DNA of 64,000 nucleotides, from contig NZ_WBOL01000003.1 in assembly GCF_008973715.1 (NCBI RefSeq), positions 186,001-250,000 on the forward strand, written 5' to 3'. Below, piece by piece: positions 1 through 64,000 of the stretch. How positions within the stretch are numbered: the first letter of the stretch is position 1; each line of letters begins with the position of its first letter. Under the pieces are notes generated by a model. That model was not told the origin of the DNA and ran no database searches. It saw nothing but the letters and a program-made list of their open reading frames with translations. This DNA comes from Nitrincola schmidtii. GTDB lineage: Bacteria; Pseudomonadota; Gammaproteobacteria; Pseudomonadales; Balneatricaceae. Both the position numbers and the translations under genes were made by a program.

Positions 1-299
1 TTGAGGATACGCAGCTAGGAAAGCTGTTCGAGATTACTAAGTGTGCAGATGAAACAGCGTCTAAGCCCGACCCAATGATGCTGGAAGAGATTCTATTTGT
101 CACCGATGTGCCGACTCATCGAGCCGTCATGATCGGTGATACTGAGTATGATCTTGAAATGGGGCATCGAGCCAAAATGGATACTATAGCCGTTAGTTAT
201 GGTGCACATACCATGGAGCGTTTATCACGCTGGAATCCGGTACGAGAAGTCGATGAGTTTGCAGAGTTAGAGGAATGGCTGTTAAGTCATAGACAATAA
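1..299 (+). CDS. HAD-family phosphatase, C-terminal part (5' end outside window)
   Basis: The reading frame is open from position 3 to the stop at 299, so only the last ~98 residues are present. The visible part keeps HAD motif III (the lysine of SKPDP) and motif IV (GDTEYDLEMG, the acidic Mg-binding loop), which mark a phosphoglycolate-phosphatase-like haloacid dehalogenase hydrolase. The nucleophile motif (DxDxT) lies outside the window. Position immediately before sppA matches the Pseudomonas order rluC-HAD-sppA-maf. Substrate cannot be told from this fragment. The internal ATG at 75 is not the real start because the conserved KPDP motif lies upstream of it in the same frame. Confidence 0.85.
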   Translation, partial: EDTQLGKLFEITKCADETASKPDPMMLEEILFVTDVPTHRAVMIGDTEYDLEMGHRAKMDTIAVSYGAHTMERLSRWNPVREVDEFAELEEWLLSHRQ

Positions 300-377
300 T
301 TTAACGATAGTAAGATTTCATCAACAGCAGTTACAGAAAGCATCCATAGACAGAAAGCTAATTAAAAGGAGATCGAT

Positions 378-1469
378 GTGAGTCAAAATCCTTGGGATGA
401 TCCAGATAAAAAAGACCCATTAACCACCGATGACGTATCTGGTGAAGCAACTGATGCAGCAGAGCCTCCTAAACTTGACACCAAGGTAGATAAAGCCTTG
501 AAGTCTGTTGCTGATGGCGCGGATAAAAGTAAAGAGTGGCGTCTGATAGAAAAAGTAGTATCTACGCTGAATGTTGAGCAAAGACGCTCACGTCGTTGGG
601 GGATCTTTTTTAAATCTTTGACCTTTATCTACCTTTTTGCCCTGCTAGGTATTTTCTTAATGGGTCGCGATATATCAGGCGCAAAAGAATCGGTAGATCG
701 ACAGCCTCATGTTGCTATCATCGAAGTTAGAGGTGTTATTGCGGACACCGCTGATGCGAGTGCTGATAATGTGATTACAGCCTTACGTAAAGCTTTTTCG
801 ACGCGTCAGGCAGAAGCCGTCATTTTGAGAATCAACAGTCCGGGCGGCAGTCCTGTTCAAGCGGGTTATATTAATGATGAAATTAACCGTTTAAGGGCCT
901 TGAATCCCGATAAGAAAGTTTATGCTGTCATAACCGACATTGGCGCCTCAGGTGGTTATTATGTTGCCGTAGCTGCCGATGAAATCTACGCTGATAAATC
1001 AAGTCTTGTGGGTTCGATAGGTGTTACCGCTTCAGGGTTTGGTTTCGTTGATCTTATTGAAAAAATGGGTATCGAACGTCGTATTATGACTTCAGGTGAT
1101 AATAAGGCATTTTTGGACCCGTTTAGCCCGCAGAAAGAAGATGAAACGGAATTTTGGAAAACTGTCTTAGCTACTACTCATCAGCAATTTATTCGTGTGG
1201 TTCAAGAGGGGCGAGGTGATCGTCTTGTTGATACTAATGAAGTGTTTACTGGATTAATTTGGAGTGGCGAGCAGGCTTTAGAGCTCGGCTTAATTGATGG
1301 ATTAGGTAGCTCCAGTTATGTTGCTCGTGAGCTAGTGGGTGTCGAGCGTATTATTGACTACACACACACGCCATCACCTTTTGATCGATTATTTGATCGT
1401 TTAGGTGTATCTATCGCTAAGCACTTGTCCATGCAGTTAACGCAACAATGGGCACCAGAGCTGCGTTAA
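378..1469 (+). CDS. sppA: Signal peptide peptidase SppA, SohB-like short form
   Basis: Inner-membrane serine protease that degrades signal peptides left after secretion (family knowledge). The 363-residue protein has a charged cytosolic N-terminus, one membrane segment at about residues 74-96, then one S49 peptidase domain. The catalytic serine is probably Ser191 in GASGGYY and the general-base lysine Lys243, 52 residues later, the same spacing as in Bacillus subtilis SppA. Length fits the single-domain form, not the ~600-residue E. coli SppA. The start is GTG at 378, because the overlapping ATG at 376 runs straight into a stop; an AAGGAGA ribosome site sits 5 nt upstream. It converges with maf. 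Confidence 0.93.
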   Translation: MSQNPWDDPDKKDPLTTDDVSGEATDAAEPPKLDTKVDKALKSVADGADKSKEWRLIEKVVSTLNVEQRRSRRWGIFFKSLTFIYLFALLGIFLMGRDISGAKESVDRQPHVAIIEVRGVIADTADASADNVITALRKAFSTRQAEAVILRINSPGGSPVQAGYINDEINRLRALNPDKKVYAVITDIGASGGYYVAVAADEIYADKSSLVGSIGVTASGFGFVDLIEKMGIERRIMTSGDNKAFLDPFSPQKEDETEFWKTVLATTHQQFIRVVQEGRGDRLVDTNEVFTGLIWSGEQALELGLIDGLGSSSYVARELVGVERIIDYTHTPSPFDRLFDRLGVSIAKHLSMQLTQQWAPELR

Positions 1470-1478
1470 TTGTTATAG

Positions 1479-2060
1479 CTAAATAACCTCAACACCGGCT
1501 TTCTCTAGTAGTCGCGTTAAGCGAATTAAAGGTAAGCCAATTAAGGTGTTGGGGTCTTCTCCATCTAGTTTATCAAATAGTACTATCCCCAGTCCTTCGG
1601 ATTTGAAGCTGCCGGCGCAGTTGAAAGGTTGCTCTCTTTCTAAGTAACGATCAATCATCGAGTCAGTTAACTTGCGAAAGTGAACATCAAATGGAACAAC
1701 CTCTGTCTGAGCAATCCCGGTTTCACTATCTAATAGGCTTAAGCCTGTTAAAAAAGTCATACAGCGACCAGATGCTTTTTTTAGCTGCTCAAAGGCTCTA
1801 GATTTTGTCCCTGGCTTACCAAGAATTTCACCATCTAGTACGGCAACTTGATCTGAACCTATAATCAAGGCGTTGGGAAGCTGCTGCATAACGGCTCTCG
1901 CTTTACTTTCTGCAAGCCTAGCAACGAGTTCATTAGGTGCTTCATCAGGAAAGGGTGTTTCATCCACATCGGGTTTTTTGCTTCGATAGGCAAATCCCAG
2001 TTTGTCTAACAATTCACGGCGGAAGGGGGAACTCGATGCAAGAACAATGGTTTTATGCAT
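1479..2060 (-). CDS. maf: Maf-family nucleotide pyrophosphatase (YceF type)
   Basis: Nucleoside triphosphate pyrophosphatase that cleaves modified nucleotides such as 7-methyl-GTP to the monophosphate (YceF subfamily knowledge). The 193-residue protein starts with LASSSPFRRELL, the phosphate-binding loop, and has the catalytic ESKA and GSDQV motifs around residues 50-75, all intact. The ATG at 2060 is confirmed by the conserved N-terminus but has no Shine-Dalgarno sequence: the ten bases before it are A/T/G-rich and then the IscB element begins. In related genomes maf is divergent from yceD with a short promoter region; here 1.8 kb separates them. Confidence 0.93.
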   Translation of the reverse strand: MHKTIVLASSSPFRRELLDKLGFAYRSKKPDVDETPFPDEAPNELVARLAESKARAVMQQLPNALIIGSDQVAVLDGEILGKPGTKSRAFEQLKKASGRCMTFLTGLSLLDSETGIAQTEVVPFDVHFRKLTDSMIDRYLEREQPFNCAGSFKSEGLGIVLFDKLDGEDPNTLIGLPLIRLTRLLEKAGVEVI

Positions 2061-2070
2061 TCATCATTTT

Positions 2071-2150
2071 GCGCGAGAGACCCCGTACTTATTGTGCGGG
2101 GAAGGATAGCGCGGACTCGGTAGAGTCCTTGTTTTCCTGATTACTCGCGC
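2071..2150. repeat. Cloverleaf-like terminal dyad of the IscB element
   Basis: An outer 7-bp stem, GCGCGAG (2071-2077) with CTCGCGC (2144-2150), encloses an 8-bp hairpin CCCCGTAC-TTATT-GTGCGGGG (2081-2101, one G-T pair) and a perfect 6-bp hairpin GGACTC-GGTA-GAGTCC (2113-2128). This three-way junction lies between the iscB stop and the maf start. It is the expected place for the right-end subterminal palindrome recognised by an IS200/IS605 TnpA, or for an RNA 3' end. A tRNA was considered and does not fit. Confidence 0.65.
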
Positions 2151-2158
2151 CCTCTTGT

Positions 2159-3505
2159 TTAGTTAGTTGAAATGTTGTGATAGCCGTAACCATCACCGCG
2201 TTGAATTAAAGTGCAATACTTCCAGTTGATGCCTTGAATAATTTGGCTTCCCGTCTGGATATTGAAACTTCCGGTTTTTCGGATGGCGATCCGCCCAGTG
2301 TGGGTGCCTTCTTTCTTACCTGATGGCACCTCAGCCTTCACCAGATCACCGGTTTGAAAACCTTTAACACTCTTCTGGCGCATTAAGTAGCCGCGTGGGA
2401 AACCAAAGCGATCCAGTCGTGTGCGCTGATAACTACCACGCCCTGACGCCTTGATTTGCAAAGTAGGTTGCTTCCAGTTTTGGATTAAATCGACTGGGCC
2501 CACACAAGCAGCATCCAGTGCGTGTGTCTTTGGAATACCAAGACGTTGTCGATTGAACTTTGTTTTCCCGCCTGTGCTTGTTTTTACGGGTAATCCGGTC
2601 TGCTTGAGACGAGTAAACAGACACCAGCGTGTAACGTTTACGGCGGCGGCATCGCACAGTGGCTTCTTGCACTGCTTTAGTACACGTTCAAGCTGTTTAC
2701 CCGATGACTTACCATTTTTCTTCAGGCGTGTTTTCAATCCTTTATCCTGTTCAAAAAATGCCTCAATCGGCATATTGTCTTTGCCCTGATTGCACGCGTG
2801 GCAGGATAACGTCAGGTTGCTCACACGGCTTGAGCCGCCTTTGCTTCTGGGGTAGATATGTTCAATCTCTAACGGTACGTTTTGCTCACCGCAATAAGCG
2901 CATTCTCTTCCCCATTTTTCAAGCAAGTATTCGCGTACTTCATACCCCAGTAGCGTTCCTTGTTGATACTCAACACCACTGATCTCGGGATTTTCGAGCA
3001 TCTGTGTATCAAAGCGTACAAGCTCTTTCTGGATACCTGATATCGGGGCCAGCTTGATTAGGCGCTTAACCCAAGCCACCGTCGTATCCACGCGATGCTG
3101 CAGTGACGGTGGTAACCAACCTGTGGGTTTAGTGCGATTGTTAAATCGTGCAGGACGATAACGCAGTTGACTCCTACGGCGACGGCGAAAAGCGCGACGC
3201 TGCTCCAGCGCCTGCTTGATCTGAAAACCACGATGTATGAGCTCAAACAAGCTCAGTACCGATTGATTTTCAGGCTTTTGCTCATCTTCACGCACGACAG
3301 CTAACCCCGTGGTTTTGCTGCCAGGGTCAATTTTGACGTGTAATGGCTGAAAGCTAGACTCACCAGCCAATCTATCTTTCAGCCGGATGGAAAAAGGGCG
3401 CATCTTATGCACCACCGCCCGTCCACGCTCAACCAACTGCCGTGCTCGTTTTTCCGAGCAGGGCATAAGCGGCTTCTTGCGTTTATCCAAAACAAAAACA
3501 GCCAT
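2159..3505 (-). CDS. iscB: RNA-guided endonuclease IscB
   Basis: 448-residue IscB, an ancestor-like relative of Cas9 that uses an omega-RNA guide to cut DNA (family knowledge). Order: PLMP domain (KKPLMPCSEKRA, residues 11-21), RuvC-I (Asp60 in KIDPGSKTTG), arginine-rich bridge helix (103-120), RuvC-II (Glu161 in ELVRFDTQ), HNH domain with CAYC at 202-205, His216 in EIEHIYPR and CHAC at 235-238, then RuvC-III with His328 and Asp331 in THALDAA. All catalytic and zinc residues look intact, so it should be active. An earlier in-frame start exists at 3529, but the ATG at 3505 matches the usual IscB start MAVFVLDK and has AGGAGA upstream. Confidence 0.95.
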   Translation of the reverse strand: MAVFVLDKRKKPLMPCSEKRARQLVERGRAVVHKMRPFSIRLKDRLAGESSFQPLHVKIDPGSKTTGLAVVREDEQKPENQSVLSLFELIHRGFQIKQALEQRRAFRRRRRSQLRYRPARFNNRTKPTGWLPPSLQHRVDTTVAWVKRLIKLAPISGIQKELVRFDTQMLENPEISGVEYQQGTLLGYEVREYLLEKWGRECAYCGEQNVPLEIEHIYPRSKGGSSRVSNLTLSCHACNQGKDNMPIEAFFEQDKGLKTRLKKNGKSSGKQLERVLKQCKKPLCDAAAVNVTRWCLFTRLKQTGLPVKTSTGGKTKFNRQRLGIPKTHALDAACVGPVDLIQNWKQPTLQIKASGRGSYQRTRLDRFGFPRGYLMRQKSVKGFQTGDLVKAEVPSGKKEGTHTGRIAIRKTGSFNIQTGSQIIQGINWKYCTLIQRGDGYGYHNISTN

Positions 3506-3820
3506 GCTGCTTTCTCCTGATTTAATCACAGTCCTTACGGACTCTAGTAACGCAGGGCTTGCGCCCTGTCTCCCCTCGGGAATGTCAGCAACCGGCTCCC
3601 GCTTTTTTAAGAAGCGGCGACTAGAACCTTCGGCGTTTTACCCTTCGCTGTCGTGATTCTAGTCTTCGAGAGCGGCGAACTGAGGAAGCATTCGCCGGTC
3701 GGTCTTAACGACCTGTTGCTAACGGAGCGGGTTAGATACCGCTTTCCCTGGACAACCAAGCTTGCTTTTACAAGCTCCTGCCTTCAGGCAGGGGTAGTTG
3801 ACCTGGCCTTATCAGTTAAA
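3506..3820 (-). ncRNA. Omega-RNA (HEARO) of the IscB element, with 5' guide
   Basis: The 300 bases upstream of iscB are full of paired segments: CCTGCC-TTCA-GGCAGG (3777-3792), AGCTTG/CAAGCT (3759-3776), CGGCGAA/TTCGCCG (3673-3697), GACTAGAA/TTCTAGTC (3619-3664), CAGGGC/GCCCTG (3553-3568) and AGTCC/GGACT (3531-3544). Position, order and the ACTACCCCTGCC block match the known HEARO/omega-RNA that scaffolds IscB. On the minus strand the scaffold begins near 3805, so the guide should be the roughly 16 nt just 5' of it, encoded at about 3805-3820 by host flanking DNA. Exact ends are estimates. Confidence 0.85.
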
Positions 3821-3877
3821 ATAGGGTGTTATCTTACTGTGTTATCGATTTTTATTGAAGGAAACGCCTGAATCCCT

Positions 3878-3906
3878 TTGACAGATGGGACTGCAGCCCC
3901 TAGAAT
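3878..3906 (+). promoter_or_regulatory. Sigma-70 promoter of yceD-rpmF, giving an almost leaderless mRNA
   Basis: TTGACA at 3878-3883, a 17-bp spacer and TAGAAT at 3901-3906 form a near-consensus sigma-70 promoter. Transcription should begin around 3913-3914, only two or three bases before the yceD ATG at 3916, and no Shine-Dalgarno sequence is present. The promoter lies outside the IscB element, so the insertion left it intact. Confidence 0.85.
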
Positions 3907-3915
3907 TGCGCGCTT

Positions 3916-4440
3916 ATGTCGAATGGTCCAATACCGAAAAAAGCAGATCCGCGCAAACTTGCTGAGCGGGGAGCGCAGATTACCGGAATCGCTGAAATTT
4001 CAGCGATGCCTCGCCTTGCATCTTTTTTGTGCAGCGAGCAAGGCGCAGTAGATGTAACTTTGGAATTTGCAGTAGATGAACAGCATCTGCGTACCGTGAC
4101 AGGAACAGCTAAAGGTCAAGTATTGATGACCTGTCAGCGTTGCTTGGAGCCGGTCAGTATAGATGTCGAAGCAACCTTTAATCTTGCCGTTGTTCTTAAC
4201 GACGAGCAAGCACGAAACCTGCCTCGATATTTTGATCCTCTTCTTGTGGAAGAGGAAGACGTAGAGTTGTTACCGATCGTTGAAGATGAACTTATTTTGA
4301 GCTTACCTAGCGTGCCAAAGCACCTGGATTGTTCAGTTAAAACATCTTGGGGCGAAAGTGAGACAGTTCGTCTTCAGCAAGAAAAACCTAACCCTTTCAG
4401 TGTGTTGGCCTCGTTGAAAGACAAGGTCGATAAGCGTTAA
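3916..4440 (+). CDS. yceD: YceD/DUF177 family protein, 23S rRNA accumulation factor
   Basis: 174-residue DUF177 protein; the family is linked to 23S rRNA processing or accumulation and is almost always beside rpmF. The family signature CQRCLEPV is at about residues 74-81, and the N-terminus [15 protein letters not shown] is typical, which fixes the start at 3916 although no ribosome-binding site precedes it. The middle is acidic ([16 protein letters not shown]). It is co-transcribed with rpmF 16 bp downstream. The exact biochemical role is not established. Confidence 0.9.
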
Positions 4441-4456
4441 TCAGGAGCTATATACC

Positions 4457-4639
4457 ATGGCAGTACAGCAGAACAAAAAATCCCGTTCAAGACGCGATAT
4501 GCGTCGTTCACACGATGCGCTGAGCGGCCCAACCCTAGCAGTTGATACAACGACTGGTGAAACTCACCGTCGTCACCATGTGACTGCAGACGGTTTCTAC
4601 CGTGGCCGTCAGGTGATCAACAAGCAAGACGCTGAGTAA
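4457..4639 (+). CDS. rpmF: Ribosomal protein bL32
   Basis: 60-residue basic protein of the large ribosomal subunit. It begins [20 protein letters not shown], the bL32 hallmark, followed by [20 protein letters not shown]. The zinc cysteines found in some bL32 proteins are absent, as in the proteobacterial C-minus form. A CAGGAG ribosome site precedes the ATG. The stop codon at 4637-4639 is followed two bases later by the plsX start. Confidence 0.97.
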
Positions 4640-4641
4640 GC

Positions 4642-5658
4642 TTGTCTGAAAGACTAAGCATTGCTGTTGACGCGATGGGCGGGGACTTCGGTCCCCGTAT
4701 CACCATTCCCGCATGCATTAATCAGTTAAAGAAATACCCTCAGTTACACATTCACCTAGCTGGTGATGTTTCAGTTTTAAATCCCTTTCTAAGTAAGCTG
4801 CCTAAGTATCTTAAAGATCGTATCCATTTGCTGCATACCGAATCCGTGGTTAGCATGGAAGACAAACCTTCGTTTGCCTTAAGGCATAGGCGCGATTCTT
4901 CTATGTTCAAAGCGATGCAGTTGGTTAAAGAAGGGCTTGCTTCAGCTTGTGTCAGTGGGGGTAATACCGGTGCATTGATGGCGTTTGGTTGTAGCCTGCT
5001 AGGTCGATTGGCTGGTATAGATCGCCCTGCCATTATTAGTGCGATACCAACGAACAAGGGTCATTGCTATCTGCTGGATTTGGGCGCGAATATCAACTGT
5101 AGTTCAGAGCAGTTGTATCAGTTTGCCTTGATGGGATCAGCGATGGTTTCAGCAGTGGAAAATAATCCTTCTCCTCGAGTGGCTTTGCTAAATATTGGTG
5201 TCGAAGAGATCAAAGGAAATGATCAGGTAAGACAGGCTGCACTTCTTATTCAAGCGCATACTGGTCTTAACTACATTGGCTATATAGAAGGTGGTGAGGT
5301 GTTTAATGACCGCGCAGATGTGATTGTTTGCGACGGTTTTACAGGAAATATCGCTTTAAAAAGTAATGAGGGTTTAGCGAGACTTATTGCGGATAAGTTA
5401 AAGCAAAGTTTTACTCGAAACCTTTATCGTCGTCTTTTGGGCTTGCTTGCTAAACCGGTTCTAAAAGAGTTACAGCAGCAAATAGATCCAGGTCGAAGGA
5501 ATGGAGCCAGTTTATTAGGTTTGCAGGGAATTGTAGTCAAAAGCCATGGCAGTGCCAGTAGTCGTCATTTTGAAGCGGCTATAGAACAGGCAATAACAGA
5601 TTCTAGACTGAATATTCCGGCCCGTATTGCTGCTAATCTTCAAAACCATCTCTCTTAG
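4642..5658 (+). CDS. plsX: Phosphate acyltransferase PlsX
   Basis: Converts acyl-ACP to acyl-phosphate, the first step in feeding acyl chains to PlsY for phosphatidic acid synthesis; peripheral on the inner membrane (family knowledge). The 338-residue protein opens with LSIAVDAMGGDFGP and contains VSGGNTGALMAFG and DGFTGNIALKSNEG, all PlsX signatures. The start is TTG at 4642, two bases after the rpmF stop, with only a weak ribosome site; translation is probably coupled to rpmF. The next ATG would remove the conserved AVDAMGGD strand. Confidence 0.95.
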   Translation: MSERLSIAVDAMGGDFGPRITIPACINQLKKYPQLHIHLAGDVSVLNPFLSKLPKYLKDRIHLLHTESVVSMEDKPSFALRHRRDSSMFKAMQLVKEGLASACVSGGNTGALMAFGCSLLGRLAGIDRPAIISAIPTNKGHCYLLDLGANINCSSEQLYQFALMGSAMVSAVENNPSPRVALLNIGVEEIKGNDQVRQAALLIQAHTGLNYIGYIEGGEVFNDRADVIVCDGFTGNIALKSNEGLARLIADKLKQSFTRNLYRRLLGLLAKPVLKELQQQIDPGRRNGASLLGLQGIVVKSHGSASSRHFEAAIEQAITDSRLNIPARIAANLQNHLS

Positions 5659-5758
5659 TCGATCGACTTATCGTTTATCTCTGCGCGCAATGTTGTACAC
5701 TATGCTTTTTAGAACTTATGTATGAGTTTTATACTCAGGACTGTTGTAAGAGGAATTT

Positions 5759-6694
5759 ATGTCGCAAGTGCTGGCTTTTGTGTTTCCGGGACAAGGTTCC
5801 CAGCAGCTAGGTATGTTGTCTGATTTAGCTGCAACTCATCCGGTCATTGAAGAAACCTTTGCTGAGGCTTCAAAAGCTTTAGGTTACGATCTTTGGAATC
5901 TAGTACAACAAGGGCCTGAAGAGCGCCTTAACTCCACTGAGGTCACTCAGCCAGCACTATTAACGGCTAGCGTTGCACTTTGGCGTCTTTGGTTGCAGCA
6001 GGGCGGTGCTAAACCCTCTGTGATGGCAGGCCATAGCTTAGGTGAATACTCGGCTTTGGTGTGTGCAGGATCACTGTCTTTAGCTGAAGGCGTAAAGCTA
6101 GTTCAGTTACGTGGCGAGTTGATGCAAAAAGCTGTTCCTGCAGGCACAGGTGCAATGGCCGCAATATTGGGCTTGGATGATGCAGGTGTTGCTGCTGCCT
6201 GTGAGTCTGTAGCTGAAGATCAAGTCGTTGCTCCGGTTAATTTTAATTGTCCAGGTCAAGTGGTGATTGCAGGTGAAAAGGCTGCGGTAGAGAGAGCGAT
6301 GGAAGCTTGTAAAGCTGCGGGTGCTAAACGTGCCATTCCCCTTGCTGTTAGTGTTCCTTCACATTGTCGCCTTATGGAACCGATTGCACAAGAAATGGCC
6401 AAAGCACTCGCTGAAGTTGAGCTTTTGATGCCTGCTATTCCAGTGGTTCAAAACGTAACAGCAGATCTTTCTGGTAATCTAGAGCAGCTTCGCGAAAACC
6501 TAGTTTCACAATTATATTATCCCGTGCTTTGGACTGATTCAGTTAACCGAATGATTGCTGAAGGAGTCACTATGACGGTTGAATGCGGCCCTGGAAAAGT
6601 ACTGTGTGGGCTAAATAAAAAAATAGATAAATCGCTTGAGGTTGTTTCGCTAACTGATTCTGCGAACTTCGAAAAAGCCCTAAGCCTAGTTTAA
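5759..6694 (+). CDS. fabD: Malonyl-CoA:ACP transacylase
   Basis: Transfers malonyl groups from CoA to acyl carrier protein for fatty acid elongation. The 311-residue protein has the N-terminal VFPGQGSQ loop, nucleophile Ser93 in GHSLGEYSAL and His202 in VPSHCRLM, the expected catalytic pair. AGAGGAAT precedes the ATG. A 100-bp gap from plsX leaves room for a separate promoter, but no clear consensus is visible there. Confidence 0.96.
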   Translation: MSQVLAFVFPGQGSQQLGMLSDLAATHPVIEETFAEASKALGYDLWNLVQQGPEERLNSTEVTQPALLTASVALWRLWLQQGGAKPSVMAGHSLGEYSALVCAGSLSLAEGVKLVQLRGELMQKAVPAGTGAMAAILGLDDAGVAAACESVAEDQVVAPVNFNCPGQVVIAGEKAAVERAMEACKAAGAKRAIPLAVSVPSHCRLMEPIAQEMAKALAEVELLMPAIPVVQNVTADLSGNLEQLRENLVSQLYYPVLWTDSVNRMIAEGVTMTVECGPGKVLCGLNKKIDKSLEVVSLTDSANFEKALSLV

Positions 6695-6718
6695 TTTTGT
6701 GTGGATTCAGGGAGACTT

Positions 6719-7462
6719 ATGAGTATTAAAGGTAAAGTCGCGCTTGTTACCGGTGCTACCCGTGGTATTGGTAAAGCCATTGCAGAAAACTTGGCGTCAC
6801 AAGGCGCCATTGTCATCGGTACAGCAACCAGTGATAAGGGAGCCGATGCTATCAGTAGTTACCTATTAGCGGCTGGTAATGGCGGTTGCGGAATGGTTCT
6901 TGATGTTGCGGATGCTGCGTCTATCGATGGAGTTCTAAAAGCAATTACCGAAAGATTTGGTGCTGTTGAGATTCTGGTTAATAATGCTGGTATCACTCGC
7001 GACAATATTATGATGCGTATGAAGGACGACGAGTGGGATTCTGTCATCAACACCAACCTAAGTGCTAACTTTCGTTTAGCAAAAGGTTGCTTGCGTGGCA
7101 TGACTAAAGCTCGCTGGGGGCGTATTATAAGCATCAGTTCGGTTGTCGGTTCGATGGGTAATGCAGGTCAAGCTAACTATGCTGCAGCGAAAGCTGGACT
7201 AGAAGGCTTCTCACGCGCATTGGCTCGAGAGATCGCTAGCCGAAATATTACCGTCAATTGCGTTGCTCCAGGTTTTATTGAAACGGATATGACCTCTGGT
7301 CTTGCTGATGAGCATAAAAACATTCTGCAAGGGCAAATTCCGATGGCTCGCTTAGGTCAACCCGATGAAATTGCTTCAGTTGTTGGATTTTTGGCAAGTG
7401 AGGGTGGTAGTTACGTAACAGGTGAAACAATACATGTCAATGGCGGCATGTATATGGCTTAA
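6719..7462 (+). CDS. fabG: 3-oxoacyl-ACP reductase
   Basis: NADPH-dependent short-chain dehydrogenase that reduces 3-oxoacyl-ACP in fatty acid synthesis. It has the TGATRGIG nucleotide-binding motif, NNAG, and the Ser-Tyr-Lys triad in ISSVVGSMGNAGQANYAAAK; the C-terminal GETIHVNGGMYMA is typical FabG. The ATG at 6719 has AGGGAGA directly upstream and gives the normal 247 residues; an in-frame GTG at 6701 would add six poorly conserved residues. Confidence 0.96.
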   Translation: MSIKGKVALVTGATRGIGKAIAENLASQGAIVIGTATSDKGADAISSYLLAAGNGGCGMVLDVADAASIDGVLKAITERFGAVEILVNNAGITRDNIMMRMKDDEWDSVINTNLSANFRLAKGCLRGMTKARWGRIISISSVVGSMGNAGQANYAAAKAGLEGFSRALAREIASRNITVNCVAPGFIETDMTSGLADEHKNILQGQIPMARLGQPDEIASVVGFLASEGGSYVTGETIHVNGGMYMA

Positions 7463-7472
7463 ATGCACATAA

Positions 7473-7502
7473 TCAGCAACAAAGAATTGTTTTTTGTGCT
7501 GA
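7473..7502. other. Imperfect hairpin between fabG and acpP
   Basis: TCAGCA (7473-7478) can pair with TGCTGA (7497-7502), extended inward by CAAA with TTTG past a one-base bulge. There is no following T-run, so it is more likely an mRNA processing or stability element than a terminator. The rest of the 168-bp gap (7463-7630) is AT-rich and probably holds an acpP promoter, but no clear -35/-10 pair can be fixed. Confidence 0.4.
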
Positions 7503-7630
7503 TATGTTGATAATTGTCGGTCAGCAATAACTAAATCGGTCGACATGCTTGCTAGTGTGTCATTGGTTCTAATAAAATTGCGTCTCGCATCTTGGGATGT
7601 GATGGTGTCTATAAGTATATAGGAAGAGAT

Positions 7631-7864
7631 ATGAGTAATATTGAAGAGCGCGTTAAGAAAATCATCGCTGAGCAACTGGGTGTAAAAGAAGAGGAAGTTG
7701 TTAATAGTGCTTCTTTCGTTGAAGACCTAGGTGCAGACTCGCTCGACACCGTTGAGCTGGTGATGGCACTAGAAGAAGAATTTGAAACTGAAATTCCTGA
7801 CGAAGAAGCTGAAAAAATTACCACTGTTCAGCTAGCAATTGACTACATCAACGCTCATCAGTAA
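7631..7864 (+). CDS. acpP: Acyl carrier protein
   Basis: 77-residue acidic carrier protein that holds growing acyl chains on 4'-phosphopantetheine. The attachment serine is Ser37 in the canonical [18 protein letters not shown] motif. The ATG at 7631 follows AGGAAGAG and gives the usual length; an upstream in-frame start at 7592 adds 13 residues that do not belong to the family. It is followed by a strong stem-loop that should set its level above fabF. Confidence 0.98.
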
Positions 7865-7889
7865 TCAATAAGATTCTGGTGGTTTTGTT

Positions 7890-7931
7890 GAAAAGCCGCA
7901 CCTATATATATCCTATATAGTGCGGCTTTTC
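7890..7931 (+). terminator. Long stem-loop between acpP and fabF, partial terminator
   Basis: GAAAAGCCGCA pairs with TGCGGCTTTTC (11 bp), continued after one bulged C by CTATATA/TATATAG (7 bp) around a five-base loop. The 3' arm ends in TTTTC, so it resembles an intrinsic terminator with a short U-tract. Located inside the operon, it would let most acpP transcripts stop while some read into fabF. Confidence 0.75.
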
Positions 7932-7961
7932 TGTTGATGGTGTGTATTTCTGGAGGAACAA

Positions 7962-9200
7962 ATGTCTCGCAAAAGAGTGGTTGTAACTGGGTTAGGTCTG
8001 CTAACTCCGGTCGGTAACACTGTAAGGGATGCGTGGGACAATATTCTTGCTGGTAAGAGCGGAGCCCAGCTGATCGAGCATTTCGATACGTCAGCATTTG
8101 CTACGCGTTTTTCGGCACCTGTGAAGGCTTTTGACCTCGAGCCTTACATGAATCCTAAAGAAGGTCGTAAGATGGATCTGTTCATCCAATACGGCATGGT
8201 TGCTGCTATGCAGGCGATTGAGGATGCAGGTCTTGAAGTGACTGAAGAGAATGCAACTAGGATTGGCTGCGCAATAGGATCAGGCATTGGTGGATTACCC
8301 ATGATTGAGCGTACCCATGATCTTCTTAATGCTTCCGGTCCTCGAAAAGTGTCACCCTTCTTTGTCCCGGGTAGCATCATCAATATGATTGCTGGAAATA
8401 TAGCAATTAAATATGGTTTTCGTGGACCTAATATAGCCATTACCACGGCCTGTACATCCGGTACCCACAATATTGGTCATGCGATGCGTATGATTCAGTA
8501 TGGCGATGCTGACATCATGATTGCAGGTGGTGCAGAGATGGCAACAACACCACTAGGGATTGCTGGTTTCTCTGCGGCAAGAGCCTTATCAACTCGAAAC
8601 GATAATCCAGAAGCGGCTAGTCGCCCTTGGGATCGTGATCGAGACGGTTTTGTACTGGGTGAAGGTGCAGGAATCCTGGTTATCGAGTCTTACGAAAGTG
8701 CCAAAGCACGTGGTGCCAAAATTTACTGTGAATTGGCTGGTTTTGGTATGAGCGATGACGCGTTTCATATGACAGCACCTCCCGAAGATGGTTCAGGGGC
8801 CGCTTTGTCTATGCAAAATGCGATGAGAGACGCTGGTATGAATGCTGATGAGATCCATTATATCAATGCTCATGGCACGTCCACTCCAGCGGGTGATATT
8901 GCCGAATCAAATGCGGCTAAAACCGTACTGGGTAGTTCTGCTTCACAAGCACGTATGAGCTCAACTAAGTCGATGATTGGCCATCTATTGGGTGCAGCAG
9001 GAGCCGTTGAAGCGGCATTTTGTGTGCTAGCTATCAGAGATCAAGTTGCACCACCTACGATAAACCTTGATAACCCGTCTGAAGGCTGTGACCTGAATTA
9101 TGTCGCTCATCATGCTCAACCTTGCCTAATTAAGGGCACAATGTCTAATTCATTTGGTTTTGGCGGTACGAACGGAACATTGGTATTTAGACAGATGTAA
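7962..9200 (+). CDS. fabF: Beta-ketoacyl-ACP synthase II
   Basis: Condenses malonyl-ACP with acyl-ACP in fatty acid elongation. The 412-residue protein has the nucleophile Cys164 in [12 protein letters not shown], and the two histidines in [12 protein letters not shown] and [12 protein letters not shown], forming the Cys-His-His triad. GTVVVTGLG-type start ([13 protein letters not shown]) and length fit KAS II. TGGAGGAAC gives a good ribosome site before 7962. Confidence 0.97.
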
Positions 9201-9233
9201 ACCTGTCTTTCACAACACAAGGAAGTGTCATTT

Positions 9234-10088
9234 ATGCATGATTGTAGTGAGCTACACTTTATTCCCATGGCAGACGTAATTCAGCAGCTTGTGAATGGTC
9301 AAAACAGTAGTGATCTTAATATTCAAGATCGCGGTTTAAGTTATGGTCATGGCGTTTTTGAAACTCTGAAAATTTCTGCAAACAAACCTTTATTGTGGCA
9401 ATCTCATATTGATCGATTGATAGCGAGTTGTCAGCGATTAAAAATTCCAGTTGATGCACTTCAGGAACAGCTCGAGAAGGATGTATCGCTTCTTGAATCG
9501 GTAGAGCAGGGTGTGTTGAAAATTATGGTGACGGCAGGTGTCGGTGGTCGTGGCTATCAACTACCGACTCACTCATCACCGACTCGTATAGTGCAGCTTT
9601 TTCCCTTTCCATCTTACCCAGATCAACCATCAACTTTGGGCATTAAAGCGCGTTGGTGTAGCATTCAACTCAGTTGCGCTCCATTACTAGCGGGTATTAA
9701 GCATTTGAATCGCTTAGAACAGGTGCTAGCGAGAGCTGAATGGAGCGATAGCGATATACGTGAAGGAATACTCTGTGGAAGCGATGGGTATCTTGCTGAA
9801 GGGACAATGAGTAACCTATTCATAGTGAAAGATCAGGTACTTAAAACGCCGGATCTTGTAAATTATGGTGTCGCAGGGATTATGCGCAATCACTTGATAG
9901 ATCTTGCGCGTTCCGCAGATATGGATGTTGATGTATGTAAATTGACCAAAAATGATTTAATTGCAGCCGATGAAGTTTTTTTCTGTAATAGCTTGATCGA
10001 AATTTGGCCACTGCGTCAATTGGAACAACACAGCTTTGAAGTGGGTCCAATGACCCGTAAACTTCAACAGTTGCTGATGGAAGAGTAG
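9234..10088 (+). CDS. pabC: Aminodeoxychorismate lyase
   Basis: PLP-dependent lyase making p-aminobenzoate from aminodeoxychorismate for folate synthesis. It belongs to fold-type IV: DRGLSYGHGVFETLKI at the N-terminus, the PLP lysine in GIKHLNRLEQVLA, and EGTMSNLFIV near the cofactor phosphate. Its place between fabF and mltG is the standard one. The ATG at 9234 has AAGGA about 10 nt upstream; ATG 9267 (MADVIQQLVNG) is a possible later start because homologues often begin just before the VNG segment. Confidence 0.92.
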   Translation: MHDCSELHFIPMADVIQQLVNGQNSSDLNIQDRGLSYGHGVFETLKISANKPLLWQSHIDRLIASCQRLKIPVDALQEQLEKDVSLLESVEQGVLKIMVTAGVGGRGYQLPTHSSPTRIVQLFPFPSYPDQPSTLGIKARWCSIQLSCAPLLAGIKHLNRLEQVLARAEWSDSDIREGILCGSDGYLAEGTMSNLFIVKDQVLKTPDLVNYGVAGIMRNHLIDLARSADMDVDVCKLTKNDLIAADEVFFCNSLIEIWPLRQLEQHSFEVGPMTRKLQQLLMEE

Positions 10089-10094
10089 TCCTTG

Positions 10095-11147
10095 ATGTTA
10101 AAAAAACTGTTTTTGTTGTTCCTCCTAGCTATCATTGTTGCTGTCGTAGCTGCATGGTATCTGTTTGATTATCATGAACGTGAACTTTACGCCCCCCTGC
10201 CGATAGAAGAGACAGTTGTCGTTAATGTGAATCAAGGAACTAGCTTTCAACAGTTGATGCGTCGTTTTGAGGCTGATGGCTGGCTTAAGCAGGCCGATTT
10301 TATGCGTCTTTATAGCCGTCTTCATCCTGAATTAACCTCCATTCGTGCTGGTGAGTACGCTATTAATCCAGGCAGAAGCTTGATGGATGTGATCGATCAA
10401 ATGAATCGTGGTGATGTGATCGCGCATCGCTTTACCATTATCGAAGGTCATACCTTTCGTCAAATGATCACGGCTCTTCACGCGGATGAACGTATCCAAC
10501 CAACCCTAAAAGATAAGTCCGAAGCTGAGTTAATGGAGATCATTACTGGTGATCCTGATTTACCCGCAGAAGGGATGTTCTTGGCAGAAACCTATCAGTT
10601 TATTCGTGGGGCGACTGATGTCGATATTTTACGTCGCGCCAATAGAGACTTACAAAGCTTCCTAGAAGCACAATGGATGTCTCGTGACGAAAGCTTACCT
10701 TATAAATCACCTTATGAAGCGGTCATTATGGCTTCAATTATTGAGCGTGAAACGGGTGTTGCTGCAGAACGAAGCAAAATCGCAGGTGTTTTCGTTCGAC
10801 GCCTTAATATCGGCATGCGCTTACAAACAGACCCTACCGTTATCTACGGTATGGGAGACAGTTACGTAGGCCGTATTACTCGCGCTGATTTGCAGCGTCC
10901 AACTCCTTGGAATACTTACACCATAGATGCTTTGCCCCCCACGCCCATTTCCATGGTTGGTCGCGAAGCCATCGTAGCGGCGTTTAATCCATTAGAGGGT
11001 AATGCGCTGTATTTCGTCGCGCGTGGTGATGGAACGCATCACTTTTCAGCCACACTGCGAGAACACAATAACGCTGTAAATCGCTATCAACGCAATCGTC
11101 GCAGCGATTATCGATCTTCACCACCGCCAGCAGGAAATACACCATGA
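10095..11147 (+). CDS. mltG: Endolytic murein transglycosylase MltG
   Basis: Inner-membrane lytic transglycosylase (YceG family) that cuts nascent glycan strands and sets their length. It has one N-terminal membrane segment (about residues 3-24, very leucine-rich), a LysM-like region, and the YceG catalytic domain; the catalytic Glu is in ASIIERETGV, followed by RLQTDPTVIYG. 350 residues is normal. It starts six bases after pabC; TTG at 10092 is an alternative one codon earlier. Its last codons overlap tmk as ATGA. Confidence 0.94.
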   Translation: MLKKLFLLFLLAIIVAVVAAWYLFDYHERELYAPLPIEETVVVNVNQGTSFQQLMRRFEADGWLKQADFMRLYSRLHPELTSIRAGEYAINPGRSLMDVIDQMNRGDVIAHRFTIIEGHTFRQMITALHADERIQPTLKDKSEAELMEIITGDPDLPAEGMFLAETYQFIRGATDVDILRRANRDLQSFLEAQWMSRDESLPYKSPYEAVIMASIIERETGVAAERSKIAGVFVRRLNIGMRLQTDPTVIYGMGDSYVGRITRADLQRPTPWNTYTIDALPPTPISMVGREAIVAAFNPLEGNALYFVARGDGTHHFSATLREHNNAVNRYQRNRRSDYRSSPPPAGNTP

Positions 11148-11776
11148 CAGGTCGTTTTATTACCCTTGAAGGTGTTGAGGGTGTTGGCAAAAGCACTAAT
11201 TTAGAGCACATTAAATGTCGACTAGCAGCCGCTGGTATTAAACTGGTTGTTACACGAGAGCCTGGTGGTACCGAGATGGCAGAAGAGATTAGAGCCTTGC
11301 TTTTGCAACCTCGTGACGAATCTGTATCGGAGATGGCGGAGTTGTTACTGATGTTTGCTGCGCGTGCTCAGCATCTTCACGCCTTAATTAAACCTTCGTT
11401 AGAAGCCGGTACTTGGGTCTTATGTGATCGCTTTACGGATGCTACCTTTGCTTATCAAGGTGGTGGAAGAGGAGTTTCTTTCGAATGGATATCGACCTTA
11501 GAAGCTATGGTTCAGCAAAGTTTACGACCAGATTTGACATTACTTCTTGATCTGCCCGTTGAAGTGGGATTAGAGCGAGCAAGACAGAGAAGTGCTTTTG
11601 ACCGTTTTGAAGCTGAGCAGCAGCATTTTTTTGAACAGGTACGTAAGGTTTATTTACACAGAGCCGCGCAAGAACCTGAGCGCTTTGCAATTATTGATGC
11701 GACTCCTTCAATTGACCGAGTTCAAGCCCAGATTGATCAGGTGTTATTCGATAAGCTTGGAGTGCCTGCAGTATGA
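11144..11776 (+). CDS. tmk: Thymidylate kinase
   Basis: Phosphorylates dTMP to dTDP. The 210-residue protein has the P-loop GVEGVGKSTN, the DRF motif in CDRFTDATFAYQGGGRG and the lid region ARQRSAFDRFE. The ATG overlaps the mltG stop (ATGA), and its own stop overlaps holB the same way, so translation of the three is coupled. Confidence 0.96.
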   Translation: MTGRFITLEGVEGVGKSTNLEHIKCRLAAAGIKLVVTREPGGTEMAEEIRALLLQPRDESVSEMAELLLMFAARAQHLHALIKPSLEAGTWVLCDRFTDATFAYQGGGRGVSFEWISTLEAMVQQSLRPDLTLLLDLPVEVGLERARQRSAFDRFEAEQQHFFEQVRKVYLHRAAQEPERFAIIDATPSIDRVQAQIDQVLFDKLGVPAV

Positions 11777-12765
11777 ACAAACCAGTCGTTTTGCCTTGGG
11801 CTAGACCTTTATGGCAGCGATTGGTCATGCAGCATCAGCAATCTAAATTACCTCATGCGATCTTATTAAGTGGTCATACCGGCATAGGTAAAAGTGAGTT
11901 TGCTCATGCCTTTGCACATCTCTTACTGTGCCATCGCCCTGTTAATCAACAACCTTGTGGTCAGTGTAGAAGTTGTGAGTTGGTTAGTAGTGGAACACAT
12001 CCTGATCAAGTCTATCTGCATCCAGAAGAGCAGGGTAAACCGATTAAGGTTGATCAAGTACGTGAGTTAATGAGCTTTTTACATAGTACAGCACAACAAG
12101 GTGGTTATCGTGTTGTCGTGATGGAACCTGCCGAAAGCATGAACATCAATGCTGCGAATGCTTTACTGAAGTCTTTGGAAGAGCCTGGCGATAATACTCT
12201 ACTGCTATTAGTTTCTCATTTACCGGGTCAACTGATGCCGACCATTCGAAGTCGCTGCCAACAAGTGACATTCCCTTTTCCTGATCATGCGATCGCAACT
12301 GCTTGGCTTGCTGAAGAATTATCGCTTAGCCATGATAGAGCAGAGCAGTTATTGTCTATTTCGCAAGGTGCTCCTTTGAAGGCGAAAGATCTGTTTCAGC
12401 GAGACTTAATTACCTTACGTGCATCCTTCATGAAAAGCTTAGGAGATCTTCTCAAAGCACGCATTACGGCGGTTGCCGTGGCTGAAAAGCTTTATAAAGA
12501 AGATCTGTTACAATTATTAGAATGGATACATAGCTTATTAGTTGATATTGTTCGTCTACAGGCTGATGATCAAGCCTTGAGTATCAGCAATAAAGATATG
12601 CAAAAAATGCTCAGTGCTGTTTCTAACAGGGCGAACGCGATGCAGGTGTTTAATTTGTTGGATCACGTTCAATCTGAGCGTGTTAGTTTATTGCAACGCC
12701 ACAATCCAAATCGACAGTTGCTTCTTGAAACGCTGTTGTTAGGCTGGGTTAAACTGGTTCGTTAA
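11773..12765 (+). CDS. holB: DNA polymerase III delta' subunit
   Basis: Clamp-loader subunit of the replicative polymerase. The 330-residue AAA+ protein has a P-loop-like GHTGIGKSEFA, a four-cysteine zinc module (CHRPVNQQPCGQCRSC), the ALLKSLEEP segment and the SRC arginine-finger-like motif in IRSRCQQ. Length agrees with E. coli HolB (334). Overlaps tmk by ATGA. Confidence 0.94.
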   Translation: MNKPVVLPWARPLWQRLVMQHQQSKLPHAILLSGHTGIGKSEFAHAFAHLLLCHRPVNQQPCGQCRSCELVSSGTHPDQVYLHPEEQGKPIKVDQVRELMSFLHSTAQQGGYRVVVMEPAESMNINAANALLKSLEEPGDNTLLLLVSHLPGQLMPTIRSRCQQVTFPFPDHAIATAWLAEELSLSHDRAEQLLSISQGAPLKAKDLFQRDLITLRASFMKSLGDLLKARITAVAVAEKLYKEDLLQLLEWIHSLLVDIVRLQADDQALSISNKDMQKMLSAVSNRANAMQVFNLLDHVQSERVSLLQRHNPNRQLLLETLLLGWVKLVR

Positions 12766-12783
12766 TGATGAAGGAATAGTTCG

Positions 12784-13134
12784 ATGTCCATAGTGCCTAG
12801 AATTAGCCATGGTATTTTATCGTTATCAATAGAAAATAAAGAAGATCTCTACAAGTCTTTTATGCCATTTGTGACCTATGGTGGGTTGTTTATTCCGACA
12901 TCACGCTCCTATCAACTGGGTGAAGAAGTTTTCATGTTGCTGACTATTATGGAAGAGCAAGAAAAAATACCGGTGACGGGTAAAGTGATCTGGGTAACAC
13001 CTAAAGCCGCTCAAGGTGGACGGGTTCCGGGTATTGGCATTCAGTTGACATCTGATGATGCACCATTGGTTAGAAAGATAGAAAATTACTTAGCGGGCGC
13101 ATTGAACAGCTCTAGACGCACTTACACTATTTAA
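12784..13134 (+). CDS. pilZ: PilZ-domain protein of the holB-tatD locus
   Basis: 116-residue stand-alone PilZ protein, homologous by position and content (FMPFVTYGGLFIPTSRSYQLGEEV and GKVIWVTPKAAQGGRVPGIGIQL) to Pseudomonas PilZ, needed for type IV pilus assembly. Like that founder member, it lacks the N-terminal RxxxR c-di-GMP binding motif, so it probably works by binding PilB/FimX-type partners and not c-di-GMP. Confidence 0.88.
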   Translation: MSIVPRISHGILSLSIENKEDLYKSFMPFVTYGGLFIPTSRSYQLGEEVFMLLTIMEEQEKIPVTGKVIWVTPKAAQGGRVPGIGIQLTSDDAPLVRKIENYLAGALNSSRRTYTI

Positions 13135-13164
13135 ACGCAGTTATATCAGGATTTTTTTCGAAGT

Positions 13165-13938
13165 ATGTTTATAGACTCGCATTGTCATCTCGATCGTATC
13201 AATCTAGAAAAAATTAATGCAACACTACCGAGTTTAGTGGACGCTGCTCATGCACGTGATGTTGATAAAATGTTATGTGTATCGATTGATCTTGATCAGT
13301 TTGAACAGATGGAAAGGGTAACGCGAGAATTTAACAACGTGTATATTTCAGCCGGAGTTCATCCATTGCATGTTGATGAACAGCCTTTTAATGAACCGAG
13401 ACTTAGAGAAGCTGCTGCAAAGGATCGTGTTATTGCGATAGGCGAAACTGGATTAGATTACTATTATTCTCGTGATCATATCGATGCTCAACATGAGAGC
13501 TTTGCTGGTCATCTTCGTGTCGCAGGTGATTTAGGTTTGCCCGTGATAGTGCATACCCGTGATGCTAGAAAAGATACGCTTGATCTTATTGATCAGCATG
13601 GTAATTCAGAAACAGCGGGTGTATTGCATTGTTTTACCGAGTCGCTCGATATGGCGATGCAGGCACTGGATCTTAATTACATGATTTCTTTTTCAGGGAT
13701 CATTACTTTTAAAAATGCTGAAGAGCTACGAGCTGTAGTCAAAGCAGTTCCTCTTGAACGTTTGTTGATCGAAACGGACTCGCCTTATTTGGCACCCGTT
13801 CCCTATCGCGGTAAACAGAACCAGCCTGCTTATGTCGTTGAAGTGGCACAGTGTGTAGCGGATCTCAAAGGGGTTTCACTAGAAACGGTTGCAAGGGTCT
13901 CTAGTGAAAACTTTTATCGTCTTTTCTCAAAAGCTTAG
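13165..13938 (+). CDS. TatD-family metal-dependent DNase (YcfH type)
   Basis: 257-residue TIM-barrel metallohydrolase: FIDSHCHLDRI supplies the first metal ligands, GETGLDYYY the bridging Glu, IVHTRDA and LHCF the histidines, and ETDSPYLAP the catalytic Asp. The family has 3'-5' exonuclease activity on DNA. Position after pilZ is the YcfH position of gammaproteobacteria. The last gene of this operon; it converges with the CheW-like gene 20 bp away. Confidence 0.92.
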   Translation: MFIDSHCHLDRINLEKINATLPSLVDAAHARDVDKMLCVSIDLDQFEQMERVTREFNNVYISAGVHPLHVDEQPFNEPRLREAAAKDRVIAIGETGLDYYYSRDHIDAQHESFAGHLRVAGDLGLPVIVHTRDARKDTLDLIDQHGNSETAGVLHCFTESLDMAMQALDLNYMISFSGIITFKNAEELRAVVKAVPLERLLIETDSPYLAPVPYRGKQNQPAYVVEVAQCVADLKGVSLETVARVSSENFYRLFSKA

Positions 13939-13957
13939 TTTCTTAAATCCTAGTATA

Positions 13958-14521
13958 TCAAAAGCCTAGGTCATCATCAGACATAGGTGTAATACTTAGC
14001 AACATCTTAGTCAGATCTAATAAGATGATTAAGATGTTGTTGTGATAGCAAACACCTTGTACGAAGCGTTTAGCTGACTCGTCACCGCTCAAATTAGGCG
14101 CTCGATCAACGCGATTAGTCGGTAAGTTGATAACCTCATCCACACTGTCTACCACTAAACCAATGACTTCCTTATCGTTCAACTCGACAATAATGATTCG
14201 CGTTTCATCATCGTAAGGTACGTCAGACATATGAAAGAGTCTACGAGTGTCTATCACTGTGACGACGTTACCGCGCACATTAATGATGCCTAGTACGGAA
14301 TAGTCAGCGCCAGGAACGGGTGTAATTTCAACATAACGTAAGACTTCTTTGACTTGCATTACATCAATACCGTAGAGCTCTTGATTCACTCTAAAGGTAG
14401 CCCACTGGTGGTAAACGACTTCCTCTTCTTTAGCGCGGCGTGCGTTTTCTTCCTGCTTTTTCTTGTTCGCGGAGATCTTCTCCATCATTTTAATTTGCTC
14501 TGCAGCGGCCTCTAAACTCAT
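13958..14521 (-). CDS. CheW-domain protein with N-terminal helix
   Basis: 187 residues. The first ~45 are a charged, probably helical extension (SANKKKQEENARRAKEEE), followed by a complete CheW domain: WATFRVNQELYGIDVMQVKEVLRY, then GIINVRGNVVTVIDTRRLF and VVDSVDEVINLP. CheW couples chemoreceptors to the CheA kinase. No other chemotaxis gene is nearby. The ATG at 14521 (MSLEAAAEQ) has AAAGGAA upstream and is preferred to the TTG at 14527. Confidence 0.88.
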   Translation of the reverse strand: MSLEAAAEQIKMMEKISANKKKQEENARRAKEEEVVYHQWATFRVNQELYGIDVMQVKEVLRYVEITPVPGADYSVLGIINVRGNVVTVIDTRRLFHMSDVPYDDETRIIIVELNDKEVIGLVVDSVDEVINLPTNRVDRAPNLSGDESAKRFVQGVCYHNNILIILLDLTKMLLSITPMSDDDLGF

Positions 14522-14680
14522 GATCAAGGTTCCTTTCTGCTAGCCATAACAGGCTGACGGTGACGATAATATTGATTTGGATTATAGCGGTAATAAATGC
14601 ATGTGACTATGATATGTCCATGAATTGCATTGGCACTTTAAACAAGTCTAGGATGAAAAGCATATTTTGCCCATTAAAAA

Positions 14681-14998
14681 TTATAAACAGTTATCAGGTT
14701 TAGGTAATCCAGCAATACATGCTGCTAATTTAGCTGGACTACCAGGAAATAACTTCATCAAATAGATGCTACGTCCTTTTTCAGCACCTAGCTCCCGACT
14801 CACCGCTTTGCACAAAGGACGCATGGCGGGAGAGTGTTCATAATTTAGGTAAAATTGTCGAATCACTCGAATAATTTCCCAGTGATCATCGGTCAGTTGA
14901 ATTCCTTTTTCCTTAGCCAGTTCGACAGCAAGATCTTCAGACCAATCTTCCAGTTTAAACAAATACCCTTCATCATCCAGCAAGTCTTGATAGTTCAT
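14681..14998 (-). CDS. tusE: Sulfurtransferase TusE (DsrC family)
   Basis: 105-residue DsrC-like protein. The essential penultimate cysteine is present in the C-terminal PDNCL. It accepts persulfide sulfur from TusBCD and passes it to MnmA for 2-thiouridine formation in tRNA wobble positions (pathway knowledge). It is the last gene of the tusDCBE run, 13 bp after tusB. Confidence 0.93.
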   Translation of the reverse strand: MNYQDLLDDEGYLFKLEDWSEDLAVELAKEKGIQLTDDHWEIIRVIRQFYLNYEHSPAMRPLCKAVSRELGAEKGRSIYLMKLFPGSPAKLAACIAGLPKPDNCL

Positions 14999-15011
14999 TT
15001 GCTAAGCCTAA

Positions 15012-15299
15012 TTAAAACCAACTGACCACTCGATCGCAACGTAAGGTTAGGTTGACGAACTCCGCATCGTTAATTATCACGACAGATTCATCAGCTTTAA
15101 TTCCTCTGGCTTCGATATCTATATCCAGAGCGTGGATGATGATATGCGTGGGAAGTTTTGTACGATGGATAGGAAGCGCTAAGTAAACAGCATCTTCAAT
15201 CAGTAGCAACTCATCGGTCTCAGACAGCGCTTTTAGGCACTGATTTAGTTTATGTAAGTCTGAAGGTGGCGTATTAAGGGTATGCAGTGATTTGCTCAT
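15012..15299 (-). CDS. tusB: Sulfur relay protein TusB (DsrH)
   Basis: 95-residue DsrH-like subunit of the TusBCD hexamer. Recognised by length, by position between tusC and tusE, and by the ELLLIEDAVYLAL segment followed by ARGIKADESVVIINDAEFVNL. TusB lacks the active cysteine carried by TusD and is structural. Starts 23 bp after tusC. Confidence 0.9.
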   Translation of the reverse strand: MSKSLHTLNTPPSDLHKLNQCLKALSETDELLLIEDAVYLALPIHRTKLPTHIIIHALDIDIEARGIKADESVVIINDAEFVNLTLRCDRVVSWF

Positions 15300-15322
15300 A
15301 AAATGCTCTTGATAGACAGTCG

Positions 15323-15703
15323 TTAAAGCGTAAAGACAACATCATGTTCATTAATCAGTTGCTTAATTGCATCTGTATTAAGTTCAGTTGCATTAATCTG
15401 AAGCTGATCTATCTCGATGCCATGATAAGTTAAAGCGCTATCTTCAGCATAGACTGCCTCGATATCATACATGGCTAGCGATGAATGCAATGCGTTGAGG
15501 TTTTTTTGACGTAAAGGAGCGCTGTGTTGATTCGAAAGCAGCTGAAGCACGCCATCTCCTAAAAATAAAAGACTGATGTTTTGTTCAAACACCGAGCAGG
15601 TTAAGGCAATGTCCAGCAAGTCTCGTGCGGCTGAAGTGCCATAAGGAGGCGAGTTGAAAATCAACAAAAAGCGCTTAGGTGTCGGTTGTTTTTCAGGGCT
15701 CAT
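15323..15703 (-). CDS. tusC: Sulfur relay protein TusC (DsrF)
   Basis: 126-residue DsrE/F-fold protein with the family segment FNSPPYGTSAARDLLDIALTCS near the N-terminus and LLFLGDGVLQLL in the middle. Part of the TusBCD complex. Its ATG overlaps the tusD stop (ATGA), consistent with coupled translation of complex subunits. Confidence 0.92.
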   Translation of the reverse strand: MSPEKQPTPKRFLLIFNSPPYGTSAARDLLDIALTCSVFEQNISLLFLGDGVLQLLSNQHSAPLRQKNLNALHSSLAMYDIEAVYAEDSALTYHGIEIDQLQINATELNTDAIKQLINEHDVVFTL

Positions 15704-16098
15704 CCTCGACCTCCAAAGGTGATTACGCGATCAGAGATAATAGCAGCCTCAATTAATTGGCCGAGTCCCGATAACTCAAACCCTTCTGCAAGATTATGGT
15801 GTGTTTTGTCATAACGGCGTGCTTCATTGCTATCGAGTACGCCTCGTCTTATGGCAGCGGCGATACAAACCACTAAATCGAGCTTATGCTCGTCAGCTAA
15901 AGACCTCCAGTCAGACGGTAGGCAGGGTTCATCTGCAGCACTACTGGATAGAGCGTTGCCATTAAAGACACCGTCACGATAAAAAAATACTCGATGCAAA
16001 GTGTGTCCGGCTTCCAAAAGCGCACGTGCAAAGCGAAGTGCGGTTTCTGGTGCTTGATGTTGCACGGGTGATGCATGAATAACGAGGGTGAAAATCAT
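15700..16098 (-). CDS. tusD: Sulfurtransferase TusD (DsrE)
   Basis: 132-residue DsrE-type subunit carrying the persulfide cysteine in LVVCIAAAIRRGV (the equivalent of E. coli Cys78). It also has RVFFYRDGVFNGN and FELSGLGQLIEA, both typical. The ATG at 16098 (MIFTLVIHAS) is chosen over an in-frame start at 16140, because family members begin at this strand and the upstream part lies in the yccA terminator. Confidence 0.93.
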   Translation of the reverse strand: MIFTLVIHASPVQHQAPETALRFARALLEAGHTLHRVFFYRDGVFNGNALSSSAADEPCLPSDWRSLADEHKLDLVVCIAAAIRRGVLDSNEARRYDKTHHNLAEGFELSGLGQLIEAAIISDRVITFGGRG

Positions 16099-16119
16099 CT
16101 GATAAACCCTTAGAAAAGA

Positions 16120-16155
16120 AAAACCCCGCCATCTTAACAAAGAAGGCGGGGTTTT
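16120..16155 (-). terminator. Intrinsic terminator after the BI-1 gene
   Basis: AAAACCCCGCC (16120-16130) pairs perfectly over 11 bp with GGCGGGGTTTT (16145-16155). On the minus strand the stem is followed by TTTTTCTTTTC, a good U-tract. It should end the BI-1 transcript just before tusD, with some read-through possible. Confidence 0.9.
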
Positions 16156-16170
16156 CTAAAGCTAAAGCGA

Positions 16171-16851
16171 TTAGTCGTTGCTTAATACGCCTACTAAGTG
16201 AAGTAGGTGAACAAACAAGTTGTAAATACTTAAGTACAAACCAACAGTAGCCATAATATAGTTTTGGTAATGACCATTCACAATATTGCTAGTGTCGTAC
16301 AAAATGAAGCCTGCCATCAGCAGAACTACTAAAGCTGAGAAAGCTAAGTGTAATGCTGGAATATGAACGCCGAAGAAAGGCAGAACCAGCAAAACAACCA
16401 TAGCGATCAGCATCACAATCGCGCCTGTCGCTAAGAAGCCACCCATAAAGCTGAAGTCACGCTTGCTGCTCATCACGTAAGCTGACAAGCCCACGAAAGT
16501 AAGAGCCGTCATGCCGAGTGCGGTCATGACTATTTGACCACCGCCAGACATAGCTAAGTAGTGGTTAAGGATAGGACCTAAACCAAATCCTAGTAAACCT
16601 GTAAAGGCAAATACCAGCGGTAGAGCTGCAGCAGAGTTCTGTTTTTTATGGAGTACAAAAAGCAGACCAAAGCTGACCAGTACACTACCGATATACATAA
16701 AAAATGGAGGGTTGATGATCATGGAGATCACTGCCGTAACGGCACTGAATCCCAAAGTCATGGCAAGCAACATGTAAGTGTTGCGAATCAATTTATTGGT
16801 CTGGATTACTGACGCTTCTGAGCGATAACCCAATTCTTGTACTTTATCCAT
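16171..16851 (-). CDS. yccA: BAX inhibitor-1 / YccA family membrane protein
   Basis: 226-residue protein with about seven hydrophobic segments and the BI-1 features: short cytosolic start (MDKVQELGYRSEAS), TYMLLAMTLGFSAVTA as first membrane helix, and FILYDTSNIVNG with LYLSIYNLFVHLLHLVG at the end. E. coli YccA interacts with FtsH; BI-1 proteins are linked to ion leak and stress. ATG 16851 has GAGGA upstream and is preferred to the start at 16863. Next to tusDCBE as in Pseudomonas. Confidence 0.9.
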   Translation of the reverse strand: MDKVQELGYRSEASVIQTNKLIRNTYMLLAMTLGFSAVTAVISMIINPPFFMYIGSVLVSFGLLFVLHKKQNSAAALPLVFAFTGLLGFGLGPILNHYLAMSGGGQIVMTALGMTALTFVGLSAYVMSSKRDFSFMGGFLATGAIVMLIAMVVLLVLPFFGVHIPALHLAFSALVVLLMAGFILYDTSNIVNGHYQNYIMATVGLYLSIYNLFVHLLHLVGVLSND

Positions 16852-16975
16852 AGTAGTCCTCATTGAAGTAAAATCTGGAACAGGGCTAATAATCAGGGTA
16901 AATTACCCTAAGTTCAAGTTTTTGACCTAAATCAATAGCAATAATTCCCAATTAACCTCTGAAAATTGAAATCAG

Positions 16976-17785
16976 TTGACGCTCGTGACTCATTCTTACG
17001 ACTTAAATACTCAAAACGCATCACAAACACCTGAAATTTTGTATCAAGATGATTATCTGGTGGTGCTTCATAAGCCTGCAGGTATGTTAGTTCACCCCAG
17101 CTGGATATCTCCGGCTAACTCCCCCAATTTAATTAAGTGGCTTAAGCAGCAGTTTCCAACAGACACATTTCATACGATCCATCGGCTTGATCGGGCCACC
17201 TCAGGGGTGATTGTATTTGTTCGTAATGACAAACAAGCTGCCCAGATCATGCATCAACAATTTTTAGATCGAAGAGTTTCTAAAACCTATCTATGTGTTG
17301 TTCGGGGATGGTCTGCTGCGGAAGGAACCATAGATTATCCGCTAAGTCAGAAAAAAGATCATTATGCAGATCCGTTTGCCAGTGAGGATAAGCCAGCTCA
17401 AGAAGCGGTGACGCATTACCGTACCCTAGCGCATGTAGAACTCCCCATACCTGTAGGGCGTTATCCAGTCGCGAGATATTCCTTGGTAGAGGTGAAGCCT
17501 GAAACCGGTCGAAAACACCAAATTCGTCGCCATATGAAGCATATTTTGCATCCACTCGTTGGCGATACTAAGCACGGAGAGGGCCGACATAATCGTCTTT
17601 TTAGAGAGCATTTTGATTTGCGTCGATTGTTGTTGATGGCAACTGAATTGCGCTTTGATCATCCTGTTGAGTTAAAGCAGGTTAGAGTCCAAGCTGAACC
17701 AGATGAGACAGTAAAAAAGCTCTTTGCTCAATTAGGGTGGCATGATCTTAATAAGCTGAGTGAAAACCCAAATTTACGGACCTGA
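16976..17785 (+). CDS. truC: tRNA pseudouridine(65) synthase TruC
   Basis: RluA-family pseudouridine synthase with the catalytic Asp in TIHRLDRATSGVIVF and the KTYLCVVRG, ETGRKHQIRRHMKHI and HPLVGDTKHGEGRHNRLFRE segments. The N-terminus EILYQDDYLVVLHKPAGMLVHPS without an S4 domain, and the C-terminal KHGEGRHNR, fit TruC. The start is uncertain: TTG 16976 or GTG 16985, both with poor ribosome sites. It would modify U65 in certain tRNAs. Confidence 0.85.
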   Translation: MTLVTHSYDLNTQNASQTPEILYQDDYLVVLHKPAGMLVHPSWISPANSPNLIKWLKQQFPTDTFHTIHRLDRATSGVIVFVRNDKQAAQIMHQQFLDRRVSKTYLCVVRGWSAAEGTIDYPLSQKKDHYADPFASEDKPAQEAVTHYRTLAHVELPIPVGRYPVARYSLVEVKPETGRKHQIRRHMKHILHPLVGDTKHGEGRHNRLFREHFDLRRLLLMATELRFDHPVELKQVRVQAEPDETVKKLFAQLGWHDLNKLSENPNLRT

Positions 17786-17855
17786 ATTGATTGCGAAATC
17801 TAGCGTGCGTGGTAGCATGATCATACAACTATTAAATAATCAAAACGCATACGAC

Positions 17856-18641
17856 ATGAATGATCAAACAGAAATCGCAAAAACGCTAACGCATAGATTG
17901 ACCGCAGATAAACCCTTAAGAGTTGCATTAATTGGCGCAATGGATCAAGAAATTGAGTTGATTAAGAGTGCAATGAGCGATGTACAGTTGTTCAATCAGG
18001 CCGGCTATGAGTTTTTCCAAGGCCAGCTTCAAGGCGCTGATGTGGTTTTACTAAAATCCGGCATAGGAAAAGTCAATGCCGCCATTGGAACCACTATTTT
18101 ATTACATGAGTTCACTCCTGACTGTGTCATCAACACGGGTTCAGCCGGTGGGTTTGATCCGTCATTGTCGGTAGGTGATGTAGTCATTTCAGACCGTGTC
18201 TTACATCACGATGCCGACTTAACTATCTTTGGCTACCAGCCTGGACAACTGCCAGGTATGCCGCCAGCTTTTACTCCCGATGCTGATTTATCCGCCATTG
18301 CTGAAAAATGTATCAGTGAATTCGATGGGGTGAATACGGTTCACGGTTTGATTGCAACAGGTGATAGCTTTATGAATGCACCTGAGCGTGTCGCTGCTAC
18401 ACGAGAAACTTTCCCTGATATCAAGGCAGTAGAGATGGAAGCTGCAGCGATAGCTCAAGTATGTCATCGTTTTGATATCCCGTTTATCGTCATCAGAGCG
18501 CTCTCGGATATAGCGGGTAAAGAGTCCAACGTCTCCTTTAAAGAGTTTCTAGAAACAGCTGCCACTAACTCTGCCAATATGGTCTGTGCCATCGTTCGTG
18601 AAATAGTGGTTCATCAAAAGAGTATCCAGCAGGAAGCATAA
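17856..18641 (+). CDS. mtnN: 5'-methylthioadenosine/S-adenosylhomocysteine nucleosidase
   Basis: Hydrolyses MTA, SAH and 5'-deoxyadenosine, recycling by-products of SAM use. The core has LIGAMDQEIEL at the N-terminus, SGIGKVNAAIGTT, NTGSAGGFD, the substrate-binding VEMEAAAIAQVC and the catalytic Asp in RALSDIAG. Core length is normal, but there is an N-terminal extension of about 30 residues before the first beta strand. The start is uncertain (ATG 17856, or ATG 17817); no clear ribosome site precedes either. Confidence 0.88.
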   Translation: MNDQTEIAKTLTHRLTADKPLRVALIGAMDQEIELIKSAMSDVQLFNQAGYEFFQGQLQGADVVLLKSGIGKVNAAIGTTILLHEFTPDCVINTGSAGGFDPSLSVGDVVISDRVLHHDADLTIFGYQPGQLPGMPPAFTPDADLSAIAEKCISEFDGVNTVHGLIATGDSFMNAPERVAATRETFPDIKAVEMEAAAIAQVCHRFDIPFIVIRALSDIAGKESNVSFKEFLETAATNSANMVCAIVREIVVHQKSIQQEA

Positions 18642-18643
18642 TC

Positions 18644-19510
18644 ATGGCTAAAACAGCGTTTATAGGTTTGGGAACCATGGGATTTCCGATGGCAGGTCAT
18701 TTGGCTGCACAGGGGCATGAGGTCTGTGTCTACAACCGCTCTACTGCTAAAGCCGAAACCTGGGTGTCACAACACGCGGGTAAATTTGCGTTAACACCTG
18801 CTGAAGCTGCTAAAGACGCTGACTTCGTGTTTATTTGTGTTGGTAATGATGACGACCTACGCTCTGTCACGACTGCAGAAACAGGTGTCTTGAACAGTAT
18901 GAAATCAGGTAGCGTACTTATAGATCACACTACCGCTTCGGCTGAGGTTGCACGTGAGCTTTATCACGCAGCAGTCGAAAAAGGCATCGGATTTCTAGAT
19001 GCTCCCGTATCAGGTGGACAGGCGGGCGCTGAGCAAGGTGTCTTGAGCGTTATGATAGGTGGTGATGATGCTGTCTATGCTAAAGCAGAGCCGATCATTG
19101 CAAGCTTTGCGCGTTCACAAAAGCTGATGGGAGGTTCAGGTTCAGGACAGTTGGCTAAGATGGTCAATCAAATCTGTATCGCTGGCTTGGTTCAAGGATT
19201 AGCGGAGGCCGTTCATTTCATTAAAAAATCAGGTTTGGATGGTGAAAAAGTATTTGACGTTATTCAACACGGTGCAGCTGGCTCTTGGCAGATGGCTAAT
19301 CGTCACAAGACTATGTTGAATGATGAATTTGATTTCGGTTTTGCTGTGGACTGGATGCGCAAAGATCTGAGTATTGCTTTAAATGAGGCGCGCAAGAATG
19401 GGGCTCAACTACCCGTAACGGCTCTAGTAGACCAGTTTTATGCCGAAGTTCAGCAAAAAGGCGGCGGTAGATGGGACACTTCAAGTCTAGTCAAAAGGTT
19501 TAACTCCTAA
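18644..19510 (+). CDS. NAD(P)-dependent beta-hydroxyacid dehydrogenase (3-hydroxyisobutyrate dehydrogenase family)
   Basis: 288-residue protein with an N-terminal Rossmann motif GLGTMGFPMAGHL, the substrate motif DAPVSGGQAGAEQG, and the catalytic lysine in GQLAKMVNQICIA. The family includes 3-hydroxyisobutyrate dehydrogenase, tartronate semialdehyde reductase and succinic semialdehyde reductases; sequence alone does not choose among them. It starts immediately after mtnN. Confidence 0.88.
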   Translation: MAKTAFIGLGTMGFPMAGHLAAQGHEVCVYNRSTAKAETWVSQHAGKFALTPAEAAKDADFVFICVGNDDDLRSVTTAETGVLNSMKSGSVLIDHTTASAEVARELYHAAVEKGIGFLDAPVSGGQAGAEQGVLSVMIGGDDAVYAKAEPIIASFARSQKLMGGSGSGQLAKMVNQICIAGLVQGLAEAVHFIKKSGLDGEKVFDVIQHGAAGSWQMANRHKTMLNDEFDFGFAVDWMRKDLSIALNEARKNGAQLPVTALVDQFYAEVQQKGGGRWDTSSLVKRFNS

Positions 19511-19553
19511 AAGATTTAGACTTAAAAGGATGTGAGGTCCGCTCGTAATCCTC

Positions 19554-19559
19554 TATAAT
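19554..19559 (+). promoter_or_regulatory. TATAAT -10 element before the small membrane protein gene
   Basis: A perfect TATAAT lies 69 bases upstream of the small ORF at 19628. The region 17 bp upstream (TGTGAG) is a poor -35, so an activator or extended contacts may be needed. A weak AGGG/CCCT dyad lies between the -10 and the start codon. Confidence 0.45.
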
Positions 19560-19627
19560 TTACATAAATAAGGGCGCTAAGACCCTAAGTTTTTAATTTA
19601 ACTTAATATTTATAAAAGGTACGTTCT

Positions 19628-19765
19628 ATGTCTATTGATAAGTATAGTATGATCTCTCTTGCGCCAAGTATCGCTGTGATTGCTGGCGTAGTTGCAATTA
19701 CTGTATTCGGAATCATTTTCCTGAAGAAGCAGATCGCAAAGGATGCGGCTAAAACAGGTAAGTAA
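19628..19765 (+). CDS. Small single-pass membrane protein, 45 residues, unknown
   Basis: ATG at 19628 with AAAAGG about ten bases upstream opens a 45-codon frame ending in TAA at 19763. The product begins MSIDKYSMISLAPS, has one hydrophobic stretch of about 20 residues (IAVIAGVVAITVFGIIFL) and a basic, helical tail ending KKQIAKDAAKTGK. Codon use looks like its neighbours and a TATAAT lies upstream. No family is recognised. The layout, a short outside N-terminus, one helix and a positive tail, suggests an inner-membrane small protein with the tail in the cytosol. Confidence 0.65.
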   Translation: MSIDKYSMISLAPSIAVIAGVVAITVFGIIFLKKQIAKDAAKTGK

Positions 19766-19806
19766 GGGTACATCAAGTTTCAAAATCATTTTTTCAAGGT
19801 AACGAT

Positions 19807-20118
19807 ATGTTTCGCTCAGCTAATCTCAGCCAACCCGAAAAGGTACAGCGTGAAAGCCAGCGTCATCCATTGCTGTCTGATAATGACATAAACACTATTC
19901 TTGTGAATGGTGCGCAAATGTCATTAAGTAAGTTGAAGCGAGCACGTTCGTTTAATGCACGTATCTACTATTATGCAGAGATAGGTGTATACCTTGAAGT
20001 GTCACTGTCACGGGGAGCCGGTATCACTGATGCAACCCGTGAACAGCTCGAGCAGATTCACAAAGACGCGACCCATATTCACATGAATGCGAATAAGCAG
20101 TTAGCTTTGAAATCTTAA
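19807..20118 (+). CDS. Hypothetical protein of 103 residues upstream of uvrC
   Basis: AAGGTAACG precedes the ATG at 19807. The product is soluble, with a basic middle (LSKLKRARSFNARIYYYAEIG) and a predicted C-terminal helix (DATREQLEQIHKDATHIHMNANKQ). No known motif is visible. It lies 41 bases after the small membrane protein gene and 4 bases before uvrC, so it is probably co-transcribed with both. Confidence 0.7.
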   Translation: MFRSANLSQPEKVQRESQRHPLLSDNDINTILVNGAQMSLSKLKRARSFNARIYYYAEIGVYLEVSLSRGAGITDATREQLEQIHKDATHIHMNANKQLALKS

Positions 20119-20122
20119 CTGC

Positions 20123-21973
20123 ATGTCGGAGTTGCAAAACCCTTCTGAATCCTCAGCGTTTGATCATAAAGCCTTTCTGGCTAACTTAAGCTCTCGCCCT
20201 GGTGTGTATCAAATGTATGATACCCAAGGCAAGATACTTTACGTTGGCAAAGCTCGTAACTTAAAAAACCGAGTGTCGAGTTATTTCAGGGGAACAGGTC
20301 AAGGCACTAAAACTAGAGCCTTAGTGTCTCACATTCACCGTATTGAAGTGACAGTTACAAACAGTGAAACTGAAGCACTGTTGTTAGAGCAAAATCTTAT
20401 TAAGGCACAAAAACCGCCTTATAATATCTTGCTTAGAGATGATAAGTCCTATCCCTACATCTTTATTTCATCGAATGAATCCTTTCCTGCAGTGAGATTT
20501 CACAGAGGCGCTAAACGAGCTAAAGGTCAGTATTTTGGACCTTTCCCAAGCGGTGGAGCGGTTAAAGAAAGCTTAAATTTACTGCAGAAACTATTTCGCA
20601 TTCGTCAGTGTGAAGATAGTTTTTTTAGAAACCGTTCTCGTCCCTGTTTGCAGTATCAAATCAAGCGCTGTACTGCCCCCTGTGTCGGTCTGATCAACGA
20701 ATCCGAATACGCTAATGACTTACGCCATGCCAGTATGTTTTTGGAGGGTAAGAATAACGCCGTTATCAGTGAGATAGGGCAGCGAATGGAGCAAGCGGCT
20801 GCTGCATTAGATTTTGAGTTAGCAGCTGAGTTACGTGATCAAGTATCTGCCTTGCGCCAAGTCCAAGAGCAGCAGTATGTATCTGGAAGTGGCGGTGAAG
20901 CAGATGTATTTGGTTGTGCTATGGACAAGGGGTTGGTGTCCATCCACGCTCTATTCGTCCGAGGTGGTCGAGTCATAGGTAGTCGCGTCTATCATCCTAA
21001 GCTATCTTTGGAAGGTTCTGAAAGTGACGTGCTTTCAGCCTTTATTGCTCAATTTTATTTAAGCAGTGTCAGAGAAGTACCGAGCACAATCATTCTTCCA
21101 AATGCCTTGGAGGATGGTGCCATTATTGAACAGGCGTTGTCTGAAAAAACTCAACGACGAATTCAGCTGCTACATAACGTTAGAGGTGATCGAGCTGGAT
21201 GGCAGCGTCTTGCACAAACCAATGCTCAGAACCAACTCCTGAGTCAGTTAGCGAGTAAGCAAAATATGGCTCAACGCTTCTTATCGTTACAAGAAGTGTT
21301 AGATATGGATAGCCCTATTACAAGAATGGAATGTTTCGATATCAGTCACAGTTCAGGCGAAGCGACAGTTGCGTCATGCGTGGTATTTGACGCCAATGGT
21401 CCTCTGAAAACAGACTATCGTCGTTTTAATATTGACGGCATCACGGCGGGTGACGATTATGCAGCGATGCAGCAAGCACTTGAGCGCCGCTATACCAAGC
21501 TAAAAAAAGGTGAGGGTAAATTGCCTGATCTTTTGGTGATTGATGGCGGTAAAGGACAGGTCTCGCAGGCGATGAAAGTGCTTGAGTCACTTCAGATTAC
21601 CGAAGTTCAAGTGATCGGTATAGCCAAAGGAACAACGCGTAAAGCGGGCTTTGAATATCTGGTAAATGGGTTAACGGGTCATGAAAGTGTTATGCCTTCT
21701 GATTCAGGTGCGTTACATCTGTTGCAATATATCCGAGATGAAGCTCACCGCTATGCGATAGCAGGTCATCGTGCAGCCCGAGGAAAAGCAAGAAAGCGTT
21801 CAACCTTAGAAGATATAGCCGGTATTGGCCCTAAAAGGCGTCGCGAACTACTAAAATATTTCGGCAGTATCAAAGAGATAGAAAACGCAAGTGTTGAAGA
21901 AATTGCAAAAGTCTCTACCATAAGTGATAAGCTGGCACTGGAAATTTGGTCGTGCCTGCATCCCGACAGCTAA
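20123..21973 (+). CDS. uvrC: Excinuclease ABC subunit C
   Basis: Makes both incisions in nucleotide excision repair. The 616-residue protein has the N-terminal GIY-YIG nuclease domain (SRPGVYQMYDTQGKILYVGKARNLKNRV), a Cys-rich patch (CLQYQIKRCTAPCVGL), a UvrB-binding UVR motif around residues 205-240, the RNase H-like second nuclease (ECFDISHSSGEA and LLVIDGGKGQV) and a C-terminal double helix-hairpin-helix (LEDIAGIGPKRRRELLKYFG). All normal. In many relatives gacA/uvrY precedes uvrC; here a 103-residue unknown does. Confidence 0.97.
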   Translation: MSELQNPSESSAFDHKAFLANLSSRPGVYQMYDTQGKILYVGKARNLKNRVSSYFRGTGQGTKTRALVSHIHRIEVTVTNSETEALLLEQNLIKAQKPPYNILLRDDKSYPYIFISSNESFPAVRFHRGAKRAKGQYFGPFPSGGAVKESLNLLQKLFRIRQCEDSFFRNRSRPCLQYQIKRCTAPCVGLINESEYANDLRHASMFLEGKNNAVISEIGQRMEQAAAALDFELAAELRDQVSALRQVQEQQYVSGSGGEADVFGCAMDKGLVSIHALFVRGGRVIGSRVYHPKLSLEGSESDVLSAFIAQFYLSSVREVPSTIILPNALEDGAIIEQALSEKTQRRIQLLHNVRGDRAGWQRLAQTNAQNQLLSQLASKQNMAQRFLSLQEVLDMDSPITRMECFDISHSSGEATVASCVVFDANGPLKTDYRRFNIDGITAGDDYAAMQQALERRYTKLKKGEGKLPDLLVIDGGKGQVSQAMKVLESLQITEVQVIGIAKGTTRKAGFEYLVNGLTGHESVMPSDSGALHLLQYIRDEAHRYAIAGHRAARGKARKRSTLEDIAGIGPKRRRELLKYFGSIKEIENASVEEIAKVSTISDKLALEIWSCLHPDS

Positions 21974-21986
21974 ATAGGACTGCGAA

Positions 21987-22547
21987 ATGCTGTTATCTAT
22001 GAAAATACCTAATTTATTGACATTGCTTCGGATTTTTTTAATCCCAGTGTTTGTTGCTATCTATTACATGCCAGGTGCTTGGTCGCCCTGGGTTGCTGCT
22101 GCAATCTTTGGATTGGCTGCTCTGACGGATTGGCTTGATGGATACTTAGCTAGACGTTTAGATCAACAATCACCTTTTGGTGCCTTCTTGGATCCTGTTG
22201 CCGATAAGCTCATGGTCGCTGCTGCCTTAGTGATACTCGTTGAGACCTATGCGACCCCGATGATTACCATTCCCGCGGTTATTATTATCGGACGTGAGAT
22301 CGTGATTTCTGCGCTTCGTGAATGGATGGCTGAAATAGGGGAAAGAACTCGCGTTTCAGTTTCCATGATCGGCAAAGTGAAAACCACTCTGCAAATGGTC
22401 TCTATTTTAGTGCTGATCGCTGTAGCACCTTTCTCTATGCTATCTTGGGTGGGGATTTTAACGCTGTATGGCGCGGCGTTGCTAACTTTGTGGTCGATGT
22501 ATATCTATTTAAGAGCCGCTTGGCCCTTGTTAATCGATGATATATAA
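21987..22547 (+). CDS. pgsA: CDP-diacylglycerol-glycerol-3-phosphate 3-phosphatidyltransferase
   Basis: Inner-membrane enzyme for the committed step of phosphatidylglycerol and cardiolipin synthesis. It has about four membrane helices and the full CDP-alcohol phosphotransferase motif, D-xx-DG-xx-AR-x8-G-xxx-D-xxx-D, in LTDWLDGYLARRLDQ and GAFLDPVADK. Adjacent to uvrC and followed by tRNA-Gly, -Cys and -Leu exactly as in E. coli. ATG 21987 or 21999 may be used. Confidence 0.95.
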   Translation: MLLSMKIPNLLTLLRIFLIPVFVAIYYMPGAWSPWVAAAIFGLAALTDWLDGYLARRLDQQSPFGAFLDPVADKLMVAAALVILVETYATPMITIPAVIIIGREIVISALREWMAEIGERTRVSVSMIGKVKTTLQMVSILVLIAVAPFSMLSWVGILTLYGAALLTLWSMYIYLRAAWPLLIDDI

Positions 22548-22609
22548 GCATTTATGCTGTACAAAAATTGAACATAATTGTTGAAAAAACAAAAACTTGA
22601 AAATAACTA

Positions 22610-22637
22610 TTGACGCCCAAGTCAATTTCCGTAAAAT
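22610..22637 (+). promoter_or_regulatory. Promoter of the tRNA-Gly/Cys/Leu operon
   Basis: TTGACG at 22610, 16-bp spacer, TAAAAT at 22632-22637, followed by a GC-rich discriminator (ACGCACCC), the pattern of stringently controlled stable-RNA promoters. The tRNA-Gly begins 38 bases further on. Confidence 0.8.
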
Positions 22638-22674
22638 ACGCACCCACTGACAGACATTGTCTATCCAGTGAAAT

Positions 22675-22750
<76 letters not shown>

Positions 22751-22789
22751 AGATTGAATCAGTGATTTGATCTTAAAAAAGAGATTTTG

Positions 22790-22863
22790 GGCTGGATGGC
22801 AGAGTGGTCATGCAGCGGACTGCAACTCCGTGTACGCCGGTTCGATTCCGACTCCAGCCTCCA
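22790..22863 (+). tRNA. cysT: tRNA-Cys (anticodon GCA)
   Basis: 74-nt cloverleaf with acceptor stem GGCTGGA/TCCAGCC, anticodon loop CTGCAAC within the stem CGGA/TCCG, T-arm GGTTCGATTCC, discriminator U (as needed by CysRS) and encoded CCA. Confidence 0.98.
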
Positions 22864-22889
22864 CATCTCTTACATTGTTAGACCTCACC

Positions 22890-22976
22890 GCCCCGATGGT
22901 GAAATTGGTAGACACAAGGGACTTAAAATCCCTCGGCTGAAAGGCTGTACCGGTTCGAGTCCGGTTCGGGGCACCA
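22890..22976 (+). tRNA. leuZ: tRNA-Leu (anticodon TAA)
   Basis: 87-nt class II tRNA with acceptor stem GCCCCGA/TCGGGGC, anticodon loop CTTAAAA in stem AGGGA/TCCCT, a long variable arm (CGGCTGAAAGGCTG) and encoded CCA. Reads UUA and UUG leucine codons. Confidence 0.98.
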
Positions 22977-23012
22977 TTTGTGCTTTAAAATCAATATCCT
23001 AAATAAATATTC

Positions 23013-23048
23013 GAATGAATAGTATCATTCTGAAGTTTATCTTTTTTT
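23013..23048 (+). terminator. Weak terminator-like hairpin after the tRNA operon
   Basis: GAATGA (23013-23018) pairs with TCATTC (23025-23030) around a six-base loop; a run of seven T follows at 23042-23048, rather far away. The remaining 180 bases up to the next gene are AT-rich and show no other clear element. Confidence 0.4.
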
Positions 23049-23230
23049 ACCTATAAACCCTTGCACTACCCCTATTTATCTCTAGACTTCTTGCCAAAGC
23101 ATTTCATAGCTTTCTTGTCCGAAAAACCACAATAGTGTATAAACGAACTAGTGTCATTAAAACTCAATGATCTAGATTTAAAATAATTAAAACAATAGTT
23201 TGTGAATTTATATTAAACATGGATATGTAA

Positions 23231-24640
23231 ATGGGTGCAAAAGGCTACCGGCTTGGTTTAAATGCAAAAACCTTGGGTGTCACCTTTCTTATCGCGTTAT
23301 TGGTGGTAGGGGCTACTGCATTCACAGCAAGAGCCTTTGAGCGTCTGCATCAAATGGTAGAACAGCTCAGCAAAGTTGAAATGGAAAGCCTCATGAATTC
23401 TGTTCGTATCGTTCAGCAAGCAGAGTCACTGATTGGTTTGGGTTTGATGCTCTCTACAGCCGAAACTCAAAACGATCGTCGCAGAGCCCTCGTCGAACTG
23501 AATGACCGCACTACTTGGGTGCGTCAAATGACCTCAGATCTTCCTAGTAATCATATTGACGCTGAAATGTTGAATCGTGTTCGTGAAGTTCAGCATGAAT
23601 TGGATCTTAATATTCGTATCCTGAACCATCTCGTTAGTGAGCGTATTAACGAACGCTTGGGAGCAAGAGAGCTAGAGCACTTAAGTGATGTGTCACTGAA
23701 AAATCGAGAACTTGCTGGAGAAATGTCCGTACTGATGGGTTACGTGGCCGCTCGCGTGCGTTTACAGATCATCTCCCAAAGCCAAGAGATTCAGCAGCAG
23801 ATTCGAGAGCATCAACAAAACCTAATTGCTCTTGCTGTATTTATTGTTTTATTTGCTCTGATAGCGGGTGTTTATTTCGATATGACCGTTGTTCGACGTA
23901 TTTTGCGTATGCAGCGTGCAGTAGAGCGCTCGCCAGTCAACATCAATGATTTTGAACGGCAAGGTAAAGATGAGATCGCTAAGCTTTCTCAGACGGTGGT
24001 GAGTTTCATTGAGAGAATACAGCAGCAAGAAGAACATATGCTCAATGTCAATCAAGAGCTGTCTTTTCTAGCAGAACACGATTCTTTGACCGGCTTAGCT
24101 AATCGACGACATTTTTATGCGGCAGCAAAACGACTATTGCGTCAAAACCATTTACCTGTGTGTGTAGCCCTATGTGATATCGATCATTTTAAAGAAGTGA
24201 ATGATCAACGAGGACACGCCGTTGGTGACGTTGCACTTCAATCTATAGCTAATACTTTAACTAAAGGGCTTCGTGAAACAGATGTCTTAGCACGCTTTGG
24301 TGGTGAAGAGTTCGCTGCTATTTTTAGTGTGGCAACGCTGGATGACGCTTTCAAAGTGTTTGAAAAAATTCGATTAAAAATAGAGTCTACGCCAATTGAG
24401 ATTCCTGGGCAGCCGGTTATTTGGTTAACCTGTAGCTTTGGAATTACCATCGTGGAAGATATGCCATTACCGGTTGAAACCTCCGACGAGAAAATTCAAC
24501 TATTACTTGATCATGCTTTGCTTGCAGCCGATGAGGCGCTTTATGACGCTAAATCTTTGGGAAGAAATCTTGTCTGTACATCTTTAGAGCCTGTCTCAGC
24601 AGTCAATATTGAAGAGGGTGGTGATGATGAAACTGTTTAA
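23231..24640 (+). CDS. Membrane diguanylate cyclase (GGDEF) with periplasmic domain
   Basis: 469 residues: a membrane helix near residues 14-34, a helical periplasmic domain of ~160 residues (rich in Glu, Arg, Leu), a second membrane helix near 197-219, a HAMP-like linker, and a GGDEF domain from about residue 278 (DSLTGLANRRHF, CDIDHFKEVND, ARFGGEEFAAIF). The intact GGEEF signature predicts synthesis of c-di-GMP from GTP. No EAL domain. Its end overlaps the start of a solute-binding protein gene, so the two are translationally coupled; the periplasmic domain is the likely contact. Confidence 0.92.
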   Translation: MGAKGYRLGLNAKTLGVTFLIALLVVGATAFTARAFERLHQMVEQLSKVEMESLMNSVRIVQQAESLIGLGLMLSTAETQNDRRRALVELNDRTTWVRQMTSDLPSNHIDAEMLNRVREVQHELDLNIRILNHLVSERINERLGARELEHLSDVSLKNRELAGEMSVLMGYVAARVRLQIISQSQEIQQQIREHQQNLIALAVFIVLFALIAGVYFDMTVVRRILRMQRAVERSPVNINDFERQGKDEIAKLSQTVVSFIERIQQQEEHMLNVNQELSFLAEHDSLTGLANRRHFYAAAKRLLRQNHLPVCVALCDIDHFKEVNDQRGHAVGDVALQSIANTLTKGLRETDVLARFGGEEFAAIFSVATLDDAFKVFEKIRLKIESTPIEIPGQPVIWLTCSFGITIVEDMPLPVETSDEKIQLLLDHALLAADEALYDAKSLGRNLVCTSLEPVSAVNIEEGGDDETV

Positions 24641-26096
24641 GCTGTTAATTCTTTCTATTGCTGCTCTAATGATTAGTATACCGGCATTGGCGAAAGATAC
24701 GGTGCGTTTGGGTATTCATCTTGAACCTCCGTTGCTAGATCCAACTTTAACACCAGCGGCTTCAGCCGGAGAAATTACTTACGGTAATGTTTTAGAAGGT
24801 TTATTTATTATCAATGGTAACGGCGAATTACAGCCACGTCTTACCAGTCAATGGGAAGTTTCAGATGATGGGCTAACTTATCGATTTTCGCTAAGAAGAG
24901 CCGTACGCTTTCATGACAATAACCCATTTAATGCCAGTGTGGCTAAGTATTCAATTGATCGAATCATAGCGCCTGATTCAAAAAATCCACAAAGAATGCT
25001 TTTTGAAAGCATTGCTAGTGTTGAAGCTGAAAGTCATCATATTTTGGTTATTCGGTTAGAAAAACCAGATGCTTTTTTACCATACAACTTAGCATTACCC
25101 GCTGCGGTGATGGTTCACCCTGATACATCCTCACAGAATGCAACACATCCCATAGGTACTGGACCCTTTCGCTTTGTGGAGTGGACTCCAGAGCGCTCTG
25201 TTATCCTTGAACAAAATGACCGTTATTGGGGTTCAAAACCCGCTATTCGCCAAGCAGAATTTCTGTTTATGCAAACATCCGTGGGTACTGAAAGCTTGTT
25301 AGCTGAAGGTTTAATCGATGGATTGCTGGGCGTTACACGTGTGACTAATCGTTTTATCATTCATCCTGAGTATCGAATGATTCCTCGAAATCTAGAAAGT
25401 AAAATGCTATTGGCGATCAATAATGCTCGACCTCCCTTTAATGATATTCGTGTTCGACGTGCATTAGCTCATGGAATCAATCGCGAAGAGTTAAGTACTC
25501 TTTATGGTTCTCAGTTTCATCCTGAGCTCATCGGAAGTCATTTCTCACCAAGACATCCAGCGTATGTTGATCTAGCAGATCGTTACCCTTTCGATTTAGA
25601 TATGGCAAGAGCGCTATTAAAAGAGGCAGGGATTGATGACGGCTTGGAAGTACGGTTAACGCTTCCTCCCACAGATTATGGTCGTTATGGCGGATTGTTA
25701 ATTGCTGATAATCTCGAAGCTATGGGTTTTCGTGTCGAATTAGAACAGATAGATTGGCGTCAATGGATGGATAGAGTATTTAATCAGCATGATTATGCGC
25801 TAACACTGATCCTTCATGTCGAACCTATGGATATCAATATCTATGCACGAGATGAATACTACTTTAATTATGACAATGATCATTTTAAAGAGATTTGGTC
25901 TAACGTGTTAGAAGCGAGAACAGAAGAGGTTTTTCATCACTACTTAGGTGAGGCTCAGCGGCAATTAGCTGATGATGCAGTCAATGTGTTCTTGTTTATG
26001 CGACCCGAGCGAAACTTCATGCACCGTAAGCTACAGGGTATTTGGGAAAATAGTTTTATACCTTCATTTGTACTGGAAGATCTTTACTGGAATTAA
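24627..26096 (+). CDS. Orphan family 5 (peptide/nickel-type) solute-binding protein coupled to the diguanylate cyclase
   Basis: About 489 residues with a Sec signal peptide (MKLFKLLILSIAALMISIPALA, cut after ALA) and SBP_bac_5 features: LRLG-type first strand, YGNVLEGLFII, SQWEVSDDGLTYRFSLR, GTGPFRFVEWTP and VRRALAHGINREEL. Such proteins normally bring peptides, opines or metals to an ABC permease, yet no permease or ATPase gene is near. The ATG (24624 or 24627) lies inside the last codons of the cyclase gene, arguing for a joint job in signal sensing. Family certain; ligand unknown. Confidence 0.9.
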   Translation: MKLFKLLILSIAALMISIPALAKDTVRLGIHLEPPLLDPTLTPAASAGEITYGNVLEGLFIINGNGELQPRLTSQWEVSDDGLTYRFSLRRAVRFHDNNPFNASVAKYSIDRIIAPDSKNPQRMLFESIASVEAESHHILVIRLEKPDAFLPYNLALPAAVMVHPDTSSQNATHPIGTGPFRFVEWTPERSVILEQNDRYWGSKPAIRQAEFLFMQTSVGTESLLAEGLIDGLLGVTRVTNRFIIHPEYRMIPRNLESKMLLAINNARPPFNDIRVRRALAHGINREELSTLYGSQFHPELIGSHFSPRHPAYVDLADRYPFDLDMARALLKEAGIDDGLEVRLTLPPTDYGRYGGLLIADNLEAMGFRVELEQIDWRQWMDRVFNQHDYALTLILHVEPMDINIYARDEYYFNYDNDHFKEIWSNVLEARTEEVFHHYLGEAQRQLADDAVNVFLFMRPERNFMHRKLQGIWENSFIPSFVLEDLYWN

Positions 26097-26119
26097 GTTA
26101 GCTAGGATAAATAGCCTAG

Positions 26120-26160
26120 AAGGCAGTTAAGATTTTATTATTAACTGCCTTTATCTTTTG
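26120..26160. terminator. Bidirectional terminator between convergent genes
   Basis: AAGGCAGTTAA (26120-26130) and TTAACTGCCTT (26141-26151) form a perfect 11-bp stem with a ten-base loop, followed by TATCTTTT on the plus strand. It overlaps the stop codon of the minus-strand GTPase gene and serves the solute-binding protein gene. Confidence 0.85.
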
Positions 26161-27718
26161 TACCTGAGCGCCAGCGTTGAAATAATGAGTCTCCAATTCT
26201 GTAAATTCGGCGAAACTCTTTACTGAATGAAATCTGCTTAGATCGACTTAGTTTTAAGCGATTTAGTTGGGTTTGGCGTGCATCTTGATAGCGACTGTCT
26301 AGTTCTGTTAACAGTTGATCTAATCCCCAGTTGGATTTGCCTGGTGCCGAGCATAGGGGAACAAGCGTTTCTATTTTTAACAGTGACTGATTATATGCTA
26401 GGGCATCTTTTAGTTGCTGCACTGCAAGGGCTTTAGGGCCTTCTTCTAGTTTAGAATCTAATGAATAGGGCGGTTGCCATTCTTTTAGAAGCGGCAGTTG
26501 ATCTATATGGGTTAACACACCGATCAGCGCTGGTCGCTTTCTAGAACGCATTTCAGGTTGATTAAAAAATCCGTCATACGCCTCTTTAAACTGTGTATCT
26601 AAGCCTCGTGCCGGCTGATTGGCTTTTAATAGCCAGATCACCATGTCAGCTTCACTAACTTCCTTAAGCAGCAGTTTTTGAGTTGATTCAGTCGCGTCAA
26701 AACCGGGTAAATCAATTAAGTGAATTAAAGATTGCCCGTCGGTATCCAGCTGATAGACATGTTTTTTGTCTGTAGAGGGAAGAGGACTAGATTCGGCTCT
26801 GATCTCATTGAGTAATGAATTGGTGAGTGTAGATTTCCCTGAATTAAGCTGACCAATCAAGCAGATGCGTAAAGGTGGTAATTCACTCTCTAACGTTTCA
26901 GTCGTCTTTTCAATATCAAAAGGATGTTGAAATCGACCGGAATATAAATCAATAGCTACACTGACTACTTCCTGAAGAAACGCTTTTTTCAAATTCAGTT
27001 TTAATTCTTCCTTCACTTCATCAAGCAAATGGCCCGTAATTTGAGAACGTATTTCTGCAATAATTCCTGTTGGGGTAAAGAGTCTAAATGCGCGGTAGGC
27101 TTGCCAGATCTGCTCTATCTGTTCTGTTTTATCACGATATTGATAAATCTGCTTTAATCGTGAGATATGAATCTGTTCTGCAAAGGGTAGGTGTTCCAGA
27201 ATAATACGATGATAGCGTCGGCTAACCTCTTCAGTCATGGCTAAGAGTTCTGGTAAGGTGATGGCTAGCTCACCATTCGCTTTGTTAGGCCGGTAGTGAC
27301 GCGCGGTTGCACTGACCAAGGCCAAGGCATGTTCTCTTAAAATTTCCCATGAATCTTGTTGCTGTAGCAATTGATCCATGGTGCTATTAAGTTCATACCA
27401 GACCTGTAAATCAAACTCACTCCAATCATGATTAGGATCTACTAGTCCTTCAGTGGAATGGGTTGCTTCGTGATGACGGTCAGATTCTTTCACCTGTGCT
27501 TTCATGCGTTTTTTAAGGCTAAGAAGCACTAAAAAATAAACTACGCTGATTCCTGATAATAACACTACAAAGTAAAGCATGTACCCTAGTTGGTAGAGCG
27601 CAATAAATCCAAAGATGATTAATACGACAACGGGAATACAGAACAGGATCATCAATAAAGGTAATCCATCCTTAGCAAAGCGCTGACCAAATCGAAGAGA
27701 GTTAATGATTCTATTCAT
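26141..27718 (-). CDS. Membrane-anchored dynamin/Era-like GTPase
   Basis: 525 residues. Two membrane helices near the N-terminus (about residues 18-40 and 45-65) are followed by a long helical region, then a GTPase domain: P-loop GQLNSGKSTLTN, G3 in LIDLPGFDAT, and THID as the G4 motif (TKxD variant). Family resembles 50S ribosome-binding-type/dynamin-like GTPases; the substrate is unknown. ATG 27718 is chosen because it overlaps the stop of the preceding gene by 8 bp and leaves out an unconserved N-terminal stretch. The two genes form one operon. Confidence 0.8.
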   Translation of the reverse strand: MNRIINSLRFGQRFAKDGLPLLMILFCIPVVVLIIFGFIALYQLGYMLYFVVLLSGISVVYFLVLLSLKKRMKAQVKESDRHHEATHSTEGLVDPNHDWSEFDLQVWYELNSTMDQLLQQQDSWEILREHALALVSATARHYRPNKANGELAITLPELLAMTEEVSRRYHRIILEHLPFAEQIHISRLKQIYQYRDKTEQIEQIWQAYRAFRLFTPTGIIAEIRSQITGHLLDEVKEELKLNLKKAFLQEVVSVAIDLYSGRFQHPFDIEKTTETLESELPPLRICLIGQLNSGKSTLTNSLLNEIRAESSPLPSTDKKHVYQLDTDGQSLIHLIDLPGFDATESTQKLLLKEVSEADMVIWLLKANQPARGLDTQFKEAYDGFFNQPEMRSRKRPALIGVLTHIDQLPLLKEWQPPYSLDSKLEEGPKALAVQQLKDALAYNQSLLKIETLVPLCSAPGKSNWGLDQLLTELDSRYQDARQTQLNRLKLSRSKQISFSKEFRRIYRIGDSLFQRWRSGTKDKGS

Positions 27719-28748
27719 CAATTTTTTCCAATCGTATGGTGGTGAAGGCTTGTCGATACTGCTTTTGCAACTCTTCAGGAGAAAGTGGTGCTTGATGACG
27801 TTGGTAATAAAGATATAAGCAAGCGACGCGACCAATCGCATAGGTGGTCGCAAAACTGACTGCCGCAGCGCCAGCACTCCCTAACGTTTGTCCATACACA
27901 GGTAGTAGTTTGACCAGTTGTCGTAGACCTAAATGAGATGCGTACTGTATGCCAAAACCTGTACCTAGCGTTCCGACAAAGGCTGAAATATCCTTACGAC
28001 TCCACTTTAATTCATAAGCTTTGGCTAGTTTATTTAAAAGCGCTGCCTGAATAGATGGCACTGTAATAAAACCTATAACAGGAATGGTGTCGGTTGCGGC
28101 GGCGGCGGTAGCAAAACGCTTAATAAGAGGTTTGTGTTGATTGAATGCAAGTTGTTCATCTTCGCGCATGCGTAACTTTTCGCTTAAATGAGCAGCAGCG
28201 GGTAATAGCTCTAGAAGATGTTGTTGTAATAGTTCGGCACCCACTGGTATATCAAGATTCGATAAATCCATCAAAATACTGGTTAGTGAGCCTCCCCAAG
28301 CCTCTTCAATCTGCTGTTGTTGATACTGATATGCGCGATGTTTTTCATCTGTGTTAGAAATGTGCTCTGAAGCAGTGTGTATGACTAATACTGACTCAGC
28401 TGGGATTTTCTTTCGGATTTTTTTTAAAGCGGTTATCAAAGAGCTTTGTTCTGGATCATCAAGACGAGCACAAATCAGCAGAGCGTGGCTTTGTTCTTGG
28501 CAATAAATGAGGTCTTCTTCTGGATTATAGCCAGCTTCATCAAGACCGCGTGTATCTAAAAAACGCACCCAGGGTAAGGTCTCAGGATAGTTGTAGGCTT
28601 CTGATGAGGTTGTACAAGGCCTAAAGCCATTTCCAATGGTAATACTCTTGTTGCCCGTTAAATGACGAATCAGCGATGATTTGCCAGCTCCAGTTTTACC
28701 CAGTAACCATAGCGTAGGCAGAGGCGTTCGGGTTTTATCAGCAGTCAC
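27711..28748 (-). CDS. GTPase with C-terminal DUF697 membrane domain
   Basis: 345 residues. N-terminal G domain with P-loop LLGKTGAGKSSLIRHL, a G3-like FLDTRGLDEAG, and a C-terminal hydrophobic DUF697/YcjF-like region (TDTIPVIGFITVPSIQAALL, then GFGIQYASHLGLRQL and GSAGAAAVSFATTYAIGRV). The start is GTG 28748, seven bases after AAAGGA; a TTG at 28766 is also in frame but overlaps that ribosome site. Upstream partner of the second GTPase. Function unknown; the pair may act on membrane or envelope remodelling. Confidence 0.82.
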   Translation of the reverse strand: MTADKTRTPLPTLWLLGKTGAGKSSLIRHLTGNKSITIGNGFRPCTTSSEAYNYPETLPWVRFLDTRGLDEAGYNPEEDLIYCQEQSHALLICARLDDPEQSSLITALKKIRKKIPAESVLVIHTASEHISNTDEKHRAYQYQQQQIEEAWGGSLTSILMDLSNLDIPVGAELLQQHLLELLPAAAHLSEKLRMREDEQLAFNQHKPLIKRFATAAAATDTIPVIGFITVPSIQAALLNKLAKAYELKWSRKDISAFVGTLGTGFGIQYASHLGLRQLVKLLPVYGQTLGSAGAAAVSFATTYAIGRVACLYLYYQRHQAPLSPEELQKQYRQAFTTIRLEKIDE

Positions 28749-28829
28749 AATTCCATCCTTTATCAATCAGATCATCTGTTAGTCATCTACAGTTAACTTT
28801 AACAGATACGGATCGATAGCGTTATGGAG

Positions 28830-29240
28830 TTACAGTGCTAGTTGCAATTGCTCTTCGGGTTGTGCTGATTTGAAGGTAACCTGTGTTGGCTGACGATTTC
28901 CAAGTAATAGGCAAAAGCTTTTACCGTGTTGGCATGCTTCCCCCAATGCTTTAACCGTCGCGTTACTAACCGAAGGTTCAGGCCATGCAACCACAAGACT
29001 GTTTAATCCATTGCAAACGCAGGTACTTAACGTCTTTAACCATTGATGGCGATTTCGTGTATACACAATGCGTAATTTTTTAAGATCAATGCCAGCGCTT
29101 TTTAGCTCATGTTGATCTAAACGTTCTGGTGGATCTATCAAGGTCACCCATCGTGACTGATGGCTTGCATCAGCAAGCAAGGGCAAGAATTGTTCTGGCT
29201 GACGAACAATGGATTCAACTGCGGTATGGGCTTGATACAT
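28830..29240 (-). CDS. sulA: SulA-like SOS cell division inhibitor
   Basis: 136 residues with the SulA fold signature: LLPLLADASHQSRWVTLIDPP near the start and ALGEACQHGKSFCLLLGNR near the end, with NGLNSLVVAWPE in the middle. SulA blocks FtsZ polymerisation during DNA damage and is cleared by Lon. Sequence identity to E. coli SulA is low, but a consensus LexA box sits 17 bp upstream of the start, which strongly supports the call. Unlike in Pseudomonas, lexA is not adjacent. Confidence 0.85.
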   Translation of the reverse strand: MYQAHTAVESIVRQPEQFLPLLADASHQSRWVTLIDPPERLDQHELKSAGIDLKKLRIVYTRNRHQWLKTLSTCVCNGLNSLVVAWPEPSVSNATVKALGEACQHGKSFCLLLGNRQPTQVTFKSAQPEEQLQLAL

Positions 29241-29256
29241 GATGACACCTCACTAA

Positions 29257-29291
29257 CTGTTCATATATACAGTACATGTATTTATATACAG
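29257..29291 (-). promoter_or_regulatory. Two LexA boxes upstream of sulA
   Basis: CTG-N10-CAG with an AT-rich core at 29257-29272 (CTGTTCATATATACAG) is a consensus-type SOS box. A second, imperfect one lies at 29276-29291 (ATG-N10-CAG, core TATTTATATA). Their starts are 19 bp apart, close to two helical turns, so LexA dimers may bind together and give tight repression. Confidence 0.88.
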
Positions 29292-29449
29292 CATTTTGAA
29301 GTGTGTCAAATTTTTAATAGCATTTTTTTACTGGTTCGATTGGGTTCTAGAGATAACGTTTAGTCAGTATCTCTGCTAAAATCTTTTTAGTACGCAATTT
29401 TATATGCTTATAACTAAACTATTTGACTTTCGTTCAATAAGGTTTGCAG

Positions 29450-31204
29450 ATGGATTTCAAACGATTCTTTCCTATCTTCCAATGGTTACCTTTGTATGGT
29501 CGTGAAACGCTGATCAGCGATTTACTGGCTGCTGTTATCGTTACCATCATGTTGATACCGCAATCCTTGGCCTATGCGATGCTCGCAGGTCTGCCACCCG
29601 AAGTTGGTTTGTATGCCAGTATCGCACCGTTATTCTTATATGCCATCTTTGGTACGAGTCGTACCTTAGCGGTGGGTCCTGTCGCGGTCATTGCACTGAT
29701 GACAGCTGCAGCGGCTGGAAATCTCGCCATTCAAGGTAGTCCAGAATACGTGACTCTCGTTATTGTACTGACGTTTATGTCGGGCATTATGTTGACAATA
29801 ATGGGGTTGGTGAAACTCGGGTTTTTAGCTAACTTTCTTAGCCATCCAGTTATTTCTGGTTTTATTACTGCCTCTGGTTTGATCATTGCAGCGAGTCAAG
29901 CACGGCACTTGCTTGGTTTAGATGCAGAAGGGGTCAACTTTATTTCAGTTATGTATGGTTTGATTGGTCGCTTAAACGAAACGCACTTAATCACTTTGGC
30001 GATAGGTTTGGGAACCCTTGCTTTCCTGTATGCCAATCGTTTTTGGGGTCGTCATTTACTGACATGGATTGGCTTCAATCCTCATACAGCAGATATGTTG
30101 AGTAAAGCTGCGCCCGTTTTAGCCGTTGCATTGACAACTTTCGTCACGTGGTTTTGGCAGTTAGATCAGCAGGGCGTTAAGGTTGTCGGAGAAATTCCGA
30201 CAGGATTACCACCCTTAAGCTTACCTCCGTTAATTCCTCAACTCTGGAGCGATCTATTTTTAGCCGCTGTTTTGATTAGTATTGTGGGTTTTGTAGAATC
30301 TGTTTCGGTAGGACAAACGCTTGCTGCGAAACGACGTCAGCGTATTGATCCGAATCAAGAACTTATTGGTTTGGGTGCTGCGAACTTAGGTTCCGCTTTT
30401 AGCAGTGGAATGCCAGTTAGTGGTGGTTTTTCCCGTTCTATCGTTAACTTTGATGCAGGTGCTGCGACGCCTGCCGCCGGAGCTTATAGCGCAGTAGGCA
30501 TCTTAGTAGCGACCTTATTTTTAACGCCACTGATCGCATACTTACCTGTGGCTACGCTTGCCGCCACCATTATTGTTGCCGTGTTGTCATTGATAGATCT
30601 TAAAGCAGTGCACGAAACCTTCGTGTATTCTAAAAGTGACTTTGCAGCCATGTTGGCGACCATTTTGATTACGCTGACTCAAGGTGTTGAGTTGGGTATC
30701 ATGGTGGGTGTGGGTTTGTCTTTATTACTGTACTTATACCGCACCAGCCGTCCTCATTATGCTGTGATTGGTCGCTTACCTAACACAGAGCATTTTCGTA
30801 ACATTGAGCGCTATGATGTTGAAGTGGATGATCGCATTGCACTTTTACGAATTGACGAAAGTCTCTATTTTGCCAATTCACGCTATTTAGAAGACGTTGT
30901 GATGGATATAGTGATTAATCAACCCAAGCTAAATCATTTGGTACTGACCTGCCAGGCCGTTAATTTAATCGATTCATCGGCACTTGATAGCTTGCGTACC
31001 ATTAACCGTCGATTGAAAGATTCTGGTGTACAGATGCATTTAGCTGAGGTGAAGGGGCCCGTGATGGATCGCTTAAAGAAAACAGACTTCCTTGATGAGA
31101 TGTCAGGCGTTGTTTATATGAGTACCTATGATGCTTGGAAGGTGCTTCATGAGCGAGCTGAAGAAAATGAGTCTGAGAAAAGCACTGGTACAAACTCTGT
31201 CTGA
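29450..31204 (+). CDS. SulP-family anion transporter with STAS domain
   Basis: 584-residue inner-membrane SLC26/SulP protein. About twelve membrane helices begin at LLAAVIVTIMLIPQSLAYAMLAGLPPEVGLYAS, the SulP signature, and a cytosolic STAS domain occupies roughly the last 130 residues (DRIALLRIDESLYFANSRYLED, VNLIDSSALDSL). Members carry sulfate, bicarbonate or dicarboxylates; the substrate cannot be assigned here. The ATG at 29450 after AATAAGG is preferred to the in-frame TTG at 29444. Confidence 0.92.
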   Translation: MDFKRFFPIFQWLPLYGRETLISDLLAAVIVTIMLIPQSLAYAMLAGLPPEVGLYASIAPLFLYAIFGTSRTLAVGPVAVIALMTAAAAGNLAIQGSPEYVTLVIVLTFMSGIMLTIMGLVKLGFLANFLSHPVISGFITASGLIIAASQARHLLGLDAEGVNFISVMYGLIGRLNETHLITLAIGLGTLAFLYANRFWGRHLLTWIGFNPHTADMLSKAAPVLAVALTTFVTWFWQLDQQGVKVVGEIPTGLPPLSLPPLIPQLWSDLFLAAVLISIVGFVESVSVGQTLAAKRRQRIDPNQELIGLGAANLGSAFSSGMPVSGGFSRSIVNFDAGAATPAAGAYSAVGILVATLFLTPLIAYLPVATLAATIIVAVLSLIDLKAVHETFVYSKSDFAAMLATILITLTQGVELGIMVGVGLSLLLYLYRTSRPHYAVIGRLPNTEHFRNIERYDVEVDDRIALLRIDESLYFANSRYLEDVVMDIVINQPKLNHLVLTCQAVNLIDSSALDSLRTINRRLKDSGVQMHLAEVKGPVMDRLKKTDFLDEMSGVVYMSTYDAWKVLHERAEENESEKSTGTNSV

Positions 31205-31259
31205 AATTCTTGAAGTGTCTGGTATCTGCTGCCACATAGAAAGTAGCTGTTTTGGATTT

Positions 31260-31289
31260 CATCCTCACACCGTTAACGGTGTGAGGATG
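31260..31289. terminator. 30-bp perfect palindrome between sulP and efpL
   Basis: CATCCTCACACCGTT followed directly by its exact reverse complement forms a 30-bp perfect inverted repeat with no spacer. It lies between convergent genes and GTTTTT occurs 17-22 bp to its right, so it may be a bidirectional terminator, although the T-tract is not adjacent as in a classical one. Confidence 0.6.
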
Positions 31290-31316
31290 TGATGTGCAGA
31301 TAAGTTTTTCGAAGTA

Positions 31317-31883
31317 TTAAGCGCGAGACAAAAACTTGCCAGTTTCTGTGTTTACCTTAACTTTCTCACCTGCTTCAATATATTCCGGTACTTGAAGTTC
31401 TAATCCAGTGGTAATGATCGCTGGTTTAGTTCTACCCGTCGCACTTGCCGCTTTCATGCTGGGAACCGTTTCCTTAACTTCCATCACCACAGTTCCAGGA
31501 AGCTCAATGGTAATCAGATTGCCATCAACCAGCAGGGCGGTAATGCCTTCCATACCATCCATCAGGAAGGGCTGTTGTGCTTCAATAGCGGTACCATTGA
31601 TGCTGTATTGGCTGTAATCTTCTAGATCCATGAAGGTGTAAAGATCATCTTCTTTGTAAAGATAGGAGACTTTGCGACGTTCTAACTGCACATCCTTAAC
31701 TTGATCATCACCCACAAAGGTTTCTTCATGTTTGCGACCACCAGGAACCTGGTTAAAGCGTATTTTATAAAGAGTCGCGGCACCTCGAGCAGAGGGGCTT
31801 TTTACATCGACTTGGTTAGCAATATAGAGTGAACCATTAATTTCAACGACATGGCCACGTTTGATTTCAGAAGCTTTAGGCAT
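31317..31883 (-). CDS. yeiP: Elongation factor P-like protein EfpL (YeiP)
   Basis: 188-residue EF-P paralogue that relieves ribosome stalling on proline and other difficult motifs (family knowledge). The diagnostic loop VDVKSPSARGAATLYKIRFN has an arginine at the tip in place of the modified lysine of EF-P, typical of YeiP/EfpL. All three beta-barrel domains are present, ending in GEKVKVNTETGKFLSRA. Classical efp is not in the window. Confidence 0.95.
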   Translation of the reverse strand: MPKASEIKRGHVVEINGSLYIANQVDVKSPSARGAATLYKIRFNQVPGGRKHEETFVGDDQVKDVQLERRKVSYLYKEDDLYTFMDLEDYSQYSINGTAIEAQQPFLMDGMEGITALLVDGNLITIELPGTVVMEVKETVPSMKAASATGRTKPAIITTGLELQVPEYIEAGEKVKVNTETGKFLSRA

Positions 31884-31966
31884 GGTGCGCGCTCAGTAAA
31901 TAAAAAGGAGATTTTAACTGAGGCTTTGTGACTCTTCGAGAAATATTTAAGCTGAAGATCAACTTT

Positions 31967-32713
31967 TCATCTTCTAGCGCTAAGGCGGAGCTGTAATCTA
32001 TCCAGCAGGCTATCAGTGCTTAAAGCAAGCAACCCGATCAGAATAGCGCCTTGAATCACATAAGCGGTGTTGCCATTCACCAGACCCGAAATAACGGGAT
32101 CGCCAAGGGTGCTGGCCCCGATAGTAGAACCTATAGCGGCGGTGGCAATATTGATGGTTACCGAGGTGCGAATGCCACTGAGGATAACGGTGCTGGCTAG
32201 AGGAAGTTCAACCTGACGCAGTACTTGAAAGGACGACATTCCCATTCCGCGTGCAGACTCTATCACCGCAGCATCAACACCTTGAATCCCTGCTAGCGTG
32301 TTGCGTACGATGGGTAATAAACCATAAAGAGAAAGAGCCAGAATGGTCGGTAGCGCACCAAATCCCAACAGCGGAACGGATAACGCTAGCACCGCGATAG
32401 GTGGAAAGGTTTGACCCATCGAGGCAATTTGGCTGACCAAGGGTAAAAAATCTTTTCCAAAAGGACGGGTCACAAAAATGGCACTGCTGACACCCAGCAG
32501 AATTGAGATAGTTGCCGCAATGCCGACTAAGCTAAGGTGATTAAGAAGCAAGGTGAAAAAGCTATCTCGAGAGTAGATGACTTGACGTTGATTGGGTTCA
32601 ATTTGTCTAAAAATCTCTTCAAAGTAAGGAAAGCTAAATGTTGCAATGATTAGGCATGAGAGCCACAACAAAGGAATACCCCAAATCCTAGCGATAGTTT
32701 CCTGTTTACCCAT
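31967..32713 (-). CDS. yehW: YehW-like permease of an osmolyte ABC transporter
   Basis: 248-residue permease with about six membrane helices and the binding-protein-dependent transport signature ESARGMGMSSFQVLRQVELPLA. The best fit is YehW, second permease of the YehZYXW glycine-betaine-like importer, by gene order and length (E. coli 243). ATG 32713 overlaps the ATPase stop by 8 bp (ATGGGTAA); an in-frame start at 32773 lies inside that gene. Confidence 0.88.
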   Translation of the reverse strand: MGKQETIARIWGIPLLWLSCLIIATFSFPYFEEIFRQIEPNQRQVIYSRDSFFTLLLNHLSLVGIAATISILLGVSSAIFVTRPFGKDFLPLVSQIASMGQTFPPIAVLALSVPLLGFGALPTILALSLYGLLPIVRNTLAGIQGVDAAVIESARGMGMSSFQVLRQVELPLASTVILSGIRTSVTINIATAAIGSTIGASTLGDPVISGLVNGNTAYVIQGAILIGLLALSTDSLLDRLQLRLSARR

Positions 32714-33728
32714 GAGGTTTAGCCTGCATAATCTGTTGTAAGCTGATATAACCGACAGGTTGTTGCTGATCATCTACCACCGTCAACAGTTCACATTGAT
32801 GCCATAGCATCACCGATAAAGCAAAGCGCAAGCTATCGTGTGTACTAACACTCGCTAATGGCTTGGTTGCAAGCTTGTTAGTTTCTACGTTTTTAATGTC
32901 TAAGTTTTTAATGTCTAAATCATTTATATGTGTGCTGCTCGCAACAACCATGTACTCACCAACACGCATTAATCCAGCTTGCTTTAAGCCTCGATCTTCA
33001 CCACCGAGTAGTTGAGAAACGAAGTCACTGGCGGGATTCAATAAGAGTTCATAAGGAGATGCCTGTTGAATAATCTTACCTTGATCCATTACCACAATAT
33101 GGTTTGCTAGCTTTAAGGCTTCATCCATATCATGGGTGACGAATACAATGGTTTTATGGATCTGTTGCTGAATTCTAAGTAACTCATTTTGCAAGGATTC
33201 GCGGGTAATAGGGTCTAGTGCGCCGAAGGGTTCATCCATCAACAGTATGTCAGGATCACCGGCTAAGGCTCGAGCAACTCCTACTCGCTGCGCTTGTCCA
33301 CCTGAAAGTTCGCTAGGGTATTTGTGGGCAAACTCCGCGTAGGGTAGGTTGAGCAACTCAAGCAGTTCAATAACACGTTCCTGAATTCGTTTTTCTGGCC
33401 ATTTTAACAGTCTTGGTACGGTGCCTATGTTCTTTTCGACGCTCCAGTGAGGGAATAGACCAGTATTTTGAATGGCATAGCCAATTCTACGACGAAGCGT
33501 TTGTTCATTAAACGAATTAATCTCTTGATCTTCTATCAGAATTTTTCCCGCTGAGTGGGGAATTAAGCGATTAATCATCCTCAGTGTGGTGGACTTTCCG
33601 CAACCAGAGGTGCCCACCAATACACAAAACTCTCCCTTGTTGATCTTGAGATCAATTGAATCAACGGCACTCACTTGGTCATAGTACTTACTGATATTTT
33701 GCAACTCGATCATGGTGTTAAGATTCAT
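32706..33728 (-). CDS. yehX: YehX-like ABC transporter ATP-binding subunit
   Basis: 340-residue ATPase with Walker A GTSGCGKST, signature LSGGQAQRVGVARAL, Walker B DILLMDEP and the H-loop FVTHDMDEAL. After residue ~240 there is a CBS-type region (STHDSLRFALSVMLWHQCELLTVVDD) as in quaternary-amine transporters. The linker contains a tandem LDIKN repeat encoded by a duplicated 15-bp unit (32892-32921). The ATG overlaps the yehY stop (ATGA). Confidence 0.9.
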   Translation of the reverse strand: MNLNTMIELQNISKYYDQVSAVDSIDLKINKGEFCVLVGTSGCGKSTTLRMINRLIPHSAGKILIEDQEINSFNEQTLRRRIGYAIQNTGLFPHWSVEKNIGTVPRLLKWPEKRIQERVIELLELLNLPYAEFAHKYPSELSGGQAQRVGVARALAGDPDILLMDEPFGALDPITRESLQNELLRIQQQIHKTIVFVTHDMDEALKLANHIVVMDQGKIIQQASPYELLLNPASDFVSQLLGGEDRGLKQAGLMRVGEYMVVASSTHINDLDIKNLDIKNVETNKLATKPLASVSTHDSLRFALSVMLWHQCELLTVVDDQQQPVGYISLQQIMQAKPHG

Positions 33729-34906
33729 GATTTAGTTGCTCCTGATTGTTTTGTATGCTGATTAAAAAAGGTCATCACGCTGCTGAAAAATAGATCTGCT
33801 ATGATCGCCAAGAGCAATATGGGAAGTGCCCCCAGTAACACCATATCCATTGCTGCTTGTCCAAGTCCTTGGAAAATAAAGTTACCTAAACCGCCGGCTC
33901 CAATAAGAGCTGCGACGGCTGTGAGTCCTATTGCTTGAATCGTGGTAATGCGAATGCCTTCAAGAATAACTGGCATCGCCAGTGGTAGTCTGACCTGGAT
34001 GAAAACTTGAGCAGGGCTCATACCCATGCCTTTAGCTGCTTCAATGACTGACTCTGATACTTCCTCAAGTGCGACAAACGTATTTCGCACCATGGGTAAC
34101 AGGCTGTAGGCGATTAATGCAATCATCGCGGGTGCCCACCCAATTCCGCTGACATTCATCGCTTGAAGCCATTCGCTTTTGGACGCTATGTATCCTAAAG
34201 GAGCGATCAGTAATCCAAATAATGCCAAGCTAGGAATGGTTTGAATAAAGTTAAGCAACGGAAAGATGATTTTCTGCGCTGTTGTTGATTTGCGCATCAT
34301 CGCCACTAGGCAGGCTGCCAGTAATATACTGGTAATCACGGCGCCACCCACTAGAGCAATGTGTATGTGTACGGCTTGATGAAATTGGTCGGATCGAGCA
34401 CCGTATTCACGCAATATGGCTAGGGTATCTAAACCACCCATCAGGTAGATAAAGACTGTCGAGATAAGAGGGAAAGAAAATATAAAACAATAAATTGAGC
34501 GTGATAGTTCAAGTTTTTGTTGTAACTCTATTAGCATCAATACCAGCAAGAAAAACACTAACCAAAAGGCGGAACCCAATCCTGTTCTGGCATGAGTTAA
34601 CGTCTCAGGAATATGGTTTTGCGCGAAACTTGATAAGCTTATCGGCATTAAGACAAGCAACAACGTTACTATGAAAAGTTGCAACCAACGTCTAAGGGAT
34701 AAGCGGGAAAACGATAGCAGAAAAGCACTGATCAGGAGGGTGGTAACGATGATCATCGACCACCATCCCACGGCATCTTGAAGTGAATAACCGACGCCAG
34801 GAAGAATGCGATTAGGCTGCAGGTTTACAAAATCAAGCGTCCAAATGGAAAGCAGTGATGCTCCGGTTAATACGGGCATCACTTTGTCGAATCGAATACC
34901 GAGCAT
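33725..34906 (-). CDS. yehY: YehY-like permease of an osmolyte ABC transporter
   Basis: 393 residues, longer than ordinary permeases: an extra N-terminal set of membrane helices precedes the core domain with EAAKGMGMSPAQVFIQVRLPLA. That extended design matches YehY (E. coli 385). It lies between the binding protein and the ATPase in the order yehZ-yehY-yehX-yehW. Confidence 0.88.
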   Translation of the reverse strand: MLGIRFDKVMPVLTGASLLSIWTLDFVNLQPNRILPGVGYSLQDAVGWWSMIIVTTLLISAFLLSFSRLSLRRWLQLFIVTLLLVLMPISLSSFAQNHIPETLTHARTGLGSAFWLVFFLLVLMLIELQQKLELSRSIYCFIFSFPLISTVFIYLMGGLDTLAILREYGARSDQFHQAVHIHIALVGGAVITSILLAACLVAMMRKSTTAQKIIFPLLNFIQTIPSLALFGLLIAPLGYIASKSEWLQAMNVSGIGWAPAMIALIAYSLLPMVRNTFVALEEVSESVIEAAKGMGMSPAQVFIQVRLPLAMPVILEGIRITTIQAIGLTAVAALIGAGGLGNFIFQGLGQAAMDMVLLGALPILLLAIIADLFFSSVMTFFNQHTKQSGATKS

Positions 34907-34927
34907 GAACTCCTTAACGCATCGGAT

Positions 34928-35842
34928 TTATTGACTGATGGAATCTAAAAAGCGCCTAGCGACCACTGAGGCATCTTCGCCGTTTACAGCCACATCACCG
35001 TTCAGCTTTTGAAGCGTTTCTAAATTCAGTTCAGCAAAAATAGGTGCAAGAATGCCAGCAATTTCTGGATGCTCCTTGAGAGTGCTCTCACGAATCACCG
35101 GTGCTGGCTGATATACAGGTTGTACTTCTAGCGTATCTTCTAACACCACTAAGTCCAAGGCAGGTAGGCCACCATCAGTCCCATAGGTCATGGCTGCATT
35201 CACGCCACTGGTTTGCAGAGCTGCCGCTCTCATGGTTGCGGCAGTATTACCCCCAGAAAGGATTAACAGCTGATCTGACTCCAAGGCAAAGCCATAGGCC
35301 TCCTGAAATGCAGGTAGGGCGCTAGGTGAATCGACAAACTCAGCACTGGCGGCAAATTTAAAATCACCACCATCATTTAAATAACTCGCCAAGTCTTCAA
35401 GAGTAGTGAGGTTTTGACCACGTGCTAAATCACCACGAACACTGATTGCCCAGGTATTGTTAGCGTCGGCTGGTGTCAGCCATACCAGTTTATTCGCATC
35501 GTAATCTAGCTTTTTGACCAGTTGATAGCTCTGTTCAGCATTTTTCCAGATACCCGCATCATCATGGTCAAAGAAAAATGCTCCATTACCTGTATATTCA
35601 GGATAGATATCAATTTCACCATTAATCAGAGCATTACGTACGATGCTGGTGCCGCCTAACTGAATGCGGTTAGTCGCTGCAATTCCGGCATCTTCTAATG
35701 CAAAATAGATAAGATGGCCTAACACAGACCCTTCTGTATCAATTTTTGATGAAACAACCACTGGCGACTGCGCCATTAGGCTGCTGCTAAGCATCACGGA
35801 TCCCGCTAGTATCATCGTCTTTAGGGTGTTCTTAATTTTCAT
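34928..35842 (-). CDS. yehZ: OsmF/YehZ-like quaternary-amine binding protein
   Basis: 304-residue periplasmic protein with a signal peptide (MKIKNTLKTMILAGSVMLSS, cut after LMA). Contains VVVSSKIDTEGSVLGHLIYFALE and GEIDIYPEYTGNGAFF, typical of OpuAC-type glycine betaine/choline binding proteins; E. coli YehZ binds betaine with low affinity and is stress-induced. First gene of the four-gene operon; AGGAG precedes the start. Whether betaine is the true ligand is unknown. Confidence 0.9.
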   Translation of the reverse strand: MKIKNTLKTMILAGSVMLSSSLMAQSPVVVSSKIDTEGSVLGHLIYFALEDAGIAATNRIQLGGTSIVRNALINGEIDIYPEYTGNGAFFFDHDDAGIWKNAEQSYQLVKKLDYDANKLVWLTPADANNTWAISVRGDLARGQNLTTLEDLASYLNDGGDFKFAASAEFVDSPSALPAFQEAYGFALESDQLLILSGGNTAATMRAAALQTSGVNAAMTYGTDGGLPALDLVVLEDTLEVQPVYQPAPVIRESTLKEHPEIAGILAPIFAELNLETLQKLNGDVAVNGEDASVVARRFLDSISQ

Positions 35843-35900
35843 AAATAACTTCTCCTAGGTGCTTTTATCAAACCAAGCTTTCCAGCATAGCGATTGAGTA

Positions 35901-37100
35901 TTACAGCAGACCATCAGCACGAAACATCGACTTGATACCCCGTAATGCTTGACGTATACGGTCTTGGTTCTCAATTAGAGCAAAACGAACATGATCATCG
36001 CCGTAATCACCAAATCCAATACCGGGTGAAACCGAGACTTTCGCATCGGCTAACATCTTTTTGGCGAATTCTAACGAGCCTAATTGAGCATAAGCTTCTG
36101 GAATTTTTGCCCAGACATACATGGACGCTTTGGGTTTTTCTACCATCCAGCCTATTTCATGAAGGCCTTTGACTAACACATCGCGTCGTTTTTGGTATTG
36201 ACCTGCAATCTCATGCACACAGGTTTGATCGCCTTCTAACGCAGCAATCGCAGCCACTTGAAGTGGTGTAAAAGTACCGTAGTCGTGATAGCTTTTTATC
36301 CGAGATAGCGCGTTGACAAGTTCTGGGTTACCCACCATGAAACCAATACGCCATCCAGCCATGTTGTAACTTTTAGACAGTGTAAAAAACTCAACGGCGA
36401 CATCTTTAGCTCCCTCTACCTGCATAATCGAAGGAGCTTTCCAGTCATCAAAGACGATATCGGCATACGCGAGGTCATGCACAACCAGTACGCCATGCTC
36501 TTTTGCTAAGGCGATGACGCGTTCAAAAAAGTCGATTTCAACACACTGAGCCGTGGGATTAGAAGGAAACCCCAAAATCATCATTTTGGGTTTCGGAATA
36601 CTTTCTTTAATGGCGCGTTCGAGTTCAGCAAAAAAGTCGATACCCGGAATCAAAGGAACCGATCGAACTTGAGCACCCGCGATGACCGCACCGTAGATAT
36701 GAATAGGGTAGCTAGGGTTAGGCACTAACACACCATCACCTCGATCAAGCGTTGCAAGCATAAGGTGAGCTAAGCCTTCCTTAGAACCGATAGTAACAAT
36801 GGCTTCGGTTTCAGGATCTATGTCAACGTCATAACGATTTTTGTACCAGTGGCTGATGGCGCGACGTAATCTTGGAATACCTTTCGAGGTTGAATAGCCA
36901 TGCGTATCCGGTCGCTGGGCAACGGTGCAGAGCTTTTCGACAATATGCGGCGGGGTAGCACCATCAGGATTACCCATACTGAGATCAATGATGTCTTCGC
37001 CACGTCGGCGCGCAGCCATTTTCAGTTCAGCGGTGATATTGAAGACATAAGGAGGCAAGCGCTCAATGCGCTCAAAACGAATAGAAGATTTGTCAGACAT
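35901..37100 (-). CDS. alaC: Alanine-forming aminotransferase AlaC
   Basis: 399-residue class I PLP aminotransferase. [18 protein letters not shown] at the start and the PLP lysine in [19 protein letters not shown] are typical of AlaC (YfdZ), which makes alanine from pyruvate and glutamate. SNPTAQC and the phosphate-cup residues are present. Monocistronic; the 199-bp gap to the divergent glyoxalase gene holds its promoter, though no clear consensus can be fixed. Confidence 0.92.
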
Positions 37101-37299
37101 GATATTTCTCTCACGTAAGCGCCCAGAACCGTCTGAGCGACGTAGATTGTCAATTACAACCTTTTTGCACCTTAGCGTTTGATCTTAGATGGGTCAAGAA
37201 AACAATGAATCGATTTATCGTTTGCTGTCGTAAGGCTGAGGTGGTTAAACTGCGTCGCTTAAAGATTCTTTCATAGAGCTGCTTAACAAGGAGAGAATA

Positions 37300-37722
37300 A
37301 TGAAATACTTACACACCATGATTCGTGTTAAAGATTTAGAGCAATCGATGGCTTTTTTTAAGCACTTGGGGCTTGAAGAGATACGTCGTCATGAAAGTGA
37401 GCAAGGGCGTTTTACGCTGGTTTTTATGGCACCTCCGGGTCAACTTGAATGCCCATTAGAACTAACCTATAACTGGGATGGCGACCAAGGCTTACCCTCA
37501 GATAGTCGACATTTTGGTCATGTTGCTTATGAGGTAGATGATATTTATGCCACCTGTTCGGCGCTTCAGCAAGCCGGCATCCTAATCAATCGCCCACCTA
37601 GAGATGGTCGCATGGCCTTTGTGCGTTCACCCGATAATATCTCCATCGAACTTCTGCAAAAAGGAGATGCGCTAGCGCCTCAAGAGCCTTGGAGCAGTAT
37701 GGAAAATACAGGACATTGGTAA
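37300..37722 (+). CDS. gloA: Glyoxalase I-type lactoylglutathione lyase
   Basis: 140-residue vicinal-oxygen-chelate protein. Metal ligands appear as His5 (YLHTMIRV), the Glu in PLELTYNW, His in HFGHVAYEV and Glu in ISIELLQ. Converts the methylglyoxal-glutathione adduct to lactoylglutathione. The ribosome site AAGGAGAG precedes the ATG. C-terminus [11 protein letters not shown] is somewhat longer than E. coli GloA. Confidence 0.9.
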
Positions 37723-37724
37723 CA

Positions 37725-38453
37725 ATGATCGAGCAATTTTATCTTGGCTGGGATGTCGGGGGTTGGAATTGTGATAAAAACGCCCTAAGCCGAGATGCGC
37801 TGGTTCTACTGAACGCTAAGGGTGAGTGGGTAGGTAGTGCATGGCGCGGTAACCTTCGTGACATCATTAATCAAGCCAGCACACCAACGGAATTTATTAC
37901 CGCTGTGTTTGGTTTATGTGACGTGGCGGTGCCTGACAAACCATTTCATGTCACCTTAGCCATAGATACGCCACTTGGCTTTTCAGATGCCTTTGTTGAG
38001 TTGATTACTCAAGATAGGGCAACAGCGTATATAGGGCTTTCTCAAGATAACCCTTACTTGTATCGAGCGACGGAACGTTTTCTCTTTGAGCGTGGCATTA
38101 AACCCCTGTCGCCCATTAAGGATATGATTGGTAGCCAAGCAACCAAGGGTATTCATTTTTTGTCTCGATTTGCACCGAATAAAGTCTTGGCAGGGGTCTG
38201 GAGCGATGGTTCTCAGTTAACTGCATTTGAAGGGTATCCTTCAGCCTGTAAGCGATCCCCGATAATGCAGCAATACTTTGCTGAATATCCAGATTTACTG
38301 AACGATGACAAGCGCGATGCGTTGTGGTGTGCTTTAATCGCTTTTCTTTTTGATACAGATAAAGACAAAGTGGCCTTTCCCCACAAGGATATTTCAATGA
38401 CTGAGGGTTGGATTTTTGTGCCTTTAGACGCATTTAGCGACAGTACCCTTTGA
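37725..38453 (+). CDS. DUF429 family protein, RNase H-like fold
   Basis: 242 residues. FYLGWDVGGWNCDKNA resembles the first acidic strand of RNase H-like enzymes, and LAIDTPLGFSDAF, ERFLFERG and the ALWCALIAFLF region fit DUF429, described as predicted nuclease-like proteins. Function unknown. ATG 37725 lies just after the gloA stop; an earlier frame start inside gloA is unlikely. Confidence 0.75.
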   Translation: MIEQFYLGWDVGGWNCDKNALSRDALVLLNAKGEWVGSAWRGNLRDIINQASTPTEFITAVFGLCDVAVPDKPFHVTLAIDTPLGFSDAFVELITQDRATAYIGLSQDNPYLYRATERFLFERGIKPLSPIKDMIGSQATKGIHFLSRFAPNKVLAGVWSDGSQLTAFEGYPSACKRSPIMQQYFAEYPDLLNDDKRDALWCALIAFLFDTDKDKVAFPHKDISMTEGWIFVPLDAFSDSTL

Positions 38454-38561
38454 TTTAGTGTTGTTTTTATAACAATTTTATGAAAATTTTTACACTTGCT
38501 ATGCTCTATTTGAATAGTGATGTGCGTAAAGAGCAACATCACCTACTGGAGAAGACTGAAC

Positions 38562-38927
38562 ATGCCGTTGAGCAATGCGATTATTAAGATTACCAACCTG
38601 CGACTTCGCACGTTTATCGGGTTTAACCCAGAAGAGCGTGAAAAGAAGCAAGATGTTGTCATTAATGCTGAAATTCATTATCCCATTAATCGTGGTTGCT
38701 TAACCGATCAAGTGGATGCTGCATTAGACTACAAGGGAATCACTAAACAAATCATCGCACATGTCGAAGATGGACAGTTCCTGTTACTCGAAAAACTTGT
38801 GTCAGATGTGTTGAGCATTTGCACTCAAGCAGAGGTGGTGACTCATGCTCAAGTCCGAATTGATAAACCGCATGCGTTAAGGTTTGCTGACTCGGTTTCT
38901 CTCACACTTCATTATGATAAAAGCTGA
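38562..38927 (+). CDS. folX: Dihydroneopterin triphosphate 2'-epimerase
   Basis: 121-residue member of the FolB/FolX tunnelling fold. IIKITNLRLRTFIGF, DYKGITKQIIAHVEDG, LLEKLVSDVL and KPHALRFADSVSLTLHY match E. coli FolX closely along its length. It makes dihydromonapterin triphosphate. ATG 38562 with GGAGAAG upstream is used; the frame starting at 38517 adds unconserved residues. Confidence 0.93.
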   Translation: MPLSNAIIKITNLRLRTFIGFNPEEREKKQDVVINAEIHYPINRGCLTDQVDAALDYKGITKQIIAHVEDGQFLLLEKLVSDVLSICTQAEVVTHAQVRIDKPHALRFADSVSLTLHYDKS

Positions 38928-38949
38928 TTAAAAGCACAGGAGCAGATGT

Positions 38950-39588
38950 ATGATCTCCAATGAAGCGGCACGTGTTCGTCAAGTATTGATCGATAGGGGA
39001 TTAGAAACACCTCTAACGGAACAGAGTTTATCGGCTGAAGAAAAATATCAGAAGATCAAAGCGTCTATGACTGATGTTGTGAAAACACTAGGTTTGGATC
39101 TTGCTGATGACAGTTTGGCTGAAACGCCACATCGTATTGCTAAAATGTATGTCTATGAGATTTTCTCTGGGCTAGATTATTCAAACTTTCCATCGATGTC
39201 TCTTATTGAAAATAAGATGCAAGTTGACGAGATGGTAAAAGTTTCTGATATTGATTTAACCAGTACGTGTGAACACCATTTTATTACCATTGATGGGTCT
39301 GCAACGGTGGCTTACATTCCCAATGAAAAAATCATTGGTCTTTCAAAAATCAATCGTTTAGTGCGCTTTTTTGCACAAAGACCTCAAGTGCAAGAGAGGC
39401 TGACTCAGCAGGTTTTAGTTGCGCTACAAGCTTTGTTGGAAACTGAAAATGTTGCGGTTTCTATTGAAGCAACACACTACTGCGTTAAATCCCGTGGTGT
39501 GATGGATGTTAATTCTAAAACATCAACAACTGCTCTTGGCGGGGTTTTTAAAGAAAATATTCATACTAGAGCTGAGTTTTTAAAATAA
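38950..39588 (+). CDS. folE: GTP cyclohydrolase I
   Basis: 212-residue FolE. Zinc and catalytic residues appear in [12 protein letters not shown] (Cys, His-His) and [12 protein letters not shown] (His, Cys). [20 protein letters not shown] and [20 protein letters not shown] are diagnostic. It makes dihydroneopterin triphosphate from GTP and lies between folX and folM, which points to pterin cofactor synthesis and not only to folate. Confidence 0.95.
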
Positions 39589-39656
39589 TACTCAAAAATA
39601 AGTTTTACATGCATATCTTTATTGCTAATTTTCATGAGTTATAAGGGAGAAGTCTC

Positions 39657-40361
39657 TTGAGTGAAGTTATTCTGATTACCGGCGTGGGTCAGAGAATAGG
39701 GTTTCATCTGGCTGAGCATTTACAGCAACAGGGTTATCAGGTGATCGGTACCTATCGTACTGAACGTTCTTCACTACAACACTTGACCAATCTTGGTATT
39801 GACCTGTTTCAATGTGATTTTAATGTCGGTGATCAGGTTCAAGCGTTGATATCGCATGTAAAAAATAAGTCACCTGCATTAAGAGGTATTATTCATAATG
39901 CCTCTGACTGGTTGCCTGATGGTACAGCGGATCAAGCGCTATTGACCATGCATGTGATGATGCACATTCATGTTGCTGTTCCGTATCAACTAAATTTGGC
40001 ACTTAAAGATCTGTTATTAGCTTCCAACTCGGCTGATATTATTCACATTACCGACTACGTGGCAGAGAAGGGAAGTAAAAAACATATTGCTTATGCTGCA
40101 AGCAAGGCTGCTCTGTCTAATATGACGTTATCCTTCGCACAACTGCTAGCACCCAAGGTTAAAGTTAACAATATTGCACCGGCACTCATCTTGTTCAATG
40201 AAGGTGATGATGAAGAATATAAGTTAAAAGCACGCGCTAAGTCATTAATGAATAAAGAAGCTGGCGCAGCTGAGATGACAAATGTTGTTGATTATTTGCT
40301 CAATAGCGGTTATGTCACAGGTCGTACCTTGGCGGTTGATGGCGGTCGACATTTAAAATAG
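39657..40361 (+). CDS. folM: Dihydromonapterin reductase
   Basis: 234-residue short-chain dehydrogenase with VILITGVGQRIGFHLAEHLQ and the Tyr-xxx-Lys pair in AYAASKAAL. Proximity to folX and folE, and GVGQRIG, match FolM, which reduces dihydromonapterin to tetrahydromonapterin with NADPH. The start is TTG at 39657, supported by AAGGGAGA five to eleven bases upstream and by the conserved EVILITG strand directly after it. Confidence 0.9.
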   Translation: MSEVILITGVGQRIGFHLAEHLQQQGYQVIGTYRTERSSLQHLTNLGIDLFQCDFNVGDQVQALISHVKNKSPALRGIIHNASDWLPDGTADQALLTMHVMMHIHVAVPYQLNLALKDLLLASNSADIIHITDYVAEKGSKKHIAYAASKAALSNMTLSFAQLLAPKVKVNNIAPALILFNEGDDEEYKLKARAKSLMNKEAGAAEMTNVVDYLLNSGYVTGRTLAVDGGRHLK

Positions 40362-40375
40362 AAAAGCATCTAAAA

Positions 40376-40397
40376 TTGGAAAGCAACGCTTTTCCAA
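40376..40397. terminator. Hairpin between folM and the sirtuin gene
   Basis: TTGGAAAGC and GCTTTTCCAA pair around an AAC loop with one bulged T, between two convergent genes. No T-run follows on either strand, so termination is only plausible. Confidence 0.4.
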
Positions 40398-40401
40398 AGA
40401 C

Positions 40402-41223
40402 TCATAGATTCTTTATCACTAAATCCAAGGTTTCCTTAATCGGTGCTTTTATCTGTAATTGAGAGATAGGGTCTGCGCGAGTCACTCCTAGGGTCAGTGT
40501 CGTGATGGGTAGTTTCCAGTCAGCAGCATAACGACAAAAACGAAATCCAGAATAAACCATTAACGAAGAGCCAATCACTAATAATCCATCGGAACTCTTG
40601 AGTGTGTCTAAGCTGTGATGGACTCGTTCTTTAGGCACATTGTCGCCAAAAAACACCACGTCTGGCTTAAGAATGCCGCCACACTTGGGGCAATCGGGGA
40701 CCTTAAAGGTAGAAAAATCCATCTCTATATTCGCATCACCATCAGGTGCGGCCTCTGCTTGAATAGAGGCAAAATCAGGATTTAACTCGGCAGAGCGTGT
40801 TTGGACGTTATTACGGTCAACACGATAATCGCACGACATGCAGATGACTTGATCGGATCGTCCATGCAGATCCGTAACCTGTTGCGAACCTGCATGTTGA
40901 TGCAGACGATCAACATTCTGCGTCACTAACAGGTTGATATGGCCTTTATGTTCCAAATCCACCAGTGCATAGTGCGCAGGATTTGGTTTGGCATCACGCA
41001 TGACAGGCCAGCCCGGTAAACTTCTTCCCCAATAACGTTGTCTTACAGACAGTTGCGTCATAAATGCTTGATGCTGCACCGGTTGTTTTTGCTGCCATTG
41101 GCCATTCGCATCTCGATAAGCAGGAATTCCTGAATCTGTGCTCATGCCAGCTCCGGTCAGCACCATCAGGCGAGGGTGCTTGCGGATAAATGTATGAAGT
41201 TTTTCGGCTGCTTCTGAAATCAA
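40402..41223 (-). CDS. Sir2-family NAD-dependent protein deacylase (class II sirtuin)
   Basis: 273-residue sirtuin: VLTGAGMSTDSGIPAYRD (NAD binding), TQNVDRLHQHAG, the catalytic His in DLHGR and two zinc-binding cysteine pairs (CMSC and CPKC). Spacing and length resemble the SIRT4-like class II group. It removes acyl groups from lysines using NAD. Monocistronic. Confidence 0.92.
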   Translation of the reverse strand: MISEAAEKLHTFIRKHPRLMVLTGAGMSTDSGIPAYRDANGQWQQKQPVQHQAFMTQLSVRQRYWGRSLPGWPVMRDAKPNPAHYALVDLEHKGHINLLVTQNVDRLHQHAGSQQVTDLHGRSDQVICMSCDYRVDRNNVQTRSAELNPDFASIQAEAAPDGDANIEMDFSTFKVPDCPKCGGILKPDVVFFGDNVPKERVHHSLDTLKSSDGLLVIGSSLMVYSGFRFCRYAADWKLPITTLTLGVTRADPISQLQIKAPIKETLDLVIKNL

Positions 41224-41279
41224 CTTATTTCTCTTTTAATGTTGTTAAGCTTCAGCTCATTTAACCACTGTAAACTGAG

Positions 41280-41918
41280 ATGATGATAAAGACGATTACA
41301 CTTACGTACCAATGCATATTAATGGTTCTTCTAGTCATAGGAGTAACGGCTTGTGGAACTCGCTATCCTCTGAATATTCCAGAAGAGCAGTGGGTGTTGA
41401 TGTCACCGCAACAGCAGTTAGATGCCAGAAGTCAGCAAGCGGCACTTGATAAAGCCGCTCATGAGCGAAGAGTGGCTGAAGCGCGGGCAAGAGAGGCTGA
41501 GGCTCTTAAAGAAGCAGCAGAGCTAGATCAGCGTAGACGAAATGCAGAATACGGCGAAAGAGTGCAATGTATTTTAGATCCTGCTGAAGTCTATGTCAGA
41601 GGGCGCTGGGAAGCTGCAAGACCTGTTGCACTAGATCTTGTTAGTGGTTTCGCCGATGAAATGGAAGCCATCGATTCGCGTGGGCACTATGGTCAATCTT
41701 TTTATGCCAGTTTCGATGGTCAAACCGTTCGTGTGTGTCGTTCAGCAAATGCCGTTCAACGACGTTCAGTGGGAGAGTGTGCAGAAATGATTGCGACTCG
41801 ACAGCAATATGAGCGAGGTATTTCGCGCCAGATTGAACAAGATAGATTAATTCGAGGTGATTTGTACTGTGATTTAGTACCTCAAGCACCGCGTGGGCAG
41901 CGCTTGAGGTTGCATTAG
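41280..41918 (+). CDS. Predicted lipoprotein with charged coiled-coil region
   Basis: 212 residues. A lipoprotein signal peptide ends in the lipobox VTACG, so the mature protein is probably a membrane-anchored lipoprotein with Cys at about residue 25. Then a strongly charged helical segment (QQAALDKAAHERRVAEARAREAEALKEAAEL) and a C-terminal half with five cysteines and no recognised family. Function unknown. Confidence 0.8.
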   Translation: MMIKTITLTYQCILMVLLVIGVTACGTRYPLNIPEEQWVLMSPQQQLDARSQQAALDKAAHERRVAEARAREAEALKEAAELDQRRRNAEYGERVQCILDPAEVYVRGRWEAARPVALDLVSGFADEMEAIDSRGHYGQSFYASFDGQTVRVCRSANAVQRRSVGECAEMIATRQQYERGISRQIEQDRLIRGDLYCDLVPQAPRGQRLRLH

Positions 41919-41935
41919 TAACCTATTGTTACTAA
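41915..41935. terminator. Hairpin between the lipoprotein gene and rimO
   Basis: TTAGTAAC (41915-41922) and GTTACTAA (41928-41935) form a perfect 8-bp stem with a five-base loop, overlapping the end of both convergent genes. A second stem, CTCAAGC/GCTTGAG (41881-41908), lies just before it. Confidence 0.55.
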
Positions 41936-43248
41936 ATGAGTTCTGCCCAAAGGTCGTATTCATCTGCGTCAATAACGCGGGCGCGGACAATACTACCAGG
42001 GATTAAATGAGTCGCATTGTCCAAGAAAACCTGACCGTCGATTTCTGGTGCATCTGCTTTACTGCGCCCAACAGCGCCTTCTTCAACCACTTCATCTATG
42101 ATGACATCGATCTCTGTTCCGATCTTCTGCTGCAGTTTTGCGGCACTGATTCGCGCTTGAACTGCCATAAAACGCTCCCAACGATCTTGCTTAATATCAT
42201 CAGGAATATGCTCGGCAATATCATTGGCTGTTGCGCCATCAACCGGTGAGTATTGGAAGCATCCCACGCGATCAAGCTGAGCTTCTTCCAGAAAATCCAA
42301 TAATTCTTGGAAGTCTTGTTCGGTTTCACCGGGGAAACCAACAATAAAGGTGCTACGAATCACGAGTTCCGGGCAAATAGCACGCCAAGCGCGAATACGC
42401 TCAAGGGTGTTTTCCGCATGTGCAGGACGTTTCATCATCTTTAGAACGCGAGGGCTGGCATGCTGGAATGGTATATCCAAGTAAGGAAGAATTTTTCCTT
42501 CTGCCATCAAAGGAATCACTTTATCGACTGATGGATAAGGGTAAACATAATGCAAGCGAACCCATACACCCAAATCGCCGAGTGCCTGACAAAGTTCCAA
42601 TAACCGCGTTTTAACCGGACGGCCATTCCAAATACCCAGAGGGTATTTCAAATCGACACCGTATGCACTGGTATCTTGAGAGACGATCAGTAGCTCTTTT
42701 ACGCCTGCTTTAACTAAGCCTTCCGCTTCTTTCATCACATCTTCAGCTTTGCGGGAAACCAGGTCGCCACGAAGGGAAGGGATGATGCAGAAAGTACAGC
42801 GATGATTACAGCCTTCACTGATTTTTACATAAGCATAATGACGAGGGGTCAGTTTAATACCTTGTGGAGGCACTAGGCTGATAAATGGATCATGAACAGG
42901 AGTATGAGGTGCATGTTCATGAACAGCGTTCACCACGGACTCGTAGGCTTGAGGTCCAGTTACCGTTAACACTTGAGGATGTAGGTTGCGAATTTCATCT
43001 TCATTCACACCAAGACATCCGGTAACGATCACGCGACCGTTTTCTTTGATGGCTTCACCGATGGCATCCAAGGATTCTGCTTTAGCGCTATCGATAAAGC
43101 CGCAGGTGTTGACGACCACGATGTCGGCATTGTCATAAGAAGGAGAGATCTCATATCCCTCTGTACGAAGTTGGGTCAGGATGCGTTCGGAGTCAACGAG
43201 TGCTTTAGGGCAGCCTAGGCTAACAAAGCCTACCTTGGGTGCGTTCAT
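41932..43248 (-). CDS. rimO: Ribosomal protein S12 methylthiotransferase
   Basis: 438-residue radical-SAM enzyme that methylthiolates Asp88 (Asp89 in some numbering) of protein S12. N-terminal UPF0004 domain holds three cysteines ([25 protein letters not shown]), the radical SAM cluster motif is CNHRCTFC, and a TRAM domain ends the protein ([17 protein letters not shown]). Complete. Confidence 0.96.
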
Positions 43249-43337
43249 ATACTTTCAAAAAACCTTAGAAGAAATCAAAGCGCAATTTTATCGAAATCCA
43301 CTTAAAGAGGCGAGTAAAGACGCTTGCATAGGCTTTT

Positions 43338-43383
43338 AATAATGATATTATTGCTAACGATACATACCATTCAATACGTATTG
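43338..43383 (+). promoter_or_regulatory. Palindromic candidate operators of the KfrA-like gene
   Basis: AATAAT-GAT-ATTATT (43338-43352) and the perfect 12-bp palindrome CAATACGTATTG (43372-43383) lie within 60 bp upstream of the KfrA-like start. KfrA proteins bind their own promoter, so these are likely autoregulation sites. Confidence 0.5.
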
Positions 43384-43396
43384 TGTACTAAATAAT

Positions 43397-44125
43397 ATGG
43401 CTAGAAGCAGTAATACTCATCAAGCAGTTTTTAAGGCAGCAGACACCTTGCTAGAGCAAGGTGTGCGTCCTACTCAGCAAAATGTGCGAGATTTAATTGG
43501 TAGTGGCAGCATTACAACCATCAACAAAGCTTTGGGTGACTGGTGGGGCTCATTAAGTGAGCGGCTCAATCGTCGTCACGATCATCCTGAATTACCAGAA
43601 CCTGTGATTAGGTTAGCGAATCAGACGTGGGATAGGGCGTTGGCTTATGCTGAAAAACGCTTTCAAGAGCAAAGCGCTGTTTACAGTGATCGTATTCGAG
43701 AGCTTGAAGAGCTGCTGCACAAGGCCGAGCAGGATGGCGGCCATTCGTTAATAGCATTACAGAAGGATTATCAAGCGCTATTGCAGAAATATACGTCCTT
43801 GTTAGATGAAGTTAGAGTTCAGCATCAAGCCGTTAATACGCTTGAAGAAAAGTTATTTCGTAGTAATAGTAAGCTAGAGGTCACCGAACGAGAGTTGAAT
43901 CAGTCGCGTCTATCTGCTGGAGGAAATCTACAGCAAAGTGATGAAGTGATTGAATATCGTGTTAAAATCCGGATTCAAGAGGAGGAGATAACTCGTCTTA
44001 AGAAGCAAAATGCTGATCTGCAATCCGATAATGCAAGCCTAAGACGCGCACTGTCTGAGGCGGAGAAAGAATCGCTCGAACGTCGTCATCAGTTAGAATT
44101 GGCACAAGCTCGTCATTCTAAGTGA
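43397..44125 (+). CDS. Chromosomal KfrA-like DNA-binding protein with long coiled coil
   Basis: 242 residues. The N-terminal ~110 residues fit the KfrA DNA-binding domain (HQAVFKAADTLLEQGVRPTQQNVRDLIGSGSITTINKALGDWW), and from ~residue 70 onward a long coiled coil (YSDRIRELEELLHKAEQDG, QQSDEVIEYRVKIRIQEEE). KfrA was described on plasmids as an alpha-helical DNA-binding protein linked to segregation; here the copy sits ~2.7 kb from the dif site. Confidence 0.8.
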   Translation: MARSSNTHQAVFKAADTLLEQGVRPTQQNVRDLIGSGSITTINKALGDWWGSLSERLNRRHDHPELPEPVIRLANQTWDRALAYAEKRFQEQSAVYSDRIRELEELLHKAEQDGGHSLIALQKDYQALLQKYTSLLDEVRVQHQAVNTLEEKLFRSNSKLEVTERELNQSRLSAGGNLQQSDEVIEYRVKIRIQEEEITRLKKQNADLQSDNASLRRALSEAEKESLERRHQLELAQARHSK

Positions 44126-44167
44126 TTCATATGCAACAGTAACGATTGTGTCTGGTTAACGGAAATA

Positions 44168-44611
44168 ATGGAACAATTCATACCCGAAGGTAGCTCAGTC
44201 CAGGTGATTCGCGAATTGATTCGCGAAGCCAGTCCAGGTGAGGTTTTTTGCTGCCGTGAAGCTGCTTTATTCGAAATAACTAAAGTGGCATTGATTGCAG
44301 AAAAAGCGGCTGATATAACTATACAACTTTTAGATGAAGGCAATTATGTCATTAGACAGGTGTCTTCTAAACGAAGAATTGATCAAAAAAAGAGTGAGCA
44401 TCTTAACGATCGTCAACTTGCAGTGGTCAGAGCGCTTGAAAAGGTGTTACAGCACTGTCGCAAGGAGGGCGTGCAACTGATAGGATTTAGTGACGAGTTG
44501 GTGGCACAGCCTGCTCACCTTGATCCGGCGGAAGGAATATCGCCTTTTGCGCTAGATTTGGATACGAGTGACGTATACAGAGGCGCAGATAGCTTGAAAA
44601 AAGGCGTTTAA
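44168..44611 (+). CDS. Hypothetical protein between KfrA-like gene and response regulator
   Basis: 147-residue soluble protein with no recognised family. The first half is mixed (IRELIREASPGEVFCCREAAL) and the middle is helical and charged. It ends three bases before the response regulator start, so the two are one operon and may be partners. Confidence 0.65.
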   Translation: MEQFIPEGSSVQVIRELIREASPGEVFCCREAALFEITKVALIAEKAADITIQLLDEGNYVIRQVSSKRRIDQKKSEHLNDRQLAVVRALEKVLQHCRKEGVQLIGFSDELVAQPAHLDPAEGISPFALDLDTSDVYRGADSLKKGV

Positions 44612-44613
44612 CT

Positions 44614-45270
44614 ATGGCAATCCGTTTGTTATTGGTTGATGATCATTCCATCATCCGAGCCGGATATCGGCAAATTTTGCAAAAACATCGTGATATATCA
44701 GTGGTTGCTGAGGCTGAAACGGGCCAGTGTGCGGTGAACTGCTGTAAGGAATATCGTCCTGATGTCGTCGTTTTGGATCTCTCGATTCCTTTTAATAATG
44801 AATCTGATGAAGTTTCATTTGCTTGTGGTTTAGAGACTATTCGTAAAATTGTTGCTCTGCGTCTTCATACTAAGCTTTTAGTGCTGACAGCGATGTCTAA
44901 CGAACCCTTTCCAACTCAAGCGGTTACAGCGGGTGCTTCTGGCTATTTAACCAAACACTGTGCCCCTGAAGAATTAGTCGTTGCTGTTAAAGCTGTCGCT
45001 AAAGGTGAGCAGTATTTTTCAGCATCTATCCGCAATGAGATGAATCCCGATAGTGAGACTAATGCTCCGCTAGTGAATCTTAGTAAGAGGGAGCTTGAAG
45101 TCTTTAGTATGTTAGCAGAAAGCTTTCCAATCAATCAGATAGCAGAATCTCTTTGTTTAAGTCCTAAGACAGTTCACGCACATCGTGCAAACATTTTGCG
45201 AAAGCTTAAGCTGAAGAATAATGCTGAGCTAGTCAAAATGGCAGTACGCTATGGAGTTGCTGTCAATTGA
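44614..45270 (+). CDS. NarL/LuxR-family response regulator, orphan
   Basis: 218 residues: receiver domain with the acidic pair in LLLVDDHS, the phospho-acceptor Asp in VVVLDLSIP, and Lys in GYLTKHCAPEEL; then a LuxR-type helix-turn-helix (LSKRELEVFSMLAESFPINQIAESLCLSPKTVHAHRANI). No histidine kinase gene is nearby. It resembles the GacA/UvrY group in design, and gacA is missing from its usual place before uvrC, but identity as GacA cannot be claimed. Confidence 0.88.
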   Translation: MAIRLLLVDDHSIIRAGYRQILQKHRDISVVAEAETGQCAVNCCKEYRPDVVVLDLSIPFNNESDEVSFACGLETIRKIVALRLHTKLLVLTAMSNEPFPTQAVTAGASGYLTKHCAPEELVVAVKAVAKGEQYFSASIRNEMNPDSETNAPLVNLSKRELEVFSMLAESFPINQIAESLCLSPKTVHAHRANILRKLKLKNNAELVKMAVRYGVAVN

Positions 45271-45348
45271 TAGATTGACCAGTGACATCAAGTTGTCATC
45301 TTCTCTAAGTATCCTCTTTTTTCTTATTACTTATCAATGGAATACCCA

Positions 45349-46023
45349 ATGAATTGCTATAAGTTGATCATCTTCGACCTAGACGGAACTTTATTGGATA
45401 CGGTTGAAGAGATAGCTGCCTCTATGAACGATATGCTATCGGAATTTGATTTACCTAATGTCACGCTGGATCAGGCAAAAAATTGGGTAGGAAAGGGCGC
45501 ACCTCACTTTTTAAACCAAGTAATGGATTATCATCAGCTTAAAGTTGATGTTGGTTATGATGAGTTATTACAACGTTTCTACCATTATTATGAAAGGCGT
45601 TCTGGTACGGGAAGTAGCTTATACCCGGGCGTTATGGAGGCTTTAGAAGCCTTGTATGGATCAGACTATAAGCTCTCAGTTGTGACTAATAAGTTCAAGC
45701 GTGGCGCAGATAAGGTACTTCAGTCACATAAAATTGATCATCTATTTGATGACATTATTGGTGGCGATTCTTTTGAACACAAAAAGCCAGATCCTATCGC
45801 AGTTCATTACCTAATGAAGAAGCACGGAGTTCAACCTGAGCAAGTTCTTTTCATTGGGGATTCAACAACTGATGTATCAACGGCTAAAAATGCAGGTGTA
45901 GAGGTGTGGGCGGTGCCTTATGGCTACAATCATGGTCAGCCCATAGAGTTAGCTAATCCTAATCGAGTCATGAGTTCATTTTCCGATGTTCTCGATATCT
46001 TGAACGCACGCCAAATCCCATAA
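45349..46023 (+). CDS. HAD-family phosphoglycolate phosphatase-like
   Basis: 224-residue HAD hydrolase with all four motifs: FDLDGTLLDT, VVTN, KKPDP and GDSTTDV. The cap insertion of ~60 residues and overall length resemble Gph, which clears 2-phosphoglycolate produced during DNA repair. ATG 45349 has GGAA seven bases upstream; ATG 45337 is an alternative adding four residues. Confidence 0.88.
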   Translation: MNCYKLIIFDLDGTLLDTVEEIAASMNDMLSEFDLPNVTLDQAKNWVGKGAPHFLNQVMDYHQLKVDVGYDELLQRFYHYYERRSGTGSSLYPGVMEALEALYGSDYKLSVVTNKFKRGADKVLQSHKIDHLFDDIIGGDSFEHKKPDPIAVHYLMKKHGVQPEQVLFIGDSTTDVSTAKNAGVEVWAVPYGYNHGQPIELANPNRVMSSFSDVLDILNARQIP

Positions 46024-46084
46024 ATTTTAAGTAGGTTGGTAACTGATAACTGCAGCTGAAGAGTCTGCTTTTGCTAATTATATA

Positions 46085-46112
46085 ACTTCGTATAATGTAT
46101 ATTATGTTAAAT
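46085..46112 (+). other. dif: Chromosome dimer resolution site dif
   Basis: 28 bp with the XerCD architecture: XerC arm ACTTCGTATAA (46085-46095), central TGTATA (46096-46101) and XerD arm TTATGTTAAAT (46102-46112). The central region and XerD arm match E. coli and Pseudomonas dif exactly. XerC and XerD recombine here after FtsK brings the sites together, so this marks the replication terminus region. The 254-bp gap (46024-46277) also holds a 12-bp palindrome TGAATTAATTCA (46171-46182) and no gene. Confidence 0.93.
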
Positions 46113-46277
46113 CGTATAGTTGTGAAGTTATACGGATCGCTACTGTATTGTGTAGTTTCCGGTTCAACTCTGAATTAATTCAGCCCTATCAGAAACTTTG
46201 GTGCTTACAGTCACCGACATTGTGATATGTGTTCCGGGTTGAGTGATTGGAATTCCCACATTCAGGAATAGTTAAAG

Positions 46278-47120
46278 TTAAAAGTCGTATCGGGATAGCA
46301 TCATCTGATGAGCCACCATATGCTCTTGCATGATAGCTAGCTCCAACCTTTCCATTATTTCAACAAAAGGAAGTAATGTATCCGGTGTCTTCGCCTTTAA
46401 ACGGCTAAATTGATGCGCCTGAGCCCAAAATTTTTCTGCCTGATTTATCTTAGTAAGCAATGATTGTTCTAGGTTTTCTTCTGATAGCTTGGGAAAAATT
46501 AGCGAATCTGACTTGCTTTCTAATCCCATTAGCATACCGGCAGGGTCAAAATCATAGAACCCGATCACACATGCAGGCGGATATGCCGCTAATGCAATTT
46601 TTAGCTCTCTCGCGTCACTCTCATGACCTCGATAAATAAATAGTGGATTAGTGAAAGGTTGCTCAAATTTCAGATCATTGATAGATCTCATAACGGCGCC
46701 ATTTTCAACAATAATCACTTCAGCGTCTTCGAGTATGAGATGATCAATTGGCACAAGTAGATTTGTGCCGCGTGGTGTTATGGCGGGTCCATTGATTGTT
46801 TGTACTTCATAGCCAATAGGAGCTGCTACTTTTAATTGACCTGCAAAAACATTCTTTCTTGCAAGTTTTTCATTTATTCCTATACTCGCAACGTTAATTC
46901 GATCCTCGGGTATTGAGTTTTCTACAAGTGGATCGATACCTGTTTGATCTTTAAACCATCCTCTAAGCCCTTCCCTATCCCTTCCATTGAACCGGATATA
47001 AGAACCCACAATGTTACCAATACCTTGTTCATCATGAATTTTTTGAAAACTTTTGTTTAGAGTAGTTGCATCTTTGCCACTGCGAAGAAAGCGCTGGATG
47101 ATTTCAAACTCTCTATTCAT
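46278..47120 (-). CDS. JetD/MksG-like TOPRIM nuclease subunit of an SMC defence module
   Basis: 280 residues. The C-terminal half has the TOPRIM-like signature: Glu139 in VIIVENG, RGHESDARELK, and the acidic pair Asp190/Asp192 in GFYDFDPAG. In Wadjet systems JetD is the nuclease that cuts plasmid DNA after loop extrusion by the SMC complex (system knowledge). It is shorter than typical JetD. Start overlaps the upstream gene by 8 bp (ATGAATAG). Last gene of the minus-strand operon. Confidence 0.75.
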   Translation of the reverse strand: MNREFEIIQRFLRSGKDATTLNKSFQKIHDEQGIGNIVGSYIRFNGRDREGLRGWFKDQTGIDPLVENSIPEDRINVASIGINEKLARKNVFAGQLKVAAPIGYEVQTINGPAITPRGTNLLVPIDHLILEDAEVIIVENGAVMRSINDLKFEQPFTNPLFIYRGHESDARELKIALAAYPPACVIGFYDFDPAGMLMGLESKSDSLIFPKLSEENLEQSLLTKINQAEKFWAQAHQFSRLKAKTPDTLLPFVEIMERLELAIMQEHMVAHQMMLSRYDF

Positions 47121-48342
47121 TGCGGCCTACTTTCCGAAGAACAATATCAGATACCCAGAAGTTTCCACTGAATGTATCATCCGGTGACTCAACAAAGTGA
47201 ATATCTAAACTTGCACGCTGTTTTAGCGGTAGACCGTTGATTTCATTGAAGAGAGCCATGTACCAAATCTCTAACTCACAGTGATTGTCTAGTTTGCTAA
47301 TGTGATAAACCTTTTTAGCCGATATAGGTTCATCGGTTCCAGATAACAGCTCTAATATTTCTTGAACGACTATTATCATAGGGTTTACAGGTATCTCGAC
47401 AGCTTTTTCATTGAGCCCATTTTTTACGGGTTGTGGTACAAATTTCTCTTTTTCAGTAACCGTAAGCGTCGGTAGAGATTCAACAATCGATGCTAATATA
47501 TCTTCGTGCTCGGGATTTGCTAAATCAGGGTAGATCGGATTACATAGCCGAACTGCCCTATTTAATACAGAAGGGAGATCATTAAGATCATCTACGCTTG
47601 GGTGATAGGACTCATCCCTATCAAACTTCTCAATAAGGCAATCAACTAGCCTAGCTTTTTCTTGTTGGCGGTTGATCGTGTGCAACATGTTTATTAATCG
47701 CTCTATCGAATAACCAAGTTGCTTACGGCAATCTTCCAAAGCGCTGGGAATGAATTTTAAAAGTAGTCGTCTGAGGTCTGAGTCATCACCAGCTTTGTTA
47801 TGAAGGTCTTGGTAGTCAAAAGTTTCCAATATTGTATTGAACTCAGATGCCCGTTCTATCATTTTTCTATTTTCGATAGCTCTCAAATCGAGGTTATGTA
47901 TATGAGTGAATTCGGTATTAATATGTCTTGCATAAATAGATAGTGAGCTTCTCAAACTTTCTATTAACTGATGTCCAAAAAAAAAGGCATTCTCTAGGTA
48001 ATGATTACTATCCTCTAATGCTCCTCTGTTTTTGGCTTCACGATAACCATCAATCGTTCCTTCAATTTCTTTCCATAAATCGGCTACCGCACTGTTCGCA
48101 CTGAATCTAAGCTGGCTTCGAGTGACTACCGCCAACAGTGATGTCAGACTTTGACTTAAACGAACGGGTTCATCCATATCTATTTGCCAAGTTAGCTGAT
48201 GTTTCATCAGAGACTTGATAGCCGAACGGTTTTCTTCAGTGTCATGTAATGCTCCACCTTGGTTAAGATAAGCATCAATAATGATATCTCGGTGTTTTGC
48301 TAATGCTTGGAGAGCATCAGCAGCATCATCAATTCTTGCCAT
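47113..48342 (-). CDS. JetA/MukF-like kleisin of the SMC defence module
   Basis: 409-residue, mainly helical protein with a winged-helix-like C-terminal part. No motif is diagnostic, so the assignment rests on size, neighbours (MukE-like and MukB-like genes upstream, TOPRIM gene downstream) and start/stop coupling: its start shares the A of TAATG with the gene before it. Kleisins bridge the two SMC heads. Confidence 0.6.
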   Translation of the reverse strand: MARIDDAADALQALAKHRDIIIDAYLNQGGALHDTEENRSAIKSLMKHQLTWQIDMDEPVRLSQSLTSLLAVVTRSQLRFSANSAVADLWKEIEGTIDGYREAKNRGALEDSNHYLENAFFFGHQLIESLRSSLSIYARHINTEFTHIHNLDLRAIENRKMIERASEFNTILETFDYQDLHNKAGDDSDLRRLLLKFIPSALEDCRKQLGYSIERLINMLHTINRQQEKARLVDCLIEKFDRDESYHPSVDDLNDLPSVLNRAVRLCNPIYPDLANPEHEDILASIVESLPTLTVTEKEKFVPQPVKNGLNEKAVEIPVNPMIIVVQEILELLSGTDEPISAKKVYHISKLDNHCELEIWYMALFNEINGLPLKQRASLDIHFVESPDDTFSGNFWVSDIVLRKVGRNE

Positions 48343-48977
48343 TAGACTAGAGTACCTTGAATTTGTTGATCTCCAGATTCATCATCCAAACGCTCATGAG
48401 CTCGGATGAATGATAGTACATCGTATAAATAGCTCCATCGACCTGTCGCATTATAAAGTGATCCGGAGCTATCAAGCTTTATCAAATATCCTAGTTCTTC
48501 AAGTTTGTTTAGAATCTGGTTGATGCGGCCCTTTCCATCAGTAGCGGCAGATTTAAACAGTCTATGTCGAGTTAGATCTTCTAACGCTTGATTAAGCTCA
48601 GGTGAACTCTCGATAAATCCGAGTAATTCACTTTCTTTTACAAGCATCCCAGCTTCTATCGGCCTACCTGTGGGATGACAGTCCCTCGCCAAACGCATCC
48701 AACGAACTAGGGGTTCAATTTCACCAGCAAACAGTCTAAAAACACCTCTGATTGCTCGTTTTGCTTCTGCTTCATCGGCATCTAAATAGGCACAATAGTA
48801 TCCTTTACCATCGGAGGTGACTCGTACAGCGCGTTCTATTTTTAAAAGGTAATCGCCTACCTCTCGCAGATTCGATTCGCTTTGCATGAAAGCGAACTCC
48901 CCTGCTAAGGTTTCATGACAAATAATTTTGTCAGATAATAGAGCTTGAACAGTTCGACTAAATAATTGTGAATCCAT
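48342..48977 (-). CDS. JetB/MukE-like subunit of the SMC defence module
   Basis: 211 residues with tandem winged-helix character (GRINQILNKLEELGYLIKLD). Size and context fit the MukE/MksE/JetB accessory subunit that binds the kleisin. Assignment by context and fold impression. Its ATG shares a base with the SMC gene stop (TAATG). Confidence 0.6.
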   Translation of the reverse strand: MDSQLFSRTVQALLSDKIICHETLAGEFAFMQSESNLREVGDYLLKIERAVRVTSDGKGYYCAYLDADEAEAKRAIRGVFRLFAGEIEPLVRWMRLARDCHPTGRPIEAGMLVKESELLGFIESSPELNQALEDLTRHRLFKSAATDGKGRINQILNKLEELGYLIKLDSSGSLYNATGRWSYLYDVLSFIRAHERLDDESGDQQIQGTLV

Positions 48978-51900
48978 TATTTCGCCTCCCCCACAACCAG
49001 TTCAGATATTCGCGATGATAACTCTCTTTTAATACCACTCACCTGTTCTTTTAAATCCCTTACTCCTGATCGACGGTCAATAAGCTTCCGATGCTTGAAA
49101 AACTTAAGTAAATTAGGGTCTGTACTCGGAAATGCTGAGAAGCAATAAATACCAGCTTCATCAAACATTGCGAACACCCTCGCTACATTTTCGGGCGATA
49201 GGGCAGCAAGTTCATCAATAGGCCAGTGAAGCGATATATTTAGATTTGGGCACAGATAACGTGCCATACCTTTGAAAATTACTAATATTGCAAGATATGA
49301 GATACCGTTTGAGCTCACTGCATCAAGTTCGGCTGCACTAGTAGCATGAGCCTTTCGTCCATTCTCTTCTAAGCAGATCCGCAGTCTGATAAGAGAGTTA
49401 ATATCACTTTTTATTCGTGCATTTTGAAGTGCATCGTTAGCCACCTGAATAGACTCCAACAGCACATTTGGGGGGAGTTTAAAGTCTCGATTCTCACACC
49501 AATCTACCCATTGCCGATTAAACTCAGACAGCTTTCTCCAATAGTCTCCTTCTTTCACTACAGATGTCACCTGTAACTCGATATTCGTCAAGTTTTCAAT
49601 CCGTTGATTAGCGTTGATATTTTTTCCAAGATGGCGCGATACTCTATCAACTTCTTTGTTCAGTGAATTGAGGTTGTCATGATACTTCGAAAGGCTATCT
49701 CCAACAGCTCGGACTTGTTCAATGAGTAGATCTCTCAAATCTGGCACATCATTATCTAATAAGTGTGCAAGATCATTTGGTTGGTTCAACCTAAACTCCA
49801 CATCAAACTCATTAAGTCCTGAAACCATTTTGCGCTGGTCAAGTAACATCTGCCAAGCTTTGTAGATACGAGAGTTTACATATTGTTGAAGTATTTGCTG
49901 AGCGATACTCACTCCATTGAGTACGTCTTCACAAAGTTGAGATTCCCTTTTTATATGGCGCTCAAGGTCTAAGATGAGTGCCCCAAACGGATGTTGTGGC
50001 TCGATGATCTCGTCAATTAAAGGACACTGATTGACAAGACTCGTACCCTGTCGAATCTTGTCTTCCAGCTCTTTATGTTTACTTGTATCAATAGAAAGCT
50101 GCTGTTTAAGTTTGTTGCGTTTTTGAGAGTAATATTTGTTGTGACTGTTAATATTTTCCTGAGCTTCGTTACGAGCCGTCTCAGATTCTCGTAGCTGTTC
50201 TTCAATAGTTTCACGTGTATCCCAACGGACTTTGGACCAATGGTCAAATTTTTCGATCTCAATCCAGTAGTCTTTAATCTCATGCACAAGCTCTGTCTGA
50301 TGATTCACTTTTCCACGCAATTCACGAATATCATCTGGATTCATTCCATTCTTTATACAGTCTTCGGAATAACGTTTTTCAATGCGTTTAAGTTGTTCTA
50401 TGAAATCACTCTCTGCTTTTTCTAAGGATTCTTCTAGTTGCTCTTTTTTGTGTTGAATTCTCTGACATTCCATCTGGTATTTAGCGTTGATCTCTTGATG
50501 ATGTTCACTAAAGCGATGATTAATTTGGCTACGTTTTTCATTAATCTGAATTTCAGTCTGAATGATTTCGGCAGCGATTCTATCCATTTCATTTTTCGCA
50601 GCCCTTTGATCTGCTATAGCATTTTGCTTAGCCGTTTCTTTAGCTTTCTTTTTCTCGTTCCGCAGATTTCTGAGGCGACTTGTAAGCTCATCAATATCGT
50701 GACGAAGCGGTTTGATCTTATAATCAAGCTCTTTCAGCTGAGTTTGTATAGCGCGTGCTTCGGCTTCTCGTTCTACAATTGTTTTTTCTGCATTTCTAAC
50801 AATCCCCTCTTGCTGATCCAACCGCTGAGCGAGTGTTTCATTATCTGCACAATGATCGGGGATATCTATTTTTTCTAGTAACAGTGACCAGCCAAAGACA
50901 GTATCAGTCGAACCAATATACTCCGGCTCAAGATCTGATCTTAGGAGCAGGTCTTTATTAATAATACGACCGATCGACTCTGTCCACTTTAGATTTTCTC
51001 TCCTAAACTCAGATAATAAAGTTCCGTCATTAGGATAGGCTATAGCTTGAAGGGAGTTGAGCTTCCCTCGCTCCTTATCAGTATTGATTTTCGCTTGATC
51101 AAGCAAATCAAGTGCACTAATACGCTGTTTTTTTATAAGATCAAGTTCTAATTCGAGTATCTTCAGAGATTCACGTTTTTTATCAATTTGTTCTAGACAG
51201 GTGAACTCTGAGGATTCAATATTGGTTAATTCTTGAATATCTAGGGAACGCTCTATGTAAGTGTTGGCTGTAACTTTTGCTGTCGCATGATTAGAATTAA
51301 GTTCTTTTAATCTCTGAGAAAGTTCGCCGCCATTTAAAGAATCGATAGCTTTCTGCTTATCTTGTGATAGAACTTGTAAAACTTCAGATTTTTCTTGTTC
51401 GCCTGCTCTAAGTTCTTCAACTAACTGGTTGCGCTGGATATTAATTTGATTCTGAATCTGATCGCGATGTCCACGAGCTTTGTACTTCTCCGTGTCACGC
51501 TCACCTTCTAAGTTTTTAACTTGCTGTGTTAACTGATCCAGCTGTGTTTTGAGGTTATCAAGACGTTGTTGCTCTTGTTGAAGATTTGAGTATTTGGCTT
51601 TTTTTAAGTGAATGTTTTGCTCATTAATCCAAGCATCATGGTCTTTATAGATTGCTTTAATATCTCTATCTAATTGAGATGTTTCACTTTTAAGTGCTTG
51701 ATATCGATTCCTGAGCGTCTCAGTTTCAGTTTCATATTTCTCTTTTTCTTCCACCAGTTTTGATTCAGTTACTTTCATACTAGTGGCTAGCTGAGATAGT
51801 TCATTATTTGCCTCGACAAGTCGAGCTTTGAGTTGACTCGCAGTGTCGTCACGATTCTTAACTACAAGCAGCCGAGTGTTATTGTTTTCAATGCAATCTC

Positions 51901-52657
51901 TAATTCTGCCTTCGGAAGCTGTGAAGTCCCTTATGGCTGCTATATCTTGAATAAGTGTTTTATCTTTTAGGTGCTCTGGACGAGAATTGATATGGATGTC
52001 TTTGAACTGTGTCTCTGCGATCATTTTTTTTAATCGCTCAAACATGTCTTTTCTACGCAATATAGAATAGCTCATTCGATCTAGGTGGCTCATGCGATCG
52101 TTAGCACCACCTATACAATATTCACGAGCCAATGCCACATCACCTGCATTACTACCCTTTCGCTGAAGGAGGTTACGATCATTTTGGATAATAGATCGGT
52201 AGTCTGTAATCGTATCCAACTGCTTGCTTATTGTTATATTTTGGACTCTTAAATCGTGAAATATATCGCTGATTGAAACACCTGATTCTAATAAAGGCTT
52301 GATCTCTGGACTGAATAATGTCTCTTCTAAGCCCCCTCGTACAAAACGATAAATCACTTTAGATCCTGAGGTGTGTCTATACATAACGACTAGTCTAAAG
52401 CCATCCTCTCGCTCATGTTCGAAAATAATAGCGCTCGACTGCTTTGGAAGGTAAAAATCCAGAAAAGAGTCCTTATCTGCAATTTGGTCTACAAGCAGAC
52501 TTGGCTCAGTACCATAAAATATAGGGATTAAATTAAGTGCCGATGTTTTGCCAGCACCGTTTCCACCACTGGCATTTGAATGACCATCAACATCGAACTT
52601 TACTGTCATATTTGTAAAGTATGAGTTGTGAAGCACGATTCTTTTTAAACCCAACAT
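48977..52657 (-). CDS. JetC/MukB-like SMC ATPase of the SMC defence module
   Basis: 1226 residues. Walker A GGNGAGKT at residues 31-38, then about 900 residues of coiled coil in two arms with a hinge-like break around ITDIPDHCADNE-type sequence near residue 600, and a C-terminal head with the signature SSNGISYLAIL and Walker B LHWPIDELAAL. The split ATPase at both ends and long coiled coil define an SMC-like motor. ATG 52657 is preferred: the TTG at 52690 sits next to no good ribosome site. Follows Res by 60 bp. Confidence 0.8.
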   Translation of the reverse strand: MLGLKRIVLHNSYFTNMTVKFDVDGHSNASGGNGAGKTSALNLIPIFYGTEPSLLVDQIADKDSFLDFYLPKQSSAIIFEHEREDGFRLVVMYRHTSGSKVIYRFVRGGLEETLFSPEIKPLLESGVSISDIFHDLRVQNITISKQLDTITDYRSIIQNDRNLLQRKGSNAGDVALAREYCIGGANDRMSHLDRMSYSILRRKDMFERLKKMIAETQFKDIHINSRPEHLKDKTLIQDIAAIRDFTASEGRIRDCIENNNTRLLVVKNRDDTASQLKARLVEANNELSQLATSMKVTESKLVEEKEKYETETETLRNRYQALKSETSQLDRDIKAIYKDHDAWINEQNIHLKKAKYSNLQQEQQRLDNLKTQLDQLTQQVKNLEGERDTEKYKARGHRDQIQNQINIQRNQLVEELRAGEQEKSEVLQVLSQDKQKAIDSLNGGELSQRLKELNSNHATAKVTANTYIERSLDIQELTNIESSEFTCLEQIDKKRESLKILELELDLIKKQRISALDLLDQAKINTDKERGKLNSLQAIAYPNDGTLLSEFRRENLKWTESIGRIINKDLLLRSDLEPEYIGSTDTVFGWSLLLEKIDIPDHCADNETLAQRLDQQEGIVRNAEKTIVEREAEARAIQTQLKELDYKIKPLRHDIDELTSRLRNLRNEKKKAKETAKQNAIADQRAAKNEMDRIAAEIIQTEIQINEKRSQINHRFSEHHQEINAKYQMECQRIQHKKEQLEESLEKAESDFIEQLKRIEKRYSEDCIKNGMNPDDIRELRGKVNHQTELVHEIKDYWIEIEKFDHWSKVRWDTRETIEEQLRESETARNEAQENINSHNKYYSQKRNKLKQQLSIDTSKHKELEDKIRQGTSLVNQCPLIDEIIEPQHPFGALILDLERHIKRESQLCEDVLNGVSIAQQILQQYVNSRIYKAWQMLLDQRKMVSGLNEFDVEFRLNQPNDLAHLLDNDVPDLRDLLIEQVRAVGDSLSKYHDNLNSLNKEVDRVSRHLGKNINANQRIENLTNIELQVTSVVKEGDYWRKLSEFNRQWVDWCENRDFKLPPNVLLESIQVANDALQNARIKSDINSLIRLRICLEENGRKAHATSAAELDAVSSNGISYLAILVIFKGMARYLCPNLNISLHWPIDELAALSPENVARVFAMFDEAGIYCFSAFPSTDPNLLKFFKHRKLIDRRSGVRDLKEQVSGIKRELSSRISELVVGEAK

Positions 52658-52717
52658 TTTAGATACCAAGTCCTTTATGAACGAAAACAATTTACATAGC
52701 TTAAAAACGGACCAAGA

Positions 52718-55441
52718 CTATTGATCCTGACACTCAAACTTTGCAATAAAACTACCCAGTGTATTTGCTTCTTTCACCTCGTCATGGGGTATCAACAAGT
52801 ACTTCCACTCCTTGCCACCATTTGCTTTCAGATAGTTAGATGCATTTAGACACCACTTAACACCCGCTTTCATTTTTTCAGTTACTTCTTCATTCCATGA
52901 TTGGTCCTGATTTCGGTGCTGTGCGCTTTTTGTTTCGATCATCAGCACATAATCGTTTGTTTCGGCCACGAAGTCAGGCACGTATTCAGGATGTTCGGTG
53001 CCTCTTTTGTAGTACATTTTGAACTGACCTTTAGCTGGCTTGAACCATTTGATGGCATCACGTTCAAGAATAATGGAGAAACGCCTCTCGGTGTCCGAAT
53101 CGAACTTCTGAATAGGATAAAGGCACTTGCTAAAGCCACCAAAGAGCATCTGCTTAATTTTACTGACGTCTGAAACTGTATCTCGGTAGCTTTTAAGGTC
53201 CCGACCTTGGGCAGCTGTGTATGAACAGTCTTTCAATGTTGTGAAGCCACTACGCACATCTACTTCATATTCAGTTGCTTCTTCATAAAAATGCTTATCC
53301 ATTTGAGCATGAATCAATCGGGCGATAGCATCGCTTTGGTTCTGTAAAATATTAATGACATCTTTTTCATCGTTAACTGTACTTAAGCACTCTTCAGCTT
53401 GCCTAGCCAAGTCGTAGAGCAGATCAGCATGTTCATCGTAAGGAATATCATCATAATCAAACAATTTTTTGAGTATGTAATTCTCTTTAATTGGCTCGTA
53501 GTTACCTGAGCCGCCCTCGCCTATTTCTGTCTGTTGATTGGTTTGTAGACTTTGGCTAACTAAGGATCTTTCTTGTGGTCTGAGTCCTTTAATTCCCGTT
53601 AAATCTAACGTAAAGGTTCTATAGCCACTCGTAACAGTGCCTTTAGGAGTCACTATAATACGTGGAATATCGATGGTGTTGTTCACCACTAAAGCTGTCG
53701 TCTTAGCAACAATATCTGCTATATCAACCTGCTGCTCATCTTCAAGCAAGGACTGCTGCCCTTGGGTAAGATGCTCTTTAACCGCCAGAATCATGGCTTG
53801 CTGCAAGCCTTCTGACTGAAGTGATTGACTGGTAGGCGCTTGCTGTGGCTTTGTTTGATATTCCTTGATAATTGCTAACGCGGCTTTCGCCGCCTTTTTC
53901 TCAGGTTCAGATATAAACAGCGGTTGCGTGGGTAGAGTTATCGAATATTGTGTGCCAGCGCTTCCTGTTGTCTCACCTCCTGATACCAGCGCATTAATAT
54001 TCGAGCTGACTTGGACACTTTCGGTTTCTATCGCATCCTCAGGATGATCAAGAATCAGCTGTTTTAGGCGCAGTGGATTATCAGGGTTGTTTGCTTCATC
54101 CACAATTTCTTGAAATTTGTCATGGGCCACAATGCTCAAGCGATCCACGGGCTCTACACCAGTACGCTTGCCGTAAGGAAGACGCAGCCCTCGGCCAATT
54201 GACTGTTCAATTAGGGTTCTAGCATTAGCAGCGCGAAGCGGTACGATGGTATAAAGATTGGTAACGTCCCACCCTTCCTTTAGCATATTGACGTGAATAA
54301 CAATTTCGGTAGGCTCATCACTATTTTCTACATTTAGCAATGCTGCTACGGTTTCCTCCTCCTTACTGCTACTATCTACCTGAATCACTTTACCGAGATA
54401 TTTGCCATCAAATATCGCTTCAAGCTTCTCTTTTAGGGCTGTTGCATGTGTGGTGTCGCGTGCTATCACCAACATAAAAGGTTTAACAACACGAACATCA
54501 CTTTCGTGAGCATAGGTGATCAACTCCACTTTCGTGGCTTCGTGTAAGCGAATACCATCCATTAATTTGATGGTTTCCAGCTCTTCTTTATTATACTGGC
54601 TGACATCAAAGTTACGCTGTGTGACAACGGCTGGCTCTTTAACAAAACCGTCATCCATAGCACGAGCTAAGGGATAGTCGACCACGACATTTTGAAAAGG
54701 CGTTGTACCTCGGCTAGTTTCCACGAAAGGTGTTGCTGTTAGTTCAAGCCCCAGTATTGGTTTAAGCTCATTCAATGCCTTAACACCTGCACTGGCACGA
54801 TAGCGGTGTGACTCGTCCATCAGCAATACTAGGTCAGGTAAGCTCGCTAAATAGTTGAAATAGCTATCACCAAGATATTCCGATAACCGCTTAATCCGAG
54901 GAGCTTTACCCCCTCGAACCTCCGAATTGATTTTGGAAATATTAAAGATATTCACGGTGACAATCTGCTGATCGCCTAATAAGTCTCTGGAAAGCTGTGA
55001 GCCCCTTTGCTCATAGTTATCGCCAGTGATTACAACAGGGGCTTCGATAGCAAACTCAGATATGCCTTTGAATACATACTTGGGTGTTCCGGGGCTAAAA
55101 TCGGCAATCAGCTTTTCATAAATAGTCAGGTTGGGTGCGAGAACAAAAAAGTTTTTGATGCCGTGCGCAAGATACAAATAACTGATAAATGCACCCATCA
55201 AGCGCGTTTTTCCCACACCTGTTGCTAATGCAAAACACAGAGAAGGAAACTCACGTTCGAAATCTTGCAGGTTTGGAAACTCGGCTTTAATAGCATCCAA
55301 CATCTCAGACACATCATGCTTAGGATCGAGTAACCTATCACCTGTGGCTTCAATTGCTGTAGCCAGAGCTTCTAGTGACTCACGTTGAGGCGCACGCAAA
55401 CTCAAACGACCTGAAATACTGTTAATGATTTTCTTATCCAT
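52718..55441 (-). CDS. Type III restriction enzyme Res subunit (DEAD helicase-nuclease)
   Basis: 907 residues. Helicase motifs: Walker A ATGVGKTR (Lys78), DESH at 209-212, TATPF, and motif VI QSIGRGLRLPYG. A C-terminal PD-(D/E)xK nuclease has PD at 822-823 and ETK at 836-838, the canonical layout of type III Res. Cuts DNA after ATP-driven translocation or diffusion when two unmethylated sites are engaged (family knowledge). 15 bp after mod. Confidence 0.92.
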   Translation of the reverse strand: MDKKIINSISGRLSLRAPQRESLEALATAIEATGDRLLDPKHDVSEMLDAIKAEFPNLQDFEREFPSLCFALATGVGKTRLMGAFISYLYLAHGIKNFFVLAPNLTIYEKLIADFSPGTPKYVFKGISEFAIEAPVVITGDNYEQRGSQLSRDLLGDQQIVTVNIFNISKINSEVRGGKAPRIKRLSEYLGDSYFNYLASLPDLVLLMDESHRYRASAGVKALNELKPILGLELTATPFVETSRGTTPFQNVVVDYPLARAMDDGFVKEPAVVTQRNFDVSQYNKEELETIKLMDGIRLHEATKVELITYAHESDVRVVKPFMLVIARDTTHATALKEKLEAIFDGKYLGKVIQVDSSSKEEETVAALLNVENSDEPTEIVIHVNMLKEGWDVTNLYTIVPLRAANARTLIEQSIGRGLRLPYGKRTGVEPVDRLSIVAHDKFQEIVDEANNPDNPLRLKQLILDHPEDAIETESVQVSSNINALVSGGETTGSAGTQYSITLPTQPLFISEPEKKAAKAALAIIKEYQTKPQQAPTSQSLQSEGLQQAMILAVKEHLTQGQQSLLEDEQQVDIADIVAKTTALVVNNTIDIPRIIVTPKGTVTSGYRTFTLDLTGIKGLRPQERSLVSQSLQTNQQTEIGEGGSGNYEPIKENYILKKLFDYDDIPYDEHADLLYDLARQAEECLSTVNDEKDVINILQNQSDAIARLIHAQMDKHFYEEATEYEVDVRSGFTTLKDCSYTAAQGRDLKSYRDTVSDVSKIKQMLFGGFSKCLYPIQKFDSDTERRFSIILERDAIKWFKPAKGQFKMYYKRGTEHPEYVPDFVAETNDYVLMIETKSAQHRNQDQSWNEEVTEKMKAGVKWCLNASNYLKANGGKEWKYLLIPHDEVKEANTLGSFIAKFECQDQ

Positions 55442-55456
55442 GTCTTACTCCATTTC

Positions 55457-57175
55457 TTAAAACAGGTCGTCTTGTTGTGGCTGTGCGTTTACAGAATCAG
55501 TCTGTGCCATAGGTAGATTTTGCACATTCAAACTGTAATCATCATGTGCCCACTCGCAGTGCTTCAACACAGCCTTCGGCAGCTTTTTAATGGTGAGATT
55601 GGCAAAACGATCTGCGTTACATCGAAAGGCACCACACATCACTAGCAGAGTTTTATCGCTACCAACGTCCTCGCTAATTAATTCCAATTGCTCTAATGAG
55701 AGATTCTGTGTGGTCACATAGATGAAATCTGTTTCAGTCGAATAGCCATGTTGCCACCAAAGGGTATCAGAAGGCGCATAGGTAAAGCCCTCTAATTTGC
55801 AGACCGCTTCGGCCAGCATTTCGGCGTTATACTCTTTATTAATGATCCAGTTATCCCATTGGTCTTTTTGTAATAGAGATGGTGCAAGCTTGTAGTATCG
55901 GAAACCGCCTCCGCCTTGCCAGTTAACCGATTTGGATACACCATCTTGATCTACTCCATTAATTACTTGTTTCAATCTAGGGACAATGTGAGAATGGCAA
56001 TGATCACCAAGTTCGATAGTAATCCAGCGACGTTTTAATTTGTGAGCAACCGCAGCAGTTGTGCCTGATCCAGCGAATGAATCTAATACCAGATCGCCCT
56101 CCTCTGTGCACAACTCTAAAATACGCTTTAGAAGATATTCTGGTTTTTTTCCTTTGGGAAACTTAACTCCACCTTCTTTATGTAAGTTGTTGGAAAGTAA
56201 ATCATCCCAAAGATTGCTTAATGGTTCGCCAGCCACTAAGCTACCATCAATTTCCTTCAGTTTGTCTTTGTAAAATAGAATTCTTTCACCATTCTTAAAA
56301 TACATGTTTGAATGGTTATCTCTTTCTAAAAAAAACACTTTGTTGGGCTCTTTTTTTGAGGCATCTATTGCATCTCTGACGTTTTGTCCAACTGAATTAT
56401 AATCAGGTCTAGCAGTACGAATTACTCTCTCAGGATAGCGCATTACAAAATTTTCAAGTTCTTGCTCGTAGCTTGCCCCCAGTGCTTTTTTAAGCTGCCT
56501 AGACTGTAACCCTAGTTCTTTTGCAACCGCTTGGTTTAAAGGTATACTTTTCCAACTTTCGTAATTTTCATAATAATTTTCTATAAATTGAGAATATCTT
56601 GTATCTCTTTCTTTTGCTGTGAATAATCTATTCGGTATCCAATCTTTTTTACTTTTGGCGTACACAAGAATAAAATTTGTTGTGGTAACTAGACCCGGAT
56701 TAATTGCTTTATGTCCTGTTACAGATCCTTGCTTAAAAGTTACAATTGAAACTCGATTTTCCCTTCCAAATACTTCATCCAATAAGACAGTTAAATATGC
56801 AATTTCATTATCGTCAATATGTACAAATAGTGAACCATCATGTGATAGTAGCCGGTGAATATGCTTTGCTCTTGCATACATCAGATTGAGCCAAATTGAG
56901 TGCTCTAAACCATCATCATAGTTCTCGAAGGCTTCACCTGTATTAAAGGGAGGGTCGATATAGATACACTTTACTTTTCCAGTGTACTCTTGCTCCAAGG
57001 CTTTTAAAGCCAACAAGTTATCACCAAAAATCAATTTGTTATCAAAAATATCGTTTTCTGTTACTTTCTGGCTAGCATGATAGGAAAGCGCAGGATCTTC
57101 CAGCAGGATGCGGGGTTCCAGTTTAGGCCGCTTGTCTTTTCCTATCCACGTCAATTCGAGTTTAGTTTTTTTCAT
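55457..57175 (-). CDS. Type III restriction-modification Mod methyltransferase
   Basis: 572-residue beta-class amino methyltransferase: DPPFNTGE (catalytic, Asp74) precedes the SAM motif FAGSGTT (367-373), the order of beta-class N6-adenine enzymes. The ~240-residue target recognition region between them is divergent, as expected. The ATG overlaps the stop of the ATPase gene (ATGA). Confidence 0.92.
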   Translation of the reverse strand: MKKTKLELTWIGKDKRPKLEPRILLEDPALSYHASQKVTENDIFDNKLIFGDNLLALKALEQEYTGKVKCIYIDPPFNTGEAFENYDDGLEHSIWLNLMYARAKHIHRLLSHDGSLFVHIDDNEIAYLTVLLDEVFGRENRVSIVTFKQGSVTGHKAINPGLVTTTNFILVYAKSKKDWIPNRLFTAKERDTRYSQFIENYYENYESWKSIPLNQAVAKELGLQSRQLKKALGASYEQELENFVMRYPERVIRTARPDYNSVGQNVRDAIDASKKEPNKVFFLERDNHSNMYFKNGERILFYKDKLKEIDGSLVAGEPLSNLWDDLLSNNLHKEGGVKFPKGKKPEYLLKRILELCTEEGDLVLDSFAGSGTTAAVAHKLKRRWITIELGDHCHSHIVPRLKQVINGVDQDGVSKSVNWQGGGGFRYYKLAPSLLQKDQWDNWIINKEYNAEMLAEAVCKLEGFTYAPSDTLWWQHGYSTETDFIYVTTQNLSLEQLELISEDVGSDKTLLVMCGAFRCNADRFANLTIKKLPKAVLKHCEWAHDDYSLNVQNLPMAQTDSVNAQPQQDDLF

Positions 57176-58833
57176 TGTTCAGTTACTTCCAACTGTAATT
57201 CTATGGATTCAGTTTCACGTCTATGATCGGTAAAAAATGCTTTTCTCCAACACGCAAATAGTGCTTCAGCCATGATGGGCATTTCGCTTTCGAACTGCTG
57301 TTGTGTGATGTTTTCTCCCATCCAACGTGCTTTTTTACCTTTGTCTTTGCGAGTGCAATTGGCGATTAATAGCGGAGGGTAGTAGTCTTCCAAACCATTG
57401 CAGGGCAGTAAAAAGAGTTGATTGTTTCGCTCTAAGTGTCCGTTATTTTTCTTAAAAGCATCAAATCTTGACTGCTTTTCAGGATCAGGTTTGTCACAAA
57501 GTACAATCAGACGGTCACTGTATATAGGTTTAGCATTCAGAGGTACGAAGACTCTGTTTAATCCATTCATACTTTGACTCTGTGCTTCGTCATCCCCGTT
57601 TGCTGCCATAATATGAATATCAGGCTTATCTGTATAAAACCGACTAATGATACTGTTATAAAATTTTACCTCAGATGGCCCTTCAACAATTAGGAAGTTT
57701 GCTGGCAGAAGTATGTCGGCTGGGCTACCACCCAATAGATCATAAACTACAGTATGCTTTTCTGTTCTAGTGATTTTTTCGATGCTCGTCTGGCGGTCAT
57801 CTTTGCTCACACGAAAGAATGTTTGACTGGCATCCTGATCACCGTCAGCAATCATGACAGACGAATGAGTGGTTATAAAAACCTGATCATTGCCATCACC
57901 AGTGGTTAAATCCAATAACGACTTCTTCAAGTGTCGCTGACCTGTAGGATGTAAATGCAACTCTGCTTCATCGATGAAAAATATAAATGATCGCCCTAAG
58001 GCTTCACTTCGTCTAAAGTCAGCGTGTGCTTTTATGATGGATAGCATTAAGGCACGTTGCATGCCATCGCCCTTATCATCGGCCTTTGTAACAACCCCAT
58101 CATCTAGCTCTGTGTTATAGTTTTTTAAAAAGTCGTCAAAAGCAGGTGTTGTAACACTAAAATTAATCTTGGTGCAATCTGGAAACTGTTCCTGTAGATA
58201 TTTGGATACAGAATCACTAAGGCCATTCAGTGCCTGACGAACTTTTGAATCCTGATCGCCGAACAACCTTTCAAACTGCGCTACAAAAGCTTGATATTCA
58301 GTGTCTTTCTCCAGTGTTTCTGCTACGAGCCCGCTGAGCATCTGCCCGATAGGTGTAGTATTTTTGTAAGCAGATACATCTTTGAAATTTTTAGTAGCTT
58401 CAATGAATTCAAAACGTGGTATACCGTTGTTAAATGCAGAGTCTGCACCCATTGGCTGTTTTTTCCATGCACTTTTTGACTGATCATAAATCAATCTATC
58501 TTTACTACTTTTTGATGAGCGTTTAACACGCATCTCATCTGAATCGCCAAGGATACTTCTGAGTTTTTTCTGGTTTTCTTCATTGGTTATATGAGCAATA
58601 CCAGCTTGAACATCACCGAACACAATCTCAACTTCCACTTCTTCATCTGAACTTGCATCGCAATGTCGTATTTCGAAAATGTCACCCTTTCCGTTGTAAA
58701 ACCATTCGATAGCTTCAAAAAAATTCGATTTGCCGTGATTGTTTTGTCCAACGAGGATGTTAAATTTTGATGGGGTTAGAACTACATCTTTTATTGAACG
58801 AAAGTTTTTTATGAGTATTGCTTTTATTTTCAT
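57172..58833 (-). CDS. OLD-like ATPase with TOPRIM nuclease domain
   Basis: 553 residues. N-terminal ABC-type ATPase with Walker A GQNNHGKS (29-36) and Walker B IDEAELHLHP (287-296); C-terminal TOPRIM with Glu384 in LIVEGPSE and Asp447/Asp450 in LCDKPD. This is the overcoming-lysogenization-defect (OLD) nuclease layout. Start overlaps the SNF2 gene stop (ATGA). Its insertion between a SNF2 helicase and mod is not part of ordinary type III restriction. Confidence 0.85.
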   Translation of the reverse strand: MKIKAILIKNFRSIKDVVLTPSKFNILVGQNNHGKSNFFEAIEWFYNGKGDIFEIRHCDASSDEEVEVEIVFGDVQAGIAHITNEENQKKLRSILGDSDEMRVKRSSKSSKDRLIYDQSKSAWKKQPMGADSAFNNGIPRFEFIEATKNFKDVSAYKNTTPIGQMLSGLVAETLEKDTEYQAFVAQFERLFGDQDSKVRQALNGLSDSVSKYLQEQFPDCTKINFSVTTPAFDDFLKNYNTELDDGVVTKADDKGDGMQRALMLSIIKAHADFRRSEALGRSFIFFIDEAELHLHPTGQRHLKKSLLDLTTGDGNDQVFITTHSSVMIADGDQDASQTFFRVSKDDRQTSIEKITRTEKHTVVYDLLGGSPADILLPANFLIVEGPSEVKFYNSIISRFYTDKPDIHIMAANGDDEAQSQSMNGLNRVFVPLNAKPIYSDRLIVLCDKPDPEKQSRFDAFKKNNGHLERNNQLFLLPCNGLEDYYPPLLIANCTRKDKGKKARWMGENITQQQFESEMPIMAEALFACWRKAFFTDHRRETESIELQLEVTEQ

Positions 58834-61712
58834 CGTACACTCCATTGTAGAGTAAATAATGTTTCTGCCTGAGTCTTCCTGTTTAGCTTACCTTCAAGTG
58901 CCTCAATCAATGCCTCACGACGATCATCAACCTCATCTTGTTTGTCAAAGAGTTCACGTCGGTTTTTGTTGCGTTGACTTTCCAGTACTTTCTGCTGTTT
59001 TTGTAGAGCGAGCTTTTCTTCTAAAGTGACCGATACCTTGGCATCACGGCGTACCTGTTTGATTTCTTTATCGAGTTCTTTGATCGATTGCTCCAGCCCT
59101 TCTTTTAGATCATCGGCCCAACTATCAAGCTTGTCTACTTCCTGCTCGAAAAAATTGAGATTTCGTTCGTTAACCGATTTTTCAATCTGATTGCGTTCTG
59201 CTTCTAGGATTTGATCAAGCTGCCTATCTGAATTAGAAGGCTCGGCTATCTTAAGCTCTTGTTGGAAGTCTCGCTCATAAGCCGATAGTTGCATCAGTTT
59301 TTGCACAACTTCTGCGGGGATGTGGTTGCCTTGATTATCAAAAGCGGCAAACAGCAAGTATTCCTCACAACGCTCTAAAGATTCGATACTGAATTTTTGT
59401 AGCCGAAGAGTTCCTGTCAGACCAATTAAACTTTCAATAACTGAAACCTTGGCATTATGAGCAGAATAATCAAAGATCAGTTCCGCTGGTGGCAGTAACT
59501 CACGGTTAATAGCTTGTTGCAGCACCCATTCCCCTAGTGGAGCTGAGAGCCTGTAGCGATGGGCATTCGCCAGTGTGTCCTCATCATTATGCTTGGTTCC
59601 ACGTTTGTGAAGCTGGTAAAACCCTGTCTGAACCTGAGGGATGGATGCGCTTAACTGAAAGCTATGGTTGCTTGGATTAAAGGTAGCAAGATTCTGCAAT
59701 TCGTGCTGTGTAAGTATCCAAAACCATCGCCCTACTTTATCGAGCCTTTGCTCGGCATCATTTAGCCGCAGTTTTAGCAGGTCATGAATATCCTCATCGA
59801 AGTTTTCTAGCAAGAGTTGTCGAGTGGCTTGCATCTTCTCATTGATATCGGCTCCCAACTCAAGCTGTAGCAGTTTAAATGCCGAATCAATCTCTTCAGA
59901 TCTGCGGCAAGTAGCATAAATCGCTTGGATACGTTTTTCAAAGTCTAAACCAGATTCTATGCTACCTAGGACTTCATCAGATGCGCCGAACACTCCGTCA
60001 AATAGATGAAATTTTTCTGTGAGCAGTTCCAGTACGCGTTGATCCGCTTTGTTAGACTCATTCAAAAAATTGATGACAACCACATCAAACTTTTGGCCGT
60101 AGCGATGACAACGGCCTATGCGTTGCTCTACCCTCTGTGGGTTCCAAGGCAAATCGTAGTTGATTAACAGTGAGCAAAACTGAAGGTTAACCCCTTCTGC
60201 GGCTGCTTCTGTGGCAATCATTATTTCTGCGTGATGCTTGAAGTGATCAATCAATGCTGTGCGCCGATCAATCTGAGGCGAACCGCTTATTTTGTCGCTA
60301 TCTTTATTTTCATCAAGCCAGCGTTGATACACTTCTGTTGCTTGAGGGTGATTGTTAGAACCACTGAACGTCACTATTTTGTCTGCAAAGCCATTAGCTG
60401 CGAGATAGTGGTTGAGATATTCCTGAGTACGTTTAGACTCGGTAAAGACAATGACTTTGCGCGGGGCACCCATCGCATCCATTTTATCGAAGCCCTGACC
60501 CAAGGCTATTAAGAGGGCTTTAGCTTTACTGTCTGTTTCGATAGCCTTGGCCTTGGCGATATACAACTTGATTTCACTTATTTCGTCATCAAGCAATTCA
60601 AGATCTATATCATCATCAGATATAGTCGAGTCATCCACTTCTTCAAGGTAGTCTTGCTCAAGATCATCCTCATCGACTAAGGTAGCTACTAGGTCATAGT
60701 CACAGCTATTGTGCTCTTTAAGGGACTCCAAGCGCTTTAAAATGGTTTCCAGCGTGTACATGACAGCATGAGAACTGGATGCTAGAAGTTTCCGCAGAAT
60801 CAAGCCAGTTAAATGCCGTTGGCTACGAGGAAGTGCATAGCTTTGATCGCGCTCTAGTAAGGCTGAAATGCCATTGTAGAGATCTTGCTCTTGTGTTGTT
60901 GGCCTAAAGGGAACAGTCAGTGTCTGGCGCTGTGTGTAGCGTACATACTCCAATACGTCACGCCTCAGCGTGCGATGTATAAAGCCCTTTAATCGAGTTT
61001 TGAGTTCAGCAACTGAGCTTCCACCCTGAATATAATTTTGGCGAAAAGTTTTATCATCACCAAATAAGTGTTCGTCAATAAGGGTCGATAATCCATACAA
61101 CTCAATGAGAGAGTTTTGTAGCGGTGTTGCCGTCAACAATAATTTTTTGCGACCAGACAATGCACGTTTGAGTCGTTGACCCATATTGTTACTGGTACGA
61201 TGCGCGTTTCTCAACTTATGTGCTTCATCAATAACAGCTAAATCCCAAGGTTCTACCAGTAATTGATCGTCGAGCCGAGCAGCATAGTGATAAGACATGA
61301 TTATCACTTTCTTACCTGAAAGCGGGTTATACACCCCTTCTCTTTGTTGGTTTTTCCAAGTTTTCGCATCCAGTATCTGCGAAGGTAAGTTGAATTTATC
61401 CAATAACTCTTGTGCCCACTGCCTACGTAACGATGCAGGACAAATAATCAGAAGTCTACGGCGTCTTTCAGCCCAGTATTGCGATAGCACCAAGCCTGCT
61501 TCAATGGTTTTACCTAAACCAACCTCATCAGCAAGCACTACACCTTGACTTAATGGATTATTTAACGCGAAAAGTGCTGCGTTAATTTGGTGAGGATTGA
61601 GGTCGACACTGGCGTCAAATAACGACTGAGACAGACTATCAACACCGCCTGAAGCATGTCTTATTGTCAGTTCATGAGCAAAATATTTGGCTTGATAGTC
61701 AGTTATTGGCAT
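58830..61712 (-). CDS. SNF2-family helicase/translocase of the extended type III module
   Basis: 960 residues. N-terminal motifs ADEVGLGKT (61-69), CPASLRRQW, IDEAHKLRN (161-169) and LTATPLQNS; C-terminal helicase motif QRIGRCHRYGQ around residue 550; then a long charged coiled-coil tail (residues ~820-940). It belongs to the SNF2/RapA-like group, as seen in DISARM DrmD and other defence loci. Nine bp after the GmrSD-like gene. Confidence 0.88.
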   Translation of the reverse strand: MPITDYQAKYFAHELTIRHASGGVDSLSQSLFDASVDLNPHQINAALFALNNPLSQGVVLADEVGLGKTIEAGLVLSQYWAERRRRLLIICPASLRRQWAQELLDKFNLPSQILDAKTWKNQQREGVYNPLSGKKVIIMSYHYAARLDDQLLVEPWDLAVIDEAHKLRNAHRTSNNMGQRLKRALSGRKKLLLTATPLQNSLIELYGLSTLIDEHLFGDDKTFRQNYIQGGSSVAELKTRLKGFIHRTLRRDVLEYVRYTQRQTLTVPFRPTTQEQDLYNGISALLERDQSYALPRSQRHLTGLILRKLLASSSHAVMYTLETILKRLESLKEHNSCDYDLVATLVDEDDLEQDYLEEVDDSTISDDDIDLELLDDEISEIKLYIAKAKAIETDSKAKALLIALGQGFDKMDAMGAPRKVIVFTESKRTQEYLNHYLAANGFADKIVTFSGSNNHPQATEVYQRWLDENKDSDKISGSPQIDRRTALIDHFKHHAEIMIATEAAAEGVNLQFCSLLINYDLPWNPQRVEQRIGRCHRYGQKFDVVVINFLNESNKADQRVLELLTEKFHLFDGVFGASDEVLGSIESGLDFEKRIQAIYATCRRSEEIDSAFKLLQLELGADINEKMQATRQLLLENFDEDIHDLLKLRLNDAEQRLDKVGRWFWILTQHELQNLATFNPSNHSFQLSASIPQVQTGFYQLHKRGTKHNDEDTLANAHRYRLSAPLGEWVLQQAINRELLPPAELIFDYSAHNAKVSVIESLIGLTGTLRLQKFSIESLERCEEYLLFAAFDNQGNHIPAEVVQKLMQLSAYERDFQQELKIAEPSNSDRQLDQILEAERNQIEKSVNERNLNFFEQEVDKLDSWADDLKEGLEQSIKELDKEIKQVRRDAKVSVTLEEKLALQKQQKVLESQRNKNRRELFDKQDEVDDRREALIEALEGKLNRKTQAETLFTLQWSVR

Positions 61713-61721
61713 CCCAGATAC

Positions 61722-63488
61722 TTATTCCTTAGGATTAAAGCCATAATGATCTTTCAACTTGCTAATAACAGCATTATGGTTAGCTTCAAGCTCAACCATT
61801 GTCCAATTTTGATTCTGCAAAACCCTTAGTGAATTTGGACATGTGCTGATGCGTTTTTGAAAGTACCTAACTTTCTTATCAGAGAAATCTAGGTTACCTT
61901 GAGATGTATTCTTCTTTGTAGTGATCAGTACCAAGTTACCTAATCGGTGTGTCCATTGCTCTCTTTCTTCTTTAGTGAAATCTTCGAACCATTTGCTATT
62001 AGCACTTGGATTTTGAGGAAGTACATGCTCCACAGAAAGATAATGCAAGGACATCCGTTGGCTATGGTCGGCATAGAGGTAGTCTAGCTTCAGAAGAAGG
62101 TATCTTGTGAATCTTCGTCCATACACGGCAGAATTAATTGCTCGACAAAATCCATCCTCATCGAATTCAAATGGATTTATTTGATCCAAAAGATGATCGG
62201 CAGTATCAGCCGCTTCAATCGCACGAATAATATTATTCATCCGGTCAATACGTGCTGTTGGTGAATACTGTGCAATCCAATCAGAGGATAGCTGATTGTC
62301 CAATTTTATTAGAAATTCAAGAATACGATTATGTCCGAATCGATCAATATATCTCATAAGTGGTGGAAGCCAATCAGATGATGGAAGACCTATCAACATA
62401 ATTTGAACTAGATTGTCGAACTCGAATGTGTTACCAGTTTCTCTGTGATTGTCACCACCCAAGAGCTGGTCATAGTGCTTTAAATATCGCTCGATGAGTT
62501 TGAATGTCTCTTTACCCTTTGTTAAAGATGGCTTTTTTAACAGCCCTGTAGTCTTTTCTTTTTCCTTTGGGTTGTATATTTTATGTTCAAACTCATCTAA
62601 TAAATTTAGCCGTGCTTTTTCTTTCAATAGAATTGTACGTATGTGGTTAAGGAAGCGGTCGAAGTCATCACCAAGTTCGCCTTCCGCCTCTTCCCATAGC
62701 TTAGCATAGCGATCTTTTTCACTGTCTTCAGTTAATGCACCGAGATTAGTCGATTTCAAAATATCGCTGTTTCGCAAAGGCATTCCACGGTCATTCAGAA
62801 TTGTAAACAGACGAAAAGCATCATCAAGATTTTCTGTGGCAACGTAGATCAATAGGACGTTTTTACGAATGAAGCTGTAGAAGTTCGATAAAACAAAACT
62901 GGTATTAGTATCATCGATCAGTGATTTGAGATCTCTTCTTATCTTAAGTACTGCACTGGCCATGTTTTTGACAGATGGATCTGGGCTTTTGGTTGTTAAA
63001 GTTTCTAGTACTGCCGCGTCGTCGGTTCCACCCTCAAGTTTAATATGATTATCGACAAAATCTTGCACCTCTGGACGGATAGCGAAGATGATTCGAGACC
63101 TCTCTGGGACACCATCAAAATCATTTCCTTTCTGAAAAATTGCTTTTTGACAAGCATCCTTTAGGTCAGGGTTATTTGAGAGATCACGAATACAGGCAAA
63201 AAGCAGGAACAATGTGGTCATGCGTTGTTGACCATCAAGCAGGTCATTTTCATCAAACTTCTGTCCGGGGGTGCTTCCGGCACGTTTTGACTGGTATACA
63301 AATGAACCTAAAAAATAATCTTGGTCTGGTTTTTCATTAAGGGCAAATACAAGGTCATCAAGTAGGTCGTCGATTTGATCATCTCCCCATACATAGGGAC
63401 GTTGATACTCTGGTACTCGGAACCACATATTACTGAAAATATCTTTAACGAAAATTTTCTCACTCTTGATCTCATGTGTTCCAGACAT
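61722..63488 (-). CDS. GmrSD-type DUF262/DUF1524 restriction nuclease
   Basis: 588-residue fusion of a ParB-like DUF262 domain (VPEYQRPYVW at 25-34, DGQQRMTTL at 85-93) and a DUF1524 His-Me-type nuclease near the C-terminus (VEHVLPQNP, then LGNLVLITTKKN). The single-chain form resembles GmrSD type IV enzymes that attack modified phage DNA. AAGGAATTACC precedes the ATG. It begins the tightly packed minus-strand array. Confidence 0.88.
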   Translation of the reverse strand: MSGTHEIKSEKIFVKDIFSNMWFRVPEYQRPYVWGDDQIDDLLDDLVFALNEKPDQDYFLGSFVYQSKRAGSTPGQKFDENDLLDGQQRMTTLFLLFACIRDLSNNPDLKDACQKAIFQKGNDFDGVPERSRIIFAIRPEVQDFVDNHIKLEGGTDDAAVLETLTTKSPDPSVKNMASAVLKIRRDLKSLIDDTNTSFVLSNFYSFIRKNVLLIYVATENLDDAFRLFTILNDRGMPLRNSDILKSTNLGALTEDSEKDRYAKLWEEAEGELGDDFDRFLNHIRTILLKEKARLNLLDEFEHKIYNPKEKEKTTGLLKKPSLTKGKETFKLIERYLKHYDQLLGGDNHRETGNTFEFDNLVQIMLIGLPSSDWLPPLMRYIDRFGHNRILEFLIKLDNQLSSDWIAQYSPTARIDRMNNIIRAIEAADTADHLLDQINPFEFDEDGFCRAINSAVYGRRFTRYLLLKLDYLYADHSQRMSLHYLSVEHVLPQNPSANSKWFEDFTKEEREQWTHRLGNLVLITTKKNTSQGNLDFSDKKVRYFQKRISTCPNSLRVLQNQNWTMVELEANHNAVISKLKDHYGFNPKE

Positions 63489-63566
63489 TAGGTAATTCCT
63501 TGTTTATTAGTGTTATTCGGGCAACTTGTTCATGCTAACCCGTATCCCAAAGTAGCAAGCTTGCAA

Positions 63567-64000
63567 TCAACTTTTCACTAAAGCCTTCCTAGCATCCCTG
63601 ATAATGACAATTTTTCCATCCCGTTTGATCTCGAACAAACCTATCGCTTCAACCAGTTCGCTAAGTTTTTGATAACCATAGTTCCGTGGGTCAAAATCAG
63701 GACTAGCTTTTGCAAGATAACTACCAACGGGACCAAGTTGGGACCAGCCATTATCGTCAGAAGAGGTTTCTATTCCGGTTCTAATCATCAAAAGCAACTT
63801 AGTGTTTTTGCGAAGTTCTTTGGCTGTCTGTTTTATCAGCGATGACGGTGTTTCAGCGGATTCATCGGCTTCATTCATGGCGATTGAAGTGAAAATTTCG
63901 GTATAAATAAAACGATCGCAAGCTGCAACGAATGGCTTTGGTGTTTTCATTTCACCGAACCCATACACCGTCTTGCCTGCTTCTCGAAGTCTTGAGGCTA
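63567..64000 (-). CDS. NYN-LOTUS protein, C-terminal part (start outside window)
   Basis: The frame stays open to the window edge, so only the last ~144 residues are seen. The part nearest the edge, GKTVYGFGEMKTPKPFVAACD, is the end of a NYN (PIN-like) nuclease domain; then comes an OST-HTH/LOTUS RNA-binding domain (KLLLMIRTGIETSSDDNGW, LGPVGSYLAKASPDFDPRNYG). Such proteins are LabA-like RNases often found in defence islands. 78 bp separate it from the GmrSD gene. A GTG at 63968 is not the start because conserved codons continue beyond it. Confidence 0.85.
   Translation of the reverse strand, partial: ASRLREAGKTVYGFGEMKTPKPFVAACDRFIYTEIFTSIAMNEADESAETPSSLIKQTAKELRKNTKLLLMIRTGIETSSDDNGWSQLGPVGSYLAKASPDFDPRNYGYQKLSELVEAIGLFEIKRDGKIVIIRDARKALVKS

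Follow-up and report, generated by a model that had tools for sequence, protein, structure and literature searches.

A SNF2 translocase joined to type III-like Mod and Res in Nitrincola schmidtii: a probable three-component restriction-modification system with an exchangeable defence gene

A defence locus of Nitrincola schmidtii, located within the 64,000 nucleotides analysed here (contig NZ_WBOL01000003.1, positions 186,001 to 250,000; referred to as the window), probably encodes a three-component restriction-modification (RM) system consisting of a SNF2 translocase and type III-like Mod and Res proteins, in which an exchangeable second-line defence gene, in this case of the OLD family, is embedded. 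An earlier note on this DNA had interpreted the same genes as a four-protein system. In the related loci compared here OLD is not conserved and belongs to the content of a variable slot, so that the conserved unit appears to be three proteins plus optional cargo.

The four open reading frames named in the earlier note are present in the ORF list at the coordinates given there, all co-oriented on the minus strand (Table 1), and Pfam and PADLOC searches confirmed that mod and res are preceded by a SNF2 gene and an OLD-type gene. The best PADLOC models were DrmD for SNF2 (678 bits), Old for OLD (216 bits), MTase_III for Mod (690 bits) and REase_III for Res (655 bits). Both ATGA overlaps noticed previously exist, the one between SNF2 and OLD on condition that OLD starts at residue 5, and a gap of 15 bp separates Mod from the start of Res. 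The locus is flanked by two elements absent from the earlier note, a GmrSD-like gene, possibly an extra, non-core member of the operon, and a Wadjet-like four-gene SMC module which begins 27 bp downstream of Res. Sequence searches of the PDB with the DUF7281 and DUF3584 proteins returned no match. Promoter- and terminator-like sites occurred at chance level (41 found compared with 42.6 in shuffled sequences, and 16 compared with 13.3, respectively); one terminator-like site is located at the end of Res (52727-52709), such sites overall being at chance level.

Table 1. Features of the SNF2-OLD-Mod-Res locus and of its upstream neighbour (positions within the window).
Feature	Position	Strand	Remarks
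SNF2/RapA-type translocase gene	58830-61712	-	960 aa; Pfam SNF2-rel_dom and Helicase_C; constant core component
OLD-family ATPase gene (P2 Old-like)	57172-58845 or 57172-58833	-	557 aa from 58845; Pfam AAA_15, also AAA_21; slot 1 cargo; TOPRIM half uncertain
Mod gene, beta-class N6/N4 methyltransferase (MT_A type)	55457-57175	-	572 aa; Pfam N6_N4_Mtase; specificity region about aa 150-325
Res gene, SF2 helicase with C-terminal PD-(D/E)XK nuclease motif (RE_A type)	52718-55441	-	907 aa; Pfam ResIII
ATGA stop/start overlap SNF2-OLD	58830-58833	-	requires OLD start at second ATG, residue 5 (58833)
ATGA stop/start overlap OLD-Mod	57172-57175	-	DNA similarity to N. tapanii resumes at 57178
GmrSD-like (type IV) restriction gene	61722-63488	-	ends 9 bp upstream of SNF2

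Type III Mod proteins are beta-class methyltransferases in which a DPPY-type motif precedes an FxGxG-type motif, type III Res proteins combine an SF2 helicase with a PD-(D/E)XK nuclease, and in type III systems this pair of genes suffices to restrict DNA at head-to-head asymmetric sites. Mod of the window shows the beta-class motif order, with DPP at residues 74-76 followed by DSF.GSGTT at 365-373, and Res unites an SF2 helicase with a PD-(D/E)XK motif as in the type III definition (G77-K78-T79, D209-E210.H212 and PD 822-823...E836.K838). All these motifs are intact. Across 35 Mod and 32 Res sequences, each set including the protein of the window, their conservation is 95% or higher. Mean column conservation of Mod amounts to 0.15-0.39 at residues 151-325, compared with 0.62-0.88 at residues 1-150 and 0.55-0.84 at residues 351-550. 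The SNF2 motifs D62-E63-V64-G65-L66-G67-K68-T69 and D162-E163-A164-H165 are likewise intact and were invariant in 25 sequences.

Relatives of SNF2 were compared at 105 non-duplicate loci, of which 7 came from 50 plasmid records, 18 from the 22 matching genomes of the order, 76 from a set of 80 genome-contig loci and 3 from a set of 4 E. coli loci, the last one being the window. The 80 genome-contig loci were taken from at least 552 confirmed SNF2-relative stretches, and four duplicate genomes (L056, L057, L115, L124) were removed from them. Among the genomes of the order, the contig-end loci G033, G154 and G246 were left out; an E. coli plasmid copy (L178) with insertion sequences downstream and neither a methyltransferase nor Res annotated after SNF2 was left uncounted. 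A SNF2 cut-off of 600 bits retained 92 of the 105 loci and dropped 13, of which L125 and L131 do have methyltransferase and Res genes. Loci with at least 6 kb of downstream sequence, 73 in number, were regarded as testable. By means of six-frame profiles, which were seeded from neighbours in the first loci seen and are therefore sensitive to the types seen first, a methyltransferase and a Res-type helicase were found adjoining SNF2 in 69 of these 73 loci, downstream in 67 and upstream in two (L071, L108); two loci have the methyltransferase only (L122, L134) and two have neither gene (L051, L104). In a separate viral-contig set, for which 29 of 79 viral loci were analysed (L181-L208, L214), the same terms yielded both genes in 14 of 17 loci and neither in three (L197, L203, L207). 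Gene content at these loci shows SNF2-Mod-Res to be the conserved core. The proposal of an enlarged RM-type system with SNF2 as a conserved part is borne out by the 69 loci. As regards occurrence independent of mod-res, which the earlier note had considered for the SNF2 and ATPase genes alike, the outcome is divided: only four of the 73 SNF2 loci lack one or both partners, whereas the set can do without the ATPase.

Record titles of the SNF2 relatives, among the matches listed, name Pseudomonadota, Bacillota, Bacteroidota, Planctomycetota, Actinomycetota, Spirochaetota, Nitrospirota, Acidobacteriota, Verrucomicrobiota and candidate phyla. Of the 50 matching plasmid records, 32 are conjugative plasmids, and the annotated phage collection contained no match to SNF2 at 1e-60.

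In 293 sampled genomes of the order, SNF2 was found in 22 (E up to 1e-100) and the Res family of the window (Res_A, E up to 1e-60) in ten, each of which also contains SNF2; both genes are adjacent in nine of them and are located on different contigs in G033. SNF2 pairs with three classes of methyltransferase and Res. Class B Res is present in seven genomes of the sampled order, six of them with SNF2. At the one class B locus scanned (L031; methyltransferase and Res of 1046 and 1120 aa), N6_N4_Mtase was matched with 78 bits and ResIII with only 33 bits, and no NCBIfam model matched this Res. Class C Res occurs in 21 genomes, only four of which have SNF2 of the window type adjacent to it. In ten of the remaining 17 class C loci, another SNF2-like gene lies upstream (1068-1123 aa long in nine, a 576-aa piece at a contig start in the tenth); it is followed by a DUF4391 gene in L272, the one locus tested. 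Thus two SNF2 lineages occur with Mod-Res. In this sample, class A Res is found exclusively together with the SNF2 of the window type and class B Res nearly so, but class C Res is not.

The SNF2 protein itself is closest to the DrmD models of DISARM, yet its scores are below the NCBIfam cut-offs (678 compared with 950 bits, and 292 compared with 610 bits). Its proximity to DrmD would suit a class 1 DISARM system in degenerate or variant form, which has lost drmA and drmB and had its methylase replaced. We consider such an origin extremely improbable in view of these scores, of a genome without a match to MZB (PF09369, the former DUF1998, used as test for drmA and drmB; E 0.001) in a search that was positive in 8 of 14 control genomes, and of the adjacent methyltransferase and Res genes in nearly all testable relatives. 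Membership in DISARM was rejected on the scores and the PF09369 result. Similarly, PglZ (PF08665) gave no match in the genome at E 0.001 and membership in BREX was rejected, so the earlier statement that the locus is neither BREX nor DISARM holds.

At least 250 additional nucleotides separate SNF2 from the methyltransferase in 45 of the 69 complete loci, and the methyltransferase from Res in 16. The 69 loci include 21 with cargo in neither slot, so that cargo is dispensable and the core has to function in its absence. Of the 45 slots between SNF2 and the methyltransferase, 44 have their content on the strand of the operon, the remaining one being undecided. The gap to SNF2 does not exceed 60 nt in 34 of 44 slots, nor does that to the methyltransferase in 37 of 44.

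Slot contents were typed by Pfam, PADLOC and NCBIfam on representatives, and the remaining members were assigned by BLAST. They comprise AIPR/AbiU, Schlafen AlbA_2 with HATPase, AAA_21 with DUF4276 (HEC-01A/B models), Rad50-like ATPases, Abi_2, Fic, SIR2 with HerA, YhcG nuclease (PDC-S02), a RecD-like helicase, GmrSD, a protein kinase, DUF6880, DUF2130, a sigma-factor-like protein and a BRO-N protein, as well as RhuM (PDC-S05) in the second slot. E. coli FORC_043 carries IetAS (IetS, 1206 bits). Scores below the respective cut-offs were obtained for a Dsr2-like sirtuin (480 against 1400 bits), a Septu-like PtuA/PtuB pair (119 against 500 bits and 56 against 150 bits) and a kinase related to MAD6 in L117 (279 against 460 bits). 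AIPR (10 of 69 loci), Schlafen (8 of 69) and AAA_21 (6 of 69) are the commonest primary cargo labels; in another six of the 69 loci slot space is present and is labelled as of unassigned family. According to these annotations, unrelated genes, many of them from known anti-phage families, occupy the slot between SNF2 and Mod and, less often, the one separating Mod from Res.

These observations bear directly on the four-protein system of the earlier note, taken here as one complex of all four proteins with OLD as a dedicated fourth subunit. The ATGA overlaps linking SNF2, OLD and Mod are compatible with such a complex, as are the intact motifs in the ATPase half of OLD. However, OLD was detected in just one of the 293 sampled genomes, that of the window itself (E up to 1e-40), compared with 22 for SNF2; it was the best match of a slot protein in none of the other 68 complete loci; the nearest relative, Nitrincola tapanii, has Abi_2 and AIPR in its place; and the cargo-free loci do without any such protein. 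We therefore regard a fourth subunit as very unlikely. In the loci compared, the OLD gene is exchangeable, locus-specific cargo and not a conserved part.

The exchange of cargo can be followed in a FastTree phylogeny of the 69 SNF2 proteins, which requires at least 35 changes of the primary cargo label (36 if two Fic labels are kept apart), compared with 41-48 in 200 shuffles and a minimum possible of 17. The core class of Mod and Res changes ten times on the same tree (23-31 in shuffles, minimum 2). The distribution of cargo is thus nearer to a shuffled than to an inherited one, yet it is non-random, so that cargo is also inherited. In N. tapanii, which belongs to the same genus, the SNF2 protein is 83% identical, and its gene shares 73% of its DNA sequence as far as window position 58837. 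The similarity at DNA level ends there, at the end of SNF2, shows no match across the cargo, and returns at 57178, 3 bp before the ATG of Mod. Mod is 74-94% identical between both species at residues 1-100 and 401-572, 16-44% at 101-350 and 58% at 351-400, while the identity of Res is 83%, falling to 44% at residues 451-500. In this one pair compared at DNA level, the cargo differs with gene-precise edges and the predicted specificity region of Mod varies too. An E. coli relative has the order HTH-SNF2-Abi-AIPR-Mod-Res, and on a Salmonella plasmid whose SNF2 is 98% identical the slot contains Abi with IS256.

The OLD protein of the window combines a well preserved half with a questionable one. 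GxxxxGKS at residues 33-40 and Walker B around residues 289-299 are intact, in agreement with the ATPase part of the earlier description as an OLD-type ATPase/TOPRIM protein. The TOPRIM part is its weak point. The catalytic site of OLD-family TOPRIM domains is E...DxD; E388-G389 of the window protein has its counterpart in P2 Old, yet Leu stands in place of the first Asp of the D-C-D of P2, and the C-terminal half as a whole has diverged from P2 Old. A TOPRIM catalytic site in this protein is therefore doubtful. An AlphaFold model, based on an alignment with six viral homologues, reached a mean pLDDT of 36 and supports no claim. P2 Old was the only match of OLD among annotated phage records at 1e-20 (27.7% over 74%), and relatives were found neither on plasmids at 1e-30 nor in the viral-contig scan.

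Given this gene content, Mod would mark host adenines at an asymmetric site and Res would cut unmodified incoming DNA by means of its motor and its PD-(D/E)XK nuclease. SNF2 may serve as an obligatory third motor which moves along or remodels DNA or protein roadblocks for Mod and Res. OLD could provide a backup that fires once a phage has disabled this first line; the models for this idea are P2 Old as well as PrrC and PARIS, which guard RM systems. P2 Old is annotated as blocking the growth of phage lambda, and it kills cells with inhibited RecBCD. As restriction makes DNA ends which are degraded by RecBCD, a phage that blocks RecBCD in order to survive restriction would be expected to trigger OLD. 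By this analogy, we infer a possible guard role for OLD.

A serious rival to such a second line of defence is the passive co-expression of independent defence genes, with the slot being a landing site in a defence island and the cargo consisting of hitchhikers that use the operon promoter. Some of the cargo is indeed related to genes that are known to work independently (IetAS, Dsr2, SIR2-HerA, Septu), cargo is absent from 21 of the 69 complete loci, and Fic, Schlafen or GmrSD occur in other SNF2-linked Mod-Res operons as well. The strand bias, tight spacing, gene-precise edges and recurring families suggest selection for position, although all four would be equally expected from selection for co-expression alone. 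On balance, we judge passive hitchhiking to be rather unlikely, and prefer a three-component system with an embedded second-line gene. A more far-reaching version of the latter appears improbable to us in its entirety and is put forward tentatively: SNF2-Mod-Res might represent a distinct, bacteria-wide class of restriction systems with SNF2 as obligate third subunit, which monitors restriction and licenses the adjacent interchangeable effector, the chassis being re-armed by gene-precise cassette exchange and its specificity re-set by exchange of the specificity region of Mod.

If SNF2 is indeed an obligate partner, an RM class present in many bacterial phyla and on conjugative plasmids has a third core protein which is missing from type III schemes. 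The slot moreover amounts to a natural inventory of genes that merit combination with restriction. Among its poorly understood contents, candidate anti-phage effectors are the recurrent Rad50-like ATPases, RhuM and DUF6880, and the single DUF2130 protein and 615-aa protein kinase. Related chassis with different cargo make the guard or backup hypothesis directly testable.

Among known systems, type III RM shares with the locus a beta-class Mod with a variable specificity region and a Res with ResIII helicase and PD-(D/E)XK nuclease, as reflected by the PADLOC scores of Mod and Res, whereas loci of the window type add a near-constant SNF2 translocase and a cargo slot. Unlike P2 Old, the OLD protein of the window has a diverged C-terminal TOPRIM part and its gene sits in an RM operon, not in a prophage. 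MADS is a methyltransferase system with an accessory ATPase and a kinase, and to this extent resembles the loci described here. Neither the SNF2, Mod and Res proteins of the window nor those of the E. coli locus L175 matched the NCBIfam MADS models, and the only match in a scan of ten window proteins was that of OLD to MAD3 (25.5 bits compared with a cut-off of 420). The MADS2 model found no match in the genome, and the small HTH gene of the E. coli relative barely passes the MAD1 model (82 compared with 80 bits). On the models seen by name (MADS1, 2, 3 and 6), membership in MADS is not supported; NF047744 was rejected as a MADS model. A MADS3-like locus was observed in Pseudomonas (L179/L180).

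BREX and Hma-like loci also contain a RapA-like SNF2 helicase, an adenine methyltransferase and embedded OLD/TOPRIM and other nucleases, as described in a report on their backup effectors from 2026 (PMC12839542). The locus of the window differs from them in having no PglZ and in type III-like Mod and Res replacing the DUF499 ATPase or PglX. Membership in Hma, as defined in PMC8565338 and PMC12839542, is not supported: SNF2 matches HmaA with 171 bits, far below its DrmD score, and HmaB and HmaC are not among the best 25 PADLOC rows of the 127 families for OLD and the 57 families for Mod. DISARM class 1 and ARMADA likewise have a DrmD/RapA-like SNF2 protein adjoining a DNA methyltransferase (PMC12458937), but these systems possess a YprA-family helicase and a PglX-like methyltransferase, in contrast to the window genome with its lack of an MZB/DUF1998 match. 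Pin17FIII of P. intermedia is described as a type IIG system with an upstream SNF2 gene (PMC5608340). A limited search of open-licence PMC papers, which does not show that none exists, revealed no description of the SNF2-Mod-Res core or of its variable slot.

Guard genes for RM systems are established with PrrC, in EcoprrI, and PARIS (PMC12707154). Toxin-like or second defence genes inside or beside RM operons, type I loci included, have been proposed to fire upon inhibition of RM (PMC12707154, PMC12629846), and AIPR genes and Abi/HEPN genes were noted in RM operons in 2008 (PMC2292703) and 2013 (PMC3710099), respectively. PrrC, PARIS and the embedded type I genes differ from the present case in that they belong to type I loci or form separate systems, whereas in the loci compared here many alternative modules occur on a SNF2-Mod-Res chassis. 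Since embedded defence genes are already known in type I RM and BREX loci, SNF2-Mod-Res with its slot represents a variation on a known theme.

The SNF2 genes accompanying Mod-Res were found to comprise more than one lineage. In loci L271-L277, L279, L280 and L283, a second SNF2 lineage lies upstream of class C Mod-Res, one of the three methyltransferase/Res classes; DUF4391 was confirmed in L272, and part of these loci carry Fic, Schlafen or GmrSD as cargo. The gene order is permuted in loci L071 and L108 and in the viral locus L196, where Mod-Res is placed 5' of SNF2.

A search of complete E. coli genomes with the SNF2 gene of the E. coli plasmid locus L031 revealed similar DNA in 251 of 5426, just 2 of which covered at least 80% of the gene. 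The chromosomal SNF2 copy of E. coli locus L176 lacks cargo and adjoins a tRNA-Leu gene. A short HTH gene (45-160 aa) that lies 5' of SNF2 and ends close to its start was identified in 11 of the 69 complete loci; no such gene was found in the window. The HTH gene of E. coli locus L175 matched the MADS model MAD1.

Two further modules lie near the operon.

Modules near the SNF2-Mod-Res operon (window numbering)
Feature	Coordinates	Strand	Gene products	Basis
Tn7-like genes (contig G000:C23, locus L055)	~67258-72284 (continued numbering)		In order: TnsA-like; rve/Mu-type transposase (TnsB-like); 341-aa ORF; 518-aa ORF	
Four-gene Wadjet/Mks-like module after Res	46278-52690	-	DUF3584 JetC-like, 1237 aa; 211 aa; 409 aa; DUF7281, 280 aa	Pfam

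The genes of L055, a short way past the window end, constitute a Tn7-like transposition module adjoining the defence island, from which genes for an Mrr nuclease and an NYN-LOTUS protein separate it. A Pfam scan of its 518-aa ORF yielded zero matches.

Among the four proteins of the Wadjet/Mks-like module, the JetC-like protein alone matched the PADLOC Jet models, and weakly. The DUF7281 protein contains the stretch GFYDFDPAG, which we take to be TOPRIM/TopoVIA-like. This module is possibly an unclassified Wadjet subtype.
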